A stretch of DNA of 64,000 nt from Polyangium spumosum (GTDB lineage Bacteria; Myxococcota_A; Polyangia; Polyangiales; Polyangiaceae). The position numbers were made by a program, and so were the translations under genes. The DNA lies in the NCBI RefSeq assembly GCF_009649845.1, contig NZ_WJIE01000003.1, positions 558,001-622,000 on the forward strand, given 5' to 3'. The notes beneath the pieces are model-generated. The model was not told the DNA's origin, did no database searches, and worked only from the letters and a program-made list of their open reading frames with translations. Numbering within the stretch: the stretch's first letter is position 1; each line of letters begins with the position of its first letter. Below, one piece after another: positions 1 to 64,000 of this stretch.

Positions 1-891
1 CGCCCACGACGAGCGACACGGCCGCGATCCCGACGAGCAGGAGCGACAGGACGCCGTAGATCTTGTCCTGCATCTGCTGGAACTCGGCCTGCGTGCGGAT
101 GAGGAAGTCGTCCTCTTCTCCCTCGCGGATGCGATGCCGCTGGCGGAGGATCTCCTCGGCTTGTTTCTTCGCGCGGTCGGTCGTCTCCGGGCTCGTGGCG
201 CTCATCATGATGGCGTCCGTCTCGCCCGGCCGCGTGAACCGCACGTGGGATCGCATCGTGCTGATCGGCATGACCACGACGTCGTCCTGGCTCCGACCGA
301 ACGGCGAAGGGCCCTTCTCTTCGAGCACGCCGAGCACGCGATAAGGATGCCGGCCGATGCGGATCCATCGACCCACGGGATCGGCCGAGCCGAAGATCTC
401 CTTCGCCGTCCCGGTGCCGATCACCACGACCTTCTCCGAGACGTTCTCGGACGACGTCGTCCACGGCTCGCCGCTCTGCAGCTTCCAGTTGCGCACCTGG
501 AGGTAGCCGAGGCGCGAGCCGATCACCTCGGCCTTCGCGTTTTGCCCTTCGTAGACGACCTGCGCCGACGCGCGCAGGAATGGCACAGCGGCCTTGATGC
601 TCGTCGACTCGCGCTCGAGCGCCTGGCAGTCGGACTCCGAGAGCTTCGACCCTCCCGCCGTGCGCGCGCCCGAGGCCCTCGCCGACTGCGGAAAGACGAT
701 CAGCGCGTTCGATCCGAGGTTCGTGATCTGCCCGTTGATCTTGGCGCGCGCGCCGTCGCCGAGCGCGGTCATCGTCACGACGGCCGCGATGCCGATGGTG
801 ATGCCGAGGATCGTCAACGCCGCGCGCAGCTTGTTGCGCAGGACCGCCCGCATGGCGATCGCGATCGCGGACAAGACACGCCAGATGCCGA

Positions 892-895
<4 letters not shown>
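1..895 (-). CDS. MacB/FtsX-type ABC transporter permease, C-terminus cut by window edge
   Basis: Inner-membrane permease subunit of a MacB-type (mechanotransmission) ABC system. The visible 298 residues start at a GTG whose GTGA overlaps the stop of the upstream permease, so translation is probably coupled. One hydrophobic helix lies at about residues 27-48, followed by a large periplasmic MacB-like domain. A second helix (YGVLSLLLVGIAAVSLVVG) runs into the window edge, so the last three helices of the FtsX fold would lie outside. It is clearly paralogous to the neighbouring permease at 892-2112: both have NLG(S/A)N followed by FPQS, and both have IRTQAEF before helix 2. It probably forms a heterodimer with that neighbour or is an alternative partner for the same ATPase; this is inference. 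Confidence 0.85.
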
Positions 896-2108
<1,213 letters not shown>

Positions 2109-2112
<4 letters not shown>

Positions 2113-2876
2113 GAGGCGGCCCCGTAATCTTCCTGCGCCGGCAGCTCCGCGAGCGCGCGCGCTGCGTCCGTCGGCTTCTCGTTGACGATGTCGCGCCGCA
2201 CCTTGCCGTCGCGCATCTCGACCACGCGCCCCGCGCAGTCGGCGATGTCGCGCTCGTGCGTGACCAGCACGATGGTGATGCCCTGCTCGCGGTTGAGCCG
2301 CTGCAGCAGATCGAGCACCTCGAAGCTCGTGCGTGTGTCGAGGTTACCGGTGGGCTCGTCGGCGAGCAGGAGCGGCGGCTGCGTCACGAGGGCGCGCGCG
2401 ATCGCGACGCGCTGCTGCTGACCGCCGGAGAGCTGGTTCGGCGTGTGGTGCAAGCGCGTGCCGAGTCCGACGGCGGAGAGCGACTCCACCGCGCGTTTCC
2501 TCCGCTCGGAGGCGCCGACGCCTCGGTACACGAGGGGCAGCTCGACGTTCTCCAGCGCGGTCGTGCGGGGCAGCAGGTTGAAGCCCTGGAACACGAAGCC
2601 GATGAGGTGGTTTCGCACGATGGCCCGCGCGTCGTTGCTCCGCGAGCCGACGTCGATCCCGTCGAGGATGTACTTCCCGCGCGTCGGTCGATCGAGGCAG
2701 CCGATGATGTTCATCATCGTGCTCTTGCCCGAGCCGCTCTGCCCGATGATCGCGACGAACTCGCCCTTCTCGATCGTCAGGCTCACGCCGCGCAGGGCGC
2801 GCACGACGACCGCCTCGGTGACGTAGTCCTTCTGGATGTCGTCGAACTCGATGATCGGCGGGGCGTCCTTCATCAC
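2109..2876 (-). CDS. ABC transporter ATP-binding protein, MacB/LolD family
   Basis: Cytoplasmic ATPase (255 residues) that powers the two downstream permeases. All ABC motifs are intact: Walker A GQSGSGKS (45-52), Q-loop VFQGFN (95-100), signature LSGGQQQR (149-156), Walker [13 protein letters not shown] (169-180) and the switch His in LVTHE (207). The wording of these motifs (GNLD after Walker B, RALRGVSL near the N-terminus) is characteristic of the MacB/LolD/FtsE group. It starts 9 bp after the adaptor gene and overlaps the first permease by 4 bp. Confidence 0.95.
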
Positions 2877-2885
2877 GTCCCTCGC

Positions 2886-4193
2886 CTAGAACGGCCTGCG
2901 ACCACGCGCGCCCTTGGTCGCCTCGTCGGTCTCTTCGGTGACGACCTTGAGGTCACCGATGTCCGTGCGCAGCGCCGTGTGGATGCCGTCCGTGATGCCG
3001 ATGTCGACCTCGCGCATCTCGATCTGCTCGGCGCCCGGCGTCTCGTTGGTGATCACGTAGATGCGCCCTTTTCCTGCGGGCAGCGGCGGGAGCGGATCCT
3101 GCGGGATCGGCTTGCCCTCCTTCGTCATCGGCGGCGCGGGCTTGAACCGAAGCGCCGCGTTCGGCAGGCGCTTGACGCCCTTCGCCTCGGCCGAGTGGAT
3201 CGTCGCCGTCGCCGTCATGCCGGGGCGCAGCTTGATGTCGGGGTTCTCGACCTCGATCACCGCGGCGTACGTCACGACGCCCGCCTGGTTCACGGGGCTG
3301 TATCGCACCTGGCTCACGAGCCCTTTGAACGACTCGCCCGGGAACGCGTCGACGCGGATGTCCGCGGTCATGCCCTCCTTCAGGCGCCCCACGTCCGCCT
3401 CGTCGATGTCCGCGAGGACGCGCATCTTGCGCAGGTCCTGGGCGATCACGAAGAGCGTCGGCGTCTGGAAGCTCGCGGCCACGGTCTGGCCGGGATCGAT
3501 CGCGCGGTTGATTACGACGCCCTCGATGGGCGAGAAGATCTTCGTGAACGCGAGGTTCGTGTTCGAGCGCCGCAGCGTGGCGTTGAGCTGCGCGACCTGC
3601 GCTTTGGCGGACGCCACCTCGGCGAGCGCCATGTCGTAGCTCCCTTGCGCGGAGTCGAGATCCGCCTGCGATCCCACGCCCTCCGCGAAGACCTTCCGCG
3701 CGCGATCGAGCCGCACCTTCGCCGTCTCGAGGTTCGCCTCGGCTCGCTTGACGCTCGCGCTCCCGGCCGCGACTTGCGCTGCGTTCGCGTCGATCTCCGC
3801 GCCGAGGAGCTGCGTATCGATCTCCGCCAGGAGATCACCGGCCTTCACGTGGCTGTTGAAGTCCACGTGGACCTTCGTGATGCGCCCGGAGACCTGCGCG
3901 CCGATCTGCACCTCGGTGACCGGCTTGACCTGCCCGGTCGACTGGATGGTCTCGAAGACGTCGCCCTGCGTGAGGGACGTGGTCACGTAACGCGCGGGCG
4001 GCGGCGGCTTGGTCTTCTGCATCCAGATCATCCCGCCCGCGACGAGGCCTGCGAGGACGATCAGGATGACGAGCCACCGGAGCCACTTTCCCCGGCCTTC
4101 CACGCGCGACAGCGCTTTTTGCAGGTCGGCTCGCTCGGCCGTGTTGTTCCGGGCCGGCCCGCCCGCGTCGAGGTGCACTCCCGGATTGGCCAT
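2886..4193 (-). CDS. Periplasmic adaptor (membrane fusion protein, HlyD/MacA type)
   Basis: Adaptor of 435 residues linking the inner-membrane ABC complex to an outer-membrane channel. A single membrane anchor lies at about residues 38-56 after a charged cytoplasmic N-terminus. It is followed by the first half of a lipoyl domain (VSGRITKVHVDFNSHVKAGD), an alpha-helical hairpin rich in Ala/Glu (about 125-220), the second lipoyl half (SPIEGVVINRAIDPGQTV), then beta-barrel and membrane-proximal domains. This is the MacA architecture. It is the first gene of the operon and lies 104 bp from the divergently transcribed slyD-like gene, so its promoter should be in that gap. No TolC-type outer-membrane gene is in the window. 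Confidence 0.92.
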   Translation of the reverse strand: MANPGVHLDAGGPARNNTAERADLQKALSRVEGRGKWLRWLVILIVLAGLVAGGMIWMQKTKPPPPARYVTTSLTQGDVFETIQSTGQVKPVTEVQIGAQVSGRITKVHVDFNSHVKAGDLLAEIDTQLLGAEIDANAAQVAAGSASVKRAEANLETAKVRLDRARKVFAEGVGSQADLDSAQGSYDMALAEVASAKAQVAQLNATLRRSNTNLAFTKIFSPIEGVVINRAIDPGQTVAASFQTPTLFVIAQDLRKMRVLADIDEADVGRLKEGMTADIRVDAFPGESFKGLVSQVRYSPVNQAGVVTYAAVIEVENPDIKLRPGMTATATIHSAEAKGVKRLPNAALRFKPAPPMTKEGKPIPQDPLPPLPAGKGRIYVITNETPGAEQIEMREVDIGITDGIHTALRTDIGDLKVVTEETDEATKGARGRRPF

Positions 4194-4297
4194 GACGGAA
4201 CCCGTGATAGCACGGTGGAGCCTCCGGGCGCGGCCGTGGCAAAGGACCTTTCGCGACGCTTGAAGGGGCGGCGCCTACGTGGCACACCCACGGGCCC

Positions 4298-4900
4298 ATG
4301 TCCCAGCCCGCCATTGGCCCCGACACGCGCGTCTCGCTCTCGTACGTCCTCTTCGACGAGGACGGGGATACGGTCGATCGCGCCACGGAAAGCGAGCCGC
4401 TCGAGTACGTCCACGGCTACGCGCAGATCCTCCCCGGGCTCGAGCGAGCGGTCGAGGGCATGCACGCGGGCGAGCGTCGTGAGGTCGTCGTCGAGCCCGA
4501 AGACGCCTTCGGCCAGCACGACGACGAGGGCGTCTTCGAGGTCGACAAGGCCGATTTCCCCGACAGCGAGCACGTGACGCCGGGCGACGAGTTCATCGCG
4601 CAGGCCCCCGACGGCGAATCCATCGCGATGCGCGTGGTCGAGGTCCTCCCCGACGCGTTCGTCGTGGATACGAACCACCCGCTCGCGGGCCAGAAGATCC
4701 GCTTCGAGGTCGTCGTGCACGACGTGCGCGCGGCGAGCGAAGAGGAGATCGCGGAGGCGCAGGCCGAGCTCGAGGAGCGCGCCCTCGGCGACGGTGGTGG
4801 CGGCTGCTGCGACCACGATCACGACCATGATCACGACCATGATCATGGCCACGCGCCCGAGGGCGGCGGACATCTCGTCCAGCTCTCGCGCAAGCGCTGA
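4298..4900 (+). CDS. slyD: SlyD-type FKBP peptidyl-prolyl isomerase with His-rich metal-binding tail
   Basis: Cytoplasmic prolyl isomerase and chaperone of 200 residues. The FKBP core has the SlyD layout: an N-terminal strand (VSLSYVLFDEDGD), the hallmark LPGLERAVEGMHAGE, an inserted chaperone flap at about 75-125, and the closing strand (RFEVVVHDVRAA). The C-terminus ends in a Cys-Cys pair followed by six Asp-His repeats and GHAP, a tail which in E. coli SlyD binds nickel and other metals for hydrogenase maturation. No hydrogenase or nickel genes are nearby, so a general chaperone or metal-buffer role is more likely here. The His tail is encoded by a short tandem DNA repeat (alternating gaccat and gatcac, about 4811-4850). 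Confidence 0.9.
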   Translation: MSQPAIGPDTRVSLSYVLFDEDGDTVDRATESEPLEYVHGYAQILPGLERAVEGMHAGERREVVVEPEDAFGQHDDEGVFEVDKADFPDSEHVTPGDEFIAQAPDGESIAMRVVEVLPDAFVVDTNHPLAGQKIRFEVVVHDVRAASEEEIAEAQAELEERALGDGGGGCCDHDHDHDHDHDHGHAPEGGGHLVQLSRKR

Positions 4901-4954
4901 AGCCTACTGCACCCGGGGGGGAGCAAGTCCGACCAAGGGAGACACGACGAACCG

Positions 4955-5383
4955 ATGAAAGCAGCTACGGATCAGGGATACTTTGCCGCGCTTGCCTATG
5001 ATCTCCGGGTGCGCGAGCGCCTCCTCGCCGCGGGCGTGATCACCCAGGCGGACCTCGACCGTTACCTCGGCGAGCTCCCCGAGCTCGAGACCGAGGCCGA
5101 GGGGCTCGGCATCGCGCAGCCCGCGCTCGTCTCTGCGTCTGCCGCGCAGGCCCCGGCGCAGGCTCCGGCGGCTGCGCCCGTCGCGACGATGCCCGTCGCG
5201 ACGATGCCCGTCGCGACGATGCCCGCGGTCACGGCTGCCCCGGCCCAGAGCAGCGAGACGATCGCGGACGTGGACGCGGATGACGACGATGATGTCGACG
5301 ACGTAGCCGACGCAGCCGACGTAGCCGACGCAGCCGACGTAGCCGACGTAGCCGACGTAGCCAACGAGGCAGGCGAGGCGTGA
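4955..5383 (+). CDS. Hypothetical protein with two low-complexity repeat tracts
   Basis: Unknown 142-residue protein, first gene of a coupled three-gene operon with DUF1844 and an HtrA-like protease. Residues 1-45 look like a small helical domain (YFAALAYDLRVRERLLAAGV, then ITQADLDRYLGELPE). The remainder is disordered: an Ala/Pro segment containing VATMP three times, then an acidic tail of Asp-Val-Ala-Asp-Ala-Ala repeats. Both tracts are perfect or near-perfect tandem repeats at DNA level, so length may vary between strains. There is no signal peptide. The stop overlaps the GTG of the next gene. Confidence 0.7.
   Translation: MKAATDQGYFAALAYDLRVRERLLAAGVITQADLDRYLGELPELETEAEGLGIAQPALVSASAAQAPAQAPAAAPVATMPVATMPVATMPAVTAAPAQSSETIADVDADDDDDVDDVADAADVADAADVADVADVANEAGEA
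5177..5224 (+). repeat. Tandem repeat, 15-bp unit, three copies
   Basis: CCCGTCGCGACGATG occurs three times without mismatch, followed by a partial CCC. It encodes the VATMP repeats of the small protein at 4955-5383. Confidence 0.9.
5303..5365 (+). repeat. Tandem repeat, 9-bp unit, seven copies
   Basis: Seven consecutive copies of GTAGCCGAC or GCAGCCGAC (last copy GTAGCCAAC) encode the acidic Val/Ala-Ala-Asp tail of the protein at 4955-5383. The unit is in frame, so copy-number change would alter tail length without a frameshift. Confidence 0.9.
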
Positions 5384-5670
5384 GCGGCCAGGGCGATCGC
5401 GACGCGCCGGCAGCGGGGCAGCTCCCGAAGCTCGACTTCTCGATCTTCGTGATGTCCATCATCGGCTCGGCGCACGTCCATCTCGGCGATATGCCCGGCC
5501 CGGATGGGCACTCGGAGCGCAACCTCGACCTCGCCCAGCAGGACATCGATCTGCTCACGCTTCTCGAGGAGAAGACGAAGGGCAACCTCACGGGCGACGA
5601 GGAGCGGCTCCTCACGCAGGCGCTCGACGAGTTGCGCGAGCGCCTCGCGGAGGTATCCAAAGAAACGTGA
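5380..5670 (+). CDS. DUF1844 family protein
   Basis: Small protein of 96 residues that matches the DUF1844 family in its whole core: LDFSIFVMSIIGSAHVHLGD, then DLAQQDIDLLTLLEEKTKGN and TGDEERLLTQALDELR. The family is widespread in Deltaproteobacteria and related phyla and has no established function. The N-terminus is short and charged with no signal peptide. The GTG start overlaps the upstream stop, and its own stop overlaps the GTG of the htrA-like gene, so the three products are probably made together. Confidence 0.85.
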   Translation: MSGQGDRDAPAAGQLPKLDFSIFVMSIIGSAHVHLGDMPGPDGHSERNLDLAQQDIDLLTLLEEKTKGNLTGDEERLLTQALDELRERLAEVSKET

Positions 5671-6860
5671 GCTCACCTCGCCCGCCGCTCCTGCTCCTCG
5701 TCTTGATCTCGTGGCTCCTCGTGGCTGCGTCGGCGTGTGGCAAGGGCGGCGGCTCGTCGGGCAACGCGTCCGGGGCGGGCGAGCCTGGGGCTTCGCTCCC
5801 GCCCGGCGCGATCCCTCTTCCGAGCAGCGCGGCGCCGATGGCTCCTCCCTCTGCGCACGCGCGGACGGCGCCCGCCGCGCCGGCGATCGTGACCCAGGAA
5901 GGCACGCCGATCTCCTTCGCGCCCCTCGCGAAGAAGGCGGATCCGGCGGTGGCGACGGTCAAGGCGCGCGTCGAGAAGGAGACCGCTTCGGGCCGCCGTC
6001 GTGCCGTCTCCGAGGGCCTCGGGACGGCGTTCGTCTACGACCCCGAGGGGTTCATGCTGACGAACAACCACGTCATCGAGGATGCGACGGACATCGTCGT
6101 TGGCTTCGTCGATGGCCGTGAGATGCGCGCGACGGTCGTGGGGCGCGACAAGCACACGGACATCGCGGTCCTGCGCGTCGACGAACGAGGCCTGCCCTCG
6201 CTTTCGCTGGGCGACTCGGACGTGATCGACGTGGGTGACTGGGTCGTCGCGATCGGCAACCCGTTTGGCCTCTCGCACACCGTCTCGGCGGGGATCCTCT
6301 CGGCGAAGGGCCGCACGCGTGACGACGTGAAGGGCCTCGATCCCAGCGGTTATTTCAACTTCCTCCAGACCGACGCCAGCATCAACCCCGGCAACTCGGG
6401 CGGCCCGCTGCTCGACATGCGTGGCGAGGTCGTGGGCATCAACGCGGCCGTCCGCGCGAACGCCAACAACATCGGCTTCGCGATCCCGATCAACATGGTC
6501 AAGCAGCTCTTGCCCACGTTGCTCCGGGACGGGAAGATCCGGCGCAGCGCGCTCGGGGTCTTCGTCGACGCGCTGAACCCGATCGAGGCGAGCCGCTTGC
6601 GGCGGCCGGATCGCAAGGGCGCGTGGGTGCAGCGGGTGATCGCGGGTGGGCCGGCCGATCGTGCTGGGCTCTCGCCTGACGACGTCATCGTCTCCTTCGA
6701 CGGCAAGCCCGTCTCGGATCCGAACGAGCTCCGGTGGCTCGCGAGCATCGCGGGCGTCAACAAGACGGTGACCTTGCGGATCGCGCGGCTCGAGCGGGTC
6801 TTCGACGTCCGCGTGACGCTTGGCGAGCTCGAGCCGATTGACGACCGTGAGGAGCCTTGA
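5667..6860 (+). CDS. HtrA/DegS-like serine protease, trypsin domain plus one PDZ, predicted lipoprotein
   Basis: Envelope quality-control protease of 397 residues. The N-terminus is a lipoprotein-type signal (hydrophobic 8-20, lipobox ASAC with Cys24), then a disordered Ala/Pro/Ser linker to about residue 70. The trypsin-like domain carries the complete triad: His135 (TNNHVIED), Asp165 (HTDIAVL) and Ser244 (INPGNSGGPL). A single PDZ domain follows (about 300-385, with VQRVIAGGPADRAGL). One PDZ resembles DegS more than DegP. DegS starts sigma-E release by cutting an anti-sigma factor, and an ECF sigma/anti-sigma pair starts 42 bp downstream; a functional link is attractive but unproven. Confidence 0.92.
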   Translation: MSSPRPPLLLLVLISWLLVAASACGKGGGSSGNASGAGEPGASLPPGAIPLPSSAAPMAPPSAHARTAPAAPAIVTQEGTPISFAPLAKKADPAVATVKARVEKETASGRRRAVSEGLGTAFVYDPEGFMLTNNHVIEDATDIVVGFVDGREMRATVVGRDKHTDIAVLRVDERGLPSLSLGDSDVIDVGDWVVAIGNPFGLSHTVSAGILSAKGRTRDDVKGLDPSGYFNFLQTDASINPGNSGGPLLDMRGEVVGINAAVRANANNIGFAIPINMVKQLLPTLLRDGKIRRSALGVFVDALNPIEASRLRRPDRKGAWVQRVIAGGPADRAGLSPDDVIVSFDGKPVSDPNELRWLASIAGVNKTVTLRIARLERVFDVRVTLGELEPIDDREEP

Positions 6861-6864
6861 CCTT

Positions 6865-6880
6865 TCGGCCGGAAGGCCGA
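6865..6880. repeat. Inverted repeat between htrA-like gene and sigma factor gene
   Basis: TCGGCC and GGCCGA are perfect 6-bp arms around a GGAA loop, 4 bp after the protease stop. No T-run follows, so it is a weak terminator at best. It could also be a binding site in the sigma factor promoter region. Confidence 0.4.
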
Positions 6881-6902
6881 TCGCCTAGAGTACCTCATCG
6901 AC

Positions 6903-7739
6903 GTGCCCCCGATTCCCATGCCCCCGGACGAGTCCCTCCGGCCCGAGCCGGCCGACCCGACGGACGACCAGCCTGAAGGTGCCCTGGGGCTGCCGGACGA
7001 GCTTCCCGACGCCCCGGCGCCGCCCGAAGCCGCGATCGGCCGTATCGGCCGCGTGAATAGGCCTTCGCAGGAGGCGTCCAACAAAGAGGCCCGAAGGCGG
7101 GAGGCAGAGGAAGATCGTGAGCTCATCCTTCGGGCACAGAAGGGGGACCAGGCGGCGTTCAGGCGGCTCGTCGAGCGCCACCAGCGCCGGGCCTTCGCGA
7201 TCGCGATGGGCCTCGTCCGCGACGAGAACGACGCACGCGAGCTGGTGCAGGACGCTTTTTTGCGGGTGTACCGCAACCTCGGCACCTTCCAGGGTGGGTC
7301 GTCCTTTTTCACCTGGCTCTACCGGATCGTCACGAACCTCGCGATCGACCTCATGCGCAAGCCTGGGCGCCGGGACGCCGAGCTCGTCGACGGGCAAGCC
7401 GCTTCGGAGGAACCGACGGAGTTCCCGCTGGTGTCGCGCATCGATGGGGCCGACCCGATCGACGTCATGCGTCGCCGGGAGATCGCGGGTCGCATACAGG
7501 CCGCCCTCGACGCCCTGCCCCCCTACCACCGAGGCGTGATCCTGATGCGTGAGGTCGATGGCATGTCGTACGAAGAAATGGCCGTGGCCATGGGCGTTTC
7601 GAAGGGAACGATCATGAGCCGGCTGTTCCACGCCCGGCAGAAGCTCCAGCGCGCGCTCGCGGATTGTTACGCAGAGGAAGGGCGTTCGCGGGGCGGCAAC
7701 ACAGACGGCATCGCAGCCGAGCCGGAGGAGGCGCCGTGA
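6903..7739 (+). CDS. ECF-type RNA polymerase sigma factor (RpoE-like)
   Basis: Sigma-70 family factor with region 2 at about residues 75-155 (GDQAAFRRLVERHQRRAFAI, then NDARELVQDAFLRVYRNL and FFTWLYRIVTNLAIDLMRK) and region 4 at about 205-265, including the helix-turn-helix MSYEEMAVAMGVSKGTIMSR. Domains 1 and 3 are absent, which defines the ECF group. A 70-residue Pro/Asp/Glu-rich extension precedes region 2; part of it would disappear if translation began at an internal codon. The gene overlaps the anti-sigma gene (GTGA), the usual arrangement for a sigma factor controlled by its co-transcribed partner. Confidence 0.93.
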   Translation: MPPIPMPPDESLRPEPADPTDDQPEGALGLPDELPDAPAPPEAAIGRIGRVNRPSQEASNKEARRREAEEDRELILRAQKGDQAAFRRLVERHQRRAFAIAMGLVRDENDARELVQDAFLRVYRNLGTFQGGSSFFTWLYRIVTNLAIDLMRKPGRRDAELVDGQAASEEPTEFPLVSRIDGADPIDVMRRREIAGRIQAALDALPPYHRGVILMREVDGMSYEEMAVAMGVSKGTIMSRLFHARQKLQRALADCYAEEGRSRGGNTDGIAAEPEEAP

Positions 7740-8485
7740 GCACGAAGATGATGAACGGAGAAGCCCACGAGACGCGCACGAAGCGGCCGCCGACGGACCT
7801 CGAGCTGATGATGTACGTCGACGGTGAGCTCGAAGGCGAGCGCCTGCGCGAGGTTCGTCAGGCCGTCTCGCGCGACGGCGTGCTGCGAAGCAAGGTCGCC
7901 GCGCTCTCGCTCGCAGGCTCGATCGTCCGGGAGAACGCGGAGAGCGCCGCGACGATCGATCTGACGGACGGGATCATGGCCCGGATCGCGGCCGACGAGA
8001 GCACGACGCGCGACGCGAGGGACGCCGCGCCCGCGTCGGGCGAGGACGCCTCGGAGCGCAAGGACGCCGAGGTGAAGCCGCTGCTTCGGCCGGGCCTCGG
8101 CAAGGTCGCGGCGAAGTCGGGCCCGTCGAACGACAATTCCCGCGGGATCTTCGCGCTCGCGGCCGTCGCGGTCGCGGCGGCGGCGGGGCTCATGATCTGG
8201 GGGCGGATGGACGTCGCGACGCCTGGGCCGCAAGGCGCGCCCGTGGCCGTGGTCACGACGCCCGCGGAAGCGCCTGCGGCCCCTGCCCCGACGCCGACGG
8301 AGGCGCCTCGCGCAGCCGATACGGATGTGCAGGACGGCGACGACGAGGTAGGCGTGGCCGTGGCGGCCGTCGACTTCGGTACCAGAATCGGCACGATCTT
8401 TTACGTACCCGCGGAGGCTGCCACGTCGAACCACACCACCACCGTCGTGTGGCTGGCCGACGATTCCGCTGGAGGAGAACAATGA
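7736..8485 (+). CDS. Membrane anti-sigma factor
   Basis: Predicted partner and inhibitor of the ECF factor, 249 residues. The GTG at 7736 is chosen because it overlaps the sigma factor stop and gives the expected N-terminus. The N-terminal anti-sigma domain (about residues 17-85) starts with DLELMMYVDGELEG, the helix typical of RskA/RseA-like domains. The zinc-binding His-x3-Cys-x2-Cys motif of ZAS anti-sigma factors is absent. One membrane helix (ALAAVAVAAAAGLMIWGR, about 140-157) is followed by an Ala/Pro-rich periplasmic part. It overlaps the next gene (ATGA). Confidence 0.85.
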   Translation: MSTKMMNGEAHETRTKRPPTDLELMMYVDGELEGERLREVRQAVSRDGVLRSKVAALSLAGSIVRENAESAATIDLTDGIMARIAADESTTRDARDAAPASGEDASERKDAEVKPLLRPGLGKVAAKSGPSNDNSRGIFALAAVAVAAAAGLMIWGRMDVATPGPQGAPVAVVTTPAEAPAAPAPTPTEAPRAADTDVQDGDDEVGVAVAAVDFGTRIGTIFYVPAEAATSNHTTTVVWLADDSAGGEQ

Positions 8486-8988
8486 GGCTCCCGCTGTTTG
8501 CTTTGCTCGTGGCCGCTTTTGGGCTCTCGCTCGGGCATGGCCCCTCCGTGGCGCATGCGCAGGGCGCCGCCGCTGCCCAGGCCGACGCGTCCGTTTCGAT
8601 GGAGATCGTGGTCCTCCACGGCACGAACGACGGCACGGGGATCGACCCCAAGATCGGCAAGATGCCCGAGCTCGCGAAGCCGCCGTTCTCCTCGTACAAC
8701 AGCTACAAACTGCTCGATCGCTCGAAGCAGACCTCGTCGAAGGCGAGCCCCTCCACGCTGAAGCTGCCGAACGACAGGGTGCTCAAGGTCTCGCTGAAGG
8801 ACGTCGTTCAGCCGAGCAAAAAGGGCGAGTCGAAGCGGTACGTCATCAGCGCGAGCATCCAGAAGCCGGGCGGCAGCGACTTCCTCCCGCTGCTCGAGGT
8901 CAACGCCAAGGCCGGCGAGACCTTCTTCGTCGCCGGACAGAACCACAAAGGCGGCGTCCTCGTCATCGGAATCAAGGTCAATCCCTGA
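8482..8988 (+). CDS. Secreted protein of unknown function, third gene of sigma/anti-sigma operon
   Basis: The 168-residue product begins with a clear Sec signal peptide (MRLPLFALLVAAFGLSLG, cleavage near AHAQG). The ATG at 8482 overlaps the anti-sigma stop and follows a GGAGGAG ribosome-binding site. The mature part reads as a small beta-rich domain (DASVSMEIVVLHGTNDG at its start, FFVAGQNHKGGVLVIGIKV at its end). I recognise no family. Its coupling to an envelope-stress regulator suggests it is an envelope sensor or a member of the regulon. Confidence 0.75.
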   Translation: MRLPLFALLVAAFGLSLGHGPSVAHAQGAAAAQADASVSMEIVVLHGTNDGTGIDPKIGKMPELAKPPFSSYNSYKLLDRSKQTSSKASPSTLKLPNDRVLKVSLKDVVQPSKKGESKRYVISASIQKPGGSDFLPLLEVNAKAGETFFVAGQNHKGGVLVIGIKVNP

Positions 8989-9016
8989 GCCGGATCCCTC
9001 GGTATAGTTAGGGCGG

Positions 9017-9661
9017 ATGGTCCCCCGCTCGTCTCTCTTCGCCCCCCTCCTCGTCTCTGGAAGCCTCCTGCTCGCTGCCTGCGGCGGAAGCGCTCCTCCT
9101 CCGAACATGCCGATCTACGCGCCCGGGACGGTGCTCTACCGGCTCCCGGTCGTCGGCAAGTGGCGCGTCTATCGCACGCACTACGGCGCGAACAACGATC
9201 AGGCCTACGCGCTCGATCTCGTGATCGACGACGACATGCCGCGATCGAAGCGCAACGAGGACCACCCCTCGTACAACCAGCCCATCGTGGCCGACGCGCC
9301 GGGCGTGGTGATCATCGCGGTGGACGGCGTCCCCGACAACGTCCCGGGGCGCGCGAACAAGTACGACATGCACGGCAACTTCGTCGTGCTCGATCATCAG
9401 AACGGCGAGTACTCGCTCTTCGCGCACCTCATCCCGGGCACCGTGCGCGTGCGCAAAGGCCAGTTTGTCCCGGCAGGCACCGAGCTCGGTCGATGCGGCA
9501 ACTCGGGGCACTCGTTCGCGCCGCACCTGCACTGGCAGGTCATGACGGACGCGGACGCGAGCTCCGCGCGCGGCGTCGCGCCCCGCTACGTGCCCTACGA
9601 GCGCAACGGCGCGATGTCGGTCGATCTGCCGCAGAAGGGCGATCGCCTGATCGCGAAGTAA
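9017..9661 (+). CDS. M23-family (LytM-like) lipoprotein, incomplete zinc site
   Basis: Lipoprotein of 214 residues (signal ending LLLAACGGS). The fold follows the M23 peptidase pattern: a strand with YALDLVIDD, DHQNGEYSLFAHL, PAGTELGRCGNSGHS and the terminal zinc motif HLHWQV. In active M23 enzymes the first zinc ligands are His and Asp in HxxxD. Here the equivalent stretch reads AYALD, with the Asp kept and the His replaced by Ala, so catalysis may be altered or absent. Non-enzymatic LytM proteins act as amidase activators or wall-binding factors. It may be monocistronic: it starts 28 bp after the sigma operon and converges with a kinase gene. Confidence 0.8.
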   Translation: MVPRSSLFAPLLVSGSLLLAACGGSAPPPNMPIYAPGTVLYRLPVVGKWRVYRTHYGANNDQAYALDLVIDDDMPRSKRNEDHPSYNQPIVADAPGVVIIAVDGVPDNVPGRANKYDMHGNFVVLDHQNGEYSLFAHLIPGTVRVRKGQFVPAGTELGRCGNSGHSFAPHLHWQVMTDADASSARGVAPRYVPYERNGAMSVDLPQKGDRLIAK

Positions 9662-9668
9662 CGCGCCG

Positions 9669-10898
9669 TCAGCGCTGCGGGGGCTCGCTCGGGGACGCGG
9701 CCACCGGCAGATCGAGCTCGAACACCGTGCCCTTCTCGGGATGCGCGTACGCGCGGATCTTGCCGCCGTGCGACGCGACGATGTTCCGCACGATGCTGAG
9801 CCCGAGGCCCGAGCCCGTGCCGTCGGTCTTCGTCGTGAAGAACGGCTCGAAGATCTTCTCGAGGTGAGCGGCGTCGATGCCGTGGCCCTCGTCCTGGATG
9901 GTGATGCGCACCGTGCCCTCGGCCGCCGACGTCGCGGTCTTGATGAGCAAGCGTCCGCCGTGCTCGCGCATCGCGTGCGCCGCGTTCGTGAACAGGTTGA
10001 CGAAGACCTGCGTGAGCTGACCCGCGACGCCACGCACGAGGCGCACCTCGCCGAACTCGCGCGAGACCACGACGCGCATCTCGCCGAGCACGTGATCGCA
10101 GAACACGAGCGCGCGCTCGATCGTGTCGTGGATGGCGACGGGCGCGGGCACGGACGCGGTGGGGCGCGAGTACGCCATGAGGTCACGCGAGAAGCGCAGG
10201 ATGCGCTCGGCGGCCTCGTTGATGCGCGCGAGGCGCTCGACGTCGGCAGGGTCCGCCTCCGTGCGCAGGGCCTTCTTGTGGAGGTAGTCCGAGTACGCGA
10301 CGATCGAGGTGAGCGGGTTGTTGAGCTCGTGCACGATGCCGGCGGCGATCTGGCCGAGCGAGGCGAGCTTGCCGGCCTGGATGACCTGGGCCTCGAGCTC
10401 CTTCACCTCGCTGCCGTGCGCGCGCGCCGCTCGATGGATGCGGGCGTTGCGCAGGGCCGAGGCGAGCGCGAGCGCGAGGCGATCGATGAAGGCGTCCATC
10501 GAGCCCGTGCCCGAGAAGCGCGACTCGTCGTCGGAGGCGAGGTGCAGCGTGGAGCCTTCGTCGCCGTTGATGACGACGACACGTTCGAAGGCGTAGTCCG
10601 GGAAGAGCCGCGTGGGATCACGTGACTCGCCTTCGCTGCGCGCCCCGCGGCGAACGACGACCTGCCCGTCGGGCCCGCCGGGCACGCAGACGCCGATCGC
10701 CGCGTCGGGCAGCACCTCGAAGACGGCCGTGACGATCGACGTGGCCGCCTCCTCGGCGCTCGCGTCGGGCGGGATCTCGCACGAGGCGACGAGCAGAGCG
10801 TCGAGCCACTCGACCGGGAGATCGCGGCGCATCGCTTTCCTTTGCGTGATGGGGATCTGGGATTCCCGCATCGGAGCTTCGAGACCTTCGGCACCCAT
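9669..10898 (-). CDS. Soluble sensor histidine kinase with N-terminal GAF-like domain
   Basis: Complete cytoplasmic histidine kinase (409 residues). Residues 30-155 form a GAF-like sensory domain. The HisKA domain has the phospho-acceptor His190 in GIVHELNNPLTSIVAYSDYL. The ATPase domain has the N-box (NLFTNAAHAM, 301-310), G1 (DEGHGID, 336-342), F-box (FEPFFTTK) and G2 (GTGSGLGLSIV, 360-370). It starts 3 bp after the REC-GAF-PAS-PAS-HisKA gene. That protein lacks an ATPase domain, so this kinase is the obvious candidate partner for it. Confidence 0.92.
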   Translation of the reverse strand: MGAEGLEAPMRESQIPITQRKAMRRDLPVEWLDALLVASCEIPPDASAEEAATSIVTAVFEVLPDAAIGVCVPGGPDGQVVVRRGARSEGESRDPTRLFPDYAFERVVVINGDEGSTLHLASDDESRFSGTGSMDAFIDRLALALASALRNARIHRAARAHGSEVKELEAQVIQAGKLASLGQIAAGIVHELNNPLTSIVAYSDYLHKKALRTEADPADVERLARINEAAERILRFSRDLMAYSRPTASVPAPVAIHDTIERALVFCDHVLGEMRVVVSREFGEVRLVRGVAGQLTQVFVNLFTNAAHAMREHGGRLLIKTATSAAEGTVRITIQDEGHGIDAAHLEKIFEPFFTTKTDGTGSGLGLSIVRNIVASHGGKIRAYAHPEKGTVFELDLPVAASPSEPPQR

Positions 10899-10901
10899 CT
10901 C

Positions 10902-12932
10902 TCACCCGAGCGCTCGGTTGGGGTCCTCTTCGCTGGACCGGTCCAGGTCGATGATCTTCGCTGCCCCCACGTACGCCTTCGTTTCGTAGCGCGTGATCTT
11001 GCCGATCTTCCGGACGATCTCGGCCATTCGCTCCGCCTCCCCGAGGATCGTCGCGGCTGCGGAGCGGACGGACGCCGGGTCCTCGGCCCTCCGGTTGATG
11101 AGCTCCGCGTAGCCGAGCACGCTCGTGAGGGGCTGGTTCAGCTCGTGCGCGGCCGCGCCCGCGAGCTCCGCGATGAGCGCTTGCTTCTCTCGCGCGCGGA
11201 GCTCGTCCTGCGCCTTCGTCAGCTTCGCCTCCATGCGCAGCCGCTCGCGGAGGTCCGTGAAGAGACCAACGGAGCCGACGGGGCGGTTGTCCTCGACGAT
11301 CAGCGCGGCCGAGAGGAGCACCGGGATCAGGGTGCCGTCCTTCGCGAGCGCCTCCGTCCGGTAGCCCTCGAGCCTGCCCGGACCTCCGTGCTCCGGCGAC
11401 TTGATGAGCCGCATGATCTGGAAGGCGCGGCTCGGCGCGTAGAGGTCACGCACGTTCCTCACGCCGACGACCTCGCTCGCGCGGTAGCCGTAGATCCGCT
11501 CCGCGGCGCGGTTGAACAGGCGCACCACGCCCTCGTTGTCGGCCGAGATGATCGCGTCGACCGAGCTCTCGATGACGCGCTCGAGGAACTCCTTGGTCTT
11601 CTTGAGCTCGGCGGCCGTGGCGCGATCGTCGGTCACGTCGCGCAGGCTCACGAGGATCGCGCCGCCGTCCTCGCGGAGCACCGAGCTCGTGCTCACGCTG
11701 ATGATGCGACGTTCGCAGGCGATGTCGCTCGAACGTCGGATCGTGATGTCGGCCATGTGCGAGAAGACGTTCCGCTTGAAGCTCTTGCGGATGCGATGGA
11801 GCGTCGGGAGATCCTTCGGGTCGACGACGTCGGCGAGGCTGCTCGTGGCGAGCTGCTCCTCGGTGAGGCCCGTGATCTCGCGGGCGCGAGGGTTCGAGAA
11901 GAGGATACGTCCGTCGACGTCGACGACCAGGATGCCGTCCGCGGACGAGTGGAAGAAGTCGGCGTAACGCTCGAGCGCGGCGAGCCTCCGCTCGGCCTCG
12001 AAGCGCGCGACGTTGATCTCCTGCGTCTGATCGCGGAGCGACTGCAGGATCTTCGCGTTGCGCAGCGCGATGGCCGTCGCGTTCGCCACGGTGCGCGCGA
12101 GGGAGAGCTCGTGATCACGCATCGTCCCCGGCTGCCGGGCGCGCAGGAAGAGCACGCCCATGGGTTTGTCGTCGTAGACGATCGGGACGAGGGCGAGCGA
12201 GCGGAAGGAATTCTGCGGGAGATCGGCGCGCACGACCTCGAAGAGCGGGTGCGTCGCGGCGTCCTCGATCACGAGCACCTCGCCCGTCTCGAGCGTCCTC
12301 CGGATCTCGGGGTACTTGTCGAGGGCGATGGGCAAGTCGCGCAGATCCCGATCGTCGCTCGCGGCCACGACGTACCCGGTGTCGACGTTGTCGCCGACGA
12401 GCACGATGCTGCAGCGGTCGACCCGCGCCACCTCGGCGATACGACGTACGACCGTGAAGAGGATGTCGCGGAAGTCGAGCGTCGACGAGAGCGCTTGCGT
12501 CAGCTCGAGGACGACACGCGCGTCTCGCTCGCGACGCCAGAGCGCGTCGACGTACTCGCGCATGCGGAGCTGGCCGCGGATCCGCGCGAGCAGCTCCGCG
12601 GGGCGGAACGGCTTGCGGACGAAGTCGTCGGCGCCCACGTCGAAGGCGCGCGTGATGTCGTCGTCCGTGTCGAGCGCCGTGAGCACGACGACGGGGACGT
12701 CGCCGACGCGCGTGTCTTCGCGGAGCTGGCGCAGCACCTCGAAGCCGTCGGGCGGCGGCATGACGAGGTCGAGCAGGACGAGCGACGCGTCTCGCTCGGC
12801 GAGCCACGCGAGTGCCTCGGTGCCGGACGTCGCCGTGGCCACGGGGATGCCGGCGCCCGCGAGCGCCTGCGTCAGCACGTGTCGGCTGACGGCGTCGTCG
12901 TCGACGACGAGCACGGGGAGCGCGGGGTGCAC
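10902..12932 (-). CDS. REC-GAF-PAS-PAS-HisKA protein lacking an ATPase domain
   Basis: 676-residue signalling protein. The receiver domain (about 5-120) has the acidic pocket (VVDDDA), phospho-acceptor Asp55 (LVLLDLVMPPPDGFE), Thr85 and Lys107. A GAF domain follows at about 150-300, then two PAS domains at about 320-440 and 450-570. Next comes a HisKA four-helix segment with His596 (AHELNQPLTSVLGYAELINR). Translation ends 80 residues after that His, with no N, G1 or G2 box, and the next gene starts 3 bp later, so there is no hidden ATPase remnant. It could be a phosphotransfer protein or a regulatory subunit phosphorylated by the kinase downstream. Confidence 0.88.
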   Translation of the reverse strand: MHPALPVLVVDDDAVSRHVLTQALAGAGIPVATATSGTEALAWLAERDASLVLLDLVMPPPDGFEVLRQLREDTRVGDVPVVVLTALDTDDDITRAFDVGADDFVRKPFRPAELLARIRGQLRMREYVDALWRRERDARVVLELTQALSSTLDFRDILFTVVRRIAEVARVDRCSIVLVGDNVDTGYVVAASDDRDLRDLPIALDKYPEIRRTLETGEVLVIEDAATHPLFEVVRADLPQNSFRSLALVPIVYDDKPMGVLFLRARQPGTMRDHELSLARTVANATAIALRNAKILQSLRDQTQEINVARFEAERRLAALERYADFFHSSADGILVVDVDGRILFSNPRAREITGLTEEQLATSSLADVVDPKDLPTLHRIRKSFKRNVFSHMADITIRRSSDIACERRIISVSTSSVLREDGGAILVSLRDVTDDRATAAELKKTKEFLERVIESSVDAIISADNEGVVRLFNRAAERIYGYRASEVVGVRNVRDLYAPSRAFQIMRLIKSPEHGGPGRLEGYRTEALAKDGTLIPVLLSAALIVEDNRPVGSVGLFTDLRERLRMEAKLTKAQDELRAREKQALIAELAGAAAHELNQPLTSVLGYAELINRRAEDPASVRSAAATILGEAERMAEIVRKIGKITRYETKAYVGAAKIIDLDRSSEEDPNRALG

Positions 12933-12987
12933 GCCACGAGATTATCCGCGGTCGCGCAGGAAGGGAAACAACCGCACTCTTTCCGCG

Positions 12988-14016
12988 TCAGGAGAAGAGG
13001 TCGCCCTGGGGCGAGCCCTTCGTGGGCATCGGCTTTCCGAGGTGTTCGTAAGCCTTTCGCGTGGCGATGCGCCCGCGCGGCGTGCGGCCGAGGAAGCCCT
13101 GCTGCAGGAGGTACGGCTCGTAGACGTCCTCGATGGTGTCGCGCGGCTCGCTCAGCGCGGCGGCGATGGTGTCGATGCCGACGGGGCCTCCGTCGTAGTG
13201 ATCGATGATCACCATGAGCAGCCGACGGTCCATCTCGTCGAGGCCCGCGGCGTCGATCTCCAGGCGCTCGGCGGTCATGCCGGCGATCTTCGCGGTGATG
13301 CGGCCGGTGCCGAGGACCTCGGCGAAGTCGCGCGCGCGGCGCAAGAGGCGGTTGGCCACGCGCGGCGTGCCGCGGGCGCGCGCGGCGAGCTCGCGGGCGC
13401 CCGCGTCGTCGATGGGCACGTCGATGAGCCGCGCGCTGCGCGTGATGATGCGCTGCAGATCCTCGACGGGGTAGAAGTCGAGACGCACGACGTAGCCGAA
13501 GCGCGAGAGGAGCGGCGCCGTGAGCAAGCCCGTTCGTGTCGTCGCGCCGATGAGGGTGAAGGGCTTGAGCGCGAGCTGGATCGTCGTCGCGTACGGGCCG
13601 TCGCCCGTCATGATGTCGATCTTGAACGCCTCGATCGCGGGGTAGAGGCTTTCCTCGACGGCCGGCGTGAGCCTGTGGATCTCGTCGATGAAGAGGACGT
13701 CGCGCGCCTCGAGCTTGGTGAGCAGGCCGGCGAGCGCGCCCTTGTGCTCGATGGCCGGGCCGCTCGTGGCGTGCAGGTTCACGCCCATCTCGCGCGCCAC
13801 GATGTGCGCGAGCGTCGTCTTGCCGAGGCCGGGAGGGCCGCAGAAGAGGGTGTGATCGACCGGCTCACGCCTGCGCTTCGCGGCCTCGACGAAGACCTTC
13901 AGGTTCTGCCGGTGTTTGTCCTGCCCGACGTACTCGTCGAGCGAGTCCGGCCGGAAGAGCCGATCGAAGCGGTCGTCGTCCGCGGTGGACGCCGGAGAGA
14001 TCACGCGCTCGGACAT
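12988..14016 (-). CDS. ruvB: Holliday junction branch migration ATPase RuvB
   Basis: Motor subunit of the RuvABC complex, 342 residues, the normal RuvB length. Walker A is [11 protein letters not shown] (60-70), Walker B is LFIDEIHR, and the family-specific segments [18 protein letters not shown] and RTPRGR are present. RuvB drives branch migration of recombination intermediates with RuvA; ruvA and ruvC are not in the window. It sits alone among signalling genes on the same strand, 37 bp downstream of a membrane kinase gene. Confidence 0.98.
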
Positions 14017-14053
14017 GCGGCAGGACGTAACCCGTACGAAGGAAAGAGGGAAG

Positions 14054-15958
14054 TCACCCGAGCGCAGGCTTCGAGGAGAGCCGCGGGCGGCTGCCCGGGA
14101 TCACGAGGGGGAGAACGCACTGTACGACGGGCGCGCCGTCGGGGGTGTCTTCCACTTTCACGGAGCCGCCGTGCAGCTCCATGATCGAGCGCGCGAGGCT
14201 CAAGCCGAGCGTGAGCCCGCGGCCGCGGGAGGTGGCGCGGCGGGCGAAGAGCGCGTCGAGCTCGGCGCGTGTCGTGTTGCGGCTGCCGAGCTCGACGTCG
14301 ATCCGAACGGCCTGACCCGGCTGGGCAGGGCGGAGCGCGCGCACACGAACGGCGCGCGAGGACGCGTCGGCTGCTGCGGTCCGGATCGCGTGCGCCACGA
14401 CGACGGCGATCGCGCGCGCGGCGTACGCAGGATCCACGGGGATCGTCGGCAGCCCCTCGGCGATCTCGACGACGACCTCGCTCTGCGCGTCGCCCGCGAG
14501 CTCGCGCGCCCTGCGCACGGCCTCCGTCGTGAGGAGCGCGACCTCGGTCGCCCTCGGCATCAACGTGAGCTGTCCGGCCTCGACGCGCGCGGTGTCCAGG
14601 ATCGACTCGATGAGCGCGAGCAGCTCGCGCCCGCGGTTGGCGATGAGCTCCAAACTCTCGCGCTGGCTCGCCGTGAGCTCCTCGCGGCCGACGAGCTCCG
14701 CGAAGCCGAGGATCGCGTTCAGCGGACTCTTCAGGTCGTGGCTCACGCTCGCGAAGAGCAGGCCTCGCATGCGCTGCGCGGCCTCCTGCGCCTCGAGCGC
14801 GCGCTCCTGCGCGCCGGCGAAGATGCGGAAGCGCTCGGCGAGGACCTCGATCGCCCGCCCGAGCCGCGCGACGAGCTCGAAGCGCGCAGGCCGCGCGATC
14901 TGCGTCGCGCCGCGCAGCACGCTCTCCGTGCCGAGCAGGCGCACGCGGTGCGTGGCGAGCTTCAGGTCGGACGCGATGGCCTGGCCGATGAGCACGCCGA
15001 GCAGCGCCGCGATCAGGACGAACGCGAGCGCGATCCCCACGCCCTCCGTCGTGACCGCGGGATCGAGCTCGGCCGTGAACCGCACGTCGGCCTGGCCTTC
15101 TTCGAGCGGCACGCTGAGCACGAGCTCGCCGTCGGTCTCGCGGCGCAGGTTGGGATCACCGTCGCGCCGCGGGCCGGTGATCCGCGCGAGGAACCCGTGC
15201 TCCGCGGCCGCCGCCACGGCGTCTTCGCGTGCGTTCTTGTTCCCCTGACCCGGCCCCGGATCGAGCGCGATCTTCGCGAGCAGGAGCGCCGTGTTTTTCC
15301 GGCTCTGCTCGGTGAGCGTGCGCATGTGCGCGTGCGTCGTGAGCACCGCGCCCACGCCGACGAGCGCGACGGGCGCGACGACCGCGATCAGGAACTTCTG
15401 CAAGAGCCTGCGGCGCGGGATCTGGTGCAGCTCCTGCGACTCGAGCAGCGTCGTGATGGGCTCGATCGGGACGAGCTCGAGCAGGCGCACCGTGGCCCCG
15501 CGGAGGAGCACGTACTGGATGAGCGAGGCGGCGCCGACGATGGTGATCGAGAGGCAGAGGAGGCTTATGGCGCGGCCCTGATCGAGCTTCTCGGGGCGGA
15601 CGCCGGGCACGAGGCTGGCGAAGGCGACGATCGAGCCGACGACGAAGGTCCGCAGCGTGATTGCGCTCGGCAGCGAGGCGAGGTCGCCGTAGTCCTGCGC
15701 GCGCACCGTCGCGGCGCCGCCCGAGAGCACGCGCAAGAGCGCGCGATGCTTGTGGATCCGGAGCAACGTCACGAGCAGGCACAGGCCCCACGCGACGACG
15801 GCGAGCGCGGCGCCGATGACGAGGACCTTCTTCGTCATCGGCCAGTCGAGCACGATGAGGTTCGGCGCGAGCAGCGCGATGGCGCAAAAACCCCCGATGC
15901 CCGTGAGGAGCTGGCGACCCAGGATGGCGCGGGTGAAGGTGCGGGCGACGTCGCTCAT
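14054..15958 (-). CDS. Multi-pass membrane histidine kinase with eroded ATPase domain
   Basis: 634 residues. About six membrane helices are seen (near 19-37, 45-67, 104-119, 131-152, 186-207 and 303-328), with an extracytoplasmic loop between the last two. A HAMP-like linker leads to HisKA with His407 ([20 protein letters not shown]). The ATPase domain is present in length but degenerate: the N-box position reads [13 protein letters not shown] with no Asn, and the G1 position (about 555-562) lacks DxGxG. Only the G2-like [18 protein letters not shown] is well kept. It may be a catalytically dead partner of the intact kinase whose gene overlaps its start by 4 bp. Confidence 0.85.
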
Positions 15959-17529
15959 CGATCACGCTCCCTTCGCGGCAGCGGCATCGGCGGCGGCGTC
16001 ATCGAGTCGAGCAGGCGCGCCGGTCGCGGCGGCGGATCCGAGGACAGATCGATCACGCGCGAGTCGCTCGACGACTCCACGATCGTGCCTGGATCCGCGA
16101 GGTGAGGCAGCGTGGCGGTGAACGTCGAGCCGCGGCCCATCTCGCTGCTCACGTCGATCGTGCCGCCGTGCATCTGCACGAGCCGCTTCGTGATCGCGAG
16201 GCCGAGGCCCGTGCCCCTGCGTCGCGACTGCGCGTCGCCGAGCTGCCGGTACTCCTCGAAGATCGCCGCCGTCTGCTCCCGCGGGATCCCCGGCCCCGTG
16301 TCGCGCACCTCGATCTTCACGAACGACCCGCGCGCCTCGATCTGCACGGTGACCGAGCCATGGGCTGTGAACTTCACCGCGTTCGAGACGAGGTTCGTGA
16401 TGATCTGCCGCACGCGCCGTTTGTCCGCGTACGCGTAGAGCCGGCTCTCGCCCGTCACCTCGAGCCTGAGCGGCTTGCGCTTGATGGTCGCGGTCGCCTC
16501 GCGCACGACCTGCTCGGCGATCTGACGGACGTCGACGGGCCCGCGCGAGAGCTGCAGCGTGCCCGTCTCCAGCGCCGAGAGCTCGAGGATGTCGTCGATG
16601 AGCTGCCTGAGGTGCTCGCCGCTCGTCCGGATCACGGCGAGCGACTCGCGCGCCTCGTCGCTCAGCGGGCCGTCGACCTCGCTCTCGAGCACGTGCGCGA
16701 AGCCGAGGATCGCGTTCAGCGGCGTGCGCAGCTCGTGGCTCAGCCCCGCGAGGAACGCCGAGCGCTCCTTGTCCATCTCCGAGGCCTGCTGCAGATCCGC
16801 GCGGTAGCTGCGCTCGGCGGCCGCGAAACGCGTGACGAGCAGGTTGAACGCCGCCGTCAGCACGCCGACCTGATCGAGCGAACGGAGGGGGATCGGCTCA
16901 CCCGTCGGCGCCGCGTCGGGGCGCGCCATGTCCACGATGCGCTCGCGCACGTAGTCGACGTCGTCGCGGAGCTGCTTCGTGAACGCGACCGCGACGGAGA
17001 CCGCCACGCCGAGCAGGAGCACCGTCAGCGCCGCGACCGCGTTCACGAGCGGCACGTACCCCGGCGGCGGGCTCGGCGCCGACACGAAGGCCAGCACCGT
17101 GATGCCATCGAGCGGCGGATCCAGCGGGCGCGCCGCGAACCGCACGCGACCGAGCGCCGTGCGTGTCTCGCCGCTCCCGGCCGCGAGCAGGCGCTGCACC
17201 TCGGCCTTGTTCGGCGGGCCGAAGCTCTCGTCCACGAGGATCTGCCCGCCCTGCTCGACGAGCAGGAGCTCCGTGCCGCTCCGCCTCGCCGCGCGCCCCA
17301 CGATCTCGGGGCGCTCCTCCACCGTGGCGACGCGCATCCGCGCCGCGAGCGTGCCCGCGATCGCGGCGGCGCGCAGCGAGGAGGCGTCGTCGCTGATACG
17401 TCGGAGCTGCGTGATCCCGAGGAGCGCGATGGCGAACGCCGTCGCGATGCCGATCACCAGCACCAGCACCGGCGCCACCGGCAAGAGCGGGAGGCTGCCG
17501 CGGAATCGTCGTAACGAGAAACGCCGCAC
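15955..17529 (-). CDS. Membrane sensor histidine kinase
   Basis: Typical two-helix sensor kinase (524 residues). Helices lie at about 18-40 and 160-184 and flank a periplasmic sensor domain; a HAMP domain is at about 185-240. HisKA carries His265 ([20 protein letters not shown]). The ATPase domain has the N-box (ITNLVSNAVKF), G1 (DTGPGIP) and G2 (GTGLGLAITKRLVQMHGG), all intact. The C-terminus is a Pro/Arg-rich tail. The gene ends by overlapping the start of the eroded kinase, suggesting that the two proteins act together, perhaps as a heterodimer. No response regulator gene is adjacent. Confidence 0.93.
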   Translation of the reverse strand: MRRFSLRRFRGSLPLLPVAPVLVLVIGIATAFAIALLGITQLRRISDDASSLRAAAIAGTLAARMRVATVEERPEIVGRAARRSGTELLLVEQGGQILVDESFGPPNKAEVQRLLAAGSGETRTALGRVRFAARPLDPPLDGITVLAFVSAPSPPPGYVPLVNAVAALTVLLLGVAVSVAVAFTKQLRDDVDYVRERIVDMARPDAAPTGEPIPLRSLDQVGVLTAAFNLLVTRFAAAERSYRADLQQASEMDKERSAFLAGLSHELRTPLNAILGFAHVLESEVDGPLSDEARESLAVIRTSGEHLRQLIDDILELSALETGTLQLSRGPVDVRQIAEQVVREATATIKRKPLRLEVTGESRLYAYADKRRVRQIITNLVSNAVKFTAHGSVTVQIEARGSFVKIEVRDTGPGIPREQTAAIFEEYRQLGDAQSRRRGTGLGLAITKRLVQMHGGTIDVSSEMGRGSTFTATLPHLADPGTIVESSSDSRVIDLSSDPPPRPARLLDSMTPPPMPLPRRERDR

Positions 17530-17587
17530 GTTCGTCTCCCCCGCGGACGAGCATCATCCGCATCGCCCCGTCCTTCAAGGGGGACGC

Positions 17588-18169
17588 TCAGGTCGGGCGC
17601 GGATCGGTCGCGAGCAGCGCGAAGACCGCGTGATCGAGCCAGCGGTCCTCGCACCACTCGGCCTGCCGCGCGATGCCCTCGAAGCGGAAGCCGAGCCGCC
17701 CGATCACCCGCAGCGAGGCGTGGTTGTCCGTCGCCGCCGCGACGCGCACGCGATGCGCGCCCATGTACCGGAACGCGAACTCCACGGCTGCGCGCGCGGC
17801 CTCCGTCATCAGCCCGCGCCGCATGCTCTCCTTGCGCAGCCAGTACCCGAGCTCGCAAGAGCGATGCATGTGCACGCACGACTCGAGCCCCACCACGCCC
17901 GCGAACGTGCGCCCTGCGCGCTCCCGGATCGCGAAGCGCACCGCGCGCCCCTGATCCCAGTCGGCCACGCACGCCTCCGTGAAGCGCACGCTCGACGCCG
18001 GCTCCGTGTAGTACTGCACCCACGGCAGCCACTTCGAGAGCATCGGCCGCGAGCCGTTCACCGCGAGCCACACCTCGGGCGAGTCCGCCGGATCGACGGG
18101 CGCGAGCAGCAGGCGCGGCGTCTCGATGGGCTGGGATCGCAGATCGGAGCGCGGCGGGATGACCAGCAT
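17588..18169 (-). CDS. GNAT N-acetyltransferase, RimJ/RimL-like
   Basis: 193-residue acetyltransferase. It opens with the RimJ-type IETPRLLLAPV and has the GNAT core FAGVVGLESC, CELGYWLRKESMRRGLMTEA (acetyl-CoA pyrophosphate loop region) and VAAATDNHASLRVIGRLGF, then RFEGIARQAEW. This wording fits the ribosomal-protein-Ser/Ala acetyltransferase group, whose members modify protein N-termini or small amines. The ATG at 18169 is chosen; it lies 5 bp after the Ser/Thr kinase stop, so the two genes are probably co-transcribed. Confidence 0.88.
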   Translation of the reverse strand: MLVIPPRSDLRSQPIETPRLLLAPVDPADSPEVWLAVNGSRPMLSKWLPWVQYYTEPASSVRFTEACVADWDQGRAVRFAIRERAGRTFAGVVGLESCVHMHRSCELGYWLRKESMRRGLMTEAARAAVEFAFRYMGAHRVRVAAATDNHASLRVIGRLGFRFEGIARQAEWCEDRWLDHAVFALLATDPRPT

Positions 18170-18174
18170 GCGCG

Positions 18175-20919
18175 TCACTTGCAGACGAAGCGCGCTGCGT
18201 AGGGCTCGAGCACCCCTGCCTCGAAATCGAGCCACGCGATCAGCCACTCGCCCGGCGCCTTGCCGGCGATGACCGCGGGGCTCGGCTGCGCGCCGCTCAC
18301 GCGGGCGATCCTGGCGGCGGCGGCGTTCTTCACGCCGTCGCGGCTGATCGGCGCGGTCATCACCCCGCCCTTCTCGAACCACACGATGCGCCCGTTGCCC
18401 GCGGCGTCCACGCCGACGGACGGGTGACCGCCGAACTTGCTGAACCGCTTGTCGCGCCAGAGCGGCTGCGCGTTCGCCGCGTCGAGGTACGCCGCCGACA
18501 CGCCCGAGTTGCTCTCGCCGTCCCACACGAGGAAACACGCGTCCTTCGTGCACGCGATCCCCGTCATGTCGGCCTTCGACTTGTCCGTGTTCACCACGAT
18601 CGTCTCGCCGATCCAGCGATCCTGGCGGTCGCCCTTCTTGCGCGGCTCGACGCCCTTGCCTGCTTCGGCGAGCGGCAGCCGCATGTGATACGCGACCTGG
18701 CTCGGCGTGCGCTCGAGCCGGAACGACACGTGCGCGACGTCGCCCACGATGCCGACCATCGGCGAGCGCACGCGCGGCTTGTTCGGGCCCGTGGGCACGA
18801 AGTCCGTCGCGCGCACGGCCTCGCCCTGGGGCTCGAGCTTCGCCGACAGGCGTCGCAGGAAGAGCTCGTCGCCGCCCGTGTCGACCTCCGCCGACCACGC
18901 GACGAGGAACGTGCCGTCCGCCGCGCGTTGCATCGACGTGCCCGAGCTCGGCCCGCGCAGCGGCGAAATCTTCACGAGCGGACCGCCGATCCGCCCGTCC
19001 GGATCGAGCAGGCGCGCGTGCACGCCCGCCTCCGTCCCGTGCCCGTCCGCGTAGAGCAGCACGAGCTGATCGTCGAACGACATCACCACCGGCTGCTTGA
19101 CCGCCACGCCCTCCGGCGTGACGTCGATCGGCTCCGACAGCGCCCGCATCGACGCGTCGAGCGCGACCGCGTAGGCGTGCTCCTGCCCCTCGTGCATGTC
19201 GGTCCACGTCATGATCGGGCCCCGCGGACCGAGCGCGATCCACGGCCGACCGGCGGGCACGCGCCGCGGCTGCGCCGATCCGAGGTCGTACGATCGTGGC
19301 CTCGCCAGGCCCGTCAGCGAGCAGGGCGACTTCGCCGCGGCGGCCGAGATCGCCACCTGCACGTGCTCGAGCATCGTGCGCGGCACGCCGTGGCCGCCCT
19401 TGTCGAACGCGTCCTTGAGCAGCTTCAGCGTGCCCTTGTGATCACCCTCCGCGAGCGTCGCTTGCGCCTCCGCGACGATCGGCCTCCATGGCAACACGGG
19501 GGCGGCGTTCGCGGCGTCCGCCGACGAGGATGACGCCGGGCGCACGCTCGACGACGCGTTCGGCTGCGGCGAAGTGACGCTCGCGCTCCCGCTCGGGATC
19601 GACGACGAGGCCGTCCCCGCGCCTCCCTTCGCGTCCGGCCCGAACTTCGTCCAGGCCGCGTAACCGCCGCCGAGCAGCGCGACCAGCACCACGGCCGTCA
19701 CGACCCCGAGCGCCGCCGTCTTCGGGCGCGGCGGCGCCTGCGACAAACCCGGGCCGAGCGGCTCCAGCGTGCCCGGCGGCGCCTCGAACGTCGACTTCGT
19801 CCCGCGTGGCGAGGCAACGCCCTCCGACTGCGGCCCTCCGCGCACGGAGGCGGGCGGCATCGAGGCGAACGGGCCTGGCATCGTCGACGAGGGCGGCGCC
19901 AGCGACACCATCGGCAGCTCGTTGCCCGTCGCCGTGAACCCCGGCCTCGAGGGCCCTGGCGCGGGGATCGTCTTGCCCATCGTGTTGATCTGATCGGCGG
20001 GGAAGAGGCCGGAGAACTCGGGCCTCGCCGTCTCGAACGCGGCCGACAGCTCCTCGGCGAACTCGCGCGCCGTCTGAAAGCGATGTTCGATCTTGCGATC
20101 GAGCGCCTTGTCGAACCACGCCTTGAACGTCGTCGGCAGGTCGGGCCGGTAGACCAGCGGATCGGGCGGCTGCGCGCTCGCGATCTGCGCGAACGTCATC
20201 GCGACGCCTTGCTCCGTCTGCCACACGGTCCTGCCCGTGAAGCACTCGTAGACGATGCACGCGAGCGCCCAGAGATCGGCGCGATGATCCACGGCGCCTT
20301 GCCCGCGGACCTGCTCGGGGCTCATGTACGCGGGTGTCCCGAACACCGCGCCTTCCCGCGTCAGCCGCGCCTGCTGCGTGCCGCCGGAGCCCTCGAGCGG
20401 CGTGTAGAACTTGGCGAGGCCGAAATCGAGGATCTTGGCGAGGAGCTGTCCATCCTCGTCCTTCCCGAGGAAGATGTTCTCGGGCTTCAGATCGCGGTGG
20501 ACGATGTTCGCCGCGTGCGCCTTCGTCAGCCCACGACAGACCTGCGTGACGATCGCGAGCGTCGTCTGGATGTCGAAGTAACGGACCTTCGTCATCCGCT
20601 CGTAGAGCGACTCGCCCTCGAGCAGCTCCAGCACCAGGAAGGGCGGGCCGTTCTCGAGGCGCCCCGAGTCGTAGACGTCGCAGATGTACGGGCTGCGGAT
20701 CGCGGCGGCCGCGCGCGCTTCGCGGAAGAAGCGCTCGACCACCACCATCGACGTCGTCAGCTCCTGCGCGAGGACCTTGATCGCGATCCGCTTGCCGATG
20801 TCGATGTTCTCGGCCTCGTACACGGCCGCCATCCCACCACGGCCGATCTCGCGGGTGATCTTGTACTTCCCCGACAGGAGGGTACCTACCGGTAGCTTCG
20901 TCGAGGTCGGTGAGGCCAT
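18175..20919 (-). CDS. Membrane Ser/Thr protein kinase with large C-terminal extracytoplasmic region
   Basis: 914 residues. The N-terminal kinase domain (about 19-290) is complete: glycine loop GRGGMAAV (26-33), Lys48, HRDLKPEN (141-148), DFG (165-167) and GTPAYMSPEQ (194-203). A Pro/Ser-rich juxtamembrane segment leads to one membrane helix (TAALGVVTAVVLVALLGGGYAAW, about 405-427). After a Ser/Ala linker the last ~330 residues are repetitive and beta-rich, with recurring segments of the type ADGTFLVAWSAEVDTGGDE, and look like a beta-propeller. This is the layout of a PknB-type receptor kinase with an outer sensor. The ligand is unknown. Confidence 0.9.
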   Translation of the reverse strand: MASPTSTKLPVGTLLSGKYKITREIGRGGMAAVYEAENIDIGKRIAIKVLAQELTTSMVVVERFFREARAAAAIRSPYICDVYDSGRLENGPPFLVLELLEGESLYERMTKVRYFDIQTTLAIVTQVCRGLTKAHAANIVHRDLKPENIFLGKDEDGQLLAKILDFGLAKFYTPLEGSGGTQQARLTREGAVFGTPAYMSPEQVRGQGAVDHRADLWALACIVYECFTGRTVWQTEQGVAMTFAQIASAQPPDPLVYRPDLPTTFKAWFDKALDRKIEHRFQTAREFAEELSAAFETARPEFSGLFPADQINTMGKTIPAPGPSRPGFTATGNELPMVSLAPPSSTMPGPFASMPPASVRGGPQSEGVASPRGTKSTFEAPPGTLEPLGPGLSQAPPRPKTAALGVVTAVVLVALLGGGYAAWTKFGPDAKGGAGTASSSIPSGSASVTSPQPNASSSVRPASSSSADAANAAPVLPWRPIVAEAQATLAEGDHKGTLKLLKDAFDKGGHGVPRTMLEHVQVAISAAAAKSPCSLTGLARPRSYDLGSAQPRRVPAGRPWIALGPRGPIMTWTDMHEGQEHAYAVALDASMRALSEPIDVTPEGVAVKQPVVMSFDDQLVLLYADGHGTEAGVHARLLDPDGRIGGPLVKISPLRGPSSGTSMQRAADGTFLVAWSAEVDTGGDELFLRRLSAKLEPQGEAVRATDFVPTGPNKPRVRSPMVGIVGDVAHVSFRLERTPSQVAYHMRLPLAEAGKGVEPRKKGDRQDRWIGETIVVNTDKSKADMTGIACTKDACFLVWDGESNSGVSAAYLDAANAQPLWRDKRFSKFGGHPSVGVDAAGNGRIVWFEKGGVMTAPISRDGVKNAAAARIARVSGAQPSPAVIAGKAPGEWLIAWLDFEAGVLEPYAARFVCK

Positions 20920-21564
<645 letters not shown>

Positions 21565-21576
21565 CGGAGAAGGAAC

Positions 21577-22989
<1,413 letters not shown>

Positions 22990-23019
22990 CGGCCGAGCTT
23001 TGGTATCCTCCCCAGCCGG

Positions 23020-24123
23020 TTGAACCCTGGTGATCTCATCCAGTCTCGGTACCGCCTCGTCCGGATGCTCGGCTCCGGCGCGAGCGGCACCGTTTGGGCT
23101 GCCAAGAACGAGCTGATCGACCGCGAGGTCGCGCTCAAGATCCTGCACCCGGACGTCGCGGCCGACGCCGTTTCGCTGCAGCGCTTCTTCAACGAGGCGA
23201 AGGCGAGCGGCCGCGTGCGCAGCCCGAGCATCGTGGAGATCCTCGACCTCGGGCAGGCCGAGGACGGCTCGCCCTTCCTCGTCTTCGAGCTCCTGCATGG
23301 TGAGGGGCTCGACGCGTGGATCACGCGCGAGCGCATGCTCGACCCGGCGCTCTTGACCGAGCTCTTCGTCGGCGTGGTGCGCGCGCTCGAGATCGCGCAC
23401 GCGCAGGGCATCATCCACCGCGACCTCAAGCCTGCGAACCTCTACGCGCATCGCTCGGCGTCTGGCGAGCTCGTGCTGAAGATCCTCGACTTCGGCATCA
23501 GCAAGATGCTCGAAGGCAACCCCGAGCACCTCACGCTCACGCGCACGGGCACCGTCGTCGGCTCGCCGGCGTACATGAGCCCCGAGCAGGCCGCGGGCCG
23601 CGACGACATCGACGGCCGCGCCGACGTCTGGTCGATCGGCGTCGTCATCCACGAGGCGCTCACGGCGACGCTCCCGCACGAGGCGCCGAACTACAACGCG
23701 CTCATGGTCCGCATCATGACGCGTGACGCCGACCCTGTGTCCACGCGCCGTCCGGACCTACCTCCGACGCTCGCCTCGATCATCGACGACTGCCTTCGCC
23801 GCGACCGTGATCGCCGCCCGACGGCCGGCGTGCTCGCGGCGCGCCTGGAGGCGGCGCTGCACGAGATGCAACCGATGCGGTACGCGACGCAGACGAGCAC
23901 CCACGGCGGCGTACGCCTGCAGAGCGTGCCGCAGAGCATGCCGCGCCCGAACCTGCCGTCGGCGCCGAGCTCGCAGCAACACGTCACGCCGAGGGCGATG
24001 GAGACGATCACCACGGCGAACGCGGCATCGAGCGGCAGCGGCGTGTTGATCCTCGCCGCGGGCGTGGGCGTGGCGCTGGGGATGATCGCGTTGTTCGTGC
24101 TGAGTCGGTTTCTGTTGCGGTGA
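23020..24123 (+). CDS. Tail-anchored Ser/Thr protein kinase
   Basis: 367 residues from a TTG start; no ATG or GTG gives a complete N-lobe. The kinase domain spans about 11-275 and is complete: GSGASGTVWAAK (18-29), Lys40, HRDLKPANLY (133-142), DFGISKM (157-163) and GSPAYMSPEQ (181-190). A Ser/Pro/Gln-rich linker leads to one membrane helix at the extreme C-terminus (GVLILAAGVGVALGMIALFV), leaving almost nothing outside, so this kinase probably has no external sensor. Its close spacing after glnA suggests read-through from glnBA. Confidence 0.9.
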   Translation: MNPGDLIQSRYRLVRMLGSGASGTVWAAKNELIDREVALKILHPDVAADAVSLQRFFNEAKASGRVRSPSIVEILDLGQAEDGSPFLVFELLHGEGLDAWITRERMLDPALLTELFVGVVRALEIAHAQGIIHRDLKPANLYAHRSASGELVLKILDFGISKMLEGNPEHLTLTRTGTVVGSPAYMSPEQAAGRDDIDGRADVWSIGVVIHEALTATLPHEAPNYNALMVRIMTRDADPVSTRRPDLPPTLASIIDDCLRRDRDRRPTAGVLAARLEAALHEMQPMRYATQTSTHGGVRLQSVPQSMPRPNLPSAPSSQQHVTPRAMETITTANAASSGSGVLILAAGVGVALGMIALFVLSRFLLR

Positions 24124-24149
24124 GAGCGGGAGAAACGTGGTGAGCGCAT

Positions 24150-24246
24150 CCTCCCCACCCCCCTCCCCCTCCCGCGACGCTCCCTCCCCCCTCCTCCCCG
24201 CCTCCCTGACCCTCCTGCAACGTCTCGCCGGCCTCCTCCTCCCCGC
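24150..24246 (+). repeat. C/T-rich (polypyrimidine) tract
   Basis: About 100 bp in the gap between the kinase and the next gene is almost entirely C and T on this strand (runs such as cccccctccccctccc and ccctcccccctcctcccc), broken by a few purines. It has no reading frame of interest. It may form unusual DNA structure or act in transcription termination. Confidence 0.6.
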
Positions 24247-24327
24247 CTTGACGCCCCTTGCCCGCTTTCGTTAGCGTCCTCTCCGCCTCCTCGTACGTCC
24301 GAAAACCTTTTCTGGAGCTTCCTCCTC

Positions 24328-25050
24328 ATGCGCCTGCCCAACGAGACGGCTTCCTCCTGGGTTCACCTCGCCTTTGCGTCCTTCGCGTGGTCTTCCATCA
24401 GCGCCTGGGCGGAGTTTCCGGACCTCAAGCCCGCCGACAGACAAGAGCTCGCGAAGCTCGCGCTCTCCCTCAAGAACCACATCGACTCGCTCCTCAAGGA
24501 GGCGCGTGACACGCAGGACGCCCAGCTCTTCGGCCGCCCTGCCGCGCAGGCCAAGCAAAACGCCACGCTCGTCCTTCTCAAGCGCCGGATGAACGAGGCG
24601 CTCGCGCTCGTCACCCTCCGCCTCGGCGGAGGCTCGAAGAAACACCCCGCCGTCCTCTCCTTCCTCCCGGGGTTGCTCACGACCCTCACCCGCGCGCCGA
24701 TCGACAGGCGCGTGAAGCTCACGAACGAGGCCGCCGGGCGCCTCGAACAAGCCGAGGACTTCGACGAACGTGGCGCGCTCGTCGACAAGCTGAAGGACGC
24801 CGCCCATCGCGCGCAACTGGCGATCGACACGAACGACGACGCGCAGACGGGCTGGTCGCAGGAGCGCTCGGAGGAGGTCGTCGCGAAGGGCCGCTTGCGG
24901 CTGGAGCTCGAGCGCGTGCACCGCTCGATCGGCGCGCTCTTCCCGGGGCAACGAGACTTCGTGGAGTCGCTTTTCCTGCGAGGCGAGAAGCCAAGCGAAG
25001 GGACGAGCGAGGACGAGGCGACCGGGACGAACGAGGACGGGGAGGGGTGA
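24328..25050 (+). CDS. Hypothetical helical protein
   Basis: 240-residue protein that I do not recognise. The sequence is almost wholly helical, rich in Ala, Leu, Arg and Glu, with an acidic disordered tail (EGTSEDEATGTNEDGEG). There is a weakly hydrophobic patch at 10-26 but no convincing signal peptide or membrane segment. A conserved-looking core runs from LKPADRQELAKLALSLKNHI to GRLRLELERVHRSIGALFPG. It ends 37 bp before the ATPase of the ATPase/TOPRIM pair on the same strand and could be part of that unit, although there is no overlap. Confidence 0.6.
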   Translation: MRLPNETASSWVHLAFASFAWSSISAWAEFPDLKPADRQELAKLALSLKNHIDSLLKEARDTQDAQLFGRPAAQAKQNATLVLLKRRMNEALALVTLRLGGGSKKHPAVLSFLPGLLTTLTRAPIDRRVKLTNEAAGRLEQAEDFDERGALVDKLKDAAHRAQLAIDTNDDAQTGWSQERSEEVVAKGRLRLELERVHRSIGALFPGQRDFVESLFLRGEKPSEGTSEDEATGTNEDGEG

Positions 25051-25087
25051 TCCGAGGGCACCACGCGGACGTGGTAGAAGTCGGACC

Positions 25088-26200
25088 ATGATCGAGTCGC
25101 TCCGGCTCCAGAACTTCAAGGGCCACCGGGATACGACGATCGAGTTCGGTCGGCTCACGGTGCTCGTGGGGCCGAATGGGTCGGGGAAGACGAGTGTGCT
25201 GCAGGCGCTTGAGCTCCTGGGGCAAGTCGTACGGAATAAGATCGTCGACGTGTTCTCGGGCCCGTCAACCCCTGAGCTACTCGTGAGTCGTGAGCAGGAA
25301 GGGACCATGGGAATCCACGCCCATGGGTCGATGCATGGCAAGCCGTGGAAGCTTGCCGTCGACATCACTTCCGCGACGAAGTCTCCTCACATCTTGCTCA
25401 TCGCCGACACGGGCAGGAAAAGGGGGCGCGCGACAAACCCGCAGTTTAGTTTTGCAGGCTTCGGGGGGGATCCCCTTTGGCCATGGCTCCAGTCCACAAC
25501 GACCTTCCGCATTGATGCAGGCCAAGTGGCGGCTCCAGGATACAGCCGCGACGGCGTGAGCCGCGTCGACAAGAACGGCAAGAATACCGCTGCAGCCCTC
25601 GCGGCACTCAAGCTCTCGGATGACCCGGCCTTCGAGGAGATCGAGCGCAGGTTGTGCACACTGGTGCCCTCCCTCAAACGGATCCGCTTCCGGCAGGCTG
25701 TGACCATCACCGAGTACGAAACACGAACATCGCCCAACCAGCGCGTGATCGACGAGCAGCAGGTCACCGGCAACGAGTTCGTATTCGATTTCCGCGGCGC
25801 ACAGGGAGTCCCAGCGGTTGGCGCGAGCGAAGGCACACTCGTCCTACTCGGCCTGCTCACGGCGCTACACACCAACGCGAAGAGCGGCCTGCTCCTGATC
25901 GACGACATCGAGCACTCGCTCCACCCGACCGCCCAGGTGCAGCTCATGCAACAGCTCCGCGGCCTGCTCACGCAGATGCCCGATCTCCAGATCGTCGCCA
26001 CCACCCACTCCCCCTACATCCTCGACGGCGTCGACCCTTCCGACGTCCGCGTCTTCTACCCGCGCGACGACGGCACCATCGTGACCAAGCGCCTCAGCGA
26101 TCACCCCGACGCCCAGCGCGTGAAGGGCATGCTGTCGAGCGGCGAGCTCTGGAGCGCCGAGTCCGAGGCGTGGGTGCTCGGCGAGGACGCCGCGCAGTGA
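25088..26200 (+). CDS. AAA/ABC-type ATPase (RecF/SMC-like, AAA_21 type), candidate defence gene
   Basis: 370-residue ATPase with an N-terminal RecF/SMC-like start (IESLRLQNFKGHRDTTIEFG), Walker A GPNGSGKT (28-35), ABC-type signature region ASEGTLVLLGLLTAL (246-260), Walker B LLLIDDIEHSLHP (268-280) and switch His in ATTHSPYIL (His307). Between them lies a variable lid rather than a long coiled coil, so this is the OLD/AAA_21 class, not a true SMC. It has no nuclease domain of its own. Its GTGA overlap with a TOPRIM-like gene matches the layout of ATPase/nuclease antiphage modules. The first 700 bp is visibly less GC-rich than its neighbours, suggesting transfer. Confidence 0.85.
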   Translation: MIESLRLQNFKGHRDTTIEFGRLTVLVGPNGSGKTSVLQALELLGQVVRNKIVDVFSGPSTPELLVSREQEGTMGIHAHGSMHGKPWKLAVDITSATKSPHILLIADTGRKRGRATNPQFSFAGFGGDPLWPWLQSTTTFRIDAGQVAAPGYSRDGVSRVDKNGKNTAAALAALKLSDDPAFEEIERRLCTLVPSLKRIRFRQAVTITEYETRTSPNQRVIDEQQVTGNEFVFDFRGAQGVPAVGASEGTLVLLGLLTALHTNAKSGLLLIDDIEHSLHPTAQVQLMQQLRGLLTQMPDLQIVATTHSPYILDGVDPSDVRVFYPRDDGTIVTKRLSDHPDAQRVKGMLSSGELWSAESEAWVLGEDAAQ

Positions 26201-26964
26201 CGGTCGGACTGCTCGTCGTCTGTGAAGCTCCTGAAGACTTCGTGGTCACGACCTGCATCGTCGATCGCACCCTGCGCGAGACCGAGACGGACTGGCTCCG
26301 CGACCTCTTCGAGCACGCGCTCGACGAGCAACGGAGCTGGGTCTCGCTCGATCCCGGCTGCCCCTTCCTCGACTGGCATCACCTCGACGAGACGGCGAAG
26401 AGGCTCGGCGTGCGCCCGCAGCGCGGACACTTCGGAGGCCGCCCCGGCGCCCCCGACGCGCTCGCGACACGCAAAGCCCTGGCCATCCTCCACGCGTTGC
26501 GCAAACAGGGACGCCCCATCTCCGTCGGCGTGCTCATCCGCGACATCGACAAACAACCGGAGCGCGAGGACGGCATCAAGCAGGCTCGCGAAGAAGCGGC
26601 CGCGCGGGATCCAGGCCTGCGCGTCGTGCTCGGCTTGCCGGATCCAGAACTCGAAGCCTGGCTCCTCGCCGGGTTCGACCCGGAAGACGCCGCCGAAGAA
26701 ACACGCCTCGCCGACTGCAAGCGTGACCTCGGCCTCGACCCTCGCACCTCGGCCCACGACCTTCGCGCCACGCACGATCAGGACCGCCGCAGCGTGAAGC
26801 GCGTGCTCACGCTCCTCACCGGCGACGACCGGGAACGAAGGGCGAAGTGTTACGAAGACGCGCCGCTCTCCACCTTGCACGCGCGAGGCCAGCGCTCCGG
26901 GCTCACGACGTTCCTGGACGAAGTCCGTTCGAAGGTGCTGCCTCTTTTTCTGCGCTCGCGCTAG
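26197..26964 (+). CDS. TOPRIM-like protein (DUF4276-like), partner of upstream ATPase
   Basis: 255 residues from the GTG at 26197, which overlaps the ATPase stop. The pattern fits a TOPRIM-like fold: an early strand with an acidic residue (GLLVVCEAPEDF, Glu10) and a later strand ending in Asp-x-Asp (GVLIRDIDKQ, Asp116 and Asp118). The motif PELEAWLLAGFD (150-161) recalls the (I/F)EAWLL/FELWLL segments of DUF4276 and RloB-like proteins found beside such ATPases. Likely role: the metal-dependent nuclease or effector arm of a two-gene defence unit. Function is inferred, and the family name is from memory of motifs. The 3-prime end overlaps the convergent STAS gene by 62 bp. Confidence 0.7.
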   Translation: MTVGLLVVCEAPEDFVVTTCIVDRTLRETETDWLRDLFEHALDEQRSWVSLDPGCPFLDWHHLDETAKRLGVRPQRGHFGGRPGAPDALATRKALAILHALRKQGRPISVGVLIRDIDKQPEREDGIKQAREEAAARDPGLRVVLGLPDPELEAWLLAGFDPEDAAEETRLADCKRDLGLDPRTSAHDLRATHDQDRRSVKRVLTLLTGDDRERRAKCYEDAPLSTLHARGQRSGLTTFLDEVRSKVLPLFLRSR

Positions 26965-27547
26965 CCGCCTCCTTCCACCGCAAGCACGCCTTGAGCCCGT
27001 GCTTCAGGTTGCGCAGCGTCACCAGATTCCCGAACGACACTCCCAGCTCCACCAGCGTCTGCGCGACGGACGGCCTCACCCCGCTGAGCACGCACCGCGC
27101 GCCGAGCAGGTCCACCGCGCGCACGATCTTCAGCAGGTGATCGGCTGTCGCCGTGTCGAGCACGTCCACGCCCGTCACGTCGAGGATCACGTAGCGGCCC
27201 TTCATGCGCGCCACCGCCTCCAGCAACGTGTCCATCACCTGCGCCGCGCGCTTCGAGTCCATCACCCCGATCAGCGGCAGCGCGAGCACGCCGTCCCAGA
27301 CCTCCAGGATCGGCGTCGACAGCTCGTGCACCGCGACCCGCAGCCGCTCGAGCGTCTCGGTCTTCTCTCGCTCCACCACGAGCTGCTGCGCGAGCTCCTG
27401 CTCGCGCGCCGACAGCTCCGAGACCAGCCGCTCCATCCGCGCCACCCGCTCCGCCGCGGCCATCTCGTGCTCGGCGAGCAGCGCCTCCAGCGTCGCCACG
27501 CGCGCGCGTAACACCGCCGTCTCGCTGTCGAGGGTCACGGGGCGCAT
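26903..27547 (-). CDS. Coiled coil plus STAS domain protein, RsbR-like
   Basis: 214 residues. An Ala/Glu/Arg-rich coiled coil (about 8-72) is followed by an RsbR-type STAS domain (about 75-190) with HELSTPILEVWDGVLALPL, the loop LDVTGVDVLDTATADHLLK, and LLGARCVLSGVRPSVAQTL. In RsbR/RsbS stressosome proteins the Thr/Ser of this loop are phosphorylated by RsbT. The STAS sequence is clearly paralogous to the C-terminus of the giant protein at 57381-61997. It overlaps the upstream GAF-like gene by 13 bp. No rsbS or rsbT lies nearby. Confidence 0.88.
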   Translation of the reverse strand: MRPVTLDSETAVLRARVATLEALLAEHEMAAAERVARMERLVSELSAREQELAQQLVVEREKTETLERLRVAVHELSTPILEVWDGVLALPLIGVMDSKRAAQVMDTLLEAVARMKGRYVILDVTGVDVLDTATADHLLKIVRAVDLLGARCVLSGVRPSVAQTLVELGVSFGNLVTLRNLKHGLKACLRWKEAASASAEKEAAPSNGLRPGTS

Positions 27548-28308
27548 GACGCCACCTCCTCCCGCGTCGCGCGGGGCGCCTCCGCCTTCGGCTCGTCCGC
27601 CTCGACGAACGACCACGGCAACACCGCGAGCTTGATCGCCAGCGCGAGCGGCCGGAAGAGCTGCGCCACCGACAAAGGCACGTGCACCTTCGAGAACAGG
27701 AGCACCGCGAACATCTGCCCCGTCGGCAAGACGCCGCCGCAGCCGACGACCGAGCGGATCCCGTAACGCGACACGAAGCTCGCCCTGGCAGGCACGTACG
27801 GGCTCTCTTCGGCGTGCTCCACGTGGAACACGTCGTACGTACGCTCCGCGAGCTCCGTGAACCTCTCGGGCCGGAGCACGCTGCTCGTCGTCAGCCCGAG
27901 CTGCGCGCAGAAGCGCGCGATCATCGGCATCTGCGCGATCGCCTCCTCGCTCGGCAGGGGGATCGCGAGGTGCCCCGCGGAGGCCATGGGATCGTTCCAC
28001 GAAGGCTCGTCGCCCGCGCTCGCGAGCAGGTGCAGGCACGTCGTCTCCGGCGCGATCGGCTCGCCGATGGCCCTCCGCTGCGCGTAGGTGCGCCGCTCCG
28101 GCGCGAGCGCGTCGAACCTCGTGGTCTCGAAGAACCTCACGAGCGCGCAGCACCGCTCGCCGGTCGCGGGCTGCGCGAGGCTCTCGTAGAGCGCGCGCGC
28201 GACGCGCACGGCCGTGTCCTCCATGCTGCGGGTGCCCTCTCCGAGCCCGCGCAGCATTGCGCCGCAGCCGATCATGTCGTCGAGCGAGAACGTCGCTAGG
28301 TCGTGCAT
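27535..28308 (-). CDS. GAF-like sensor protein, partner of STAS protein
   Basis: 257 residues from the ATG at 28308, preceded by the strong ribosome-binding site GGGGAGG. The C-terminal half has a GAF-like look (VSRYGIRSVVGCGGVLPTG then FAVLLFSKVHVPLS). The N-terminal half is helical and contains a Cys pair (GERCCALVRFFETTRF). There is no signal peptide or membrane helix. It is the first gene of a two-gene operon with the STAS protein, so it may sense a cytoplasmic signal and feed it to the STAS switch. The family is not recognised with certainty. Confidence 0.7.
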   Translation of the reverse strand: MHDLATFSLDDMIGCGAMLRGLGEGTRSMEDTAVRVARALYESLAQPATGERCCALVRFFETTRFDALAPERRTYAQRRAIGEPIAPETTCLHLLASAGDEPSWNDPMASAGHLAIPLPSEEAIAQMPMIARFCAQLGLTTSSVLRPERFTELAERTYDVFHVEHAEESPYVPARASFVSRYGIRSVVGCGGVLPTGQMFAVLLFSKVHVPLSVAQLFRPLALAIKLAVLPWSFVEADEPKAEAPRATREEVASCAP

Positions 28309-28586
28309 CGAAACCTCCCCCCGGAGTCTCCGCGCCCGCGTTTGCCTGCCATTCGTCCTCGAAAATGGGCCTTTCGCCCGGACGAAAGCGACGTTTCGAG
28401 AATGCTTCGAACCCCCGCGGCGCACAACCCGGCAGCGGCACCGTTCGAGGCTCCGGCGGAGTCGCGCGCCGCGTGCGAGCTTTCCCGATGGCGCGGCGCG
28501 TATTTCCCGAGCCGCGCCGTTCATGACGCAAGCGGCTCCAAATTCGCCGTTCGCCATGCTTTCATCCGGGCGGAAACGGAGGAGAC

Positions 28587-30431
28587 ATGGCGCACGCACG
28601 CGACGCTCTTTTGGCCTGCATGTTCGCTTCGACGGTGGCGCTCGCCGCGTGTGGAGACGAGGCCGGCACCACGTCCACGTCGAGCAGCAGCAGCAGCGGC
28701 GCGGCCGGCGCAGGCGGACAAGGCGCCGCGGGAGGAGCAGGCGGCAGCGGCGGTGACGGCGGGCAAGGGGGTGTCGCCGGCGAAGGCGGCGCAGGCGGGA
28801 GCGGAGGCGTCGGCGGCAGCGGCGGCAGCGGCGGCGCAGGCGGCAGCGGCGGCGCAGGCGGCAGCGGCGGCAGCGGCGGAAGCGGCGGCGTCGGCGGCAG
28901 CGGCGGAAGCGGCGGCGTCGGCGGCAGCGGCGGAAGCGGCGGAAGCGGTGGCAGCGGCGGCGCAGGCGGAAGCGGCGGCGCAGGCGGCAGCGGCGGCGCG
29001 GGCGGCGGCGCCCCGTTCTGCGGCGACAACGTCGACGTCGTCGACCTCGCCGCCATGGGCACGCAGCAAGGCGACGCCCTCGTCTACACCGGCACCACGC
29101 TCGGCTCTCCCGTCAGCGGGTTCGGCACGCCGAGCTGCTCGGGCGGCGGCGCGGATACACCCGCGGTCGTGCATCGTCACGTCACAGGCCCCGCGCCTTC
29201 ACGTGTCACCTTCGAGACCACCGACATCGGCGGCGCGCTCGTCGACACCGTCGCCTGGGCCTACCTCGATTGCCTCGACACCAGCGTCGAGCACGCTTGC
29301 GACGACGATCAAGGCGACGGCCCCCTCTCGCGCCTCGAGACCGCCGTTTTGCCGCCCGAGACGCCCGTCTTCCTCGTCGTCTCCGGTTATGGCGCCTCCC
29401 ACGTCGGCCCGTACGAGTTACGCGTCACCGAAAAACCCTTCCTCGTCGCCGAGACCTCGGGCACCTGCGCCATGCCCACGTCCACGAGCGGAGGCAACCA
29501 CGCGGGCACCACGCTCGCCTCGGACGGCGCCGTCCTCGCCGCGAGCTGCACCGGCGGCGGCCCCGAGGCCACGTATGCCCTCACGCTCCCGGGTCCCGCC
29601 GATCTCTCGGTCCACGTCGCGCCCGGCTCGAACCTCTTCGACCTCGGCGTTTACCTGCTCGACGCTTGCGCCGCGAATGCCGGCGAGCTCGCCTGCGCCG
29701 ACACGCAGGTCGGCGGTTACCCCGAGTCGTTCTCGCTGACGAACCTCGCCGCCGGCACCTATTGGCTCGTCGTCGACGGCTTCAGCGCCATGGATCACGG
29801 CGCGTATGCGCTCGAGACCGTGGTCCGCCCCGTGCTCGCCCCGGGCCTCGCCTGCGACCCCGCCGGAAAAGCCGACCGCTGCGAGGACGGCGCCGCGTGT
29901 GTCGACCTCGGCATGGGCCCGCAATGCGCCGCCGTCACCACGCTCCTCGTGCAGGACTTCTCGGCGGGCCTCGCCCCCCTCACCGTCGTCGACGCGGGCA
30001 ACGACGCGAGGAGTTTTTACCTGTGTGATCCGCTCGTCTGCAGCCAGAGCAACACCACCGGCAGCACCTCCGGCGGCCCGTACGCGCTCGTCAAGGACGA
30101 GAGCGACGTCGACCTCGACGGCGAGGCCCTCGCGACGCCGCCGCTCGACGCCGGCCCCTTCACGCGGGTCTTCCTCGAATTCGACCACGCCTTCGACCAC
30201 TGGACCTCGGCCACCGACCGCGCCAGCGTCGAGGTCTCCGTGATGGGCGGGCCCTTTTCGCCGGTCGCGACGTACACCCTCGACGCGTCGGGCCGCGTCC
30301 GGCTCGATCTCTCGGCCCTCGTCGCGGGCAAGCCCTTCGTCGTCCGCTTCCATTACGACGACCAGACCGCCGGGGGGGACGGGCTCGCCGAGGAATGGCG
30401 AATCGACGACGTCCGCGTGTACGGACTTTGA
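28587..30431 (+). CDS. Large cell-surface lipoprotein with Gly/Ser/Ala-rich stalk
   Basis: 614 residues. The lipoprotein signal ends VALAACGDE. A Ser run (STSSSSSSG) and a ~105-residue Gly-rich stalk (GGSGG and GGAGG repeats) lead to two beta-rich domains resembling bacterial pre-peptidase C-terminal domains: DALVYTGTTLGSPVSGFGTP with VFLVVSGYGAS, and later LFDLGVYLLDACA with LVVDGFSAMDHGAY. A Cys-rich segment (CDPAGKADRCEDGAACVDLG) precedes a C-terminal jelly-roll-like domain ending EEWRIDDVRVYGL. Such exported stalk proteins are abundant in Polyangium and Sorangium. A binding or adhesive role is likely. Confidence 0.8.
   Translation: MAHARDALLACMFASTVALAACGDEAGTTSTSSSSSSGAAGAGGQGAAGGAGGSGGDGGQGGVAGEGGAGGSGGVGGSGGSGGAGGSGGAGGSGGSGGSGGVGGSGGSGGVGGSGGSGGSGGSGGAGGSGGAGGSGGAGGGAPFCGDNVDVVDLAAMGTQQGDALVYTGTTLGSPVSGFGTPSCSGGGADTPAVVHRHVTGPAPSRVTFETTDIGGALVDTVAWAYLDCLDTSVEHACDDDQGDGPLSRLETAVLPPETPVFLVVSGYGASHVGPYELRVTEKPFLVAETSGTCAMPTSTSGGNHAGTTLASDGAVLAASCTGGGPEATYALTLPGPADLSVHVAPGSNLFDLGVYLLDACAANAGELACADTQVGGYPESFSLTNLAAGTYWLVVDGFSAMDHGAYALETVVRPVLAPGLACDPAGKADRCEDGAACVDLGMGPQCAAVTTLLVQDFSAGLAPLTVVDAGNDARSFYLCDPLVCSQSNTTGSTSGGPYALVKDESDVDLDGEALATPPLDAGPFTRVFLEFDHAFDHWTSATDRASVEVSVMGGPFSPVATYTLDASGRVRLDLSALVAGKPFVVRFHYDDQTAGGDGLAEEWRIDDVRVYGL
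28698..29012 (+). repeat. Degenerate GGC/AGC-rich repeat encoding a Gly stalk
   Basis: Imperfect repeats built from GGCGGCAGC, GGCGGAAGC and GGCGCAGGC over about 300 bp encode GGSGG and GGAGG units. The frame is maintained throughout. The tract is prone to expansion or contraction, and long glycine runs appear only in the plus-strand frame used by the lipoprotein. Confidence 0.85.
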
Positions 30432-30507
30432 GGCGGTGGACGGCGCCGCCCGGCGGGAGTAAACAGCGAGGCCACAACGTCCCGTCGTCACGGGGAGGAG
30501 GATTGTC

Positions 30508-31125
30508 ATGAAGGTCTACGGTCATCCGGCGAGCACCTGCACGCGCAAGGTCATCTGTGCCCTGACAGAGAAGGGCGTGGATTACGAGTTCGTGCTCGTC
30601 GACATCATGAAGGGCGAGTCGAAGAGCCCCGAGCACCTCGCCCGTCAGCCCTTCGGCGTCGTGCCCGTCCTCGAGGACGACGGCTTCGTGCTCTACGAGT
30701 CGCGCGCGATCCTGCGGTACCTCAACGCGAAGCTCGGCGGCCTCGCCCCGACCGACGCGAAGGACCTCGGCGTCATGGAGCAGTGGATCAGCGTCGAGCA
30801 GTCGTACTTCAGCCCGCCCGCGATGAAGGCGATCCTCGAGATCTTCTTCGCGCCGATGAAGGGCACGACGCCCGACCCGAAGGTCGTCGAAGAGGGCAAG
30901 GCGGGGGCGGCCAAGGCCCTCGACGTGCTCGAGCGCGCGCTCGCGGGCAAGCAGTGGCTCGCCGGCTCGTTCTCGATCGCCGAGATCACCTACGCGCCGT
31001 ACCTGCAGTACCTCGTCGACACGGGCCTCGGCGACATCGTGAAGGAGCGCCCGAACGTCGCGGCCTGGTGGAGCCGCATCAGCGAGCGCCCGTCCTGGCA
31101 AAAGGCGATCGGCAAGGCCCGCTGA
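30508..31125 (+). CDS. Glutathione S-transferase
   Basis: 205-residue cytosolic GST. The thioredoxin-like N-domain begins MKVYGHPASTCTRKVICAL, where Ser9 or the nearby Thr/Cys takes the place of the catalytic residue, and contains the glutathione-binding QPFGVVPVLEDDGFVLYESRAI with the invariant cis-Pro and Glu-Ser. The helical C-domain carries FSIAEITYAPYLQYL with the N-capping Ser/Ile motif. It resembles the phi/theta-type bacterial GSTs. Preceded by a GGGGAGGAGG ribosome-binding site and probably monocistronic. Confidence 0.93.
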   Translation: MKVYGHPASTCTRKVICALTEKGVDYEFVLVDIMKGESKSPEHLARQPFGVVPVLEDDGFVLYESRAILRYLNAKLGGLAPTDAKDLGVMEQWISVEQSYFSPPAMKAILEIFFAPMKGTTPDPKVVEEGKAGAAKALDVLERALAGKQWLAGSFSIAEITYAPYLQYLVDTGLGDIVKERPNVAAWWSRISERPSWQKAIGKAR

Positions 31126-31149
31126 TCCGTCTCTCTCCCCTCGATACAC

Positions 31150-31183
31150 GAGGGCGCGTCGCTCCCGCGGACGACGCGCCCTC
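31150..31183 (+). terminator. Strong GC-rich hairpin after the GST gene
   Basis: GAGGGCGCGTCG and CGACGCGCCCTC form a perfect 12-bp stem around a 10-nt loop, 24 bp after the GST stop and before the next start at 31208. No T-run follows, so it is an atypical intrinsic terminator; it could also block exonucleases or act in both directions. Confidence 0.6.
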
Positions 31184-31207
31184 ACGTGAATTCCCAGGAA
31201 AACAAAG

Positions 31208-31987
31208 ATGCAATTCGATACACGCGGCATGGCGCCGCTGGTGTGCGTCCTCGTCTCCGGCTGCGCGCTCTTGGGCGGACAGCCCGAGACGCCCGAGCAG
31301 ACGCCGGCCGAACAGGAGGAGCAGATCCGCGCGCAGTACGGCGACCAGATGGTGGAGGACGTCAAGGCCCTGAAGGCGCTCGGCAAGGGCGCTCAGACGC
31401 AGGGCGTGGCGAGCTGCCTCAAGATCTATGGCCAGGCCGTCGACATGGAAAAGCGCGGCGCAGACGAGCGCGGCGTGGCCCAGCAATACCGGGCCTGCGC
31501 CAATTCTTGCGGCGAGCACCACCTCCCGAGCGCGACCGCCGACGAGGCGCGCCCGATCGCCGCGCGTTACGAGGCCATCTGCAAAGAGAAGTCCGGGAAG
31601 CTCGACTCCGTCGGGCACATCCAGCGCTTCCGCGCGGCCATGGACCGGCTCGCGACGACCACCGGGGCCTTCAACATCCGCCAGGTGATGAGCGAGGCGC
31701 GCGGCGCGCTGAAGCAGGCCAAAGAAGGCGCGGGGGAATCGGCTTTCCCGGCCGAGGAGGAAGAGTTCCACGCCGCCGAGGCGAAGCACGCGGACACCCT
31801 GGAGAAGGTCGAGGCGTTTCTACGGCGGCCCGACGTGCGCGAGCTCGAAGACCGCCGCAGGACGTTGATGGCCCAGATCGAAGATTACGAGCGCCTCGGC
31901 ATGAAGGCCCAGCTCGAGAAGGCGAAGGGCGACCTGCGCGGCGTCGAGGCGAAGTGGTCCTTCCTGATGAAGGAAGCGGGCTTTTAG
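31208..31987 (+). CDS. Lipoprotein of unknown function
   Basis: 259 residues with a lipoprotein signal (PLVCVLVSGCALLGGQ). The mature protein is helical and charged, with Cys in SCLKIYGQAVD, YRACANSCGEHHLP and EAICKEK that could form disulfides or bind metal. A C-terminal coiled-coil-like region runs from about 170 (EEEFHAAEAKHADTLEKVEAF to ETKA-type charged helices). No family recognised. It converges on the parvulin operon with a 15-bp gap. Confidence 0.7.
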   Translation: MQFDTRGMAPLVCVLVSGCALLGGQPETPEQTPAEQEEQIRAQYGDQMVEDVKALKALGKGAQTQGVASCLKIYGQAVDMEKRGADERGVAQQYRACANSCGEHHLPSATADEARPIAARYEAICKEKSGKLDSVGHIQRFRAAMDRLATTTGAFNIRQVMSEARGALKQAKEGAGESAFPAEEEEFHAAEAKHADTLEKVEAFLRRPDVRELEDRRRTLMAQIEDYERLGMKAQLEKAKGDLRGVEAKWSFLMKEAGF

Positions 31988-32002
31988 CAGCCTGCTAGCC
32001 GC

Positions 32003-32563
32003 TCACTCCGTCCGGAAGATCAAGTGGAACCCGAAATCGGTCTCCACGACGTCGCTCATCTGGTTCACCGAGAGCTCGAAGGCCGCGTCGGCGAAGGGCT
32101 TCACCACGTCGGCGCGCTCGACCGCCCCGATCGAACCGCCGCGCGACGCCGCGCCGGGCTCCTCGCTGTATTGCTTCACCATCTCGTCGAAATCGGCGCC
32201 CTCCTTGGCCAGCTTGTCGCGCGCCTCGAGCGCCCGCAGGCAGGCCTCCTCGCGGCTGCGCGTGATCGACGCGTCCGCGTTCTTCGCGCCTTTGTATTTC
32301 ACGAGGATGTGCCTGACCGTCACCTTCGGCGGCTCGCCGCTGAACTTCGCGCGCTTGGCGTTTGCCGTCGCAATACACAACGCAACCTTCTCCGCGTCCG
32401 GCCCGGCCGCCGCCGCTTCCCCGCCCGCCTCGGGCTTCGGGGCCTCTGGGGCCGGCTCGGGCGCCTTCTCCACCGGCGCCTTCGGCTCGGGCGCGGCGCC
32501 GCCACACGCCGCGAGCAGCGCCGCGGCGAAGAGCGACACGAGGACGGATCGTGTTGTCTTCAT
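32003..32563 (-). CDS. Parvulin-type peptidyl-prolyl isomerase lipoprotein
   Basis: 186-residue periplasmic PPIase. The lipoprotein signal ends LLAACGGA, followed by a Pro/Glu/Ala linker. The parvulin (PpiC) domain spans about 80-186: VRHILVKYKGAKNADASITR, GADFDEMVKQYSEEPGAASRGG, IGAVERADVVKPFADAAFEL and DFGFHLIFRTE, which are the conserved family segments. It is the last gene of a four-gene operon; the ATG overlaps the stop of the large membrane protein gene. It may help fold that protein or other exported clients. Confidence 0.9.
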   Translation of the reverse strand: MKTTRSVLVSLFAAALLAACGGAAPEPKAPVEKAPEPAPEAPKPEAGGEAAAAGPDAEKVALCIATANAKRAKFSGEPPKVTVRHILVKYKGAKNADASITRSREEACLRALEARDKLAKEGADFDEMVKQYSEEPGAASRGGSIGAVERADVVKPFADAAFELSVNQMSDVVETDFGFHLIFRTE

Positions 32564-34743
32564 GATTCCTTGTCTCCTTCCGTATCCACAGGCGCCTCCG
32601 CCTTCGCCGGGCCCTCCGCGGGCGCCGCCGCCGCGCGGTCCAGCCGCTCGCGCAGCCGCCGATATCCATCCGTGATGCGCCGTCGATGCGCGCTCACCAC
32701 GACCACGAGCCCCACGAGCCACAACACCGCGATCGGCGCCACGGCCGTGTCCGTCACGTACACCAAGGTCGGCTTGAAGGGCCGCTCCTTCGTCACGAGC
32801 TCGCGGCTCGCGGACATCGAATGCCGATAGGCCGGCAGCGGCAGCGGCACCGGCGTCACGCCCTCGAGCACCCCGCCGCCTTTGCCCATCCACCCATTGC
32901 CCAGCCGATCGTCGGCGAGCTTCAGGTCCCCCGCCGACGGCGCGGGCGCGGCCGATCGCTGCTGCGGCGGCTCGTAGTTGAGGTCCGACGATTTCATCGG
33001 CGACCGCGAGCTCATCGCGGCGAGGCCCACGAGCCCCACGAGCCCGAGCCCGCCCACGAGCACGATCGTCGCCGCCACCCGCGCCGCGCCCTTCGCGAAG
33101 ACGCCCACGAGCCATATCAAGCCCCAGAGCCCGAGCGCGATGAGCGAAAGGACGAACCCCGGCTGCCACAGGAACCATAACGACGCGAGCACGATCCCCC
33201 CGAGGATCCGCAGCGTCCTGAGTCGCCCGGGGCTCGTCCCCGGCCCCGGCCGCACCGCGGCCATCCCGGCCCCGAAGCCGATGCCCGCGACCAGGAGATC
33301 GCTGCCCTTCACCGCCCATTTCGGACGATCTCCGCCGAGCAGCGCCAAGGGAAACACGCCCGCGGGCAAACCCACGTTGAGGTCCACCCGGCTCGCCGTC
33401 AATGCATACGACGGCATCGGCACCGTCACCGTCCCGAAGAGGGGCTTCAGGCCCGTCTGCGACAGGGATTGCACCTGCACCATCTGGCTGCCCGTCCGGA
33501 GCGGCACCAGGATCTCCTCCGCGTCCGCGCCCTGCCGCATGATCCGCTCCGCCTTCCCCCCCGTCGAGAGGAAGATCGGCCGGCCCGAGGGCGCGTACGC
33601 GAGGTAATCGACGCCGTTGTTCTCGTAGTTGACGTGATCCTGCGAGACCACGTCCCCACGCGCCGTGATCACGACCGTCCGCTGGTGCGATTGCACCACC
33701 GCCGCCAGCGCGTCCACCGCCGCGAGCGACGTCACGGACGCCTCCATCTTCTGGCCTTTTTGCACCAGAAAGAGCCGCGACGTCGGCTGCGTCCGCGGAA
33801 TGGGCGACTCCGCCGAGTCCACCTGCCGCGCGTCCCCCGAGACGGTCACCCGATGCTCCGGATCACTCTCGAGGAGCCACCACTCGTATCCCGACCGCGC
33901 GTCCGGCGTGATCGACGCGAGCTTCGCGAGCGTGCCCGTGATCGTCATCTCCGCCGTCCGGCCCGACGTCGGCAAGACGAGCTCGTCCCCCTCGACCCGG
34001 AACCCCGCCGCGCCCGTCACGTCGAGCACCTTCTCGCCGAAAGACAGCGGCAATCGCACGACCCCGAGGTCCGTCCCCGAGCGCATCACGAGCCGATATT
34101 CGAAGCTGATCTCGCGCCCCACCCGCACCGCGCGCGAGAGCTGGAAGACCGTGGGCCCCGCCTCGACGGCCTTGTCCTGCCGGTTCAGGTGGATCGTCGT
34201 CCCCAGGAGCCCGGACAAACGCGCGCCTTCGACCACCGCCCCCGAGGCGAGGTTCGCCTCCAGCGTGTTCAATGGCCCGGGGATCTGCAGCGTCAGATCG
34301 GTCCCGAGCGTCATCTTCCCTTTGAGCACGAACCGCTTCGCCGACGTGTGCAGGAAGTACCGATCGCCCTCGAAGCCGATCGCCGCCTCCTTGTCGTTCT
34401 CCGTCACGCCTTCGAGCCGCACCTCCTTCGGCGGGCCGAACAGCGGCACGTCGACGGCCCCGTCCGCGAGCACCCGGCCCACGAGCTCGAATTCGAGCGG
34501 CCCCTCCCCCACCCGACCCGAGAGCGTGAGCCGCTCCAGCGCATAACACCGCGCCACGCACGACGGCCCCTTGCCCCGATCGGCGATCCATTTCGAGAGC
34601 GCGTCGAGCTCCCCCGCCCACCCGGCCGGGGCGGGCGCCGGCGCCGGTTTGTCCGGGCTCGGAGCCGCGGGCGGATCCGCCGCGAGCGCCGCGCCGGGCG
34701 CGAGCAGGACCGCCGCGGAGACGAGCGCGAACGAGCGCCTCAA
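32560..34743 (-). CDS. Large exported membrane protein of unknown function
   Basis: 727 residues from a TTG start at 34743, chosen because it gives a clean signal peptide (MRRSFALVSAAVLLAPGAALA) and a TTGA overlap with the PHP gene stop. A long periplasmic beta-rich region (about 40-520) is followed by a cluster of about four hydrophobic helices (near 535-625, including LVAGIGFGAGMAAV, GIVLASLWFLWQPGFVLSLIAL and ATIVLVGGLGLVGLVGL). A Pro-rich loop and a last helix (VAPIAVLWLVGLVVVVSAHRR) follow, then a charged cytoplasmic tail. I recognise no family. Translational coupling places it with a PHP phosphoesterase and a parvulin. Confidence 0.75.
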   Translation of the reverse strand: MRRSFALVSAAVLLAPGAALAADPPAAPSPDKPAPAPAPAGWAGELDALSKWIADRGKGPSCVARCYALERLTLSGRVGEGPLEFELVGRVLADGAVDVPLFGPPKEVRLEGVTENDKEAAIGFEGDRYFLHTSAKRFVLKGKMTLGTDLTLQIPGPLNTLEANLASGAVVEGARLSGLLGTTIHLNRQDKAVEAGPTVFQLSRAVRVGREISFEYRLVMRSGTDLGVVRLPLSFGEKVLDVTGAAGFRVEGDELVLPTSGRTAEMTITGTLAKLASITPDARSGYEWWLLESDPEHRVTVSGDARQVDSAESPIPRTQPTSRLFLVQKGQKMEASVTSLAAVDALAAVVQSHQRTVVITARGDVVSQDHVNYENNGVDYLAYAPSGRPIFLSTGGKAERIMRQGADAEEILVPLRTGSQMVQVQSLSQTGLKPLFGTVTVPMPSYALTASRVDLNVGLPAGVFPLALLGGDRPKWAVKGSDLLVAGIGFGAGMAAVRPGPGTSPGRLRTLRILGGIVLASLWFLWQPGFVLSLIALGLWGLIWLVGVFAKGAARVAATIVLVGGLGLVGLVGLAAMSSRSPMKSSDLNYEPPQQRSAAPAPSAGDLKLADDRLGNGWMGKGGGVLEGVTPVPLPLPAYRHSMSASRELVTKERPFKPTLVYVTDTAVAPIAVLWLVGLVVVVSAHRRRITDGYRRLRERLDRAAAAPAEGPAKAEAPVDTEGDKES

Positions 34744-35609
34744 GGAGCCGCGAGGATCGCCTCGATCGGCAGCGCTCGGCCCAGGATCCTCTCGATCGTC
34801 GAGACCGGCGTCCCCGCCGCGGGCCTCACGTACCGAGCATTTTGATGATCGTCCGAAGATGCCGTCCAGCATTTCTTGTGCTCCTCCGCGAACGCGCGGA
34901 ACGACTCGGCCACCTCTGCTTTGTGGCGCGACGTATAAACCTCGATCCCGCTCGCCCGGAGGAGCACCGCGCGTGTCCGCTCCTTGTCGCGGTACCGCCC
35001 CGGGTGCGCCACCACGTCGAGCGCGCCGTCCTTTCGAATGCACTCGATCGCCTCCTCCGGCGTCCAGCCGAAGAGCTCCCGATCCTCCTCCCAGAACCGC
35101 ACGTGGTGGTCGCGAAACGCCGCGAACAACGAGGTGCGAGAAGCGACGCGGTCCAGCATCGATTGCAACGCCGGAAAATCGACCGGCGCGAGCGCCTCGA
35201 GCTCCCCATCCGGATCGATCGCCCGGCGCTCCTCCTCCCGGAGCCCGTCCATCCAGCCGAGCACGAACGCCTTCCATTTCGCCTGCACCGCTTCGCCGCG
35301 CCGGAACAGCGCCGTTTGCCGGAGGAGGGGCAACGTCGCGAAGCGCGGCGGGAAGTACGCGAGCACGTGGAACTGCTCGGCGCGGTCCGTCCCGAAATGG
35401 AGGAACGACGTCACCTCCAGGGCCGGCAGGAACAGGAGGCCCGCCCCCGCCGCCGCCCGCGCGGCCCGCGGCACCGCGGCGAGCACGTCGTGATCGGCCA
35501 CCGCGATCACCCGCATCCCGATCCCGCGACGAAAATCCACGTACGCCTCCGGCGTCGCGCGGCCGTCCGAGAAGAGCGTGTGCCCGTGCAGGTCCGTCGA
35601 GAGGAGCAT
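34740..35609 (-). CDS. PHP-domain phosphoesterase
   Basis: 289 residues. The PHP metal motifs are visible in order: DLHGHTLFSDG (HxH), AVADHDVLAA, PALEVTSF (Glu ligand), VVAHPGRYRD and SSDDHQ. This matches the TrpH/YciV-like subgroup, whose characterised members hydrolyse phosphodiester or nucleotide substrates (for example the 3-prime,5-prime nucleotide bisphosphatase and 5-prime-3-prime exoribonuclease RNase AM). There is no signal peptide, so it acts in the cytoplasm. The ATG overlaps the upstream stop by one base (TGATG), and its stop overlaps the next TTG. Confidence 0.87.
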   Translation of the reverse strand: MLLSTDLHGHTLFSDGRATPEAYVDFRRGIGMRVIAVADHDVLAAVPRAARAAAGAGLLFLPALEVTSFLHFGTDRAEQFHVLAYFPPRFATLPLLRQTALFRRGEAVQAKWKAFVLGWMDGLREEERRAIDPDGELEALAPVDFPALQSMLDRVASRTSLFAAFRDHHVRFWEEDRELFGWTPEEAIECIRKDGALDVVAHPGRYRDKERTRAVLLRASGIEVYTSRHKAEVAESFRAFAEEHKKCWTASSDDHQNARYVRPAAGTPVSTIERILGRALPIEAILAAP

Positions 35610-36727
35610 CAGGGCAGGCTGTTCGTGATCGAGAACGAATAATTCGTGAAGGCCCCGTTCGGGTTGTCGTACTTGTCGGCCTTCAGCTCCTTCGCCCCGT
35701 CCGCGTACCATTTCGTGGCGTTCATGTACCCCGTGTAATCGGCGATGAGGTACGTCTTCACGTGCGTGTACATCATCATCCGCCGCGCCTTCGCGGGCAC
35801 CTGGATCGTCCCCTCGTACGTCGTCCGCCCCCCGCCCACGAAGCGCGAGGTCGTGTTCGGCGCGAGCATCTCCTCGGGCCTCCATTCGAGGCCGTCGTCG
35901 AAATGCACCGCGTAGGCGACCTCGTGCTCGATCTTGCCGTAGATCGGGATCGTCGTCATCCCGAACCGGCTCGCGACCTGCGCCGTGCCGATCTGCGTGT
36001 CGATCAGCGATTTGTCGACCACCACGTCCGCCCGCCAGTCCGAGACCGCGACGAGGAGCTCCGACCCCGCGATCGGGTCGTCGCCCTCGACGATCCGGTT
36101 TCGCTTCGTCGACTGCACCGAATCCATGAACAGGCTCTTCTTCGGCAGCTCCCCGCCGAAGACCGCGAGCTTCGGCAGCTCCTCGGCCGGGATGCTCGCG
36201 CTCACGCCCCCGGGCGCGAGGTCCGTGATCACCACCGAGAACGTGAGCCAATCGGCCTTCGACGGCACGAAAAACGTCTTCGTGATCCCCTTGAGCCCGT
36301 ACGGATCCGCGCCGCCGTAGCTCGCCACCTGCGCCTTCAGCGCCGCGATCGTGGCCGCCTTGTCGATCGCGTTCACCGTCACCGTCGCCGTGATCTGCTG
36401 CAGGCGCGCGAGATCGTTCGGCAGCGGCATCCCCGGGTAGAGCTTGTCCCAGAGCAGCCACACCGGCAGCTCCATCGAGAGCGCCTCGCCGGCGCGCAGG
36501 AACTCGTCCGTCGTCGAGGCGACGAGGTTCACGGTGAAGCTCCCGGGGAAGCCGTCGAGCGCGAGCCTGCCCGTGCCCGGCGCGAGCTCGTCCTCGGCCT
36601 CGGCGATCGGCCCCTCGGTATCGTCGAGCGGCTCGGCCACGCAGCCGGTCTGCGCCCCCGCGAGGGCGATGAGCCCCGAAGCCGCGGCGAAGCCCGTCCC
36701 TGCTTTTCGCACCCTCACCTTGATCAT
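35609..36727 (-). CDS. Exported protein of unknown function, probable lipoprotein
   Basis: 372 residues, first gene of the four-gene operon. The signal peptide ends in a lipobox-like AQTGCVAEP. After an acidic linker, two beta-rich halves follow: one containing FTVNLVASTTDEFLRAGEAL and FSVVITDLAPGG, and one containing RFVGGGRTTYEGTIQVPAKA, MMMYTHVKTYLIADYTGYM and a C-terminal FTNYSFSI. No catalytic motif or known family is apparent. The start lies 24 bp from the divergent GH13 gene, so the two promoters must overlap or sit within the coding ends. Confidence 0.7.
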   Translation of the reverse strand: MIKVRVRKAGTGFAAASGLIALAGAQTGCVAEPLDDTEGPIAEAEDELAPGTGRLALDGFPGSFTVNLVASTTDEFLRAGEALSMELPVWLLWDKLYPGMPLPNDLARLQQITATVTVNAIDKAATIAALKAQVASYGGADPYGLKGITKTFFVPSKADWLTFSVVITDLAPGGVSASIPAEELPKLAVFGGELPKKSLFMDSVQSTKRNRIVEGDDPIAGSELLVAVSDWRADVVVDKSLIDTQIGTAQVASRFGMTTIPIYGKIEHEVAYAVHFDDGLEWRPEEMLAPNTTSRFVGGGRTTYEGTIQVPAKARRMMMYTHVKTYLIADYTGYMNATKWYADGAKELKADKYDNPNGAFTNYSFSITNSLP

Positions 36728-36751
36728 GGGCCGAGGGTAAGATGAAGCCAC

Positions 36752-38728
36752 GTGCCGCGACAAGACCCGACCTCGAAGATCCTGCCCGCCTCCGATCAGC
36801 GCCCCGCCTCGTGGACCTTCCGCGGCGCCTTCCCCGGGATCGAGCCCGACGCGCCCGTCGAGCTCCTCGGCGAGGTCTCCGACTGGCAAACGGGCATCCC
36901 GCTCGCAGCGTCCGCGGGCGCGGATCCCGACGAGCGTATCGCGACGGCCTCGCTCGACCTCTCGACGTCCGTGTATTCGTACAAGCTCCGCGCCGGCGGC
37001 CGCTGGTCGCTCGACCTCGACAACCCTCGGACCCGCGCCCGCGACGGCATCCGGAACAGCGTCCTCTCCGTCGGCGGCGCGCCCGAGCCGCTCCTCTTCG
37101 CCCCCGCGCCGCCCTTCGTCGTCCGCGCAGCGGAGGGAGACCATTTCATCGTCTCCGCAGGCCTGCGCCGCGGACACGGCGAGCGCCTGCGTTTGTCCTG
37201 GCAGTCCGGCGACGAGGGCGGCGAGATCGACATGCCGCCCCTCGCCGAGGAGGACGAGCACCTGTTTTTCCGCGCCAAACTCCCCTGCTCGGCCCATCCC
37301 ACCCGCCTCCGCTTCGAACCGGGCCCGAACGAGGCGTTCCTCGTGACGCTCGCCCCCGAAGACGACCTGCCTGCCTGGTGGAGAGACGCCGTCCTCTACA
37401 CCATCTTCGTGGATCGTTTCGCCCCGCGCCCCGGCGCCCCCTGGGGCCACGATCCCGGCCCCGATCGCCCTGCCGGCGGCCACCTCGACGGCATTCGCGC
37501 CGCATTGCCTCGCCTCGCCGACCTCGGCGTCACCGTCCTTTACCTCACGCCCACCATCGTCGCCGCCTCCTGCCATCGGTACGACCTCGTCGATCCCCTC
37601 CGGATCGACCCGGCGATCGGCGGCGAGCCCGCCTTCGCCCGCCTCGTCGAGGCGGCGAGCGCCCGAGGCCTCCGGATCCTCGTCGACCTCGCCTTCTCCC
37701 ACGCCGGCCGCGGCTTTCCGCCCTACGAGGACGTCCGCGCCCGCGGCCTCGACTCCCCGTTCGCGAAATGGTTTCTTTGGACAACCCCGCGCCGCGGCGC
37801 GCCCAGGCTGCGCCATTACGGCCGGCGCGAGGACGCCCCTCTGCTCGACCTCGATCACCCCGAGGTCCGGGCCCTCGTCCTCGAAGCCACCACCTGCTGG
37901 GCGAAACGCGGCGCCTCCGGCCTCCGCCTCGACATGGCCGCCGAGGTCCCCCTCGACCTCGCCGTCTCCATCCGACAGACATTTCGCCGCGACAAACCCG
38001 ACGCCGTCGTCCTCGGCGAGCTCGTCCCCGCCCACGCCCACCGCTGGATCGGCCGCGGCGCGCTCGATTGCGCCGCCGATTTCGGCTTCCACGACGTGCT
38101 CGTCGATTTCCTCGCCAGACGCGTGATCCCCGCCGAGCTCGCGTCCCTCCGGCTCACCCTCCTCGAGCTCGATCGAGGCGCCCCGGGCGCCCGCTCGCTC
38201 CGGTTCGTCTCGACACACGACCACCCTCGCTTCGGGAGCATCACTCGAAAACACGGCGGCCCGTCCCGAACGGGCCTCCTCGGCCTTTTCGTCCTCCTCG
38301 CGTGGCCGGGCGTCCCTTCGCTTCTTTATGGCGAGGAGTACGACCTCTTCGCCGAGACCCCCAGGACAGAGCCCGAGGACGTCTGGCCCGATCGAATGCC
38401 CCTGCCGCGGACCCCGGATCCCGCGGCCACGCGCGCCTCCTCGCTCGTCCGGACGCTGCTCGCCCTCCGCGCCTCGCGCCCCGCCCTCCGCCGCGGCGCC
38501 GTGCACATCCTCTTCGCCGAGGGCGGCGTCTTCGTCTTTCGCCGCGAGCACGAGGGCGAGCGCATCGACGTCGCCGTCAATGTGGGAGGCCTCGTCGAGA
38601 TCGACCTCGAAGACGACGAATTCCCCGGCGCCTCGCTCCTCTTCTGCCTCGGCGAGGCCCGGCTCTCCGGCCCCACGCTCACGCTCGCCACGAACGCCGC
38701 CGCTCTCGTGCTTCGCGCCCGCGGCTGA
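36752..38728 (+). CDS. GH13 alpha-amylase family enzyme (cyclomaltodextrinase/neopullulanase-like)
   Basis: 658 residues from a GTG. N-terminal beta-sandwich domains (about 20-195) resemble the starch-binding N-domains of neopullulanase-type enzymes. The TIM barrel starts at AVLYTIFVDRFAPR. Catalytic residues are all present: nucleophile Asp394 (GLRLDMAAE), acid/base Glu423 (VLGELVPA) and Asp490 (STHDHPRF). Region I reads DLAFSH (312-317), with the usual Asn replaced by Ser316, which is unusual. A C-terminal beta domain ends the protein. There is no signal peptide, so the substrate is probably an internal maltodextrin or glycogen fragment. Confidence 0.9.
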   Translation: MPRQDPTSKILPASDQRPASWTFRGAFPGIEPDAPVELLGEVSDWQTGIPLAASAGADPDERIATASLDLSTSVYSYKLRAGGRWSLDLDNPRTRARDGIRNSVLSVGGAPEPLLFAPAPPFVVRAAEGDHFIVSAGLRRGHGERLRLSWQSGDEGGEIDMPPLAEEDEHLFFRAKLPCSAHPTRLRFEPGPNEAFLVTLAPEDDLPAWWRDAVLYTIFVDRFAPRPGAPWGHDPGPDRPAGGHLDGIRAALPRLADLGVTVLYLTPTIVAASCHRYDLVDPLRIDPAIGGEPAFARLVEAASARGLRILVDLAFSHAGRGFPPYEDVRARGLDSPFAKWFLWTTPRRGAPRLRHYGRREDAPLLDLDHPEVRALVLEATTCWAKRGASGLRLDMAAEVPLDLAVSIRQTFRRDKPDAVVLGELVPAHAHRWIGRGALDCAADFGFHDVLVDFLARRVIPAELASLRLTLLELDRGAPGARSLRFVSTHDHPRFGSITRKHGGPSRTGLLGLFVLLAWPGVPSLLYGEEYDLFAETPRTEPEDVWPDRMPLPRTPDPAATRASSLVRTLLALRASRPALRRGAVHILFAEGGVFVFRREHEGERIDVAVNVGGLVEIDLEDDEFPGASLLFCLGEARLSGPTLTLATNAAALVLRARG

Positions 38729-38815
38729 GCGCGCGGCCGCCTGACAGCCTCCGCCCGACGCGCTACACTGCTCGGCCTCGCGGCCTCATCCTCCACGGCC
38801 GCCGCGGAGCTTGCC

Positions 38816-39445
38816 ATGAAAAACCTTATTCACCTTGCCCTTCCGATCCCGCTCGCCTCTTTGTCCCTCTACGCCTGCGACCACCACGACGAAGCGAACA
38901 TCCCCGCGGGTTACGAGGACGTCGTGTACGGCGGCGCCGCCACCGACGAGGCGCTCGCCGCGCTCCTCACGGCCGTCGATCAGAGCCCGCCGGCGGACGT
39001 CCCCTCCCAGGCCCCCACGCTGGCCTCGCCCATGGCCGGCGAGCTGCCGGCCTCCACCATTCCCACATTTTCCTGGGCCGTCGGCGGCACGGCGCGCCGC
39101 GCCCCGGCGCCCCCGTCCCTCCTGCCCGCGGAGCGCCGCGACGAGCCCCTCCTCGCTCCGCTCGCCGCGCTCCTCGGCCCCGTCCGCGCGGCGCACGCCC
39201 ACGGCACGCCCTTCACGGGGTATGCGACCTGGCTCGTCGTCTCGACCGACGCCGATCCCAAGCTCGCCCGCGTCTTCACGAGCGAGACCTCGTGGACGCC
39301 CTCGGAGTCGATATGGGCCCGCGTCACGGCGGCCAAGGCGCCCATCACGGTCGAGCTCACGGGCGCGCAGTTCGTCGACAACCGCATCGACATGGATGGC
39401 GGCCCCTTCCAGGGCAGCAAGACCACCTTTACGATTGCGCCATGA
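38816..39445 (+). CDS. Lipoprotein of unknown function
   Basis: 209 residues with a lipoprotein signal (LASLSLYACDHH). An Ala/Pro-rich middle (about 60-120) separates the N-terminus from a C-terminal beta domain (FTGYATWLVVSTDADPKLAR, WTPSESIWARVTAAKAP). The stop overlaps the ATG of the beta-propeller lipoprotein gene, so the two exported proteins are probably co-translated. I recognise no family. Confidence 0.7.
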   Translation: MKNLIHLALPIPLASLSLYACDHHDEANIPAGYEDVVYGGAATDEALAALLTAVDQSPPADVPSQAPTLASPMAGELPASTIPTFSWAVGGTARRAPAPPSLLPAERRDEPLLAPLAALLGPVRAAHAHGTPFTGYATWLVVSTDADPKLARVFTSETSWTPSESIWARVTAAKAPITVELTGAQFVDNRIDMDGGPFQGSKTTFTIAP

Positions 39446-40668
39446 TCACCACGCACCTCCGCGCCCTCGCCGGCGCCGCCCTGCTCGCCGTCCTGCCTGC
39501 GTGTGGGGAGGCCCCGATCGAATATCGATACGACCCGTTCGCGGGCGACGCATTCCCGGATCGCCGCGAGCCCGTCGCCGTCCCGCCGGGCGGCCTCGGG
39601 ATCGTCACGGACAGCCTCTCGGATACCCTTTCGCTCATCGACCTCGGCACCGGCGAGAAGATCCGACGTGTCCCGGTCGGCCGTGATCCCGTGGGCCTCG
39701 ACGGCCCCCACCACGTCACCGTCGACCCTGCGGGCCGCTTCGTCTACATCGGCCTCTCGTATCCCATCGTCGCGACCGGCGGCCCGCACGCCTCCCACGG
39801 CGCGAGCATCCAGCCCGGCTACGTCCAGAAGCTCTCGCTCGACGACTTCCGCATCCTCGGCCAGGTCCGCGTCGACGCGAACCCCGGCGAGATCGTGGCC
39901 TCGGACGACGGCCGCCGCGTCGTCGTCTCCCATTTCGACCTCCAGCGCGCCCTGAAAAACCCGGGCAACCTCGACAGGGCCCGCGCCACGATCGCCCTCG
40001 TCGACCCCGCCGCCGTCCTGCCCACGGGCTCGACCGATCCCGCGCGTATCACCACCTGCATCGCCCCGCACGGCATGGCCCTCTCGCGCCCCGACGGCGC
40101 CCGCGCTTATGTCGCGTGTTATGGCGAGGACGTCGTCGCCGTGGTCGACCTCGACAAACGCGAGGTCCTCGATCGGATCCCCGTCGACCCCTCCGGCGGC
40201 TCGATCGGCGACCCGCAATACGGCCCCTATTCGGCCATCCTCTCGCCCGACGGAAAGACCCTCGCGCTCGGCAACACGGTCTCGAAGGACGTCCGTTTCT
40301 TCGACGTCGAGGCGAACGCGATGGATCCCGCCCGCACGATCGACACGCTCGGCGCTCCGTTCTTCCCGGCCTTCTCCCCGGACGCGAAATACCTCTGGAT
40401 CCCGATGCAATCGCCCGACGCGCTCGTCCTCTGGGACCTCGAAGCGGGCCAGGAGGTCACGCGCCGCGATTTCACGGCCGACGAATGCAAATGGCCCCAC
40501 GTCGTCGAGCGGCTCGACGACACGCGGATCGCCCTCGTCTGCGAGGGTGATCACGTGGCGACGGGCAAGGTGCTCCTCCTCGACGCGATGACCCTCGAGA
40601 CGAAAAACGAGGCGATCGTGGGCGTGTATCCCGACGCCCTCGCGCGTATCCCGGGCCCGGGGCTTTAA
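39442..40668 (+). CDS. YncE-like beta-propeller lipoprotein
   Basis: 408 residues; lipoprotein signal ending AVLPACGEA. The body consists of repeating ~45-residue blades of the type LSLIDLGTGEKIRRVPVGRD, VVAVVDLDKREVLDRIPVDP and ALVLWDLEAGQEVTRRDF, with SPDG(K)TLALGN motifs. This is the YncE/cytochrome-cd1-like seven-bladed propeller seen in many surface proteins. It contains no heme motif itself. The gene converges with a di-heme cytochrome c gene and the two stop codons share TTAA, but co-function is only a guess. Confidence 0.85.
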   Translation: MITTHLRALAGAALLAVLPACGEAPIEYRYDPFAGDAFPDRREPVAVPPGGLGIVTDSLSDTLSLIDLGTGEKIRRVPVGRDPVGLDGPHHVTVDPAGRFVYIGLSYPIVATGGPHASHGASIQPGYVQKLSLDDFRILGQVRVDANPGEIVASDDGRRVVVSHFDLQRALKNPGNLDRARATIALVDPAAVLPTGSTDPARITTCIAPHGMALSRPDGARAYVACYGEDVVAVVDLDKREVLDRIPVDPSGGSIGDPQYGPYSAILSPDGKTLALGNTVSKDVRFFDVEANAMDPARTIDTLGAPFFPAFSPDAKYLWIPMQSPDALVLWDLEAGQEVTRRDFTADECKWPHVVERLDDTRIALVCEGDHVATGKVLLLDAMTLETKNEAIVGVYPDALARIPGPGL

Positions 40669-41414
40669 GGTAGCCCCAGAAACGCGAGCAGATCCCCCAT
40701 CTGCTCGTCCGAGAGCACCTCCAGCGAAAATGGCGGCATCTGCCCGCCGTACCCGAGGAACCCGCCGTGCCGCGTCTTCTGCACGAAGACGAGCCTCCGC
40801 TGCTCCTCCGTGTACGCGCCGAGCGGGTGCTCGGCGAGCGTCTGATCCGGCAAGACCGGCGCCCGCGCGACGAGGCGGCCCGCGCCCGTCTTCACTTCGC
40901 CGTGGCAACTCTCGCAGGCGCGGCTGTACACGGACGCGCCCTTCGTCGCGTCGCCCGCGGGCACCTGGGTGACCTGCACGGGCACCGTGAACGGCCACTC
41001 CTTTTCGTCCTCCGGCCCGGCGGGCAGCGCGTCGAGGTACGCGAAGAGCGCCTGGGCCCGCTCCTCCTCCGCCGCCCAGGCCTTGCTCGACAGCATGAAA
41101 TAATAGAGGCAATGGTTCATCGAGCGGAGCAGCTCGACCTCCATCCCGCCCCAGTACGAGGCCCGCCGCGTCACGCCCGCGAGCGGCGCGCCTGGCAGGA
41201 TCGGCCCCTCGGCCGCGGGCTTCGAGGTCGGGTGGCAGGTCGCGCAGGAGAACGCATTCGCCGTCGTGCCCGTGATCGTCGGGTCCGAAAAGAGCGCCTC
41301 GCCGTGGTCCTCGGCCGAACCCTCGACGATCTCCGGCTCGGGCTCACAGGCGCAAACGAGCCCCGCGAGGAGCGAGGCCCCGAAGAGGAAAGACATCCGT
41401 CCCATGCGGCGCAT
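40665..41414 (-). CDS. Di-heme cytochrome c lipoprotein
   Basis: 249 residues. Signal with lipobox LVCAC (Cys23). Two c-type heme-binding motifs: CATCH (57-61) and CESCH (167-171), each at the start of a cytochrome c-like domain. The likely Met ligand of the second heme lies in GGQMPPFSLEVLSDEQMGDLL, the usual C-terminal helix pattern. It is a periplasm-facing electron carrier. Its redox partner in the window is not obvious; the flavoprotein/quinoprotein pair at 42258-45643 is one possibility. Confidence 0.9.
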   Translation of the reverse strand: MRRMGRMSFLFGASLLAGLVCACEPEPEIVEGSAEDHGEALFSDPTITGTTANAFSCATCHPTSKPAAEGPILPGAPLAGVTRRASYWGGMEVELLRSMNHCLYYFMLSSKAWAAEEERAQALFAYLDALPAGPEDEKEWPFTVPVQVTQVPAGDATKGASVYSRACESCHGEVKTGAGRLVARAPVLPDQTLAEHPLGAYTEEQRRLVFVQKTRHGGFLGYGGQMPPFSLEVLSDEQMGDLLAFLGLP

Positions 41415-41473
41415 CCTAGCGCCTCTCGTTCGCTTGTGCCCGCCGCGCAGGCTGTAGTATCAACCCGAAAACC

Positions 41474-42268
41474 GTGCTCACGTACACCGGCGACACAACC
41501 TACGACCTCGTCCTCTCGATCGCCCTCGCCTTTGCCCTCTTCGTCGCGGTCGCCGCGTGGTTCGTCCCCTCGCCTTATGGCCGCTTCGCGAGCCCCCGCC
41601 TCGGCGTCGCGCTCGATCCGCGCCTCGGCTGGTTCCTCATGGAGCTGCCCGCGACGCTCGTGTTCCTGTACTTCTTCCTCCGCGGCCCGCACCGCGGCGA
41701 GCTCGTCCCGCTCGTCTTCCTCGGGATGTGGCTCCTCCATTACGGAAACCGCGGCTTCTACTTTCCGCTCTCGATGCGCGTGCCGAGGGGCCAGCGCTCC
41801 ACGTTCGGCCTGCTCGTCGTCGGCACCGGCGTCCTCGTCACGGCGATACACGGCTACCTCCACGCCGACTTCATCACCCGCCTCGGCCCACATTACGGCC
41901 CCGAATGGCTGAAGGACCCGCGGTTCCTCGCGGGTTTCGTCGTCTATTACATTTCGTTCATCCTGACCCTGCACTCGGATTCGATCCTCCGCAACCTCCG
42001 CAGCCGCGAGGAGGTCGCCTCGGGCGAACGTGTGTATCGTATCCCCCGCGGCGGCCTCTTCCGGTGGGTCACGAACCCGAGTTACCTGACCGAGCTCACG
42101 GGCTGGGCCGGTTTTGCGCTCTGCACGTGGTCGCTCGCCGGCGTCTTCATCTTCGCGATCAGCGCGGCGAACCTCGTGCCGCGTGCGTTCGCCACGCACG
42201 CCTGGTACAAGCAGAAGTTCCCCGATTACCCGCCCGAGCGCCGCGCCCTCGTCCCGTTCATCCTTTGA
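41474..42268 (+). CDS. Steroid 5-alpha-reductase family membrane protein
   Basis: 264 residues from a GTG, with 6-7 hydrophobic helices. The C-terminal half carries the family signature: FVVYYISFILTLHSDSILRNLR, then GGLFRWVTNPSYLTELTGW (NADPH-binding region, with the NPxYxxE pattern) and a final AWYKQKFPDYPPERRALVPFIL. This matches 3-oxo-5-alpha-steroid 4-dehydrogenase proteins, which reduce a delta-4 double bond of 3-oxosteroids. Substrate is inferred; bacterial members may act on other enones. It shares a 59-bp divergent promoter region with the cytochrome c gene and overlaps the flavoprotein gene by 11 bp at the 3-prime end. Confidence 0.88.
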   Translation: MLTYTGDTTYDLVLSIALAFALFVAVAAWFVPSPYGRFASPRLGVALDPRLGWFLMELPATLVFLYFFLRGPHRGELVPLVFLGMWLLHYGNRGFYFPLSMRVPRGQRSTFGLLVVGTGVLVTAIHGYLHADFITRLGPHYGPEWLKDPRFLAGFVVYYISFILTLHSDSILRNLRSREEVASGERVYRIPRGGLFRWVTNPSYLTELTGWAGFALCTWSLAGVFIFAISAANLVPRAFATHAWYKQKFPDYPPERRALVPFIL

Positions 42269-43628
42269 CCTCGCCCGGCGCCTGCTCGTCCAGGATCCCC
42301 ACCACGGCGAGCGCCTGGAGCCCCAGCAGCAGACGTCGATCCCCGAGCGGCGCCGCGGACCGGAGCGCGGCGAGCGCCTCGTGCGCGGGGCGCGGGGTCC
42401 GAAGAAAATCGAGCGTGGAGGCGAGCGCCTTCGGCGGCACGAGCGCCTCGATCGACGCGATGGCTCGCGGATCCGGCTCCCGTCCATTCCACTGCAAGAT
42501 CACCCGCGGGTCGAGGGTGATCGGCGCGGATCTCCAGTCGAACGGCTGGCGCCGCTTCCAGAAGAGCGCCTCGGGAAAACGCGCCTCCATCTCGTGATAA
42601 CGTGCGCGTCGATCCAGATGCCCCTCGAGAAAGGCCGCGACATCCGTGGCCGGCGCGGGCAAGACGTCCGCGCCCTCCACGAGCGCCCGATCGATGTCCG
42701 CCGCCGCCTCGATCGCCGAACGAATCCCTCGCGAAACGCCGTCTCCGGAAAGCGGATCCCCCGCGACGAGCGCGTCCCCGACCGCACACCACCGCGCACC
42801 GCGGCCCGGCACGAGCATCCCCGTATCGGCTCGCGCCACGCGCGGCGGCTCCTCGATCGTGCATCCTTCGAATAACCCCCGCACGTGTCTCGTCCGCTCG
42901 AGCGCAGCGCGAAATCGTTCCAGCGGCTCTGGCCGATACGCCGCGCCCACGAGGTCCGCGTCCGTGACCAGCACGAAAAGGAGCCGCTGCCCTGGCTGCG
43001 GCGCGACGTACCACCAGCCCTCCTCCGCCGATTCGATGAGCAATTCGGGCTCCACGTCCCGGCCCGCGGGGGGCGTCATCCGCAGGGCGATGGCAATGGC
43101 GCGATCACAAGCGACCCACCGCCGCACATGTGATCCCACCGCGCCCGCCGGCGCGCCGCGCCCTGTCGCGTCCACGAGGAACTTGCACCGAACCTCGACG
43201 CCCTCGCGCGCGTGCACGGAAACCCCCCACGGGGCCTCCTCGATCGTCGCGACGCCCATCTCCTCGCGGAGCACGGCCCCGTGCCGCGCCGCCGCGTCGG
43301 CGAGGATCACGTCGAACCGCACGCGGTCCACGAAAAACCCCTCGCCCAGCGGATGGACGATCGACGAGCGCGTGGCGAGCTCCTCCGAGCCCCAGGCCGA
43401 ACGCACCCCTCGAAAGGGCACGACGGCCTCGGCCGTGAAATCGTTCCATACCCCGAGCTTTTGAAGGAGCGGCGCGATTTCAGGCCCGAACGTCTCGCCG
43501 ACGCGCTGCCGCCCGAGCCGACCTCGTTCGAGGACGACCACGCTGCGGCCCCGCTCGGAGAGCGCAATCGCGGCGGCGAGCCCTGCCGGCCCGCCGCCGA
43601 GCACCACGACGTCGTGGACGCGCGTCAC
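42258..43628 (-). CDS. FAD-dependent oxidoreductase, LodB-like maturation flavoprotein
   Basis: 456 residues of the halogenase/geranylgeranyl-reductase flavoprotein class. The FAD motif GGGPAGLAAAIAL (11-23) is followed by the ribose-binding Glu in VVLERG, and the second FAD motif is WCAVGDALVAGDPLSGDG. The gene overlaps the end of the LodA-like gene (ATGA). In Marinomonas, LodB is a flavoprotein required to form the cysteine tryptophylquinone cofactor of LodA and is encoded just downstream in the same operon, exactly the order seen here. Hence the LodB-like call; as an isolated sequence it could be any monooxygenase-type flavoprotein. Confidence 0.82.
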   Translation of the reverse strand: MTRVHDVVVLGGGPAGLAAAIALSERGRSVVVLERGRLGRQRVGETFGPEIAPLLQKLGVWNDFTAEAVVPFRGVRSAWGSEELATRSSIVHPLGEGFFVDRVRFDVILADAAARHGAVLREEMGVATIEEAPWGVSVHAREGVEVRCKFLVDATGRGAPAGAVGSHVRRWVACDRAIAIALRMTPPAGRDVEPELLIESAEEGWWYVAPQPGQRLLFVLVTDADLVGAAYRPEPLERFRAALERTRHVRGLFEGCTIEEPPRVARADTGMLVPGRGARWCAVGDALVAGDPLSGDGVSRGIRSAIEAAADIDRALVEGADVLPAPATDVAAFLEGHLDRRARYHEMEARFPEALFWKRRQPFDWRSAPITLDPRVILQWNGREPDPRAIASIEALVPPKALASTLDFLRTPRPAHEALAALRSAAPLGDRRLLLGLQALAVVGILDEQAPGEVKG

Positions 43629-45643
43629 GGGATCTGCGGCGACCGCTCGGTCTCGATCTGCATGCCGCCTTGCTCCACGACGATCCCGAACTTGTACCAG
43701 TGCGCCGCCATGTCCTCCTTCGTCGATTCGCGGTTCCCGCCCTCGAACCGGTTCGTCGCGCGCGCCCAGGGCAGCCGCTTCGACGCGCTCGCCGAGGGAT
43801 ACACGTCATCCGGTCGCGTCGCGGGCCACCAGCCGTAGCTCCCCTCGTTCGCGCACTCGTTGAAATCCGCGTGCCAGGGCAGCGCCATTTGCCGCGTGAA
43901 ATGCCCGGGGCCGATCTTCTGGTTTTCCCCGACGTACTGGCTCATCGCGTTCAGGTCGAGCCGGAAGGGCTCGATGAACAGCGCGGGATTGCGGATCTGC
44001 CAGCTCACCTCCATCCCCGGGAAAAACGCGCCGCCGTTGATCGACTCCAGGCTCGCCCGGTCGAGGCCGTGCGGCGTGATCACCACCGACTTCGAGGCGG
44101 GCGGCCCCGACGTGAACTTCCCCTGGCCCCAGTTGCGCACGAGCCCGTATTGCGTCCGCGTGACGGCGAGGCGATACACGGACCCGTTCGACTGCGGGTT
44201 GTACGGGTCGTCGCCGAGCATCCGCGGCATCCCGCCGGCGCCCGGGGGCCCCTCTGCGCCGAGCGCCGGCCGCATGCTCTTGAAGAAATCCCCGCGCATC
44301 TTCGCGTGTTTCGGGCTCGGATCCCCGAGGTTCGGCGAGACGAGCGTGTTGTGTTTGTCCGTGACCAGCGCCGTGACCCAGCGATAATCGAATCCACGCT
44401 CGTAGATGGGCCGGACCTCCTGATCGAAATCGGGCACGTACGACGGGAACTCCACGGGGCCGAGCGGATCGAACTGCGACGCCAGGATCGTCAGCTTGGC
44501 GAGCTCGCCGCCGCTCGTGTAGAGCGCGTTGTCCTCCGGGATCGGGAGCTGGCGCACGGCCATGTCGTAGAGGAGGTCGTAGGCCGTGGTCACGCTCGGC
44601 ACGTTCGGCGCGAAATCGGGCGGGCCCACGATCACCCACGCGCCGCCGGCGTCGTCCACCGGCACGTCGATCGTCCCGCCATTGCCGTCGTCGATCGTCA
44701 CGACCGCCGTGACCGGGCCGTCCGAAACGTCGTCGAACCAGCCGTCGTTGTTCGCGTACGAGGGCAGCTCGAGCGGGGCTTCCGTGACGTGGTTCGCCCG
44801 GCCTTTTCCGCCGAGCACGATGAGCCGCCCCTCGGCGTCGGTGCGGAGCTGGCCGAGGTAATCGATGACGGGCTCCGCGTTCGCCCCGATCGGACAGGCC
44901 TCCGAGGCCGGATCGCCGCTCGTCCCGGCGCGGAACTCCGTCGGCCCCTGCGACGATCCGCCGATCGTGCGGGCGCCGAAATCGATCTCCAGCGAACGCC
45001 GGTCCTGCACCGACGCATTGCGCAACGGCCCCGGCGGCGTCGACTCGCCGGCCAACCCGTAAAACTTGTGGAACGACGCCTTCTTGTTGGCGAGGTGCGC
45101 CTTCCAGGTGATCCCGAGCACGCCCGGCGTGGTCAGGTTCACCTCGCGGACCGGCGTCAGGCGGCCGTTGATCCACTGGTATTCGAAGATGCGAAACCGC
45201 GCGGCCTGGGGCTTGATCTTCCCGTCCACTTTGTAGGGGGGCGCGGTCGTGCCGGGCGGCGAGCCGAGCGGCGGCAGGCCGGGCACCTCCGGCCCAATGA
45301 AGAAGGTGTCGGGGTCGGCATTGCCCACGCGGGCGATTCCGATCGACGGGTGGATGCGGTAGACCGGCGCGCCTCCGTCGCCGGCGGCGAGGGCGCGGCG
45401 CCCGAACACGGCGGCGATCAGCCCAATGCTGCCGGCGAGGAAGCCGCGGCGCGACGGGTTCGCCGCGGCGTCGATCTGGTAAAGCTCATCCTGCGAGCCG
45501 TTCACCCCCAGCGTGCCGGCTTCGAGGGTCCCCCCGACGACAAACCCTTCGGGGGTGCCTCGCGCGGCCCTTTCGGTCGTCGGGGCCTCACTCGGCGGAG
45601 GTAGGTCGATGGAGCGTACGGAGTCGACGTTGGGTTCGGCCAT
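43625..45643 (-). CDS. LodA/GoxA-like quinoprotein oxidase (cysteine tryptophylquinone family)
   Basis: 672 residues. The start of the LodA fold is clear: YRIHPSIGIARVGNADPDTF with FFIGPEVPGLPP. The C-terminal cofactor region reads LPWHADFNECANEGSYGWWP: Asp593 and Cys597 have the same spacing as Asp512 and Cys516 of Marinomonas LodA, where Cys516 is crosslinked to Trp581. The partner Trp here is probably Trp649 (HWYKFGIVV), inferred by position. Known members oxidise lysine (LodA) or glycine (GoxA) to release H2O2. An internal Tat-type motif SRRGFL with a hydrophobic stretch at 64-87 suggests twin-arginine export after a ~60-residue extension. Confidence 0.87.
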   Translation of the reverse strand: MAEPNVDSVRSIDLPPPSEAPTTERAARGTPEGFVVGGTLEAGTLGVNGSQDELYQIDAAANPSRRGFLAGSIGLIAAVFGRRALAAGDGGAPVYRIHPSIGIARVGNADPDTFFIGPEVPGLPPLGSPPGTTAPPYKVDGKIKPQAARFRIFEYQWINGRLTPVREVNLTTPGVLGITWKAHLANKKASFHKFYGLAGESTPPGPLRNASVQDRRSLEIDFGARTIGGSSQGPTEFRAGTSGDPASEACPIGANAEPVIDYLGQLRTDAEGRLIVLGGKGRANHVTEAPLELPSYANNDGWFDDVSDGPVTAVVTIDDGNGGTIDVPVDDAGGAWVIVGPPDFAPNVPSVTTAYDLLYDMAVRQLPIPEDNALYTSGGELAKLTILASQFDPLGPVEFPSYVPDFDQEVRPIYERGFDYRWVTALVTDKHNTLVSPNLGDPSPKHAKMRGDFFKSMRPALGAEGPPGAGGMPRMLGDDPYNPQSNGSVYRLAVTRTQYGLVRNWGQGKFTSGPPASKSVVITPHGLDRASLESINGGAFFPGMEVSWQIRNPALFIEPFRLDLNAMSQYVGENQKIGPGHFTRQMALPWHADFNECANEGSYGWWPATRPDDVYPSASASKRLPWARATNRFEGGNRESTKEDMAAHWYKFGIVVEQGGMQIETERSPQIP

Positions 45644-45771
45644 TCGAAAAGGCTACAGCCCTCCTTTCTCGCCCGTCAATCCGGGATCGAGCGAGGAGCG
45701 CCGCGCCAATCTTGTGACGGTCAATGCGATGCGGCGGGAGCTGGCCGTTCGGCGTGGAATTTTGCGGCGGG

Positions 45772-46437
45772 TCAGAAATACGGCCGGAAGAGCACCATCC
45801 CGAAGGGCGCGGTGGTGTAGTTGCCTCCGCCGAACGTCTGCGCCTGGGCGCCGGCTTCGAGGGCGACGCCGACGACGTCGACGATCCGGAGCCGATACCC
45901 GAGCCGCCCCGCGCCGCCGAAGCCGTAGGTCGAGTCGACCCCCCAGAGCCACGCGAGCCCCGCCGTGGCGCCGATGTAAAGGCCGTCCTTGCCAAAGGGG
46001 GTGAACTCGACGCGGGGTCCGAGCGTGCCGAATATCGCCGTCGTGTCCTTCACCCAACCGCCGACGGGGTGCTGGCAATCCGAGCAGCCGGCTTGCGGCG
46101 CGAGGCCCGGGTCGAACTCCGAGAAGGGCCCGGCGCGCCCCATGTCCTTCTCGATGCTGAGCAGCTCGAAGCCGATCATGAGCTTGTCGTTCACGCTGTA
46201 GCCCGCGTGCAGGCCGAGCGTCGCGGCCATGTACTGCGTGGGGATCACGGACGACACGCGCACCGTCTGGTAGGCGACGCCGCCCGAGAGACCGACGTGG
46301 AACGGGCGGGGCTTCGCGGGCACGACCGGCGCGTCCGGAGCCGGCTCCTCGGCGCTCGCGGCGGAGGCCGTCACGAGGGTCGCGAGGAGCGCGAGTGTCG
46401 AGGCGAGGAAACGGGGATTCGAGGGGGAGATTCGCAT
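45772..46437 (-). CDS. Outer-membrane beta-barrel protein
   Basis: 221 residues with a Sec signal peptide ([19 protein letters not shown]). The mature protein shows alternating amphipathic strands ([53 protein letters not shown]) and ends in Phe (GMVLFRPYF), the recognition signal for the BAM complex. A short Cys-containing loop (AGCSDCQHP) is present. It is probably an 8-10-strand barrel. It is divergent from the S9 peptidase gene, and the region between them carries three TTGCGCAA palindromes. Confidence 0.8.
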
Positions 46438-46783
46438 GCAGTTACCTGACCTGTACCGCGGGGTCCTCTTCGGGGACGCGCATCCTGGCCGTCCCCTGGC
46501 TTCGTCCGGTCGAACGGCAATGAACGTGCCCGACCCCCGAGGCGCCAGAACGCCCCGGGAACGACCCGAGACCCTGCTCCCGGTTGCGCAAATTGTGAAG
46601 CACGTGTTGCGCAATTCGCGCAAGCCCCTCCCGCGCCCGTTGCGCAATCCGGTGAGACCGTGGCTGGCATCACATCCGCTCACGTTCGGCCTGACGTGTC
46701 GTCTGCCTGGGCGTGGTCGCTCGCGTGGTTTTTCCCGCGGCGATGGTATACGTTGCGCGCCACTCTCCCGGGAAGAAACCACG
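46438..46783. other. Divergent intergenic region between outer-membrane protein and S9 peptidase genes
   Basis: 346 bp with no gene. It contains three TTGCGCAA palindromes (46584-46647) and a partial fourth TTGCGC at 46753-46758. A TGGTATACG stretch (46744-46752) 32 bp before the peptidase ATG resembles an extended -10 element, but I see no matching -35 hexamer. Confidence 0.7.
46583..46647. promoter_or_regulatory. Three copies of GTTGCGCAA (palindromic core TTGCGCAA), likely operator
   Basis: GTTGCGCAA occurs at 46583-46591, 46606-46614 and 46639-46647, all in the same orientation. Its 8-bp core TTGCGCAA is a perfect palindrome. Start-to-start distances are 23 and 33 bp, roughly two and three helical turns, so a protein could occupy one DNA face. 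The middle copy continues into TTCGCGCAA, a near-copy. The position between two divergent genes suggests an operator. Confidence 0.6.
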
Positions 46784-48970
46784 ATGTCCCCTTCTGAAAT
46801 CGACGCCCCGCTGGCCCAGGCCGCCCAGGGCACGCTCGCCGCGGAAGAGGTCGCCCGCCACCCGCTGCCTGGCATGGCGATCCCCGATCAGGTGGCGTTC
46901 AGCCCCGACGATCGCCTGATCACCTACCTCCGGAGCCCCGAGCGCAGCCTCGTGCGGCAGCTCTTCGTCTTCGATCCGGCGACGGGAGAGGAGAAGCTCT
47001 TCGTCTCGCCGCCCGACGGCGGCACCACGGAGGAGAACGTCTCGCTCGCGGAGGCGCTGCGGCGCGAGCGGCTGCGCCAGCGGGAGATCGGCGTCACCAC
47101 GTACACCTGGGCCACGCGGGCGAGCCGCGTGCTCGTGCCCATCAAAGGCGAGCTTTACGTGCAAGACGGGCCCGGCGCCCCGCTTCGCAAGCTCGTCGCG
47201 GCCGGCGGCGCGCCGATCCTCGACCCGCAGCTCTCGCCCGACGGCGCGGCGGTCGCGTTCGTCCGCGACGCGGAGCTCCACGTGGTCGACGCGCGGGGCG
47301 GCGAGCCGCGGCAGATCACCTCGGGCGCGCGGGGCACGGGCAAGACGCACGGCCTCGCCGAATTCGTCGCGCAGGAGGAGATGTCGCGGCACCACGGGTA
47401 CTGGTGGTCGACCGACGGGAAATGGCTCGCGTTCACCGAGGTCGACGAGACCCATATCCCCATTTATCGTATCGTCCACCAGGGCAAGGCCCAGGTCGGC
47501 GCCGAGGCGGAGGAGGACCACCATTACCCCTTCGCGGGCCGGGAGAACGCCCGCGTGCGCCTCGGCGTCGTCTCCGCGTCGGGCGGCGAGCCCGTCTGGA
47601 TGGATACCTCGTACGGCGAGGAGGTGTACCTCGCCCGCGTCCATTGGCTCTCGGGCGGCAGGCTCGCGGCCGAGCTCCAGAATCGGGCCCAGACCTGGCT
47701 CGAGCTCGTGGTCTTCGACCTCGCGACGGGCGCGCGCAGGCGCCTCTTGCGCGAGGAGACGAGCGTCTGGATCAACCTGCACGACCTCCTGCGCCCGCTC
47801 GCGGACGGCGGCTTTGTATGGGCCTCGGAGCGGACGGGGTACCGGCACCTGTATCGATACGACCGCGACGGGAACCTCGTCGCCGCGCTGACGAGCGGGG
47901 CGTGGATGGTCGACGACGTCCGCGGCGTCGACGAGAAGAACGGGATCGTCTATTTCACGGCCACGGCCGCGGACCCGCGCGAGAGCCACCTCCATGCCGT
48001 GCCCCTCGGCGGCGGCGAGATGCGGCGCATCACCACCGAGCCTGGGATCCACGCGGTCACCTGCGATCATGCGTGCAAGCGATTCGTCGACGTGTATCAC
48101 GCGACAAACCGCCCCCCCACGGTGAAGCTCCGGTCGATCGAGGACGGGGCCGTGCTCGCCACGATTCACGACGAGACGGATCCTCGTATCGAGGCGCTCG
48201 GGCTCACGCCGCCCGAGCTCGTCTCCCTCACCTCGCGTGACGGCGAGACGCTCTACGGCGCGCTCTATCGCCCCCCGGCGCATTTCGGCAAGGGGCCCTT
48301 CCCGACGATCGTCTACGTGTATGGCGGTCCGCACGTACAGCTCGTGACGAACGGCTGGAACATGACCGTCACCATGCGCCCGCAATGGCTGCGCAGCCTC
48401 GGGTATCTCGTGTTCATGCTCGACAACCGCGGCAGCGCGCGGCGCGGGCTCTCCTTCGAGGGCGCGATCAAGCACCGCATGGGCTCGGTCGAGGTCGACG
48501 ATCAGGTCGATGGCGTGCGCTTCCTCGTCGCGAACGGGCTCGCGGATCCGGCGCGCGTCGGCGTGTATGGCTGGAGCTACGGCGGCTACATGGCCGCGAT
48601 GTGCCTCGCGCGCGCGCCCGAGACCTTCAAGGTCGCCGTCTCCGGCGCGCCCGTCACGCACTGGGACGGCTACGACACCCATTACACCGAGCGTTACATG
48701 GGCACGCCGTCCGAGAACCCGCGCGGCTACGAGGAGAGCAGCGTGATGCGCCACGTCGAGGGCATCCGCGGCAAGCTCATGCTCGTGCACGGCCTCATCG
48801 ACGAGAATGTTCATTTCCGACACACGGCGCGCCTCGTCAACGCCATGATCGGCGCCCGCAAGCCCTACGACCTCCTGCTCTTCCCCGACGAGCGCCACAT
48901 GCCCCGCAGGCCCGCCGATCGGATCTACATGGAAGAGCTCATCCGCGACTACTTCGTTCGCAACCTCTGA
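46784..48970 (+). CDS. S9 family (dipeptidyl peptidase IV-like) serine peptidase
   Basis: 728 residues from the ATG at 46784. The N-terminal beta-propeller (about 30-460) has the DPPIV-type segments [17 protein letters not shown] and [17 protein letters not shown]. The alpha/beta-hydrolase domain carries the catalytic triad: Ser598 (GWSYGGYM), Asp673 ([10 protein letters not shown]) and His705 (DERHMPRR). DPPIV-type enzymes remove X-Pro or X-Ala dipeptides from peptide N-termini. No signal peptide is visible, so a cytoplasmic role in peptide use is likely. A longer frame extends upstream, but it lacks conserved sequence and would cross the operator region. Confidence 0.94.
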
Positions 48971-49030
48971 GTTGTACTTCACAAACGAGGGACGCAGACA
49001 CCCACGTCGACGGGTGACTTGCGCTTCTTC

Positions 49031-49059
49031 TTGACATCTCGGTCTTCCCTTTCTAGAAC
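49031..49059 (+). promoter_or_regulatory. Sigma-70-type promoter for the heme-uptake operon
   Basis: A perfect -35 TTGACA (49031-49036), a 17-bp spacer and -10 TAGAAC (49054-49059; four of six match TATAAT). It lies 25 bp before the chosen receptor start and immediately upstream of the 15-bp palindrome, which would cover the transcription start. Confidence 0.7.
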
Positions 49060-49060
49060 T

Positions 49061-49075
49061 TGAAAGTCACTTTCA
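49061..49075. promoter_or_regulatory. 15-bp palindrome (TGAAAGT-C-ACTTTCA), likely repressor operator
   Basis: Two perfect 7-bp arms around one base. It begins 2 bp after the -10 hexamer, so a bound repressor would block initiation. A further ACTTTCA half-site occurs at 49089-49095, 20 bp after the right arm begins. An iron- or heme-responsive regulator is likely from the genes controlled, but the sequence is not a canonical Fur box. Confidence 0.65.
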
Positions 49076-49083
49076 TCTACGCG

Positions 49084-51078
49084 ATGAGACTTTCAACCCT
49101 GCGCCTCCTCGTTCTCGGGGCCTCGCTGCTGCCTGCGGCGGCGGCGCGCGCCGAGGCGCCGGCTCCGGGCGGCGACGAGAAGGAGACCGAGGTCGTCGTC
49201 ACGGGGACGCGCACGCCCGAGCAGAGCCAGCGGTCCACCGTGCGTGTCGACGTGGTCACCCGCGAGGAGGCCGAGCGGCGCGGCGCGACGAACGTGGCCG
49301 AGGCCATCGCGGGGCAGCCCGGCGTCCAGATCAACCCGGCGGCCTACGGCGACATCGGCAACCCGAGCGCCATCCAGATCCAGGGCCTCGACCGGCAACG
49401 CGTGCTCATCCTCGAGGACGGCGAGCGCGTCATCGGCGACGTCGGCGGCGCGATCGACCTCTCCCGCATGCCCCTCTCGGACGTCGCACGCGTCGAGGTC
49501 GTCGCGGGGCCGATGAGCTCGCTTTATGGCACGAGCGCCATCGGCGGCGTCGTCAATGTCGTCACGGGACAACCTCTCGCGCCGGGCTTCAGCGGGCGGG
49601 CCCGGCTCGAGGGCCGGAGTCGCCGCGGCGTGATCGCGCAGGGGAATGCCTCCTGGCGGGGCGAGCGGGCGTGGGCCACGCTCGACGGCAATTTCTTCCG
49701 CACGGACGGCGTCTCGCTGCTCGAAGATTCGGTCGACCTCGCGATGCCCTCCCGATTGCAGGGAATGCTGGGGCTCCGGGTCGGCGGTAAGCTCGGGCGC
49801 CGCATGCGCCTCCAGGGCCGCATGCGCTGGATCCACGACGCCTCCGAGGGCCGGCAGAGCCAGGTCGTCCCGGGCCTCGGGACCTACCGGATCGACCTGC
49901 CGCAACGCACGGATCGATTCACGCTCCACCTCGTCGAGCTCGTCGAGCTCGGGCGTGGATCGAGCCTGCGCCTCGCGCTCGGGCAACAATGGGCGTTCGA
50001 CACGACCCGGAAAGACCGATTCGAGTCCCCGCTCGACGAGTCCCGCGACCGGAGGGCCTCGCTCTCCAGCCTGGAGGCGACGGGCACGTTCGCCGACGGC
50101 CGGAGGACGTGGGTCGTGGGCATGCGGGCCGAGGTGGAGAAGCTCTCGCAATCGCTGACGAAGGTGGAGCTCGTCGGCGGCGACGTGCAATCACGCACCG
50201 CCGACGAGCTCGTCCCCGTCACGCTCGGCAGCGTCGCCGGTTATGCCCAGCTCGGCTGGAGGCTCCTCGATTCGCTCACGCTGCTCGCGGGCGGCCGCGC
50301 CGAGATGCACCTGCGTTATGGCGGGGTCGCCGTCCCGCGGCTCGCGCTCGCGTACCAGCCGACGGAGAACGTGACCGTCCGGGCCTCGGTCGGGCGCGGG
50401 TTTCGCGCGCCCGCGGCGAAGGAGATCGGGTTCGCCTTCGATCACGGCGCGCTCGGGTATCGTGTGCTCGGCAATCCGGATCTCGGCCCGGAGACGTCGT
50501 GGGGCACGAGCGGGGACGTGAGCTTCAAATCCAGGGCGGGCCTGCTCTTGCGCGGCAGCGTCTTCGCGAACTGGATCGACGGCCTCATCGACATCGACAT
50601 CCGGCCCGCCGCGAGCCAGGGCGGCGTCGACGATTACACCTACCGCAACATCGGCCGCGCGCGCACGTTCGGCGCGCAGATCGACGGCGCCGTCACGCTC
50701 TCCCGCGTCCTTCGCGCCGAGGCGGGGTATTCGTATCTATGGACGCGGGACGACGAGAACCTGCGCCCGCTCGAAGGGCGCCCGCCGCACACCGTGGTGA
50801 CGGCGCTCCGGGCCGAGCTCCCGCTCCGGATCGAGCTCGTGCTCCGGTATCGAATGGTCACCGACGCCTTCCTCGACGAGGGCCTGCGTACGCCTGGTTT
50901 CCAGACGATCGACGCGCGGATCGCCCGCCCCGTCGTCGGCGGCTTCCGCGCTTATGCCGGCGTGCTCAATGCGCTCGGCGTGCAAAAAGATCCCGGCCGG
51001 CTGGGCGACCAGCGGCCCGTGCAGGGGCGAACCCTTTATCTAGGCCTCACGGCCGACCTTCCCGCGGAGGAACCATGA
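49084..51078 (+). CDS. TonB-dependent receptor, HmuR-like heme receptor
   Basis: 664 residues from the ATG at 49084, which gives a proper signal peptide (MRLSTLRLLVLGASLLPAAA); an upstream TTG at 49060 would lie inside the operator. A TonB box (TEVVVTGTR) and plug domain (NVAEAIAGQPGVQINPAAYG, VEVVAGPMSSLYGTSAIGGV) precede the 22-strand barrel. The heme-receptor signature FRAP, a nearby His (FAFDHGALGY) and NPDL are present, as in HmuR/HemR receptors. It is followed by an overlapping HmuY-like gene, as in heme-uptake loci. No TonB or ABC importer genes are nearby. Confidence 0.9.
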   Translation: MRLSTLRLLVLGASLLPAAAARAEAPAPGGDEKETEVVVTGTRTPEQSQRSTVRVDVVTREEAERRGATNVAEAIAGQPGVQINPAAYGDIGNPSAIQIQGLDRQRVLILEDGERVIGDVGGAIDLSRMPLSDVARVEVVAGPMSSLYGTSAIGGVVNVVTGQPLAPGFSGRARLEGRSRRGVIAQGNASWRGERAWATLDGNFFRTDGVSLLEDSVDLAMPSRLQGMLGLRVGGKLGRRMRLQGRMRWIHDASEGRQSQVVPGLGTYRIDLPQRTDRFTLHLVELVELGRGSSLRLALGQQWAFDTTRKDRFESPLDESRDRRASLSSLEATGTFADGRRTWVVGMRAEVEKLSQSLTKVELVGGDVQSRTADELVPVTLGSVAGYAQLGWRLLDSLTLLAGGRAEMHLRYGGVAVPRLALAYQPTENVTVRASVGRGFRAPAAKEIGFAFDHGALGYRVLGNPDLGPETSWGTSGDVSFKSRAGLLLRGSVFANWIDGLIDIDIRPAASQGGVDDYTYRNIGRARTFGAQIDGAVTLSRVLRAEAGYSYLWTRDDENLRPLEGRPPHTVVTALRAELPLRIELVLRYRMVTDAFLDEGLRTPGFQTIDARIARPVVGGFRAYAGVLNALGVQKDPGRLGDQRPVQGRTLYLGLTADLPAEEP

Positions 51079-52181
51079 ATCGATCCCTTTTTGCCGCGTC
51101 TCTTCTCTTCGTCCTTTGCGCCTGCAGCGAGGAGGTGGGCAAACCCCCGACCACCGTCGATCCACGAGATGGCGACCCCGGCGCGACGCTCGAGGTCCCC
51201 GTGCCCGCCGAAGGGCGCGTGTTCGTGTCGCTCGAAAACCCCGAAATCGTCACGCCCGCAGACGACGGCTCGTCCTCGTCAGACTGGGACCTCGCGTTCG
51301 AGAAATACGACGTCTTCACGAACAGCGGCGCGTCCGGGCCCGGGGAGGGCGGGGCGTTCGGGCCGCTCGACGCTTCGACCTACGACGAGGGGATCGCGCC
51401 GGCGATCCCCTTCCTGACGAAGGACGAATCGGGCGGCGCGTTCCGCGATTTCTGGGCGTACGACCCGACCGCCCACGTGCTCTGGGTGCGTTATCACGTC
51501 TTCGGCGTGCGCGACGGTGACAAGCAGTGGAAGGTGCAGATCCTCGGGTATTACGCCGAGCAACAAGGCGCGCCCGTGGCTGCGATCTACCGGCTGCGCT
51601 GGGCCGAGGTGACGTCCGCCGGCGTGGGCGCCACGCAATCGCTCGCAGACCTCGACGGGACCGCGGGAGGCTCGCAGGCGCCCGAGGACGTGGCCAGCGA
51701 ATGCATCGATCTCGGCACGGGCGCGCGCACGAAACATACACCTGCCGAGGCGCTCGCGGCGAACGACTGGCATCTCTGCTTCCGCCGCGCCTCGATCCGC
51801 GTCAATGGCGAGCTCGGCGGCCCGCGCGGGGTGACCGCGGTCGATCTGCACGCGAGCGAGACAAAAGGCGAGACGCTCGACGTCGTGAAGACGCGCACGG
51901 ACGAGACGGAGCTCGCGCGGTTCGACGCGATCGGATATGCCGAGATGTCCGATCCCAAGCTCGTATGGCGCGGCGATCGGGTCTTCAGCGCCTTCACGGA
52001 GTACTGGCTCGATCGGGAGGCGAGCGCGCCCGCGCCGGCGAATTTCTCGTGGCTCGTGCAGTCGGCCGCGGACGGCGCTTCGCGATATCTCCTGGTGTTC
52101 GACCGATTCGACGGCGCGACCGCGGACGGGCCCGGCAAGATCGTCCTGCGCGTCAAGCCCGAGGGGCTCCCGCAAGAGTAG
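51075..52181 (+). CDS. HmuY-family heme-binding lipoprotein
   Basis: 368 residues; the ATG overlaps the receptor stop. Lipoprotein signal ending VLCACSEE (Cys17). The HmuY signature follows: RVFVSLENPEIVTP, then SDWDLAFEKYDVFTNSGASG, FRDFWAYDPTAHVLWVRYHV and, further on, a repeat of beta segments (KQWKVQILGYYAEQ). Characterised HmuY of Porphyromonas is a surface hemophore that hands heme to the TonB receptor HmuR. The C-terminal ~130 residues extend beyond the usual HmuY length. Role here: capturing heme or a related ligand for the receptor. Confidence 0.87.
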   Translation: MNRSLFAASLLFVLCACSEEVGKPPTTVDPRDGDPGATLEVPVPAEGRVFVSLENPEIVTPADDGSSSSDWDLAFEKYDVFTNSGASGPGEGGAFGPLDASTYDEGIAPAIPFLTKDESGGAFRDFWAYDPTAHVLWVRYHVFGVRDGDKQWKVQILGYYAEQQGAPVAAIYRLRWAEVTSAGVGATQSLADLDGTAGGSQAPEDVASECIDLGTGARTKHTPAEALAANDWHLCFRRASIRVNGELGGPRGVTAVDLHASETKGETLDVVKTRTDETELARFDAIGYAEMSDPKLVWRGDRVFSAFTEYWLDREASAPAPANFSWLVQSAADGASRYLLVFDRFDGATADGPGKIVLRVKPEGLPQE

Positions 52182-52196
52182 CTTCGGGCCGCGGGC

Positions 52197-54101
52197 CTAC
52201 TGCGCGCACCTTCCGGCCTCGCCGGGCACGGCGAAGAATCGCGCGGCGTCGAGCTTCTCCGCGCCTGCTCTCCGCGTGATCTCCACGGCCACCGGGTATC
52301 TCTCGCACGAGAGGCGGAAGCTCGCCCGCGTCGCGCCGTCGCCCGCGATCGGCTCACCGATCTGGCAGGCCCCGCGGACCTCCTTCAATCGGGTGAGCGA
52401 CGCCTTCATCTGCCCGAGGTCCACCCCCTCGTCGAAGAGCTCGGCCGCCGCCGCGTCGTCCCATCGATGCAGGAGCCGGACGAGTTTGTCGCCGCCGGAG
52501 GCGAGCGCGCTCGGCGGCGGCAGGACGCCGTGAAACTCGAGGTGCTGGATTCGCGGCGGCCTGGTCGGCGCCAGCGTGAGCGACACGCCGATGAACCCGC
52601 GCTCGCAGCCGAGACGGAGCGCGCCTCGGAGCGCGTTCTCCGCCACGATCGTCCCCTCCTCCCGGCAAGCGCCGTGCGCCGCGCGGAGCGCGTCGAGCTC
52701 GGCCTTCCACGACTCGCGTGGTTTGTCGAGCCAGAGCGAATCCGCGAATACGCGGTCCGCCTCCGCGTCGCTCCATCTCGCGACGAGCCCGACCGCCGCC
52801 TCCTTCGCGGCCACGAGCGCCGCCGAGGGAACGAAGGCGCGCGGCACGAGCGCGCCCGTCGCGTGCAGGCGCCGGAGCACCTCCCGCGCGACCCGCCACA
52901 TGGGCGCGTACGTGAGATTGGACAGGGCGATCACGCCGACGCCGTGGTCCGGGAGCCATTGCATGACCGAACCATACCCGGGCAAACCCCCCGTGTGCCC
53001 GACCCCTCGCGCGAGATCGCACGTCTCGAAGGTCCCGAGCCCGAAGGTGTATCCCGCGGCGCGCACGGACGGCGGCTCGTCCCCGAGCCCCGGCGAGGCC
53101 CAGAGCCCCGTCGCGCGGCCGATCGAGTGCATCTCGCGCAGCGTGCTCCTCCGGACCGGCCCTGCCTCCCGCTCGTCGCGCGGAGGCCACGCCGAGAGGT
53201 GAAATGCCACGTACCGCGCCATGTCGGCGAGCGACGCATGCAGCCCGCCCATGGCCCCGAACGCCCCGTGCGGCAGGCTCGGCTCCGGCGCCAGCTTTTC
53301 GCCCTCCCTCCGATACCCCCGCGCGACGCGGCCTTTCTCGACCATCCGCTCGTCGAGCGCCGTGTGGTTCATCCCGAGCGGCGCGAGGATCCGCGTCCGC
53401 AGGTAATCCGCATACTCCATCCCCGAGGCGTTCGTGACGATACGCCCGAGGATCGCGAAGCCGAGGTTCGAATACTCGAACGTCGAGCCGGGGGACGTCG
53501 AGAAGGGCAAACCTTCACGCAGCAATCGGGAAAACTCGGCCTCGGGCATGCCGAGCTGCCGGTCGCCCCAGGGGTTGTCCTCGGGGAACCCGGCGCCGTG
53601 GCCGAGGAGGTTCCTTATCGTGATCGGCGCCGCGTCGCGCGTGGGATATGCGAGGTTCGCGAGCTCGGGGACGTATTTCGCGGCCGGATCGTCGAGCGAG
53701 AGCTTGCCCTCGTCCCGGAGCCGCAAGATGGCGAGCGCCGTGAAGCTCTTCGTCATCGACGCGATACGGAACACCGAGTCCCGATCGACGGGCGTCTTCG
53801 CCTCGACGTCGGCCAGGCCGAACCCCTTGGCAAACACGAGCTCGCCGTCGATCACGATCCCCACGGCCACGCCGGGCAAACCCCGAAGGGTCATCTCGTC
53901 CGCGACGTACTTCTCGATCCCGGGAAATGCCGCCGCGAGCTTCTCTTTGCGCTGCGGATCGACGAACACCGGCGGCTGCATCACCTGGCGCGCGAACAGC
54001 ATGTCGGGGCCCTCGGCCTTCGCGACGTCGGGCGGCTTCGGGGATCCACACCCCGAAGCGAGGAGCAGAGCGAGGGGAACAATGCGGCGGACGAGCACCA
54101 T
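52197..54101 (-). CDS. Serine beta-lactamase-family (class C-like) lipoprotein hydrolase
   Basis: 634 residues from the ATG at 54101, giving a lipoprotein signal (LALLLASGCGS). The beta-lactamase/transpeptidase-like domain (about 60-400) has Ser115-x-x-Lys118 (RIASMTKSF), the Tyr-x-Asn motif (FEYSNLGFAILG) and HTGG (GHTGGLPGYGS) in place of KTG. These define esterase/peptidase relatives of class C enzymes rather than resistance enzymes. The last ~230 residues form an additional domain with no recognised homology. It converges with the HmuY-like gene. Confidence 0.9.
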   Translation of the reverse strand: MVLVRRIVPLALLLASGCGSPKPPDVAKAEGPDMLFARQVMQPPVFVDPQRKEKLAAAFPGIEKYVADEMTLRGLPGVAVGIVIDGELVFAKGFGLADVEAKTPVDRDSVFRIASMTKSFTALAILRLRDEGKLSLDDPAAKYVPELANLAYPTRDAAPITIRNLLGHGAGFPEDNPWGDRQLGMPEAEFSRLLREGLPFSTSPGSTFEYSNLGFAILGRIVTNASGMEYADYLRTRILAPLGMNHTALDERMVEKGRVARGYRREGEKLAPEPSLPHGAFGAMGGLHASLADMARYVAFHLSAWPPRDEREAGPVRRSTLREMHSIGRATGLWASPGLGDEPPSVRAAGYTFGLGTFETCDLARGVGHTGGLPGYGSVMQWLPDHGVGVIALSNLTYAPMWRVAREVLRRLHATGALVPRAFVPSAALVAAKEAAVGLVARWSDAEADRVFADSLWLDKPRESWKAELDALRAAHGACREEGTIVAENALRGALRLGCERGFIGVSLTLAPTRPPRIQHLEFHGVLPPPSALASGGDKLVRLLHRWDDAAAAELFDEGVDLGQMKASLTRLKEVRGACQIGEPIAGDGATRASFRLSCERYPVAVEITRRAGAEKLDAARFFAVPGEAGRCAQ

Positions 54102-54189
54102 GGCGGGCGCATCTTTGCCCAGCCCGCGCGGCCGTGACAACGAAAAAGCCGCTTTACGCCGGACGGCGCCCGACGTATCCACGCGTGTC

Positions 54190-55848
54190 GTGACCACCTT
54201 CGAGGGGCGGAAAGGGGCCTGGGAAGCGCTGCGGCGTCACGATCCCGCAAAGGCCCGCGACGCGACGCAGGCGCTCGACGCCGCGCGCCTCGCGTTTCGC
54301 CTCGGCGATCGGCGCCTCGTCGACGCGTGGATCGGTCGCGCCCTCGCGCTCGCGTCGGCCGAGGGCCCCGCGCACGCGGCGAAGGTGCACCTCGCCGCGG
54401 CGAGCCTCGATCAAAGGGCGGGGCGGTTCTCCGGCTGCCTCCGGCACCTCGAACGAGCCCTCGCGCTCGCGCCCGAGGACCCGGCGCTGCGCGAACGCGG
54501 GGCCGAGCTCCTGCGCGCGTTCGGCGCGCCCGCCGACAAACGTTTTTCATGCAATTACATTACATCGGAACCCGACGCGCGGGGCGCCGAAGCCGACGCC
54601 CTTCTGCGCCGCGCCCGGGAGAAGAGCGCGAGCGGCGATCCCCGCGGCGCGATCCGCGATCTGCTCGCGGCCAAGCACATCGCCGACGAGCCCCGGAGCT
54701 TCGTCATCGACCTCGAGCTCGTCGCGCTCGGGCGACGGCATTTCGGGTTCCTCGACGTCGAGGCGCTCACCACGCTCGGGCGTGGCCCAGACAAACCAAG
54801 CCCACGAGCGGCGATCGAGCGGGCGCTCCATCGTCGCTTCGTGGCCCCCGCCCTCGATCACGCCGCGCGAATCGCGAATCGCGCCTGGGACGGGCTCCCG
54901 GAGGCCGCGCTCGCGCCGCTCCGGCGCGGGCTCGGAGACACGTTTCGCGAGGAAGAGGGCGAGCTCCCCGCGCCGCGCGACGGCCGACTCCGCCTCCTCG
55001 CGCGCCTCTTCCCCGAGGCGATCCTCGCGCGGCTCGGCGAGGGCCGCCCGATTCCGATCCGCAGCTCGGCGCGGCACCGCGCCAAGGTCTTGCAATGGTC
55101 GATCCGCGGCAGGCCCGCCGCGGAGGTGCTCGGCGAATTCGACGCCATTCTGCGGGATCATCCGCGCTCGCACCACCCCCACGCTTACCGGGGCGAGCTC
55201 TTGCTCTGGCTCGGGCGCACGGACGAGGCCGAGGAGGATTTCCGCCGGGGCCTTTTGATCCAGCCGCGCGCCCGGTGGCTCCATATCGGCATGGGCGCCG
55301 TGCACGTCCTGCGAGGTGATCACGCCGCGGCGCTCGCGAGCCTGCAGCGCAGCGTCGATTGCGCCCCCGCGCTCGTCGGCCCCACGCTCTACGGGGTCCG
55401 CGGCGAGGCCCATCGATTGCGCGGCGATCTGCGCGCGGCCGCGGAGGACCTCGCGCGCACCTGCCGCGACACGCCCTCGCGCGTGAGCGCCTGGGTGAAC
55501 CTCGCGCTCACCGAAGACGACCTCGGCCGCGCCGAGGCGCGCGACGCCGCCTTCCAGGAGCTCTCGCGCCGCGCGCCGTGGCTCGTCGCGGACGCCGCCG
55601 AGGAGGCGCTCGGCCTCGTTTTGCCGGCCCTCGACGACCACGACGCCCGCCGCGCCACGCTGGAGCACGCGCGGCGGATGCTCCGCGGCAATCGCTCCTC
55701 GTCCTGCGTCACCTATTTCACGCGAGAGGGCGAGCTCCGCACGGTGTTTGCCCTGGATGAGCCGGGACGAACGTACCCGCGGAGCGAGCTCGACGGCGTG
55801 GGGGACCGGGGCGTCCAGGGAAGTGGACAAACCCGCGGGCGGGATTAG
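54190..55848 (+). CDS. TPR-like repeat protein of unknown function
   Basis: 552 residues from a GTG at 54190, chosen as the first start outside the divergent lipoprotein gene; an ATG at 54082 would overlap that gene. The protein is a helical solenoid with TPR-like pairs: AARLAFRLGDRRLVDAWIGR, SGCLRHLERALALAPEDPAL, ELLLWLGRTDEAEEDFRRGL, HVLRGDHAAALASLQRSVDC and GEAHRLRGDLRAAAEDLART. Two short non-TPR segments stand out: RFSCNYITSE (about 118) and a C-terminal SCVTYFTREGEL. No signal peptide. It is a scaffold protein of unknown partner. Confidence 0.7.
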   Translation: MTTFEGRKGAWEALRRHDPAKARDATQALDAARLAFRLGDRRLVDAWIGRALALASAEGPAHAAKVHLAAASLDQRAGRFSGCLRHLERALALAPEDPALRERGAELLRAFGAPADKRFSCNYITSEPDARGAEADALLRRAREKSASGDPRGAIRDLLAAKHIADEPRSFVIDLELVALGRRHFGFLDVEALTTLGRGPDKPSPRAAIERALHRRFVAPALDHAARIANRAWDGLPEAALAPLRRGLGDTFREEEGELPAPRDGRLRLLARLFPEAILARLGEGRPIPIRSSARHRAKVLQWSIRGRPAAEVLGEFDAILRDHPRSHHPHAYRGELLLWLGRTDEAEEDFRRGLLIQPRARWLHIGMGAVHVLRGDHAAALASLQRSVDCAPALVGPTLYGVRGEAHRLRGDLRAAAEDLARTCRDTPSRVSAWVNLALTEDDLGRAEARDAAFQELSRRAPWLVADAAEEALGLVLPALDDHDARRATLEHARRMLRGNRSSSCVTYFTREGELRTVFALDEPGRTYPRSELDGVGDRGVQGSGQTRGRD

Positions 55849-56366
55849 AATCTCGACGATTCACCCGACGTCATGCCCTCGCCGAAAGGAACCACGCCCG
55901 ACATCCTCGCCCCGGGGCTCGACGCCCTGTTCATCGGGATCAACCCGGGGCTGCTCTCGGCGCAGAAGGGGCACAACTTCGCCAACCCGGCGAACGCGTT
56001 CTGGAGGCTGCTGTACGAGAGCGGCCTCGTCCCTTCGCGCATCGTCCCCGAAGAGGAGCACCGCCTGCTCGACCACGGCCTCGGCCTGACGAACCTCTGC
56101 GCCCGCGCGACGCGTGGCGTGATGGACCTCGGGCGCGAGGACTACGAGGCGGGCCGGCGAATCCTCACCACGAAGATCCACCAAATACGCCCCCGCATGG
56201 TGGTCTTCGTGGGCATCACGGTTTGTCGGAGTTATTTCGCCAAGAAGGCCTCGGAGCCCATCCCCTGCGGCGAGCAGAAGGAGCAGCTCCTCGGCGCGCG
56301 GGTCTTCGTGGTGCCGAACCCGAGCGGGCGCAATGCGCATTTTTCGTACGCCGAGATGCTCGAGCA

Positions 56367-57125
<759 letters not shown>

Positions 57126-57380
57126 GTCGGGCTGTCCTCCTCCGCGACGAGCGCGGCTCGGGGCGATTGTATGCCGGGACAGAATCGATCTCCACCTCCG
57201 AGGCCCTGGTCATTCGTGCTCCCGCTCGTCCAGAGTGCCAATGTTTTGGCGGGCTCGCCCCACATCGAGCTCCGTAGGTAAGCGACGGCACGACCACCAC
57301 CACACAATCTTCTGCATCGGCGGGAGGCGCCCTGCTTGACGCCCACGTACGTCCATGGTGTTCTCTGGAGTATATAGAAA

Positions 57381-60300
57381 ATGAGTACCATTATGGGCGG
57401 CTCGACCAGCGACGGTTCGACGTCTCTTGCGGAGCTCCGCCGCGCGCCGATGGCGGTGGGCGAGTTCCTGGAGCTCGCGGCGCAGATCACGGCTGCGGTG
57501 TCGGAGCACCACGACCGCGCGGGATATCACGGCGGGTTGTGCCCCGAAAACGTCGTTATCGATAGGGGCGGGGCGGCCGTGCGGCTCCTCGGCGAAGAGG
57601 GGGACACGCGCGGCGCGCTGGACGGCGGAGCGTCCGGCACGCTCACGAACGCGGCTCTTTTGCCTTATGTCGCGCCGGAGGCGACGGGGCGAATGAACCG
57701 GCAGATCGACGCGCGCTCGGACCTCTACGCGCTCGGCTGCATGTTTCACGAGATGCTCTCGGGCTCACCGCCCTTCACGGCAGACGACCTGCTCGGCTGG
57801 ATCCACGCGCACGTGGCGCGCACGCCGCCGGCGCTCACGAGCGTCGCGCCGGGCGTGCCTCGGCTGCTCTCGGATATCGTGGCGAAGCTCTTGTCGAAGA
57901 TGGCGGAGGACCGCTATCAGAGCGCCCGTGGCCTCCTCCACGACCTCTCCCGCTACCGCGCGGCGTGGGGCGAGCCCGAGGCCGCCGTCGATTTTCCGCT
58001 CGGCGAGCGCGACATCCCGGAGCGGTTCTGGATGCCCTCGACGCTTTATGGAAGAGATCAAGAGATCGAGGCGCTCCTCCACGCCTTCGACGACGTCGTG
58101 GCCAAAGAGCACCCCGCGCTCGTGCTCGTCGCGGGGCCGTCGGGGATCGGCAAATCGTCGCTGGTACGTGAGCTCGAGCGGCCCGTCGTGCGCGAGAGGG
58201 GAATCTTCGCGTCCGGGAAATTCGACCAGCAACGAGAGATCCCCTATGCGACGATCGCGCAAGCATTCGGGCAAATCTCGCGGCAGCTCCTCACCGAGAG
58301 CGAGGCGCGCCTGGTCTCCATCCGCGAGCGGCTCCTCGCGGCCGTGGCTCCGAACGGCAGGCTCCTCATCGACCTCGTGCGCGAGCTCGAGCTCATCCTC
58401 GGCGCGCAGCCGCCCGTGCCGCCCGCTGCCCCGCAGGAGGCGCAGAACCGCCTGAACAAGGTCTTCCTCGACCTGATCTCGGTGCTCGCATCCAAGGAGC
58501 ACCCGCTGGTCCTCTTCCTGGATGACATGCAATGGGCCGATCCAGGCAGCCTCTCCTTGATCCAGAACGTACTCGCGAGTCCGGGCGAGCGCCATTTGCT
58601 CGTCGTGTGCGCTTACCGCGACGGCGAGGTCGACGCCGATCACCCGTGGGCCGGCGTGATGAGGGCGCTGGAACAGACAGCCCTGACCATCGTCCGCGTC
58701 ACGCCCGCGGCGCTCACCGACGAGGACGTGTGCGACCTCGTGACCGATACCTTCCGCTGCGACCCGGGCTACGCCGCGCCGCTCGCGGCGCAGGTCCGGC
58801 GCCGGACCGCCGGCAACCCATTCTTCGCGGCGCAAATGCTCAGCGCGCTCTGCCAGGAGGGCATCATCACCTTCGACCGCGCGAGCGGGTCGTGGCGCTG
58901 GGACATGGCAGCCTTCGGCGCGAGGGGTTTGTCGGGGGACGTGCTCGCGCTCCTTTCCGACAAGCTCGGGAGGCTGCCTCCGCCGAGCCAGCGCGTGCTC
59001 GCGCTCGCAGCTTGTATCGGCACCACGTTCGACCCGGCGATGCTCGCCGTGGCCGCGGGTTGCTCCGAGGACGAGATCGGCGCGCGCCTGCGCGAGCTCG
59101 CGCGGGCGGGATTCGTGGAGATCGACGAGCAAAGCGCGCGGTTCGTGCACGATCGCATCTGGCAGGCCGCTTATGCGCTCATCCCCGAGGAGGAGAAGGC
59201 GTCATTGCACCTCGACATCGGGCGGCGGCTCGTCGCGGCCCGAGGCGAGGCGGACCTGTTCGAGCGCGTGCGCCAACTCGAGCGCGGCGCCGCGTTGATC
59301 AGCGATCCGGCCGAGCGGCTGAAGCTGGCCGAGCTCGACGTGCTCGCCGCGCGCAAGGCCATGCAATCGGCCGCGTTTCGCGCCGCCGCTCGGTACGCAG
59401 CCGCGGGTCGCGCGCTCTTGCCCCCCGATGCCTGGGAAGCGCATTACGAGCTCACCTACGCGCTGCACGTCGAGGGCGCGGCATGCGAGAACGCGAGCGG
59501 GCGCTTCGACGAGGCGAGCGCGCTCCTCTCCGCCGCGCTCGAGCACGCGCGTTCGACGGCGGACCGCCTGGTGATCCACCGCGTTCGTATGGAGCTGCGC
59601 ACCAATCGAGGCGATTTCGCGGGGGCTTGCCTCGAGGCGATCACCTGCCTCGCGCCCCTCGGGATCACGCTGTCGCTCCATCCCTCCGCCGACGACGTCG
59701 GCGAGGCGTGCGCGCGGGTCCTCGGCACGCTCGGGGACAGGTCGATCGAGCCGCTGATCGACCACGACGAGCTCCGGGACGCCGACATGGCAGCAGCGCT
59801 CGCCGTGCTGGCGACGGGGTATGCGCCCGCCCATTGGGTGGATTTGAAGCTCGTGAACCTGCTCGCGTGCTGGATGGTCGAGCTGTCGCTCCGGTACGGC
59901 AATGCGGACGCGTCGGTGCAGGGATACGTCGGCTTCGGCGCGTTGCTCGGGCCGGTCTATGGCCGATACCTCGAGGGCGCGCGGTTCTGCCGGCTCGGAT
60001 ATCACCTCGCGAAGCGACGCGGGAACGCCGCGCACATCACGCGCGCCTGCAACGTCTACGGCGGCCTGGCGAGCTTCTGGACCGAACCATTGCAGGTAGG
60101 CATCGCGCTCGCCGCCGAGGGCCTGGAGTCGGCCATGCAGGCGGGCGATCTGACGTATGCCAGTTTCAACCTCGTCCAGCACGTCTTTTTCATGATCCAG
60201 GCCGGCGCGCCGCTCGCCGAGGCCTGTCGCGAATTCGAGGAGCGGACGGAGTTTGCCCGAGACAACCAGCTCCCCCTCGCGGCGCCTTATCTCCTCGGCG

Positions 60301-61997
60301 TACGCGGGTTCCTCGCGTGTATGCTCGGCAAGACCCCGAGCCTCTCGAGCTTCGACGAGGAGGGCCTCGAGGACGCGGCGGTCGAGCGGCAGATCCTGGC
60401 CACCGGCCCGCTGTTCGAGGACACCTACCTCGCGCACAAGATCCTCGGGCGCACGATCGCCCGCCGTCACGCGGAGGTCCTCCCCCTTTCGGCGCGCGCG
60501 CAGGCGATCGCGCCGCTCGTGCCCGGCCTCGTGTACCGCCCGGCCGTCGTGTTTTGCACGGCGCTCGCGCTCGCGGCCCTCCACGACGACGCGCCGCCGG
60601 ACAAACGGGCGTCGATCCTCGAGGAGCTGCGCGCGGCGGCGGCGCAGCTCGGCACGTGGGCGCAATGCGGGCCGGCCAATCACGAGCCGAGGCACGCCCT
60701 CGTCCTCGCCGAGCTCGCGCGCGTCGAGGGGCGCGAGCTCGAGGCGACGCGGCTCTACGATCGCGCAATCGAGCTCGCGCGGAGGTACGGGTTCGTCAAC
60801 GACGAGGCGATGGCTCACGAGGCGGCCGCGCGGTTCTTCGAGGCGCGTGGTTATCCGAGCATGTTCCGCGCCTGCCTGCGGGCGGCGCGCGACGCTTATG
60901 CGCGCTGGGGCGCCGTCGCAAAGGTGGCTGAGCTCGAACGGGAAGGGGCCCTGGACGAGCGGCCGCCGCATACGCCCCCCAGGCCTCCGGCCGCGAGCGC
61001 GTCGCAGCCGTCGCCTGCTTCGCGGGAGGTGGTCGGCCCGCCGATCGAGGCGCTGGTCGTGGTGAAGGCAATGCAGGCGATCTCGAGGCAGATCAGGACG
61101 GAGGAGCTGCTCTCGTCCTTGCTCCGCATCATGATCGAGCACGCGGGCGCCGAGCGGTGTGATCTATTGTTCGTGCAGCGCGAGGAGCTCCTGCTCGCGG
61201 CCTCGGCCCTCTCCGATCACCGCGGAATCGAGGTCTCCGTGAAGGACCCGCCGGAGCCGCCCTCGCCGCGCCAGGTGCCGCATTCCATCGTGGGTTATGT
61301 CAAGCGCACGCGCGAGCCCCTGATCTTGGGCGACGCGGCCCGCGAGGGCATGTTCTCGACGGACGAAGAGGTCGCGCGCCGAAAGACGCGTTCGGTCCTG
61401 TGCATGCCGATCATGCGACAATCGACGCTCGTGGGCGTGATCTACCTCGAGAACAACCTGGCGCCGCAGGTGTTCACGAAAGAGCGCCTCGAGACGCTCG
61501 AGCTGCTCGCGTCCCAGGCGGCGATCTCGCTCGAAAATGCGGCGCTCTACGAGGACGTGGCGCACGAGCGGCGGAGGGCCGAGGACGCGCTCCGCGACAA
61601 CGTCGCGCTCATCGCGCGGCAAGAAGAGGCGATCCGGAGCCTGTCCACGCCGATCATCGAGGTTTGGCAGGGCGTCCTCGCGATGCCGCTCTTCGGCGCG
61701 ATCGACGAGCGACGCGCGGCGCAGATGATGACGGTCCTGCTCGACGCCGTGGTCGGCCAGCAATGCCGGTATGCGGTCCTCGACGTGACGGGGGTGGCGA
61801 CGATCGACGCTGCGACGGCGGATCACCTCGTCCGGCTGGTGCGCGCCGTGCAATTGCTCGGGGCCAAGGGTATCGTGGCGGGCATGCGCCCGGAGGTGGC
61901 GCGGACCATCGTCTCGCTGGGGGTGGACCTCGCGGGTATCGAGACCCGGGCCAACCTGCGGGAGGCGCTGGTCCGGTGCATGCGCAATGCGGGGTAG
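57381..61997 (+). CDS. Giant pseudokinase - STAND ATPase - GAF - STAS signalling protein
   Basis: 1538 residues. The N-terminal region (about 15-195) is a Ser/Thr-kinase-like domain without a glycine loop. The HRD motif is replaced by YHGGLCPEN (50-56), losing the catalytic Asp, and no DFG is present, so it should be inactive. An ATPase module follows: P-loop GPSGIGKSSLV (252-262) and Walker B LVLFLDDMQWAD (376-387). A long TPR-like helical region (about 640-1190), a GAF domain (about 1220-1400) and an RsbR-like STAS domain (1420-1535, LDVTGVATIDAATADHL) complete it. The related trifunctional family normally ends in a histidine kinase; here STAS replaces it. A GGAG ribosome-binding site lies 10 bp upstream; the preceding 255 bp (57126-57380) hold no gene. 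Confidence 0.9.
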   Translation: MSTIMGGSTSDGSTSLAELRRAPMAVGEFLELAAQITAAVSEHHDRAGYHGGLCPENVVIDRGGAAVRLLGEEGDTRGALDGGASGTLTNAALLPYVAPEATGRMNRQIDARSDLYALGCMFHEMLSGSPPFTADDLLGWIHAHVARTPPALTSVAPGVPRLLSDIVAKLLSKMAEDRYQSARGLLHDLSRYRAAWGEPEAAVDFPLGERDIPERFWMPSTLYGRDQEIEALLHAFDDVVAKEHPALVLVAGPSGIGKSSLVRELERPVVRERGIFASGKFDQQREIPYATIAQAFGQISRQLLTESEARLVSIRERLLAAVAPNGRLLIDLVRELELILGAQPPVPPAAPQEAQNRLNKVFLDLISVLASKEHPLVLFLDDMQWADPGSLSLIQNVLASPGERHLLVVCAYRDGEVDADHPWAGVMRALEQTALTIVRVTPAALTDEDVCDLVTDTFRCDPGYAAPLAAQVRRRTAGNPFFAAQMLSALCQEGIITFDRASGSWRWDMAAFGARGLSGDVLALLSDKLGRLPPPSQRVLALAACIGTTFDPAMLAVAAGCSEDEIGARLRELARAGFVEIDEQSARFVHDRIWQAAYALIPEEEKASLHLDIGRRLVAARGEADLFERVRQLERGAALISDPAERLKLAELDVLAARKAMQSAAFRAAARYAAAGRALLPPDAWEAHYELTYALHVEGAACENASGRFDEASALLSAALEHARSTADRLVIHRVRMELRTNRGDFAGACLEAITCLAPLGITLSLHPSADDVGEACARVLGTLGDRSIEPLIDHDELRDADMAAALAVLATGYAPAHWVDLKLVNLLACWMVELSLRYGNADASVQGYVGFGALLGPVYGRYLEGARFCRLGYHLAKRRGNAAHITRACNVYGGLASFWTEPLQVGIALAAEGLESAMQAGDLTYASFNLVQHVFFMIQAGAPLAEACREFEERTEFARDNQLPLAAPYLLGVRGFLACMLGKTPSLSSFDEEGLEDAAVERQILATGPLFEDTYLAHKILGRTIARRHAEVLPLSARAQAIAPLVPGLVYRPAVVFCTALALAALHDDAPPDKRASILEELRAAAAQLGTWAQCGPANHEPRHALVLAELARVEGRELEATRLYDRAIELARRYGFVNDEAMAHEAAARFFEARGYPSMFRACLRAARDAYARWGAVAKVAELEREGALDERPPHTPPRPPAASASQPSPASREVVGPPIEALVVVKAMQAISRQIRTEELLSSLLRIMIEHAGAERCDLLFVQREELLLAASALSDHRGIEVSVKDPPEPPSPRQVPHSIVGYVKRTREPLILGDAAREGMFSTDEEVARRKTRSVLCMPIMRQSTLVGVIYLENNLAPQVFTKERLETLELLASQAAISLENAALYEDVAHERRRAEDALRDNVALIARQEEAIRSLSTPIIEVWQGVLAMPLFGAIDERRAAQMMTVLLDAVVGQQCRYAVLDVTGVATIDAATADHLVRLVRAVQLLGAKGIVAGMRPEVARTIVSLGVDLAGIETRANLREALVRCMRNAG

Positions 61998-62000
61998 GAA

Positions 62001-63323
62001 TCAGAGGATCTTCAGGAACGCGACGAGGTCCGCCTTCTGCTTCGTGTTCAGGTGGATCTGCTTCTTCTTGCCGTCGGCCGAATGGTTGTACCAGGGGCTC
62101 GTGAAGTAATCGACGACCTCCTCGAGCGTGTCGGCGGAGTTGTCGTGGAAATACGGCGCGACGTGCCGGATGCCGCGGAGCTGCGGCACCTTGAAACGGT
62201 GCAGATCCTCGTAACGCGCGGTGGCCGCGGCGACGCCGATGTCGTCGACGACGGTGTGCTCGACGATGGTCCCGTCCACCTTCACGAGCTTCAGCACCAC
62301 CGGGACGCGCTGGCCCGTCACGCTATCGAAATCGCGGAACTCCAGGTCGTGCTTGTTCCGCTGCGAGACGCCGATATCCATGACGTGCCCGTAATGGGGC
62401 GGGAAGCTGAGCGGATTGCCGTCGACGTGATCCCGGTTGCTGAAGACGTTCGGCATGTTGTGGCACGACATGCAGTGCTTCGCGAACAGCTTTTGCCCGC
62501 GCTTCTCGGCCGGCGTCGTGGCGTTCACCGTGTAGAAGGGATCGTCGAGGAGCGTGTCGTGCAGCGGGTCGTCGGGATCGAGCAGCGCGGCGAGCTCCGG
62601 CGGGTCGATCTGCGACTCCATGAACGCGCTCATGTCGCGGAGATCCTGGATGGGAGCGAGGTCGTCGAAGCGCAGGTCCGTGTTCTGCGTGTGCGTGAAG
62701 ATCGCGCCGCGGACGGCCTCCGTGAGCTCGCGCATCCGGCCGTCGTTCAGCGCGCCGAACGTGAAGACGATGTTAATGAGCGGCTGGCTCTTGCGCCAGA
62801 AGAAGACCTTGAGGAAGGGGTCGCCCGGCGGCAAGAGCGGGTTGAACCGGTTGGCGCGGTGAAACAAGAGCCCGAGCTCGTTGAAATTGACCAGGCCGAG
62901 CGGCTCGTCGCCGATGTCCGATTCGAGGCCGGTGAAGAGCACGTCGTCGAGCGGAATGGTGCTCGTGAGGGGCAGGGGCGGCAGGCCGAGGCGGTTCTCC
63001 GGGCGGTGGCACGTGAAGCAGGTCCGCCCGTTGCTCACGACCGTGCCGGCGATGCTCGATTCGCCCTCGAAGAGCGCTTGCGAGTCGTCGGAGGAGACGC
63101 CGTCGGCGGCAATGCCGAATCTGGCCTGCCCGTTCACCGGATCACCGAGGTCGCCGATGCGGTTCGGGAAATCGAGCGCCTGGGTATAACGCACCCCGGC
63201 GTCGAAGAACTGCCGGAAGAGGTCGTCGTTCGAGGGCGTCGCGTCGGCCTGGACGGCGATCGCGCTCGCGGCGAAGACGGCGGCGCCCAGGAGCCAATGA
63301 TTGCGGTTCGCGTGTTTGCTCAT
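62001..63323 (-). CDS. Di-heme cytochrome c peroxidase/MauG-like protein
   Basis: 440 residues with a Sec signal peptide (LLGAAVFAASAIAVQADATP). Two c-heme motifs: CFTCH (102-106) and CMSCH (in LFAKHCMSCHNMPN, near 290). The segments HRPENRLGLPPLPL and LRGIRHVAPYFHDNSADTLEEV match the peroxidase family, including the distal-region HxPYFHD motif. Members reduce H2O2 or, as MauG, oxidise protein tryptophans. The gene ends 3 bp from the giant protein stop and lies directly downstream of the truncated gene at the window edge, with which it probably forms an operon. Confidence 0.9.
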   Translation of the reverse strand: MSKHANRNHWLLGAAVFAASAIAVQADATPSNDDLFRQFFDAGVRYTQALDFPNRIGDLGDPVNGQARFGIAADGVSSDDSQALFEGESSIAGTVVSNGRTCFTCHRPENRLGLPPLPLTSTIPLDDVLFTGLESDIGDEPLGLVNFNELGLLFHRANRFNPLLPPGDPFLKVFFWRKSQPLINIVFTFGALNDGRMRELTEAVRGAIFTHTQNTDLRFDDLAPIQDLRDMSAFMESQIDPPELAALLDPDDPLHDTLLDDPFYTVNATTPAEKRGQKLFAKHCMSCHNMPNVFSNRDHVDGNPLSFPPHYGHVMDIGVSQRNKHDLEFRDFDSVTGQRVPVVLKLVKVDGTIVEHTVVDDIGVAAATARYEDLHRFKVPQLRGIRHVAPYFHDNSADTLEEVVDYFTSPWYNHSADGKKKQIHLNTKQKADLVAFLKIL

Positions 63324-63336
63324 GGTCTGCCTCCTC

Positions 63337-64000
63337 TCACTGCGCGCAGAAGTTCGGCCCGGTGACGTGGGGTGTGGCGAGGAAGGGCTGGCAGCCGAGC
63401 CCGTTGCCTCCCGGGATGGGATGAATGACCGGCGCGACGTTGCGGACGACCCGATTGAGGTGCAGGTGGTAGCCGTTCGGCGTGCCGCCTTGCATGCCGG
63501 CGAAGTTGCTGATGAGCGAGGCCCCGCTGAAGACGTAGGGGGGATCGTTGTTCGGGTATGGCGTCGCGGCGTCCTCGATGGACATGTCGAAGATCACGCC
63601 GGCGCGGAGGATATCGGCGAAGCTCGGCCCGGTGTTCGGCGGGAGCCAGCCGTACACGTAGGGCCGGAGCTGGCCGGCGGTGGGATCGGCGGGGTTCGAC
63701 TGGCAAAGGTCGTGCGGAAGATTCGTGACGATGGCAGCGCCGGTCTGACCGCCCTCCTGGGTGACGTGATCGTAAGGAATCGTGTACTGGTGGTAGAGCC
63801 TGCCCTGCGCGTCCGGGTTCACGACGATCGAGCTCACGAGCGGGAAGATGGGGAAACCCACCGTGATGGAGTTCGGCGGCGGTCCGCCGGGGAAGTCGTA
63901 TTCGCTGCCGAGGAGCAGGTTGGTGTCCGCGTCGTAGTAAAACGACGTGAGCGCGGTGTTGATGGTGCCGAAGATGGTCCAGAGGCGATACCCCGTGACG
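63337..64000 (-). CDS. Exported or surface protein of unknown function, N-terminus beyond the window
   Basis: The frame is open to the window edge, so only the last ~220 residues are seen; an apparent start at 63861 is internal. The visible part begins TGYRLWTIFGTINTALTSFY and contains SEYDFPGGPPPNSITVGFP, VVNPDAQGRLYHQYTIPYD and a C-terminal GCQPFLATPHVTGPNFCAQ with two Cys that could form a disulfide. No family recognised. It precedes the di-heme peroxidase gene by 13 bp on the same strand, suggesting a shared role in the periplasm. Confidence 0.65.
   Translation of the reverse strand, partial: VTGYRLWTIFGTINTALTSFYYDADTNLLLGSEYDFPGGPPPNSITVGFPIFPLVSSIVVNPDAQGRLYHQYTIPYDHVTQEGGQTGAAIVTNLPHDLCQSNPADPTAGQLRPYVYGWLPPNTGPSFADILRAGVIFDMSIEDAATPYPNNDPPYVFSGASLISNFAGMQGGTPNGYHLHLNRVVRNVAPVIHPIPGGNGLGCQPFLATPHVTGPNFCAQ

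Follow-up and report, generated by a model that had tools for sequence, protein, structure and literature searches.

A protein of 1538 aa encoded in the window (the whole 64,000-nucleotide stretch of Polyangium spumosum DNA analysed here) joins the C-lobe of a Ser/Thr kinase, without its N-lobe, to an AAA_16 ATPase domain, a helical/TPR-like region, a GAF domain and a C-terminal RsbR-type STAS domain. We hold with moderate confidence that it is a giant cytoplasmic sensor and a likely input to the stressosome, in which the C-lobe is non-catalytic and the STAS domain either works independently of phosphorylation or is permanently primed. The first-pass annotation had placed the gene at 57381-61997, and one uninterrupted open reading frame on the forward strand occupies exactly this interval. 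The features of the gene are collected in Table 1.

Table 1. Features of the gene and its product, with window positions and the evidence for each
Feature	Residues (aa)	Window positions	Strand	Evidence
Whole gene: kinase C-lobe, AAA_16, helical/TPR, GAF, linker helix, RsbR-type STAS		57381..61997	+	ORF, translation, Pfam
Kinase C-lobe without N-lobe	16-195	57426..57965	+	Pfam, PknB match, model, Foldseek
Catalytic-loop equivalent HGGLCPEN, HRD Asp lost	50-57	57528..57551	+	Alignments, letters checked
DFG equivalent GEE	71-73	57591..57599	+	Alignment, letters checked
Retained APE motif YVAPE	96-100	57666..57680	+	Nine-protein alignment, letters checked
AAA_16/STAND-like ATPase domain, Walker A and B intact	221-409	58041..58607	+	Pfam 1.8e-41
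Helical/TPR-like region	about 530-1180	58968..60920	+	Weak TPR_12; aligns with relatives
GAF domain	1241-1384	61101..61532	+	Pfam 2e-15; Foldseek GAF domains
Long predicted helix joining GAF and STAS	1367-1420	61479..61640	+	AlphaFold2 model
RsbR-type STAS domain	1425-1529	61653..61967	+	Pfam 3.2e-11; PDB 7o0i; Foldseek
Glu at RsbR priming phosphosite (Listeria T175, Bacillus T171)	1443	61707..61709	+	Alignment, codon checked
Ala at second RsbR phosphosite (Listeria T209, Bacillus T205)	1477	61809..61811	+	Alignment, codon checked

A kinase C-lobe without an N-lobe

The N-terminal domain is not a complete Ser/Thr kinase domain, as its N-lobe is missing. The Pfam Pkinase match (aa 24-180, E 2.1e-9) covers positions 95-253 of the 263-position model only, and in the match against solved structures the similarity to PknB starts at residue 110 of the PknB chain. 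None of the four active-kinase motifs is present: the glycine loop and the ATP-binding Lys are absent, HRD is replaced by HGGL and DFG by GEE. The loss of the glycine loop, the HRD Asp and DFG had been noted before, and both the alignments and the checked letters confirm it. The term pseudokinase, which had been chosen for the domain, is right in that the catalytic motifs are gone; however, they are not just mutated, but the whole N-lobe is absent.

In eight other proteins the kinase-like part begins at nearly the same place in the fold. L162-L167 come from five other genomes of the genus, two of them from G003, and L168 and L169 from G023, a genome of another genus. Thus nine N-lobe-less proteins were found in seven genomes, i. 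e. in all six genus genomes searched and in one of another genus, and eight of the nine end in STAS. In all nine an in-frame stop lies at most 42 codons 5' of the first start; in the window gene it lies just upstream. A tblastn search (E up to 1) with 11 N-lobes, over the 1 kb in front of each gene, gave no convincing N-lobe relic; the best stray match (E 0.024) was on the opposite strand, and both positive controls were recovered. The upstream stops and the empty tblastn search rule out that a frameshift or a misplaced start conceals an N-lobe upstream. An assembly error private to this genome is ruled out by the eight further proteins that start alike.

As far as the sequences tell, the truncation is real and old, and the nine proteins look like one group. 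In the STAS tree, a quick tree, the window protein and seven others form one branch (support 95.8). The core tree, from which six rows were dropped because they were short, cut or poor, has the window protein and the eight others in one branch at 88, with the long-branch, histidine kinase-ended L215 inside it and beside the window protein at 86. In a second, quick core tree the window protein stands apart from the N-lobe-less group, as the partner of L215 (support 84). When L215 was left out of the core tree, the window protein and five members stood on one side of a branch with a support of 68, by which membership is neither shown nor rejected. The window protein appears to belong to the group by the STAS tree and likely does so by its core. 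The other STAS-bearing members carry an insertion between GAF and STAS, which on L162 is a PAS domain (Pfam) and which the window protein does not have.

A truncated domain could be nothing but the functionless remnant of a 5' truncation, in a protein produced by domain shuffling and decay whose STAS domain arrived by chance fusion. We regard this as unlikely. In the five orthologues L162-L166 the dN/dS of the C-lobe is 0.21 and lies within the range of 0.07-0.39 of their other domains (AAA 0.16, TPR stretch 0.39, GAF 0.07, PAS 0.18, STAS 0.21); in a comparison set of five histidine kinase-ended orthologues, four of them active-like, the values are 0.31 for the C-lobe and 0.39 for the N-lobe. 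In L162-L166 the C-lobe is thus kept under purifying selection and is not decaying. Yet these values do not come from the C-lobe of the window protein, which is not in the set as no close orthologue was found, and this speaks for decay. A search with six short patterns, which is non-exhaustive and may omit the genome of the window, gave 27 loci in named genomes and no close orthologue among them. Against decay, the N-lobe-less start is common to nine proteins in seven genomes, and in their alignment D114, Y116, G119 and R178 are invariant, as are P99 and E100 together with P95, Y96 and A98. The C-lobe of the window protein is also predicted to be well folded. The AlphaFold2 model of aa 1-440 (47 sequences) has a mean pLDDT of 88.1; the C-lobe is mostly above 80 except for the stretch 73-85, the expected place of the activation loop, and only this stretch and the N-terminal tail (1-9) fall below 50. 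In a Foldseek search with the C-lobe model PknB came first (E 1.9e-10).

That the domain still phosphorylates, with an N-lobe supplied in trans or the nucleotide held in some other way, seems very improbable. One member of the group (L169/L115) does align Asp at both the HRD and the DFG position, but the other eight of the nine lack both Asp residues, and the search for an N-lobe, confined to 1 kb upstream of the nine genes, gave none. Since the C-lobe cannot bind ATP in the usual way, it is most likely a docking element or a structural cap, and as such it would sit beside the ATPase. The group seems to be a clear example of a kinase lobe retained for non-catalytic use.

Two further loci were noticed. 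L169 (L169:3945-8132, in G023) stops soon after the GAF domain and is an output-less half-kinase; no STAS was found in any frame of its 13 kb stretch. Another N-lobe-less start occurs in L122 (Paenibacillus sp. 32352), whose near relatives L124 and L125 keep the N-lobe.

Relatives and their output domains

By their core, the nearest relatives of the window protein are histidine kinase-ended proteins of its own genome (41-43% identity over about aa 11-1417). The window protein has the AAA_16, helical/TPR and GAF core of the trifunctional kinase family with a STAS domain in place of the C-terminal histidine kinase; no HisKA or HATPase match was found in it at E 0.01 (Pfam). Walker A (GPSGIGKS) and Walker B (LFLDDMQW) of the AAA_16 domain are intact, and G252, S254, G255, G257, K258 and D381 are among its invariant columns in the nine-protein alignment; by these motifs it is a predicted ATPase of the STAND/AAA_16 type. 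The TPR assignment is weak by profile (TPR_12, E 0.0015), and the stretch aligns along the family.

Fifteen other proteins of the genome match the query over most of its length: six are histidine kinase-ended and nine STAS-ended, and one of the nine (L145) has no kinase match. The 97 family rows comprise 52 histidine kinase ends, 20 STAS ends (the window protein included) and 25 open ends; all 20 STAS-ended rows are from the genus or from G023, where sampling was densest, too. A scan of five rows whose ends had not been assigned showed that L217 and L131 end in a SpoIIE phosphatase, L216 in a nucleotide cyclase and L220 in an HWE histidine kinase; in L123, which is cut at the contig end, no output domain was seen. 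Judged by these ends, many members of the family have a histidine kinase, but the family does not require one. The STAS-ended proteins are scattered over three or more separate positions of the core tree, which suggests that outputs were swapped repeatedly; the group of the window protein is nested in a mostly histidine kinase-ended branch. L131 comes from a Spirochaetota MAG, and partner-switching ends occur in two forms on this chassis.

A motif census gave active-like kinases in 31 of 43 histidine kinase-ended rows, in 4 of 10 STAS-ended rows with an N-lobe and in none of 10 STAS-ended rows without a detectable N-lobe, counts that are no association test because the rows are related by descent. 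The last ten are eight members of the group plus L009/L151, which stand on a separate branch. The census covered 95 of the 97 rows, two with the ATPase near the frame start having been dropped; the counts leave out 32 rows whose end was then unassigned, of which 20 are active-like. It used an earlier end assignment than the totals of 52, 20 and 25. The earlier statement that proteins of this family normally have an active kinase and a histidine kinase therefore stands in so far as this is common, but 12 of the 43 histidine kinase-ended rows are not active-like, and SpoIIE and cyclase ends exist. Kinase decay is thus common in the family and outputs vary widely, with no output domain at all in L169, which speaks for the functionless remnant considered above.

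The first-pass annotation had further linked the loss of the kinase motifs to the STAS end. At the level of the family this link does not hold, as homologues of just the kind that contradict it exist: L007, L008, L144 and L146 (4 of the 20) are STAS-ended and retain all four catalytic residues, and for L144 and L146 Pfam confirms kinase, AAA, GAF and STAS. Hence the kinase loss belongs to the N-lobe-less group and not to the STAS end. It was not misread, since eight other proteins share it, but it does not follow from the output domain.

No STAS-ended relative was found among 23 rows at the phylum level (best 3 candidates per genome) or among the order loci L214-L236 (best 4 candidates per genome). 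A second search of the order for full-length proteins with fused GAF-STAS (frames of at least 1400 aa, best 18 candidates per genome) found them in the genus only, in 4 of 110 genomes; it did not recover the window protein itself, and G023 was not among its matches. G026 matches the GAF-STAS query only up to position 207 of 348.

Elsewhere in the window a receiver-GAF-PAS-PAS-HisKA frame without a HATPase match (10902-12932, reverse strand) lies three bases from a HisKA-HATPase frame (9669-10898, reverse strand). They may be two genes, or one hybrid kinase that is split or frameshifted.

The STAS domain and the stressosome genes

Among solved structures the STAS domain best matches the stressosome RsbR 7o0i (E 2.1e-26), and Foldseek with its model found the stressosome 7b0u and RsbS 6jhk (TM 0.93 by RsbS length), so the RsbR-like STAS end of the first-pass annotation is well founded. 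The domain carries the RsbR linker signature LSTPIIEVW. Its identity is 45.5% to RsbR and 26.7% to RsbS of the RsbRSTX cluster in the same genome, and the domain falls into the same tree branch as the cluster RsbR (support 81). With a C-terminal RsbR-type STAS domain and the linker signature, the protein is a putative RsbR co-antagonist. In the AlphaFold2 model of aa 1225-1538 (20 sequences; pLDDT 86.6, pTM 0.54), in which the arrangement of GAF and STAS is unsure, a helix of 54 residues (positions 143-196 of the fragment) is predicted between the two domains.

The genome (G000) has a complete cluster of RsbR (PAS-STAS), RsbS, RsbT and RsbX at L147:1809-4523 (G000:C11:198500-205500), with the Pfam matches STAS, STAS, HATPase_c_2 and SpoIIE; RsbS lies at L147:2795-3220, and the last of the four is a SpoIIE phosphatase of the RsbX kind. 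Each of the five other genus genomes has one counterpart of RsbT that is 95-96% identical (E up to 1e-6). A second RsbT/RsbW-like ATPase, 31-34% identical to RsbT, adjoins the RsbT cluster in six genus genomes, and G005 has a further one elsewhere. Candidate RsbT/RsbW-like kinases, for which a search of the genome had been suggested, are present. Given the RsbR-type STAS domain and the conserved RsbRSTX cluster, stressosome partner switching is the likeliest output. This part of the earlier proposal is retained; switching through Thr residues of the STAS domain is not.

The genome has 77 STAS matches, compared with at least 90-91 in five congeners, for which no more than 91 were scored, 76 in G023 under the same limit and 0-12 in 32 other genomes. 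One of the 77 is the cluster RsbS and one (C16:68412), which was left out of the STAS tree, is not RsbR-like; the remaining 75 are called RsbR-type by exclusion and by the tree, 47 of them with the strict linker motif. There are also ten SpoIIE phosphatase matches and 57 HATPase_c_2 matches, 54 of the latter in frames of at least 400 aa.

The STAS domain could also act outside the stressosome, either on another partner-switching kinase (an RsbW-like anti-sigma factor or HATPase_c_2 protein) or for dimerisation only. The 57 HATPase_c_2 matches, most of them in long frames, and the second ATPase in the RsbT cluster of six genus genomes are in line with this, and the window gene is unlinked to the RsbRST cluster. 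The gene is solitary, with unrelated neighbours (DNA-alkylation repair, haem-type cytochrome), and no neighbour is shared with the few kb flanking the eight other members, so there is no operon link to RsbT, which counts against the stressosome reading. Two of the residues that were mutated in Listeria at the RsbR-RsbS interface also count against it: T254 and R264 are kept, but Q217 and E220 are Arg in the window STAS. The cluster RsbR of the same genome itself differs at three of these four residues. The RsbR linker signature and the position in the tree next to RsbR-type domains and not to RsbS nevertheless favour the stressosome, and we consider action outside of it rather unlikely. At three of the orthologous loci, L162, L163 and L165, a gene for an alpha/beta-hydrolase (BD-FAE) is found upstream in the same orientation; the neighbour at the window locus differs.

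The two sites at which RsbR is phosphorylated are both replaced. Listeria RsbR is phosphorylated on T175 and T209 and Bacillus RsbR on T171 and T205, according to an excerpt of PMC6614362; aligned to the Listeria sites, the window protein has E1443 and A1477 and thus no Thr/Ser phosphosite of the RsbR type. The Thr of the LDVTGV loop is not the phosphosite but a different, conserved residue, and the phosphorylation test that had been suggested for the STAS Thr residues loses its object. At the priming position seven of the eight STAS-bearing members of the group have Glu, all seven of them in the genus, and L168 (G023) has Thr; the Glu may go back to one change inside the genus. At the second position five have Thr, two Ala and one Pro. 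A second RsbR-type STAS protein in the window (26903-28531, reverse strand, 542 aa) has Ser and Thr at the RsbR phosphosites. A count over all 77 STAS domains gave 16 with Ser/Thr at both sites, 17 with it at one and 44 with it at none. As most of them have lost phosphosites, drift after many duplications is the plain alternative.

A preprint on Listeria (PMC12154155) interprets the T175E structure as a primed state and ascribes a damping effect to phosphorylated T209, so that Glu and Ala at these sites could give a primed, non-damped input. Against so simple a reading, the preprint also reports a shifted RsbR:RsbS ratio in T209A and a disturbed core in T175E, a form that was not makeable in vivo; Glu and Ala may hence not be neutral. 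With Glu where priming and Ala where damping phosphorylation would occur, the signal would be phosphorylation-independent or permanently primed and not switched by RsbT.

The stressosome reading, taken step by step, would be as follows. The helical/TPR and GAF parts would read signals, and the intact AAA_16 module would turn over ATP and gate the signal. The long helix would carry the change from the GAF side to the STAS domain, which would join a stressosome core formed by RsbT and the only RsbS recognised in the genome, and the state of the STAS domain would alter the amount of free RsbT kinase. Whether the stressosome signals without RsbR phosphorylation is a question raised by engineered B.subtilis mutants; in the excerpt of PMC3944199 the T171A/S59A stressosome keeps significant signalling. 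Many native RsbR-type domains without phosphosites beside one conserved RsbT make the question testable with native proteins. Possibly, and we offer this more tentatively, the conserved half-kinase is a selected C-lobe that caps the STAND ATPase and is wired to the stressosome by a STAS domain with replaced phosphosites, i. e. a natural phosphorylation-independent or pre-primed input. In such a stressosome a single RsbT and a single RsbS-like protein would work for about 75 RsbR-type proteins, of which over half have no phosphosites.

Comparison with known systems

The trifunctional family is named for Ser/Thr kinase, ATPase and sensor histidine kinase, and HstK and Mak2/3 have the ATPase part. 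The order of kinase-like domain, AAA_16, helical/TPR region and GAF is the same in the window protein as in the histidine kinase-ended proteins of its genome; unlike the trifunctional kinases, it has no kinase N-lobe, and STAS replaces the histidine kinase. A large signalling chassis thus bears a partner-switching end in the place of the histidine kinase of its nearest relatives. For HstK of Anabaena and the fungal Mak2/Mak3 type, kinase, GAF and histidine kinase parts are described in excerpts of PMC1262709, PMC2176072 and PMC5383687. The best NCBIfam match, TIGR03903 (TOMM system kinase/cyclase fusion; aa 221-680, E 5.7e-32), reaches 110.6 bits against a cut-off of 705.75, and the window protein has no cyclase.

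With the RsbR co-antagonists (RsbRA, YtvA, and the RsbR of Listeria and Vibrio) the window protein shares a sensor part, a helical linker and the RsbR-type STAS domain. It differs from them by the roughly 1400 aa of C-lobe, ATPase, TPR and GAF that precede the STAS domain and by the replacement of both phosphosites. The matched RsbR chains have 278-306 aa in all, and the far larger part in front of STAS counts against the stressosome reading.

A half-kinase fused to STAS did not turn up in searches of one open-access library, which were partly aimed elsewhere and give a weak negative. The nearest description is that of Sorangium cellulosum, for which the excerpt of a 2010 study (PMC2887360) reports 71 STAS (COG1366) proteins that can be fused to kinases. 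A STAS-rich genome and the fusion of STAS to eukaryotic-like kinases are common to both cases; the likeness is one of description, as that excerpt gives no domain order, kinase state, phosphosites or half-kinase. The kinase-STAS fusion was therefore already known from Sorangium, and the outputs of the family vary; the finding itself is real and, as a half-kinase in place of a mutated kinase, sharper than the first-pass annotation had it.
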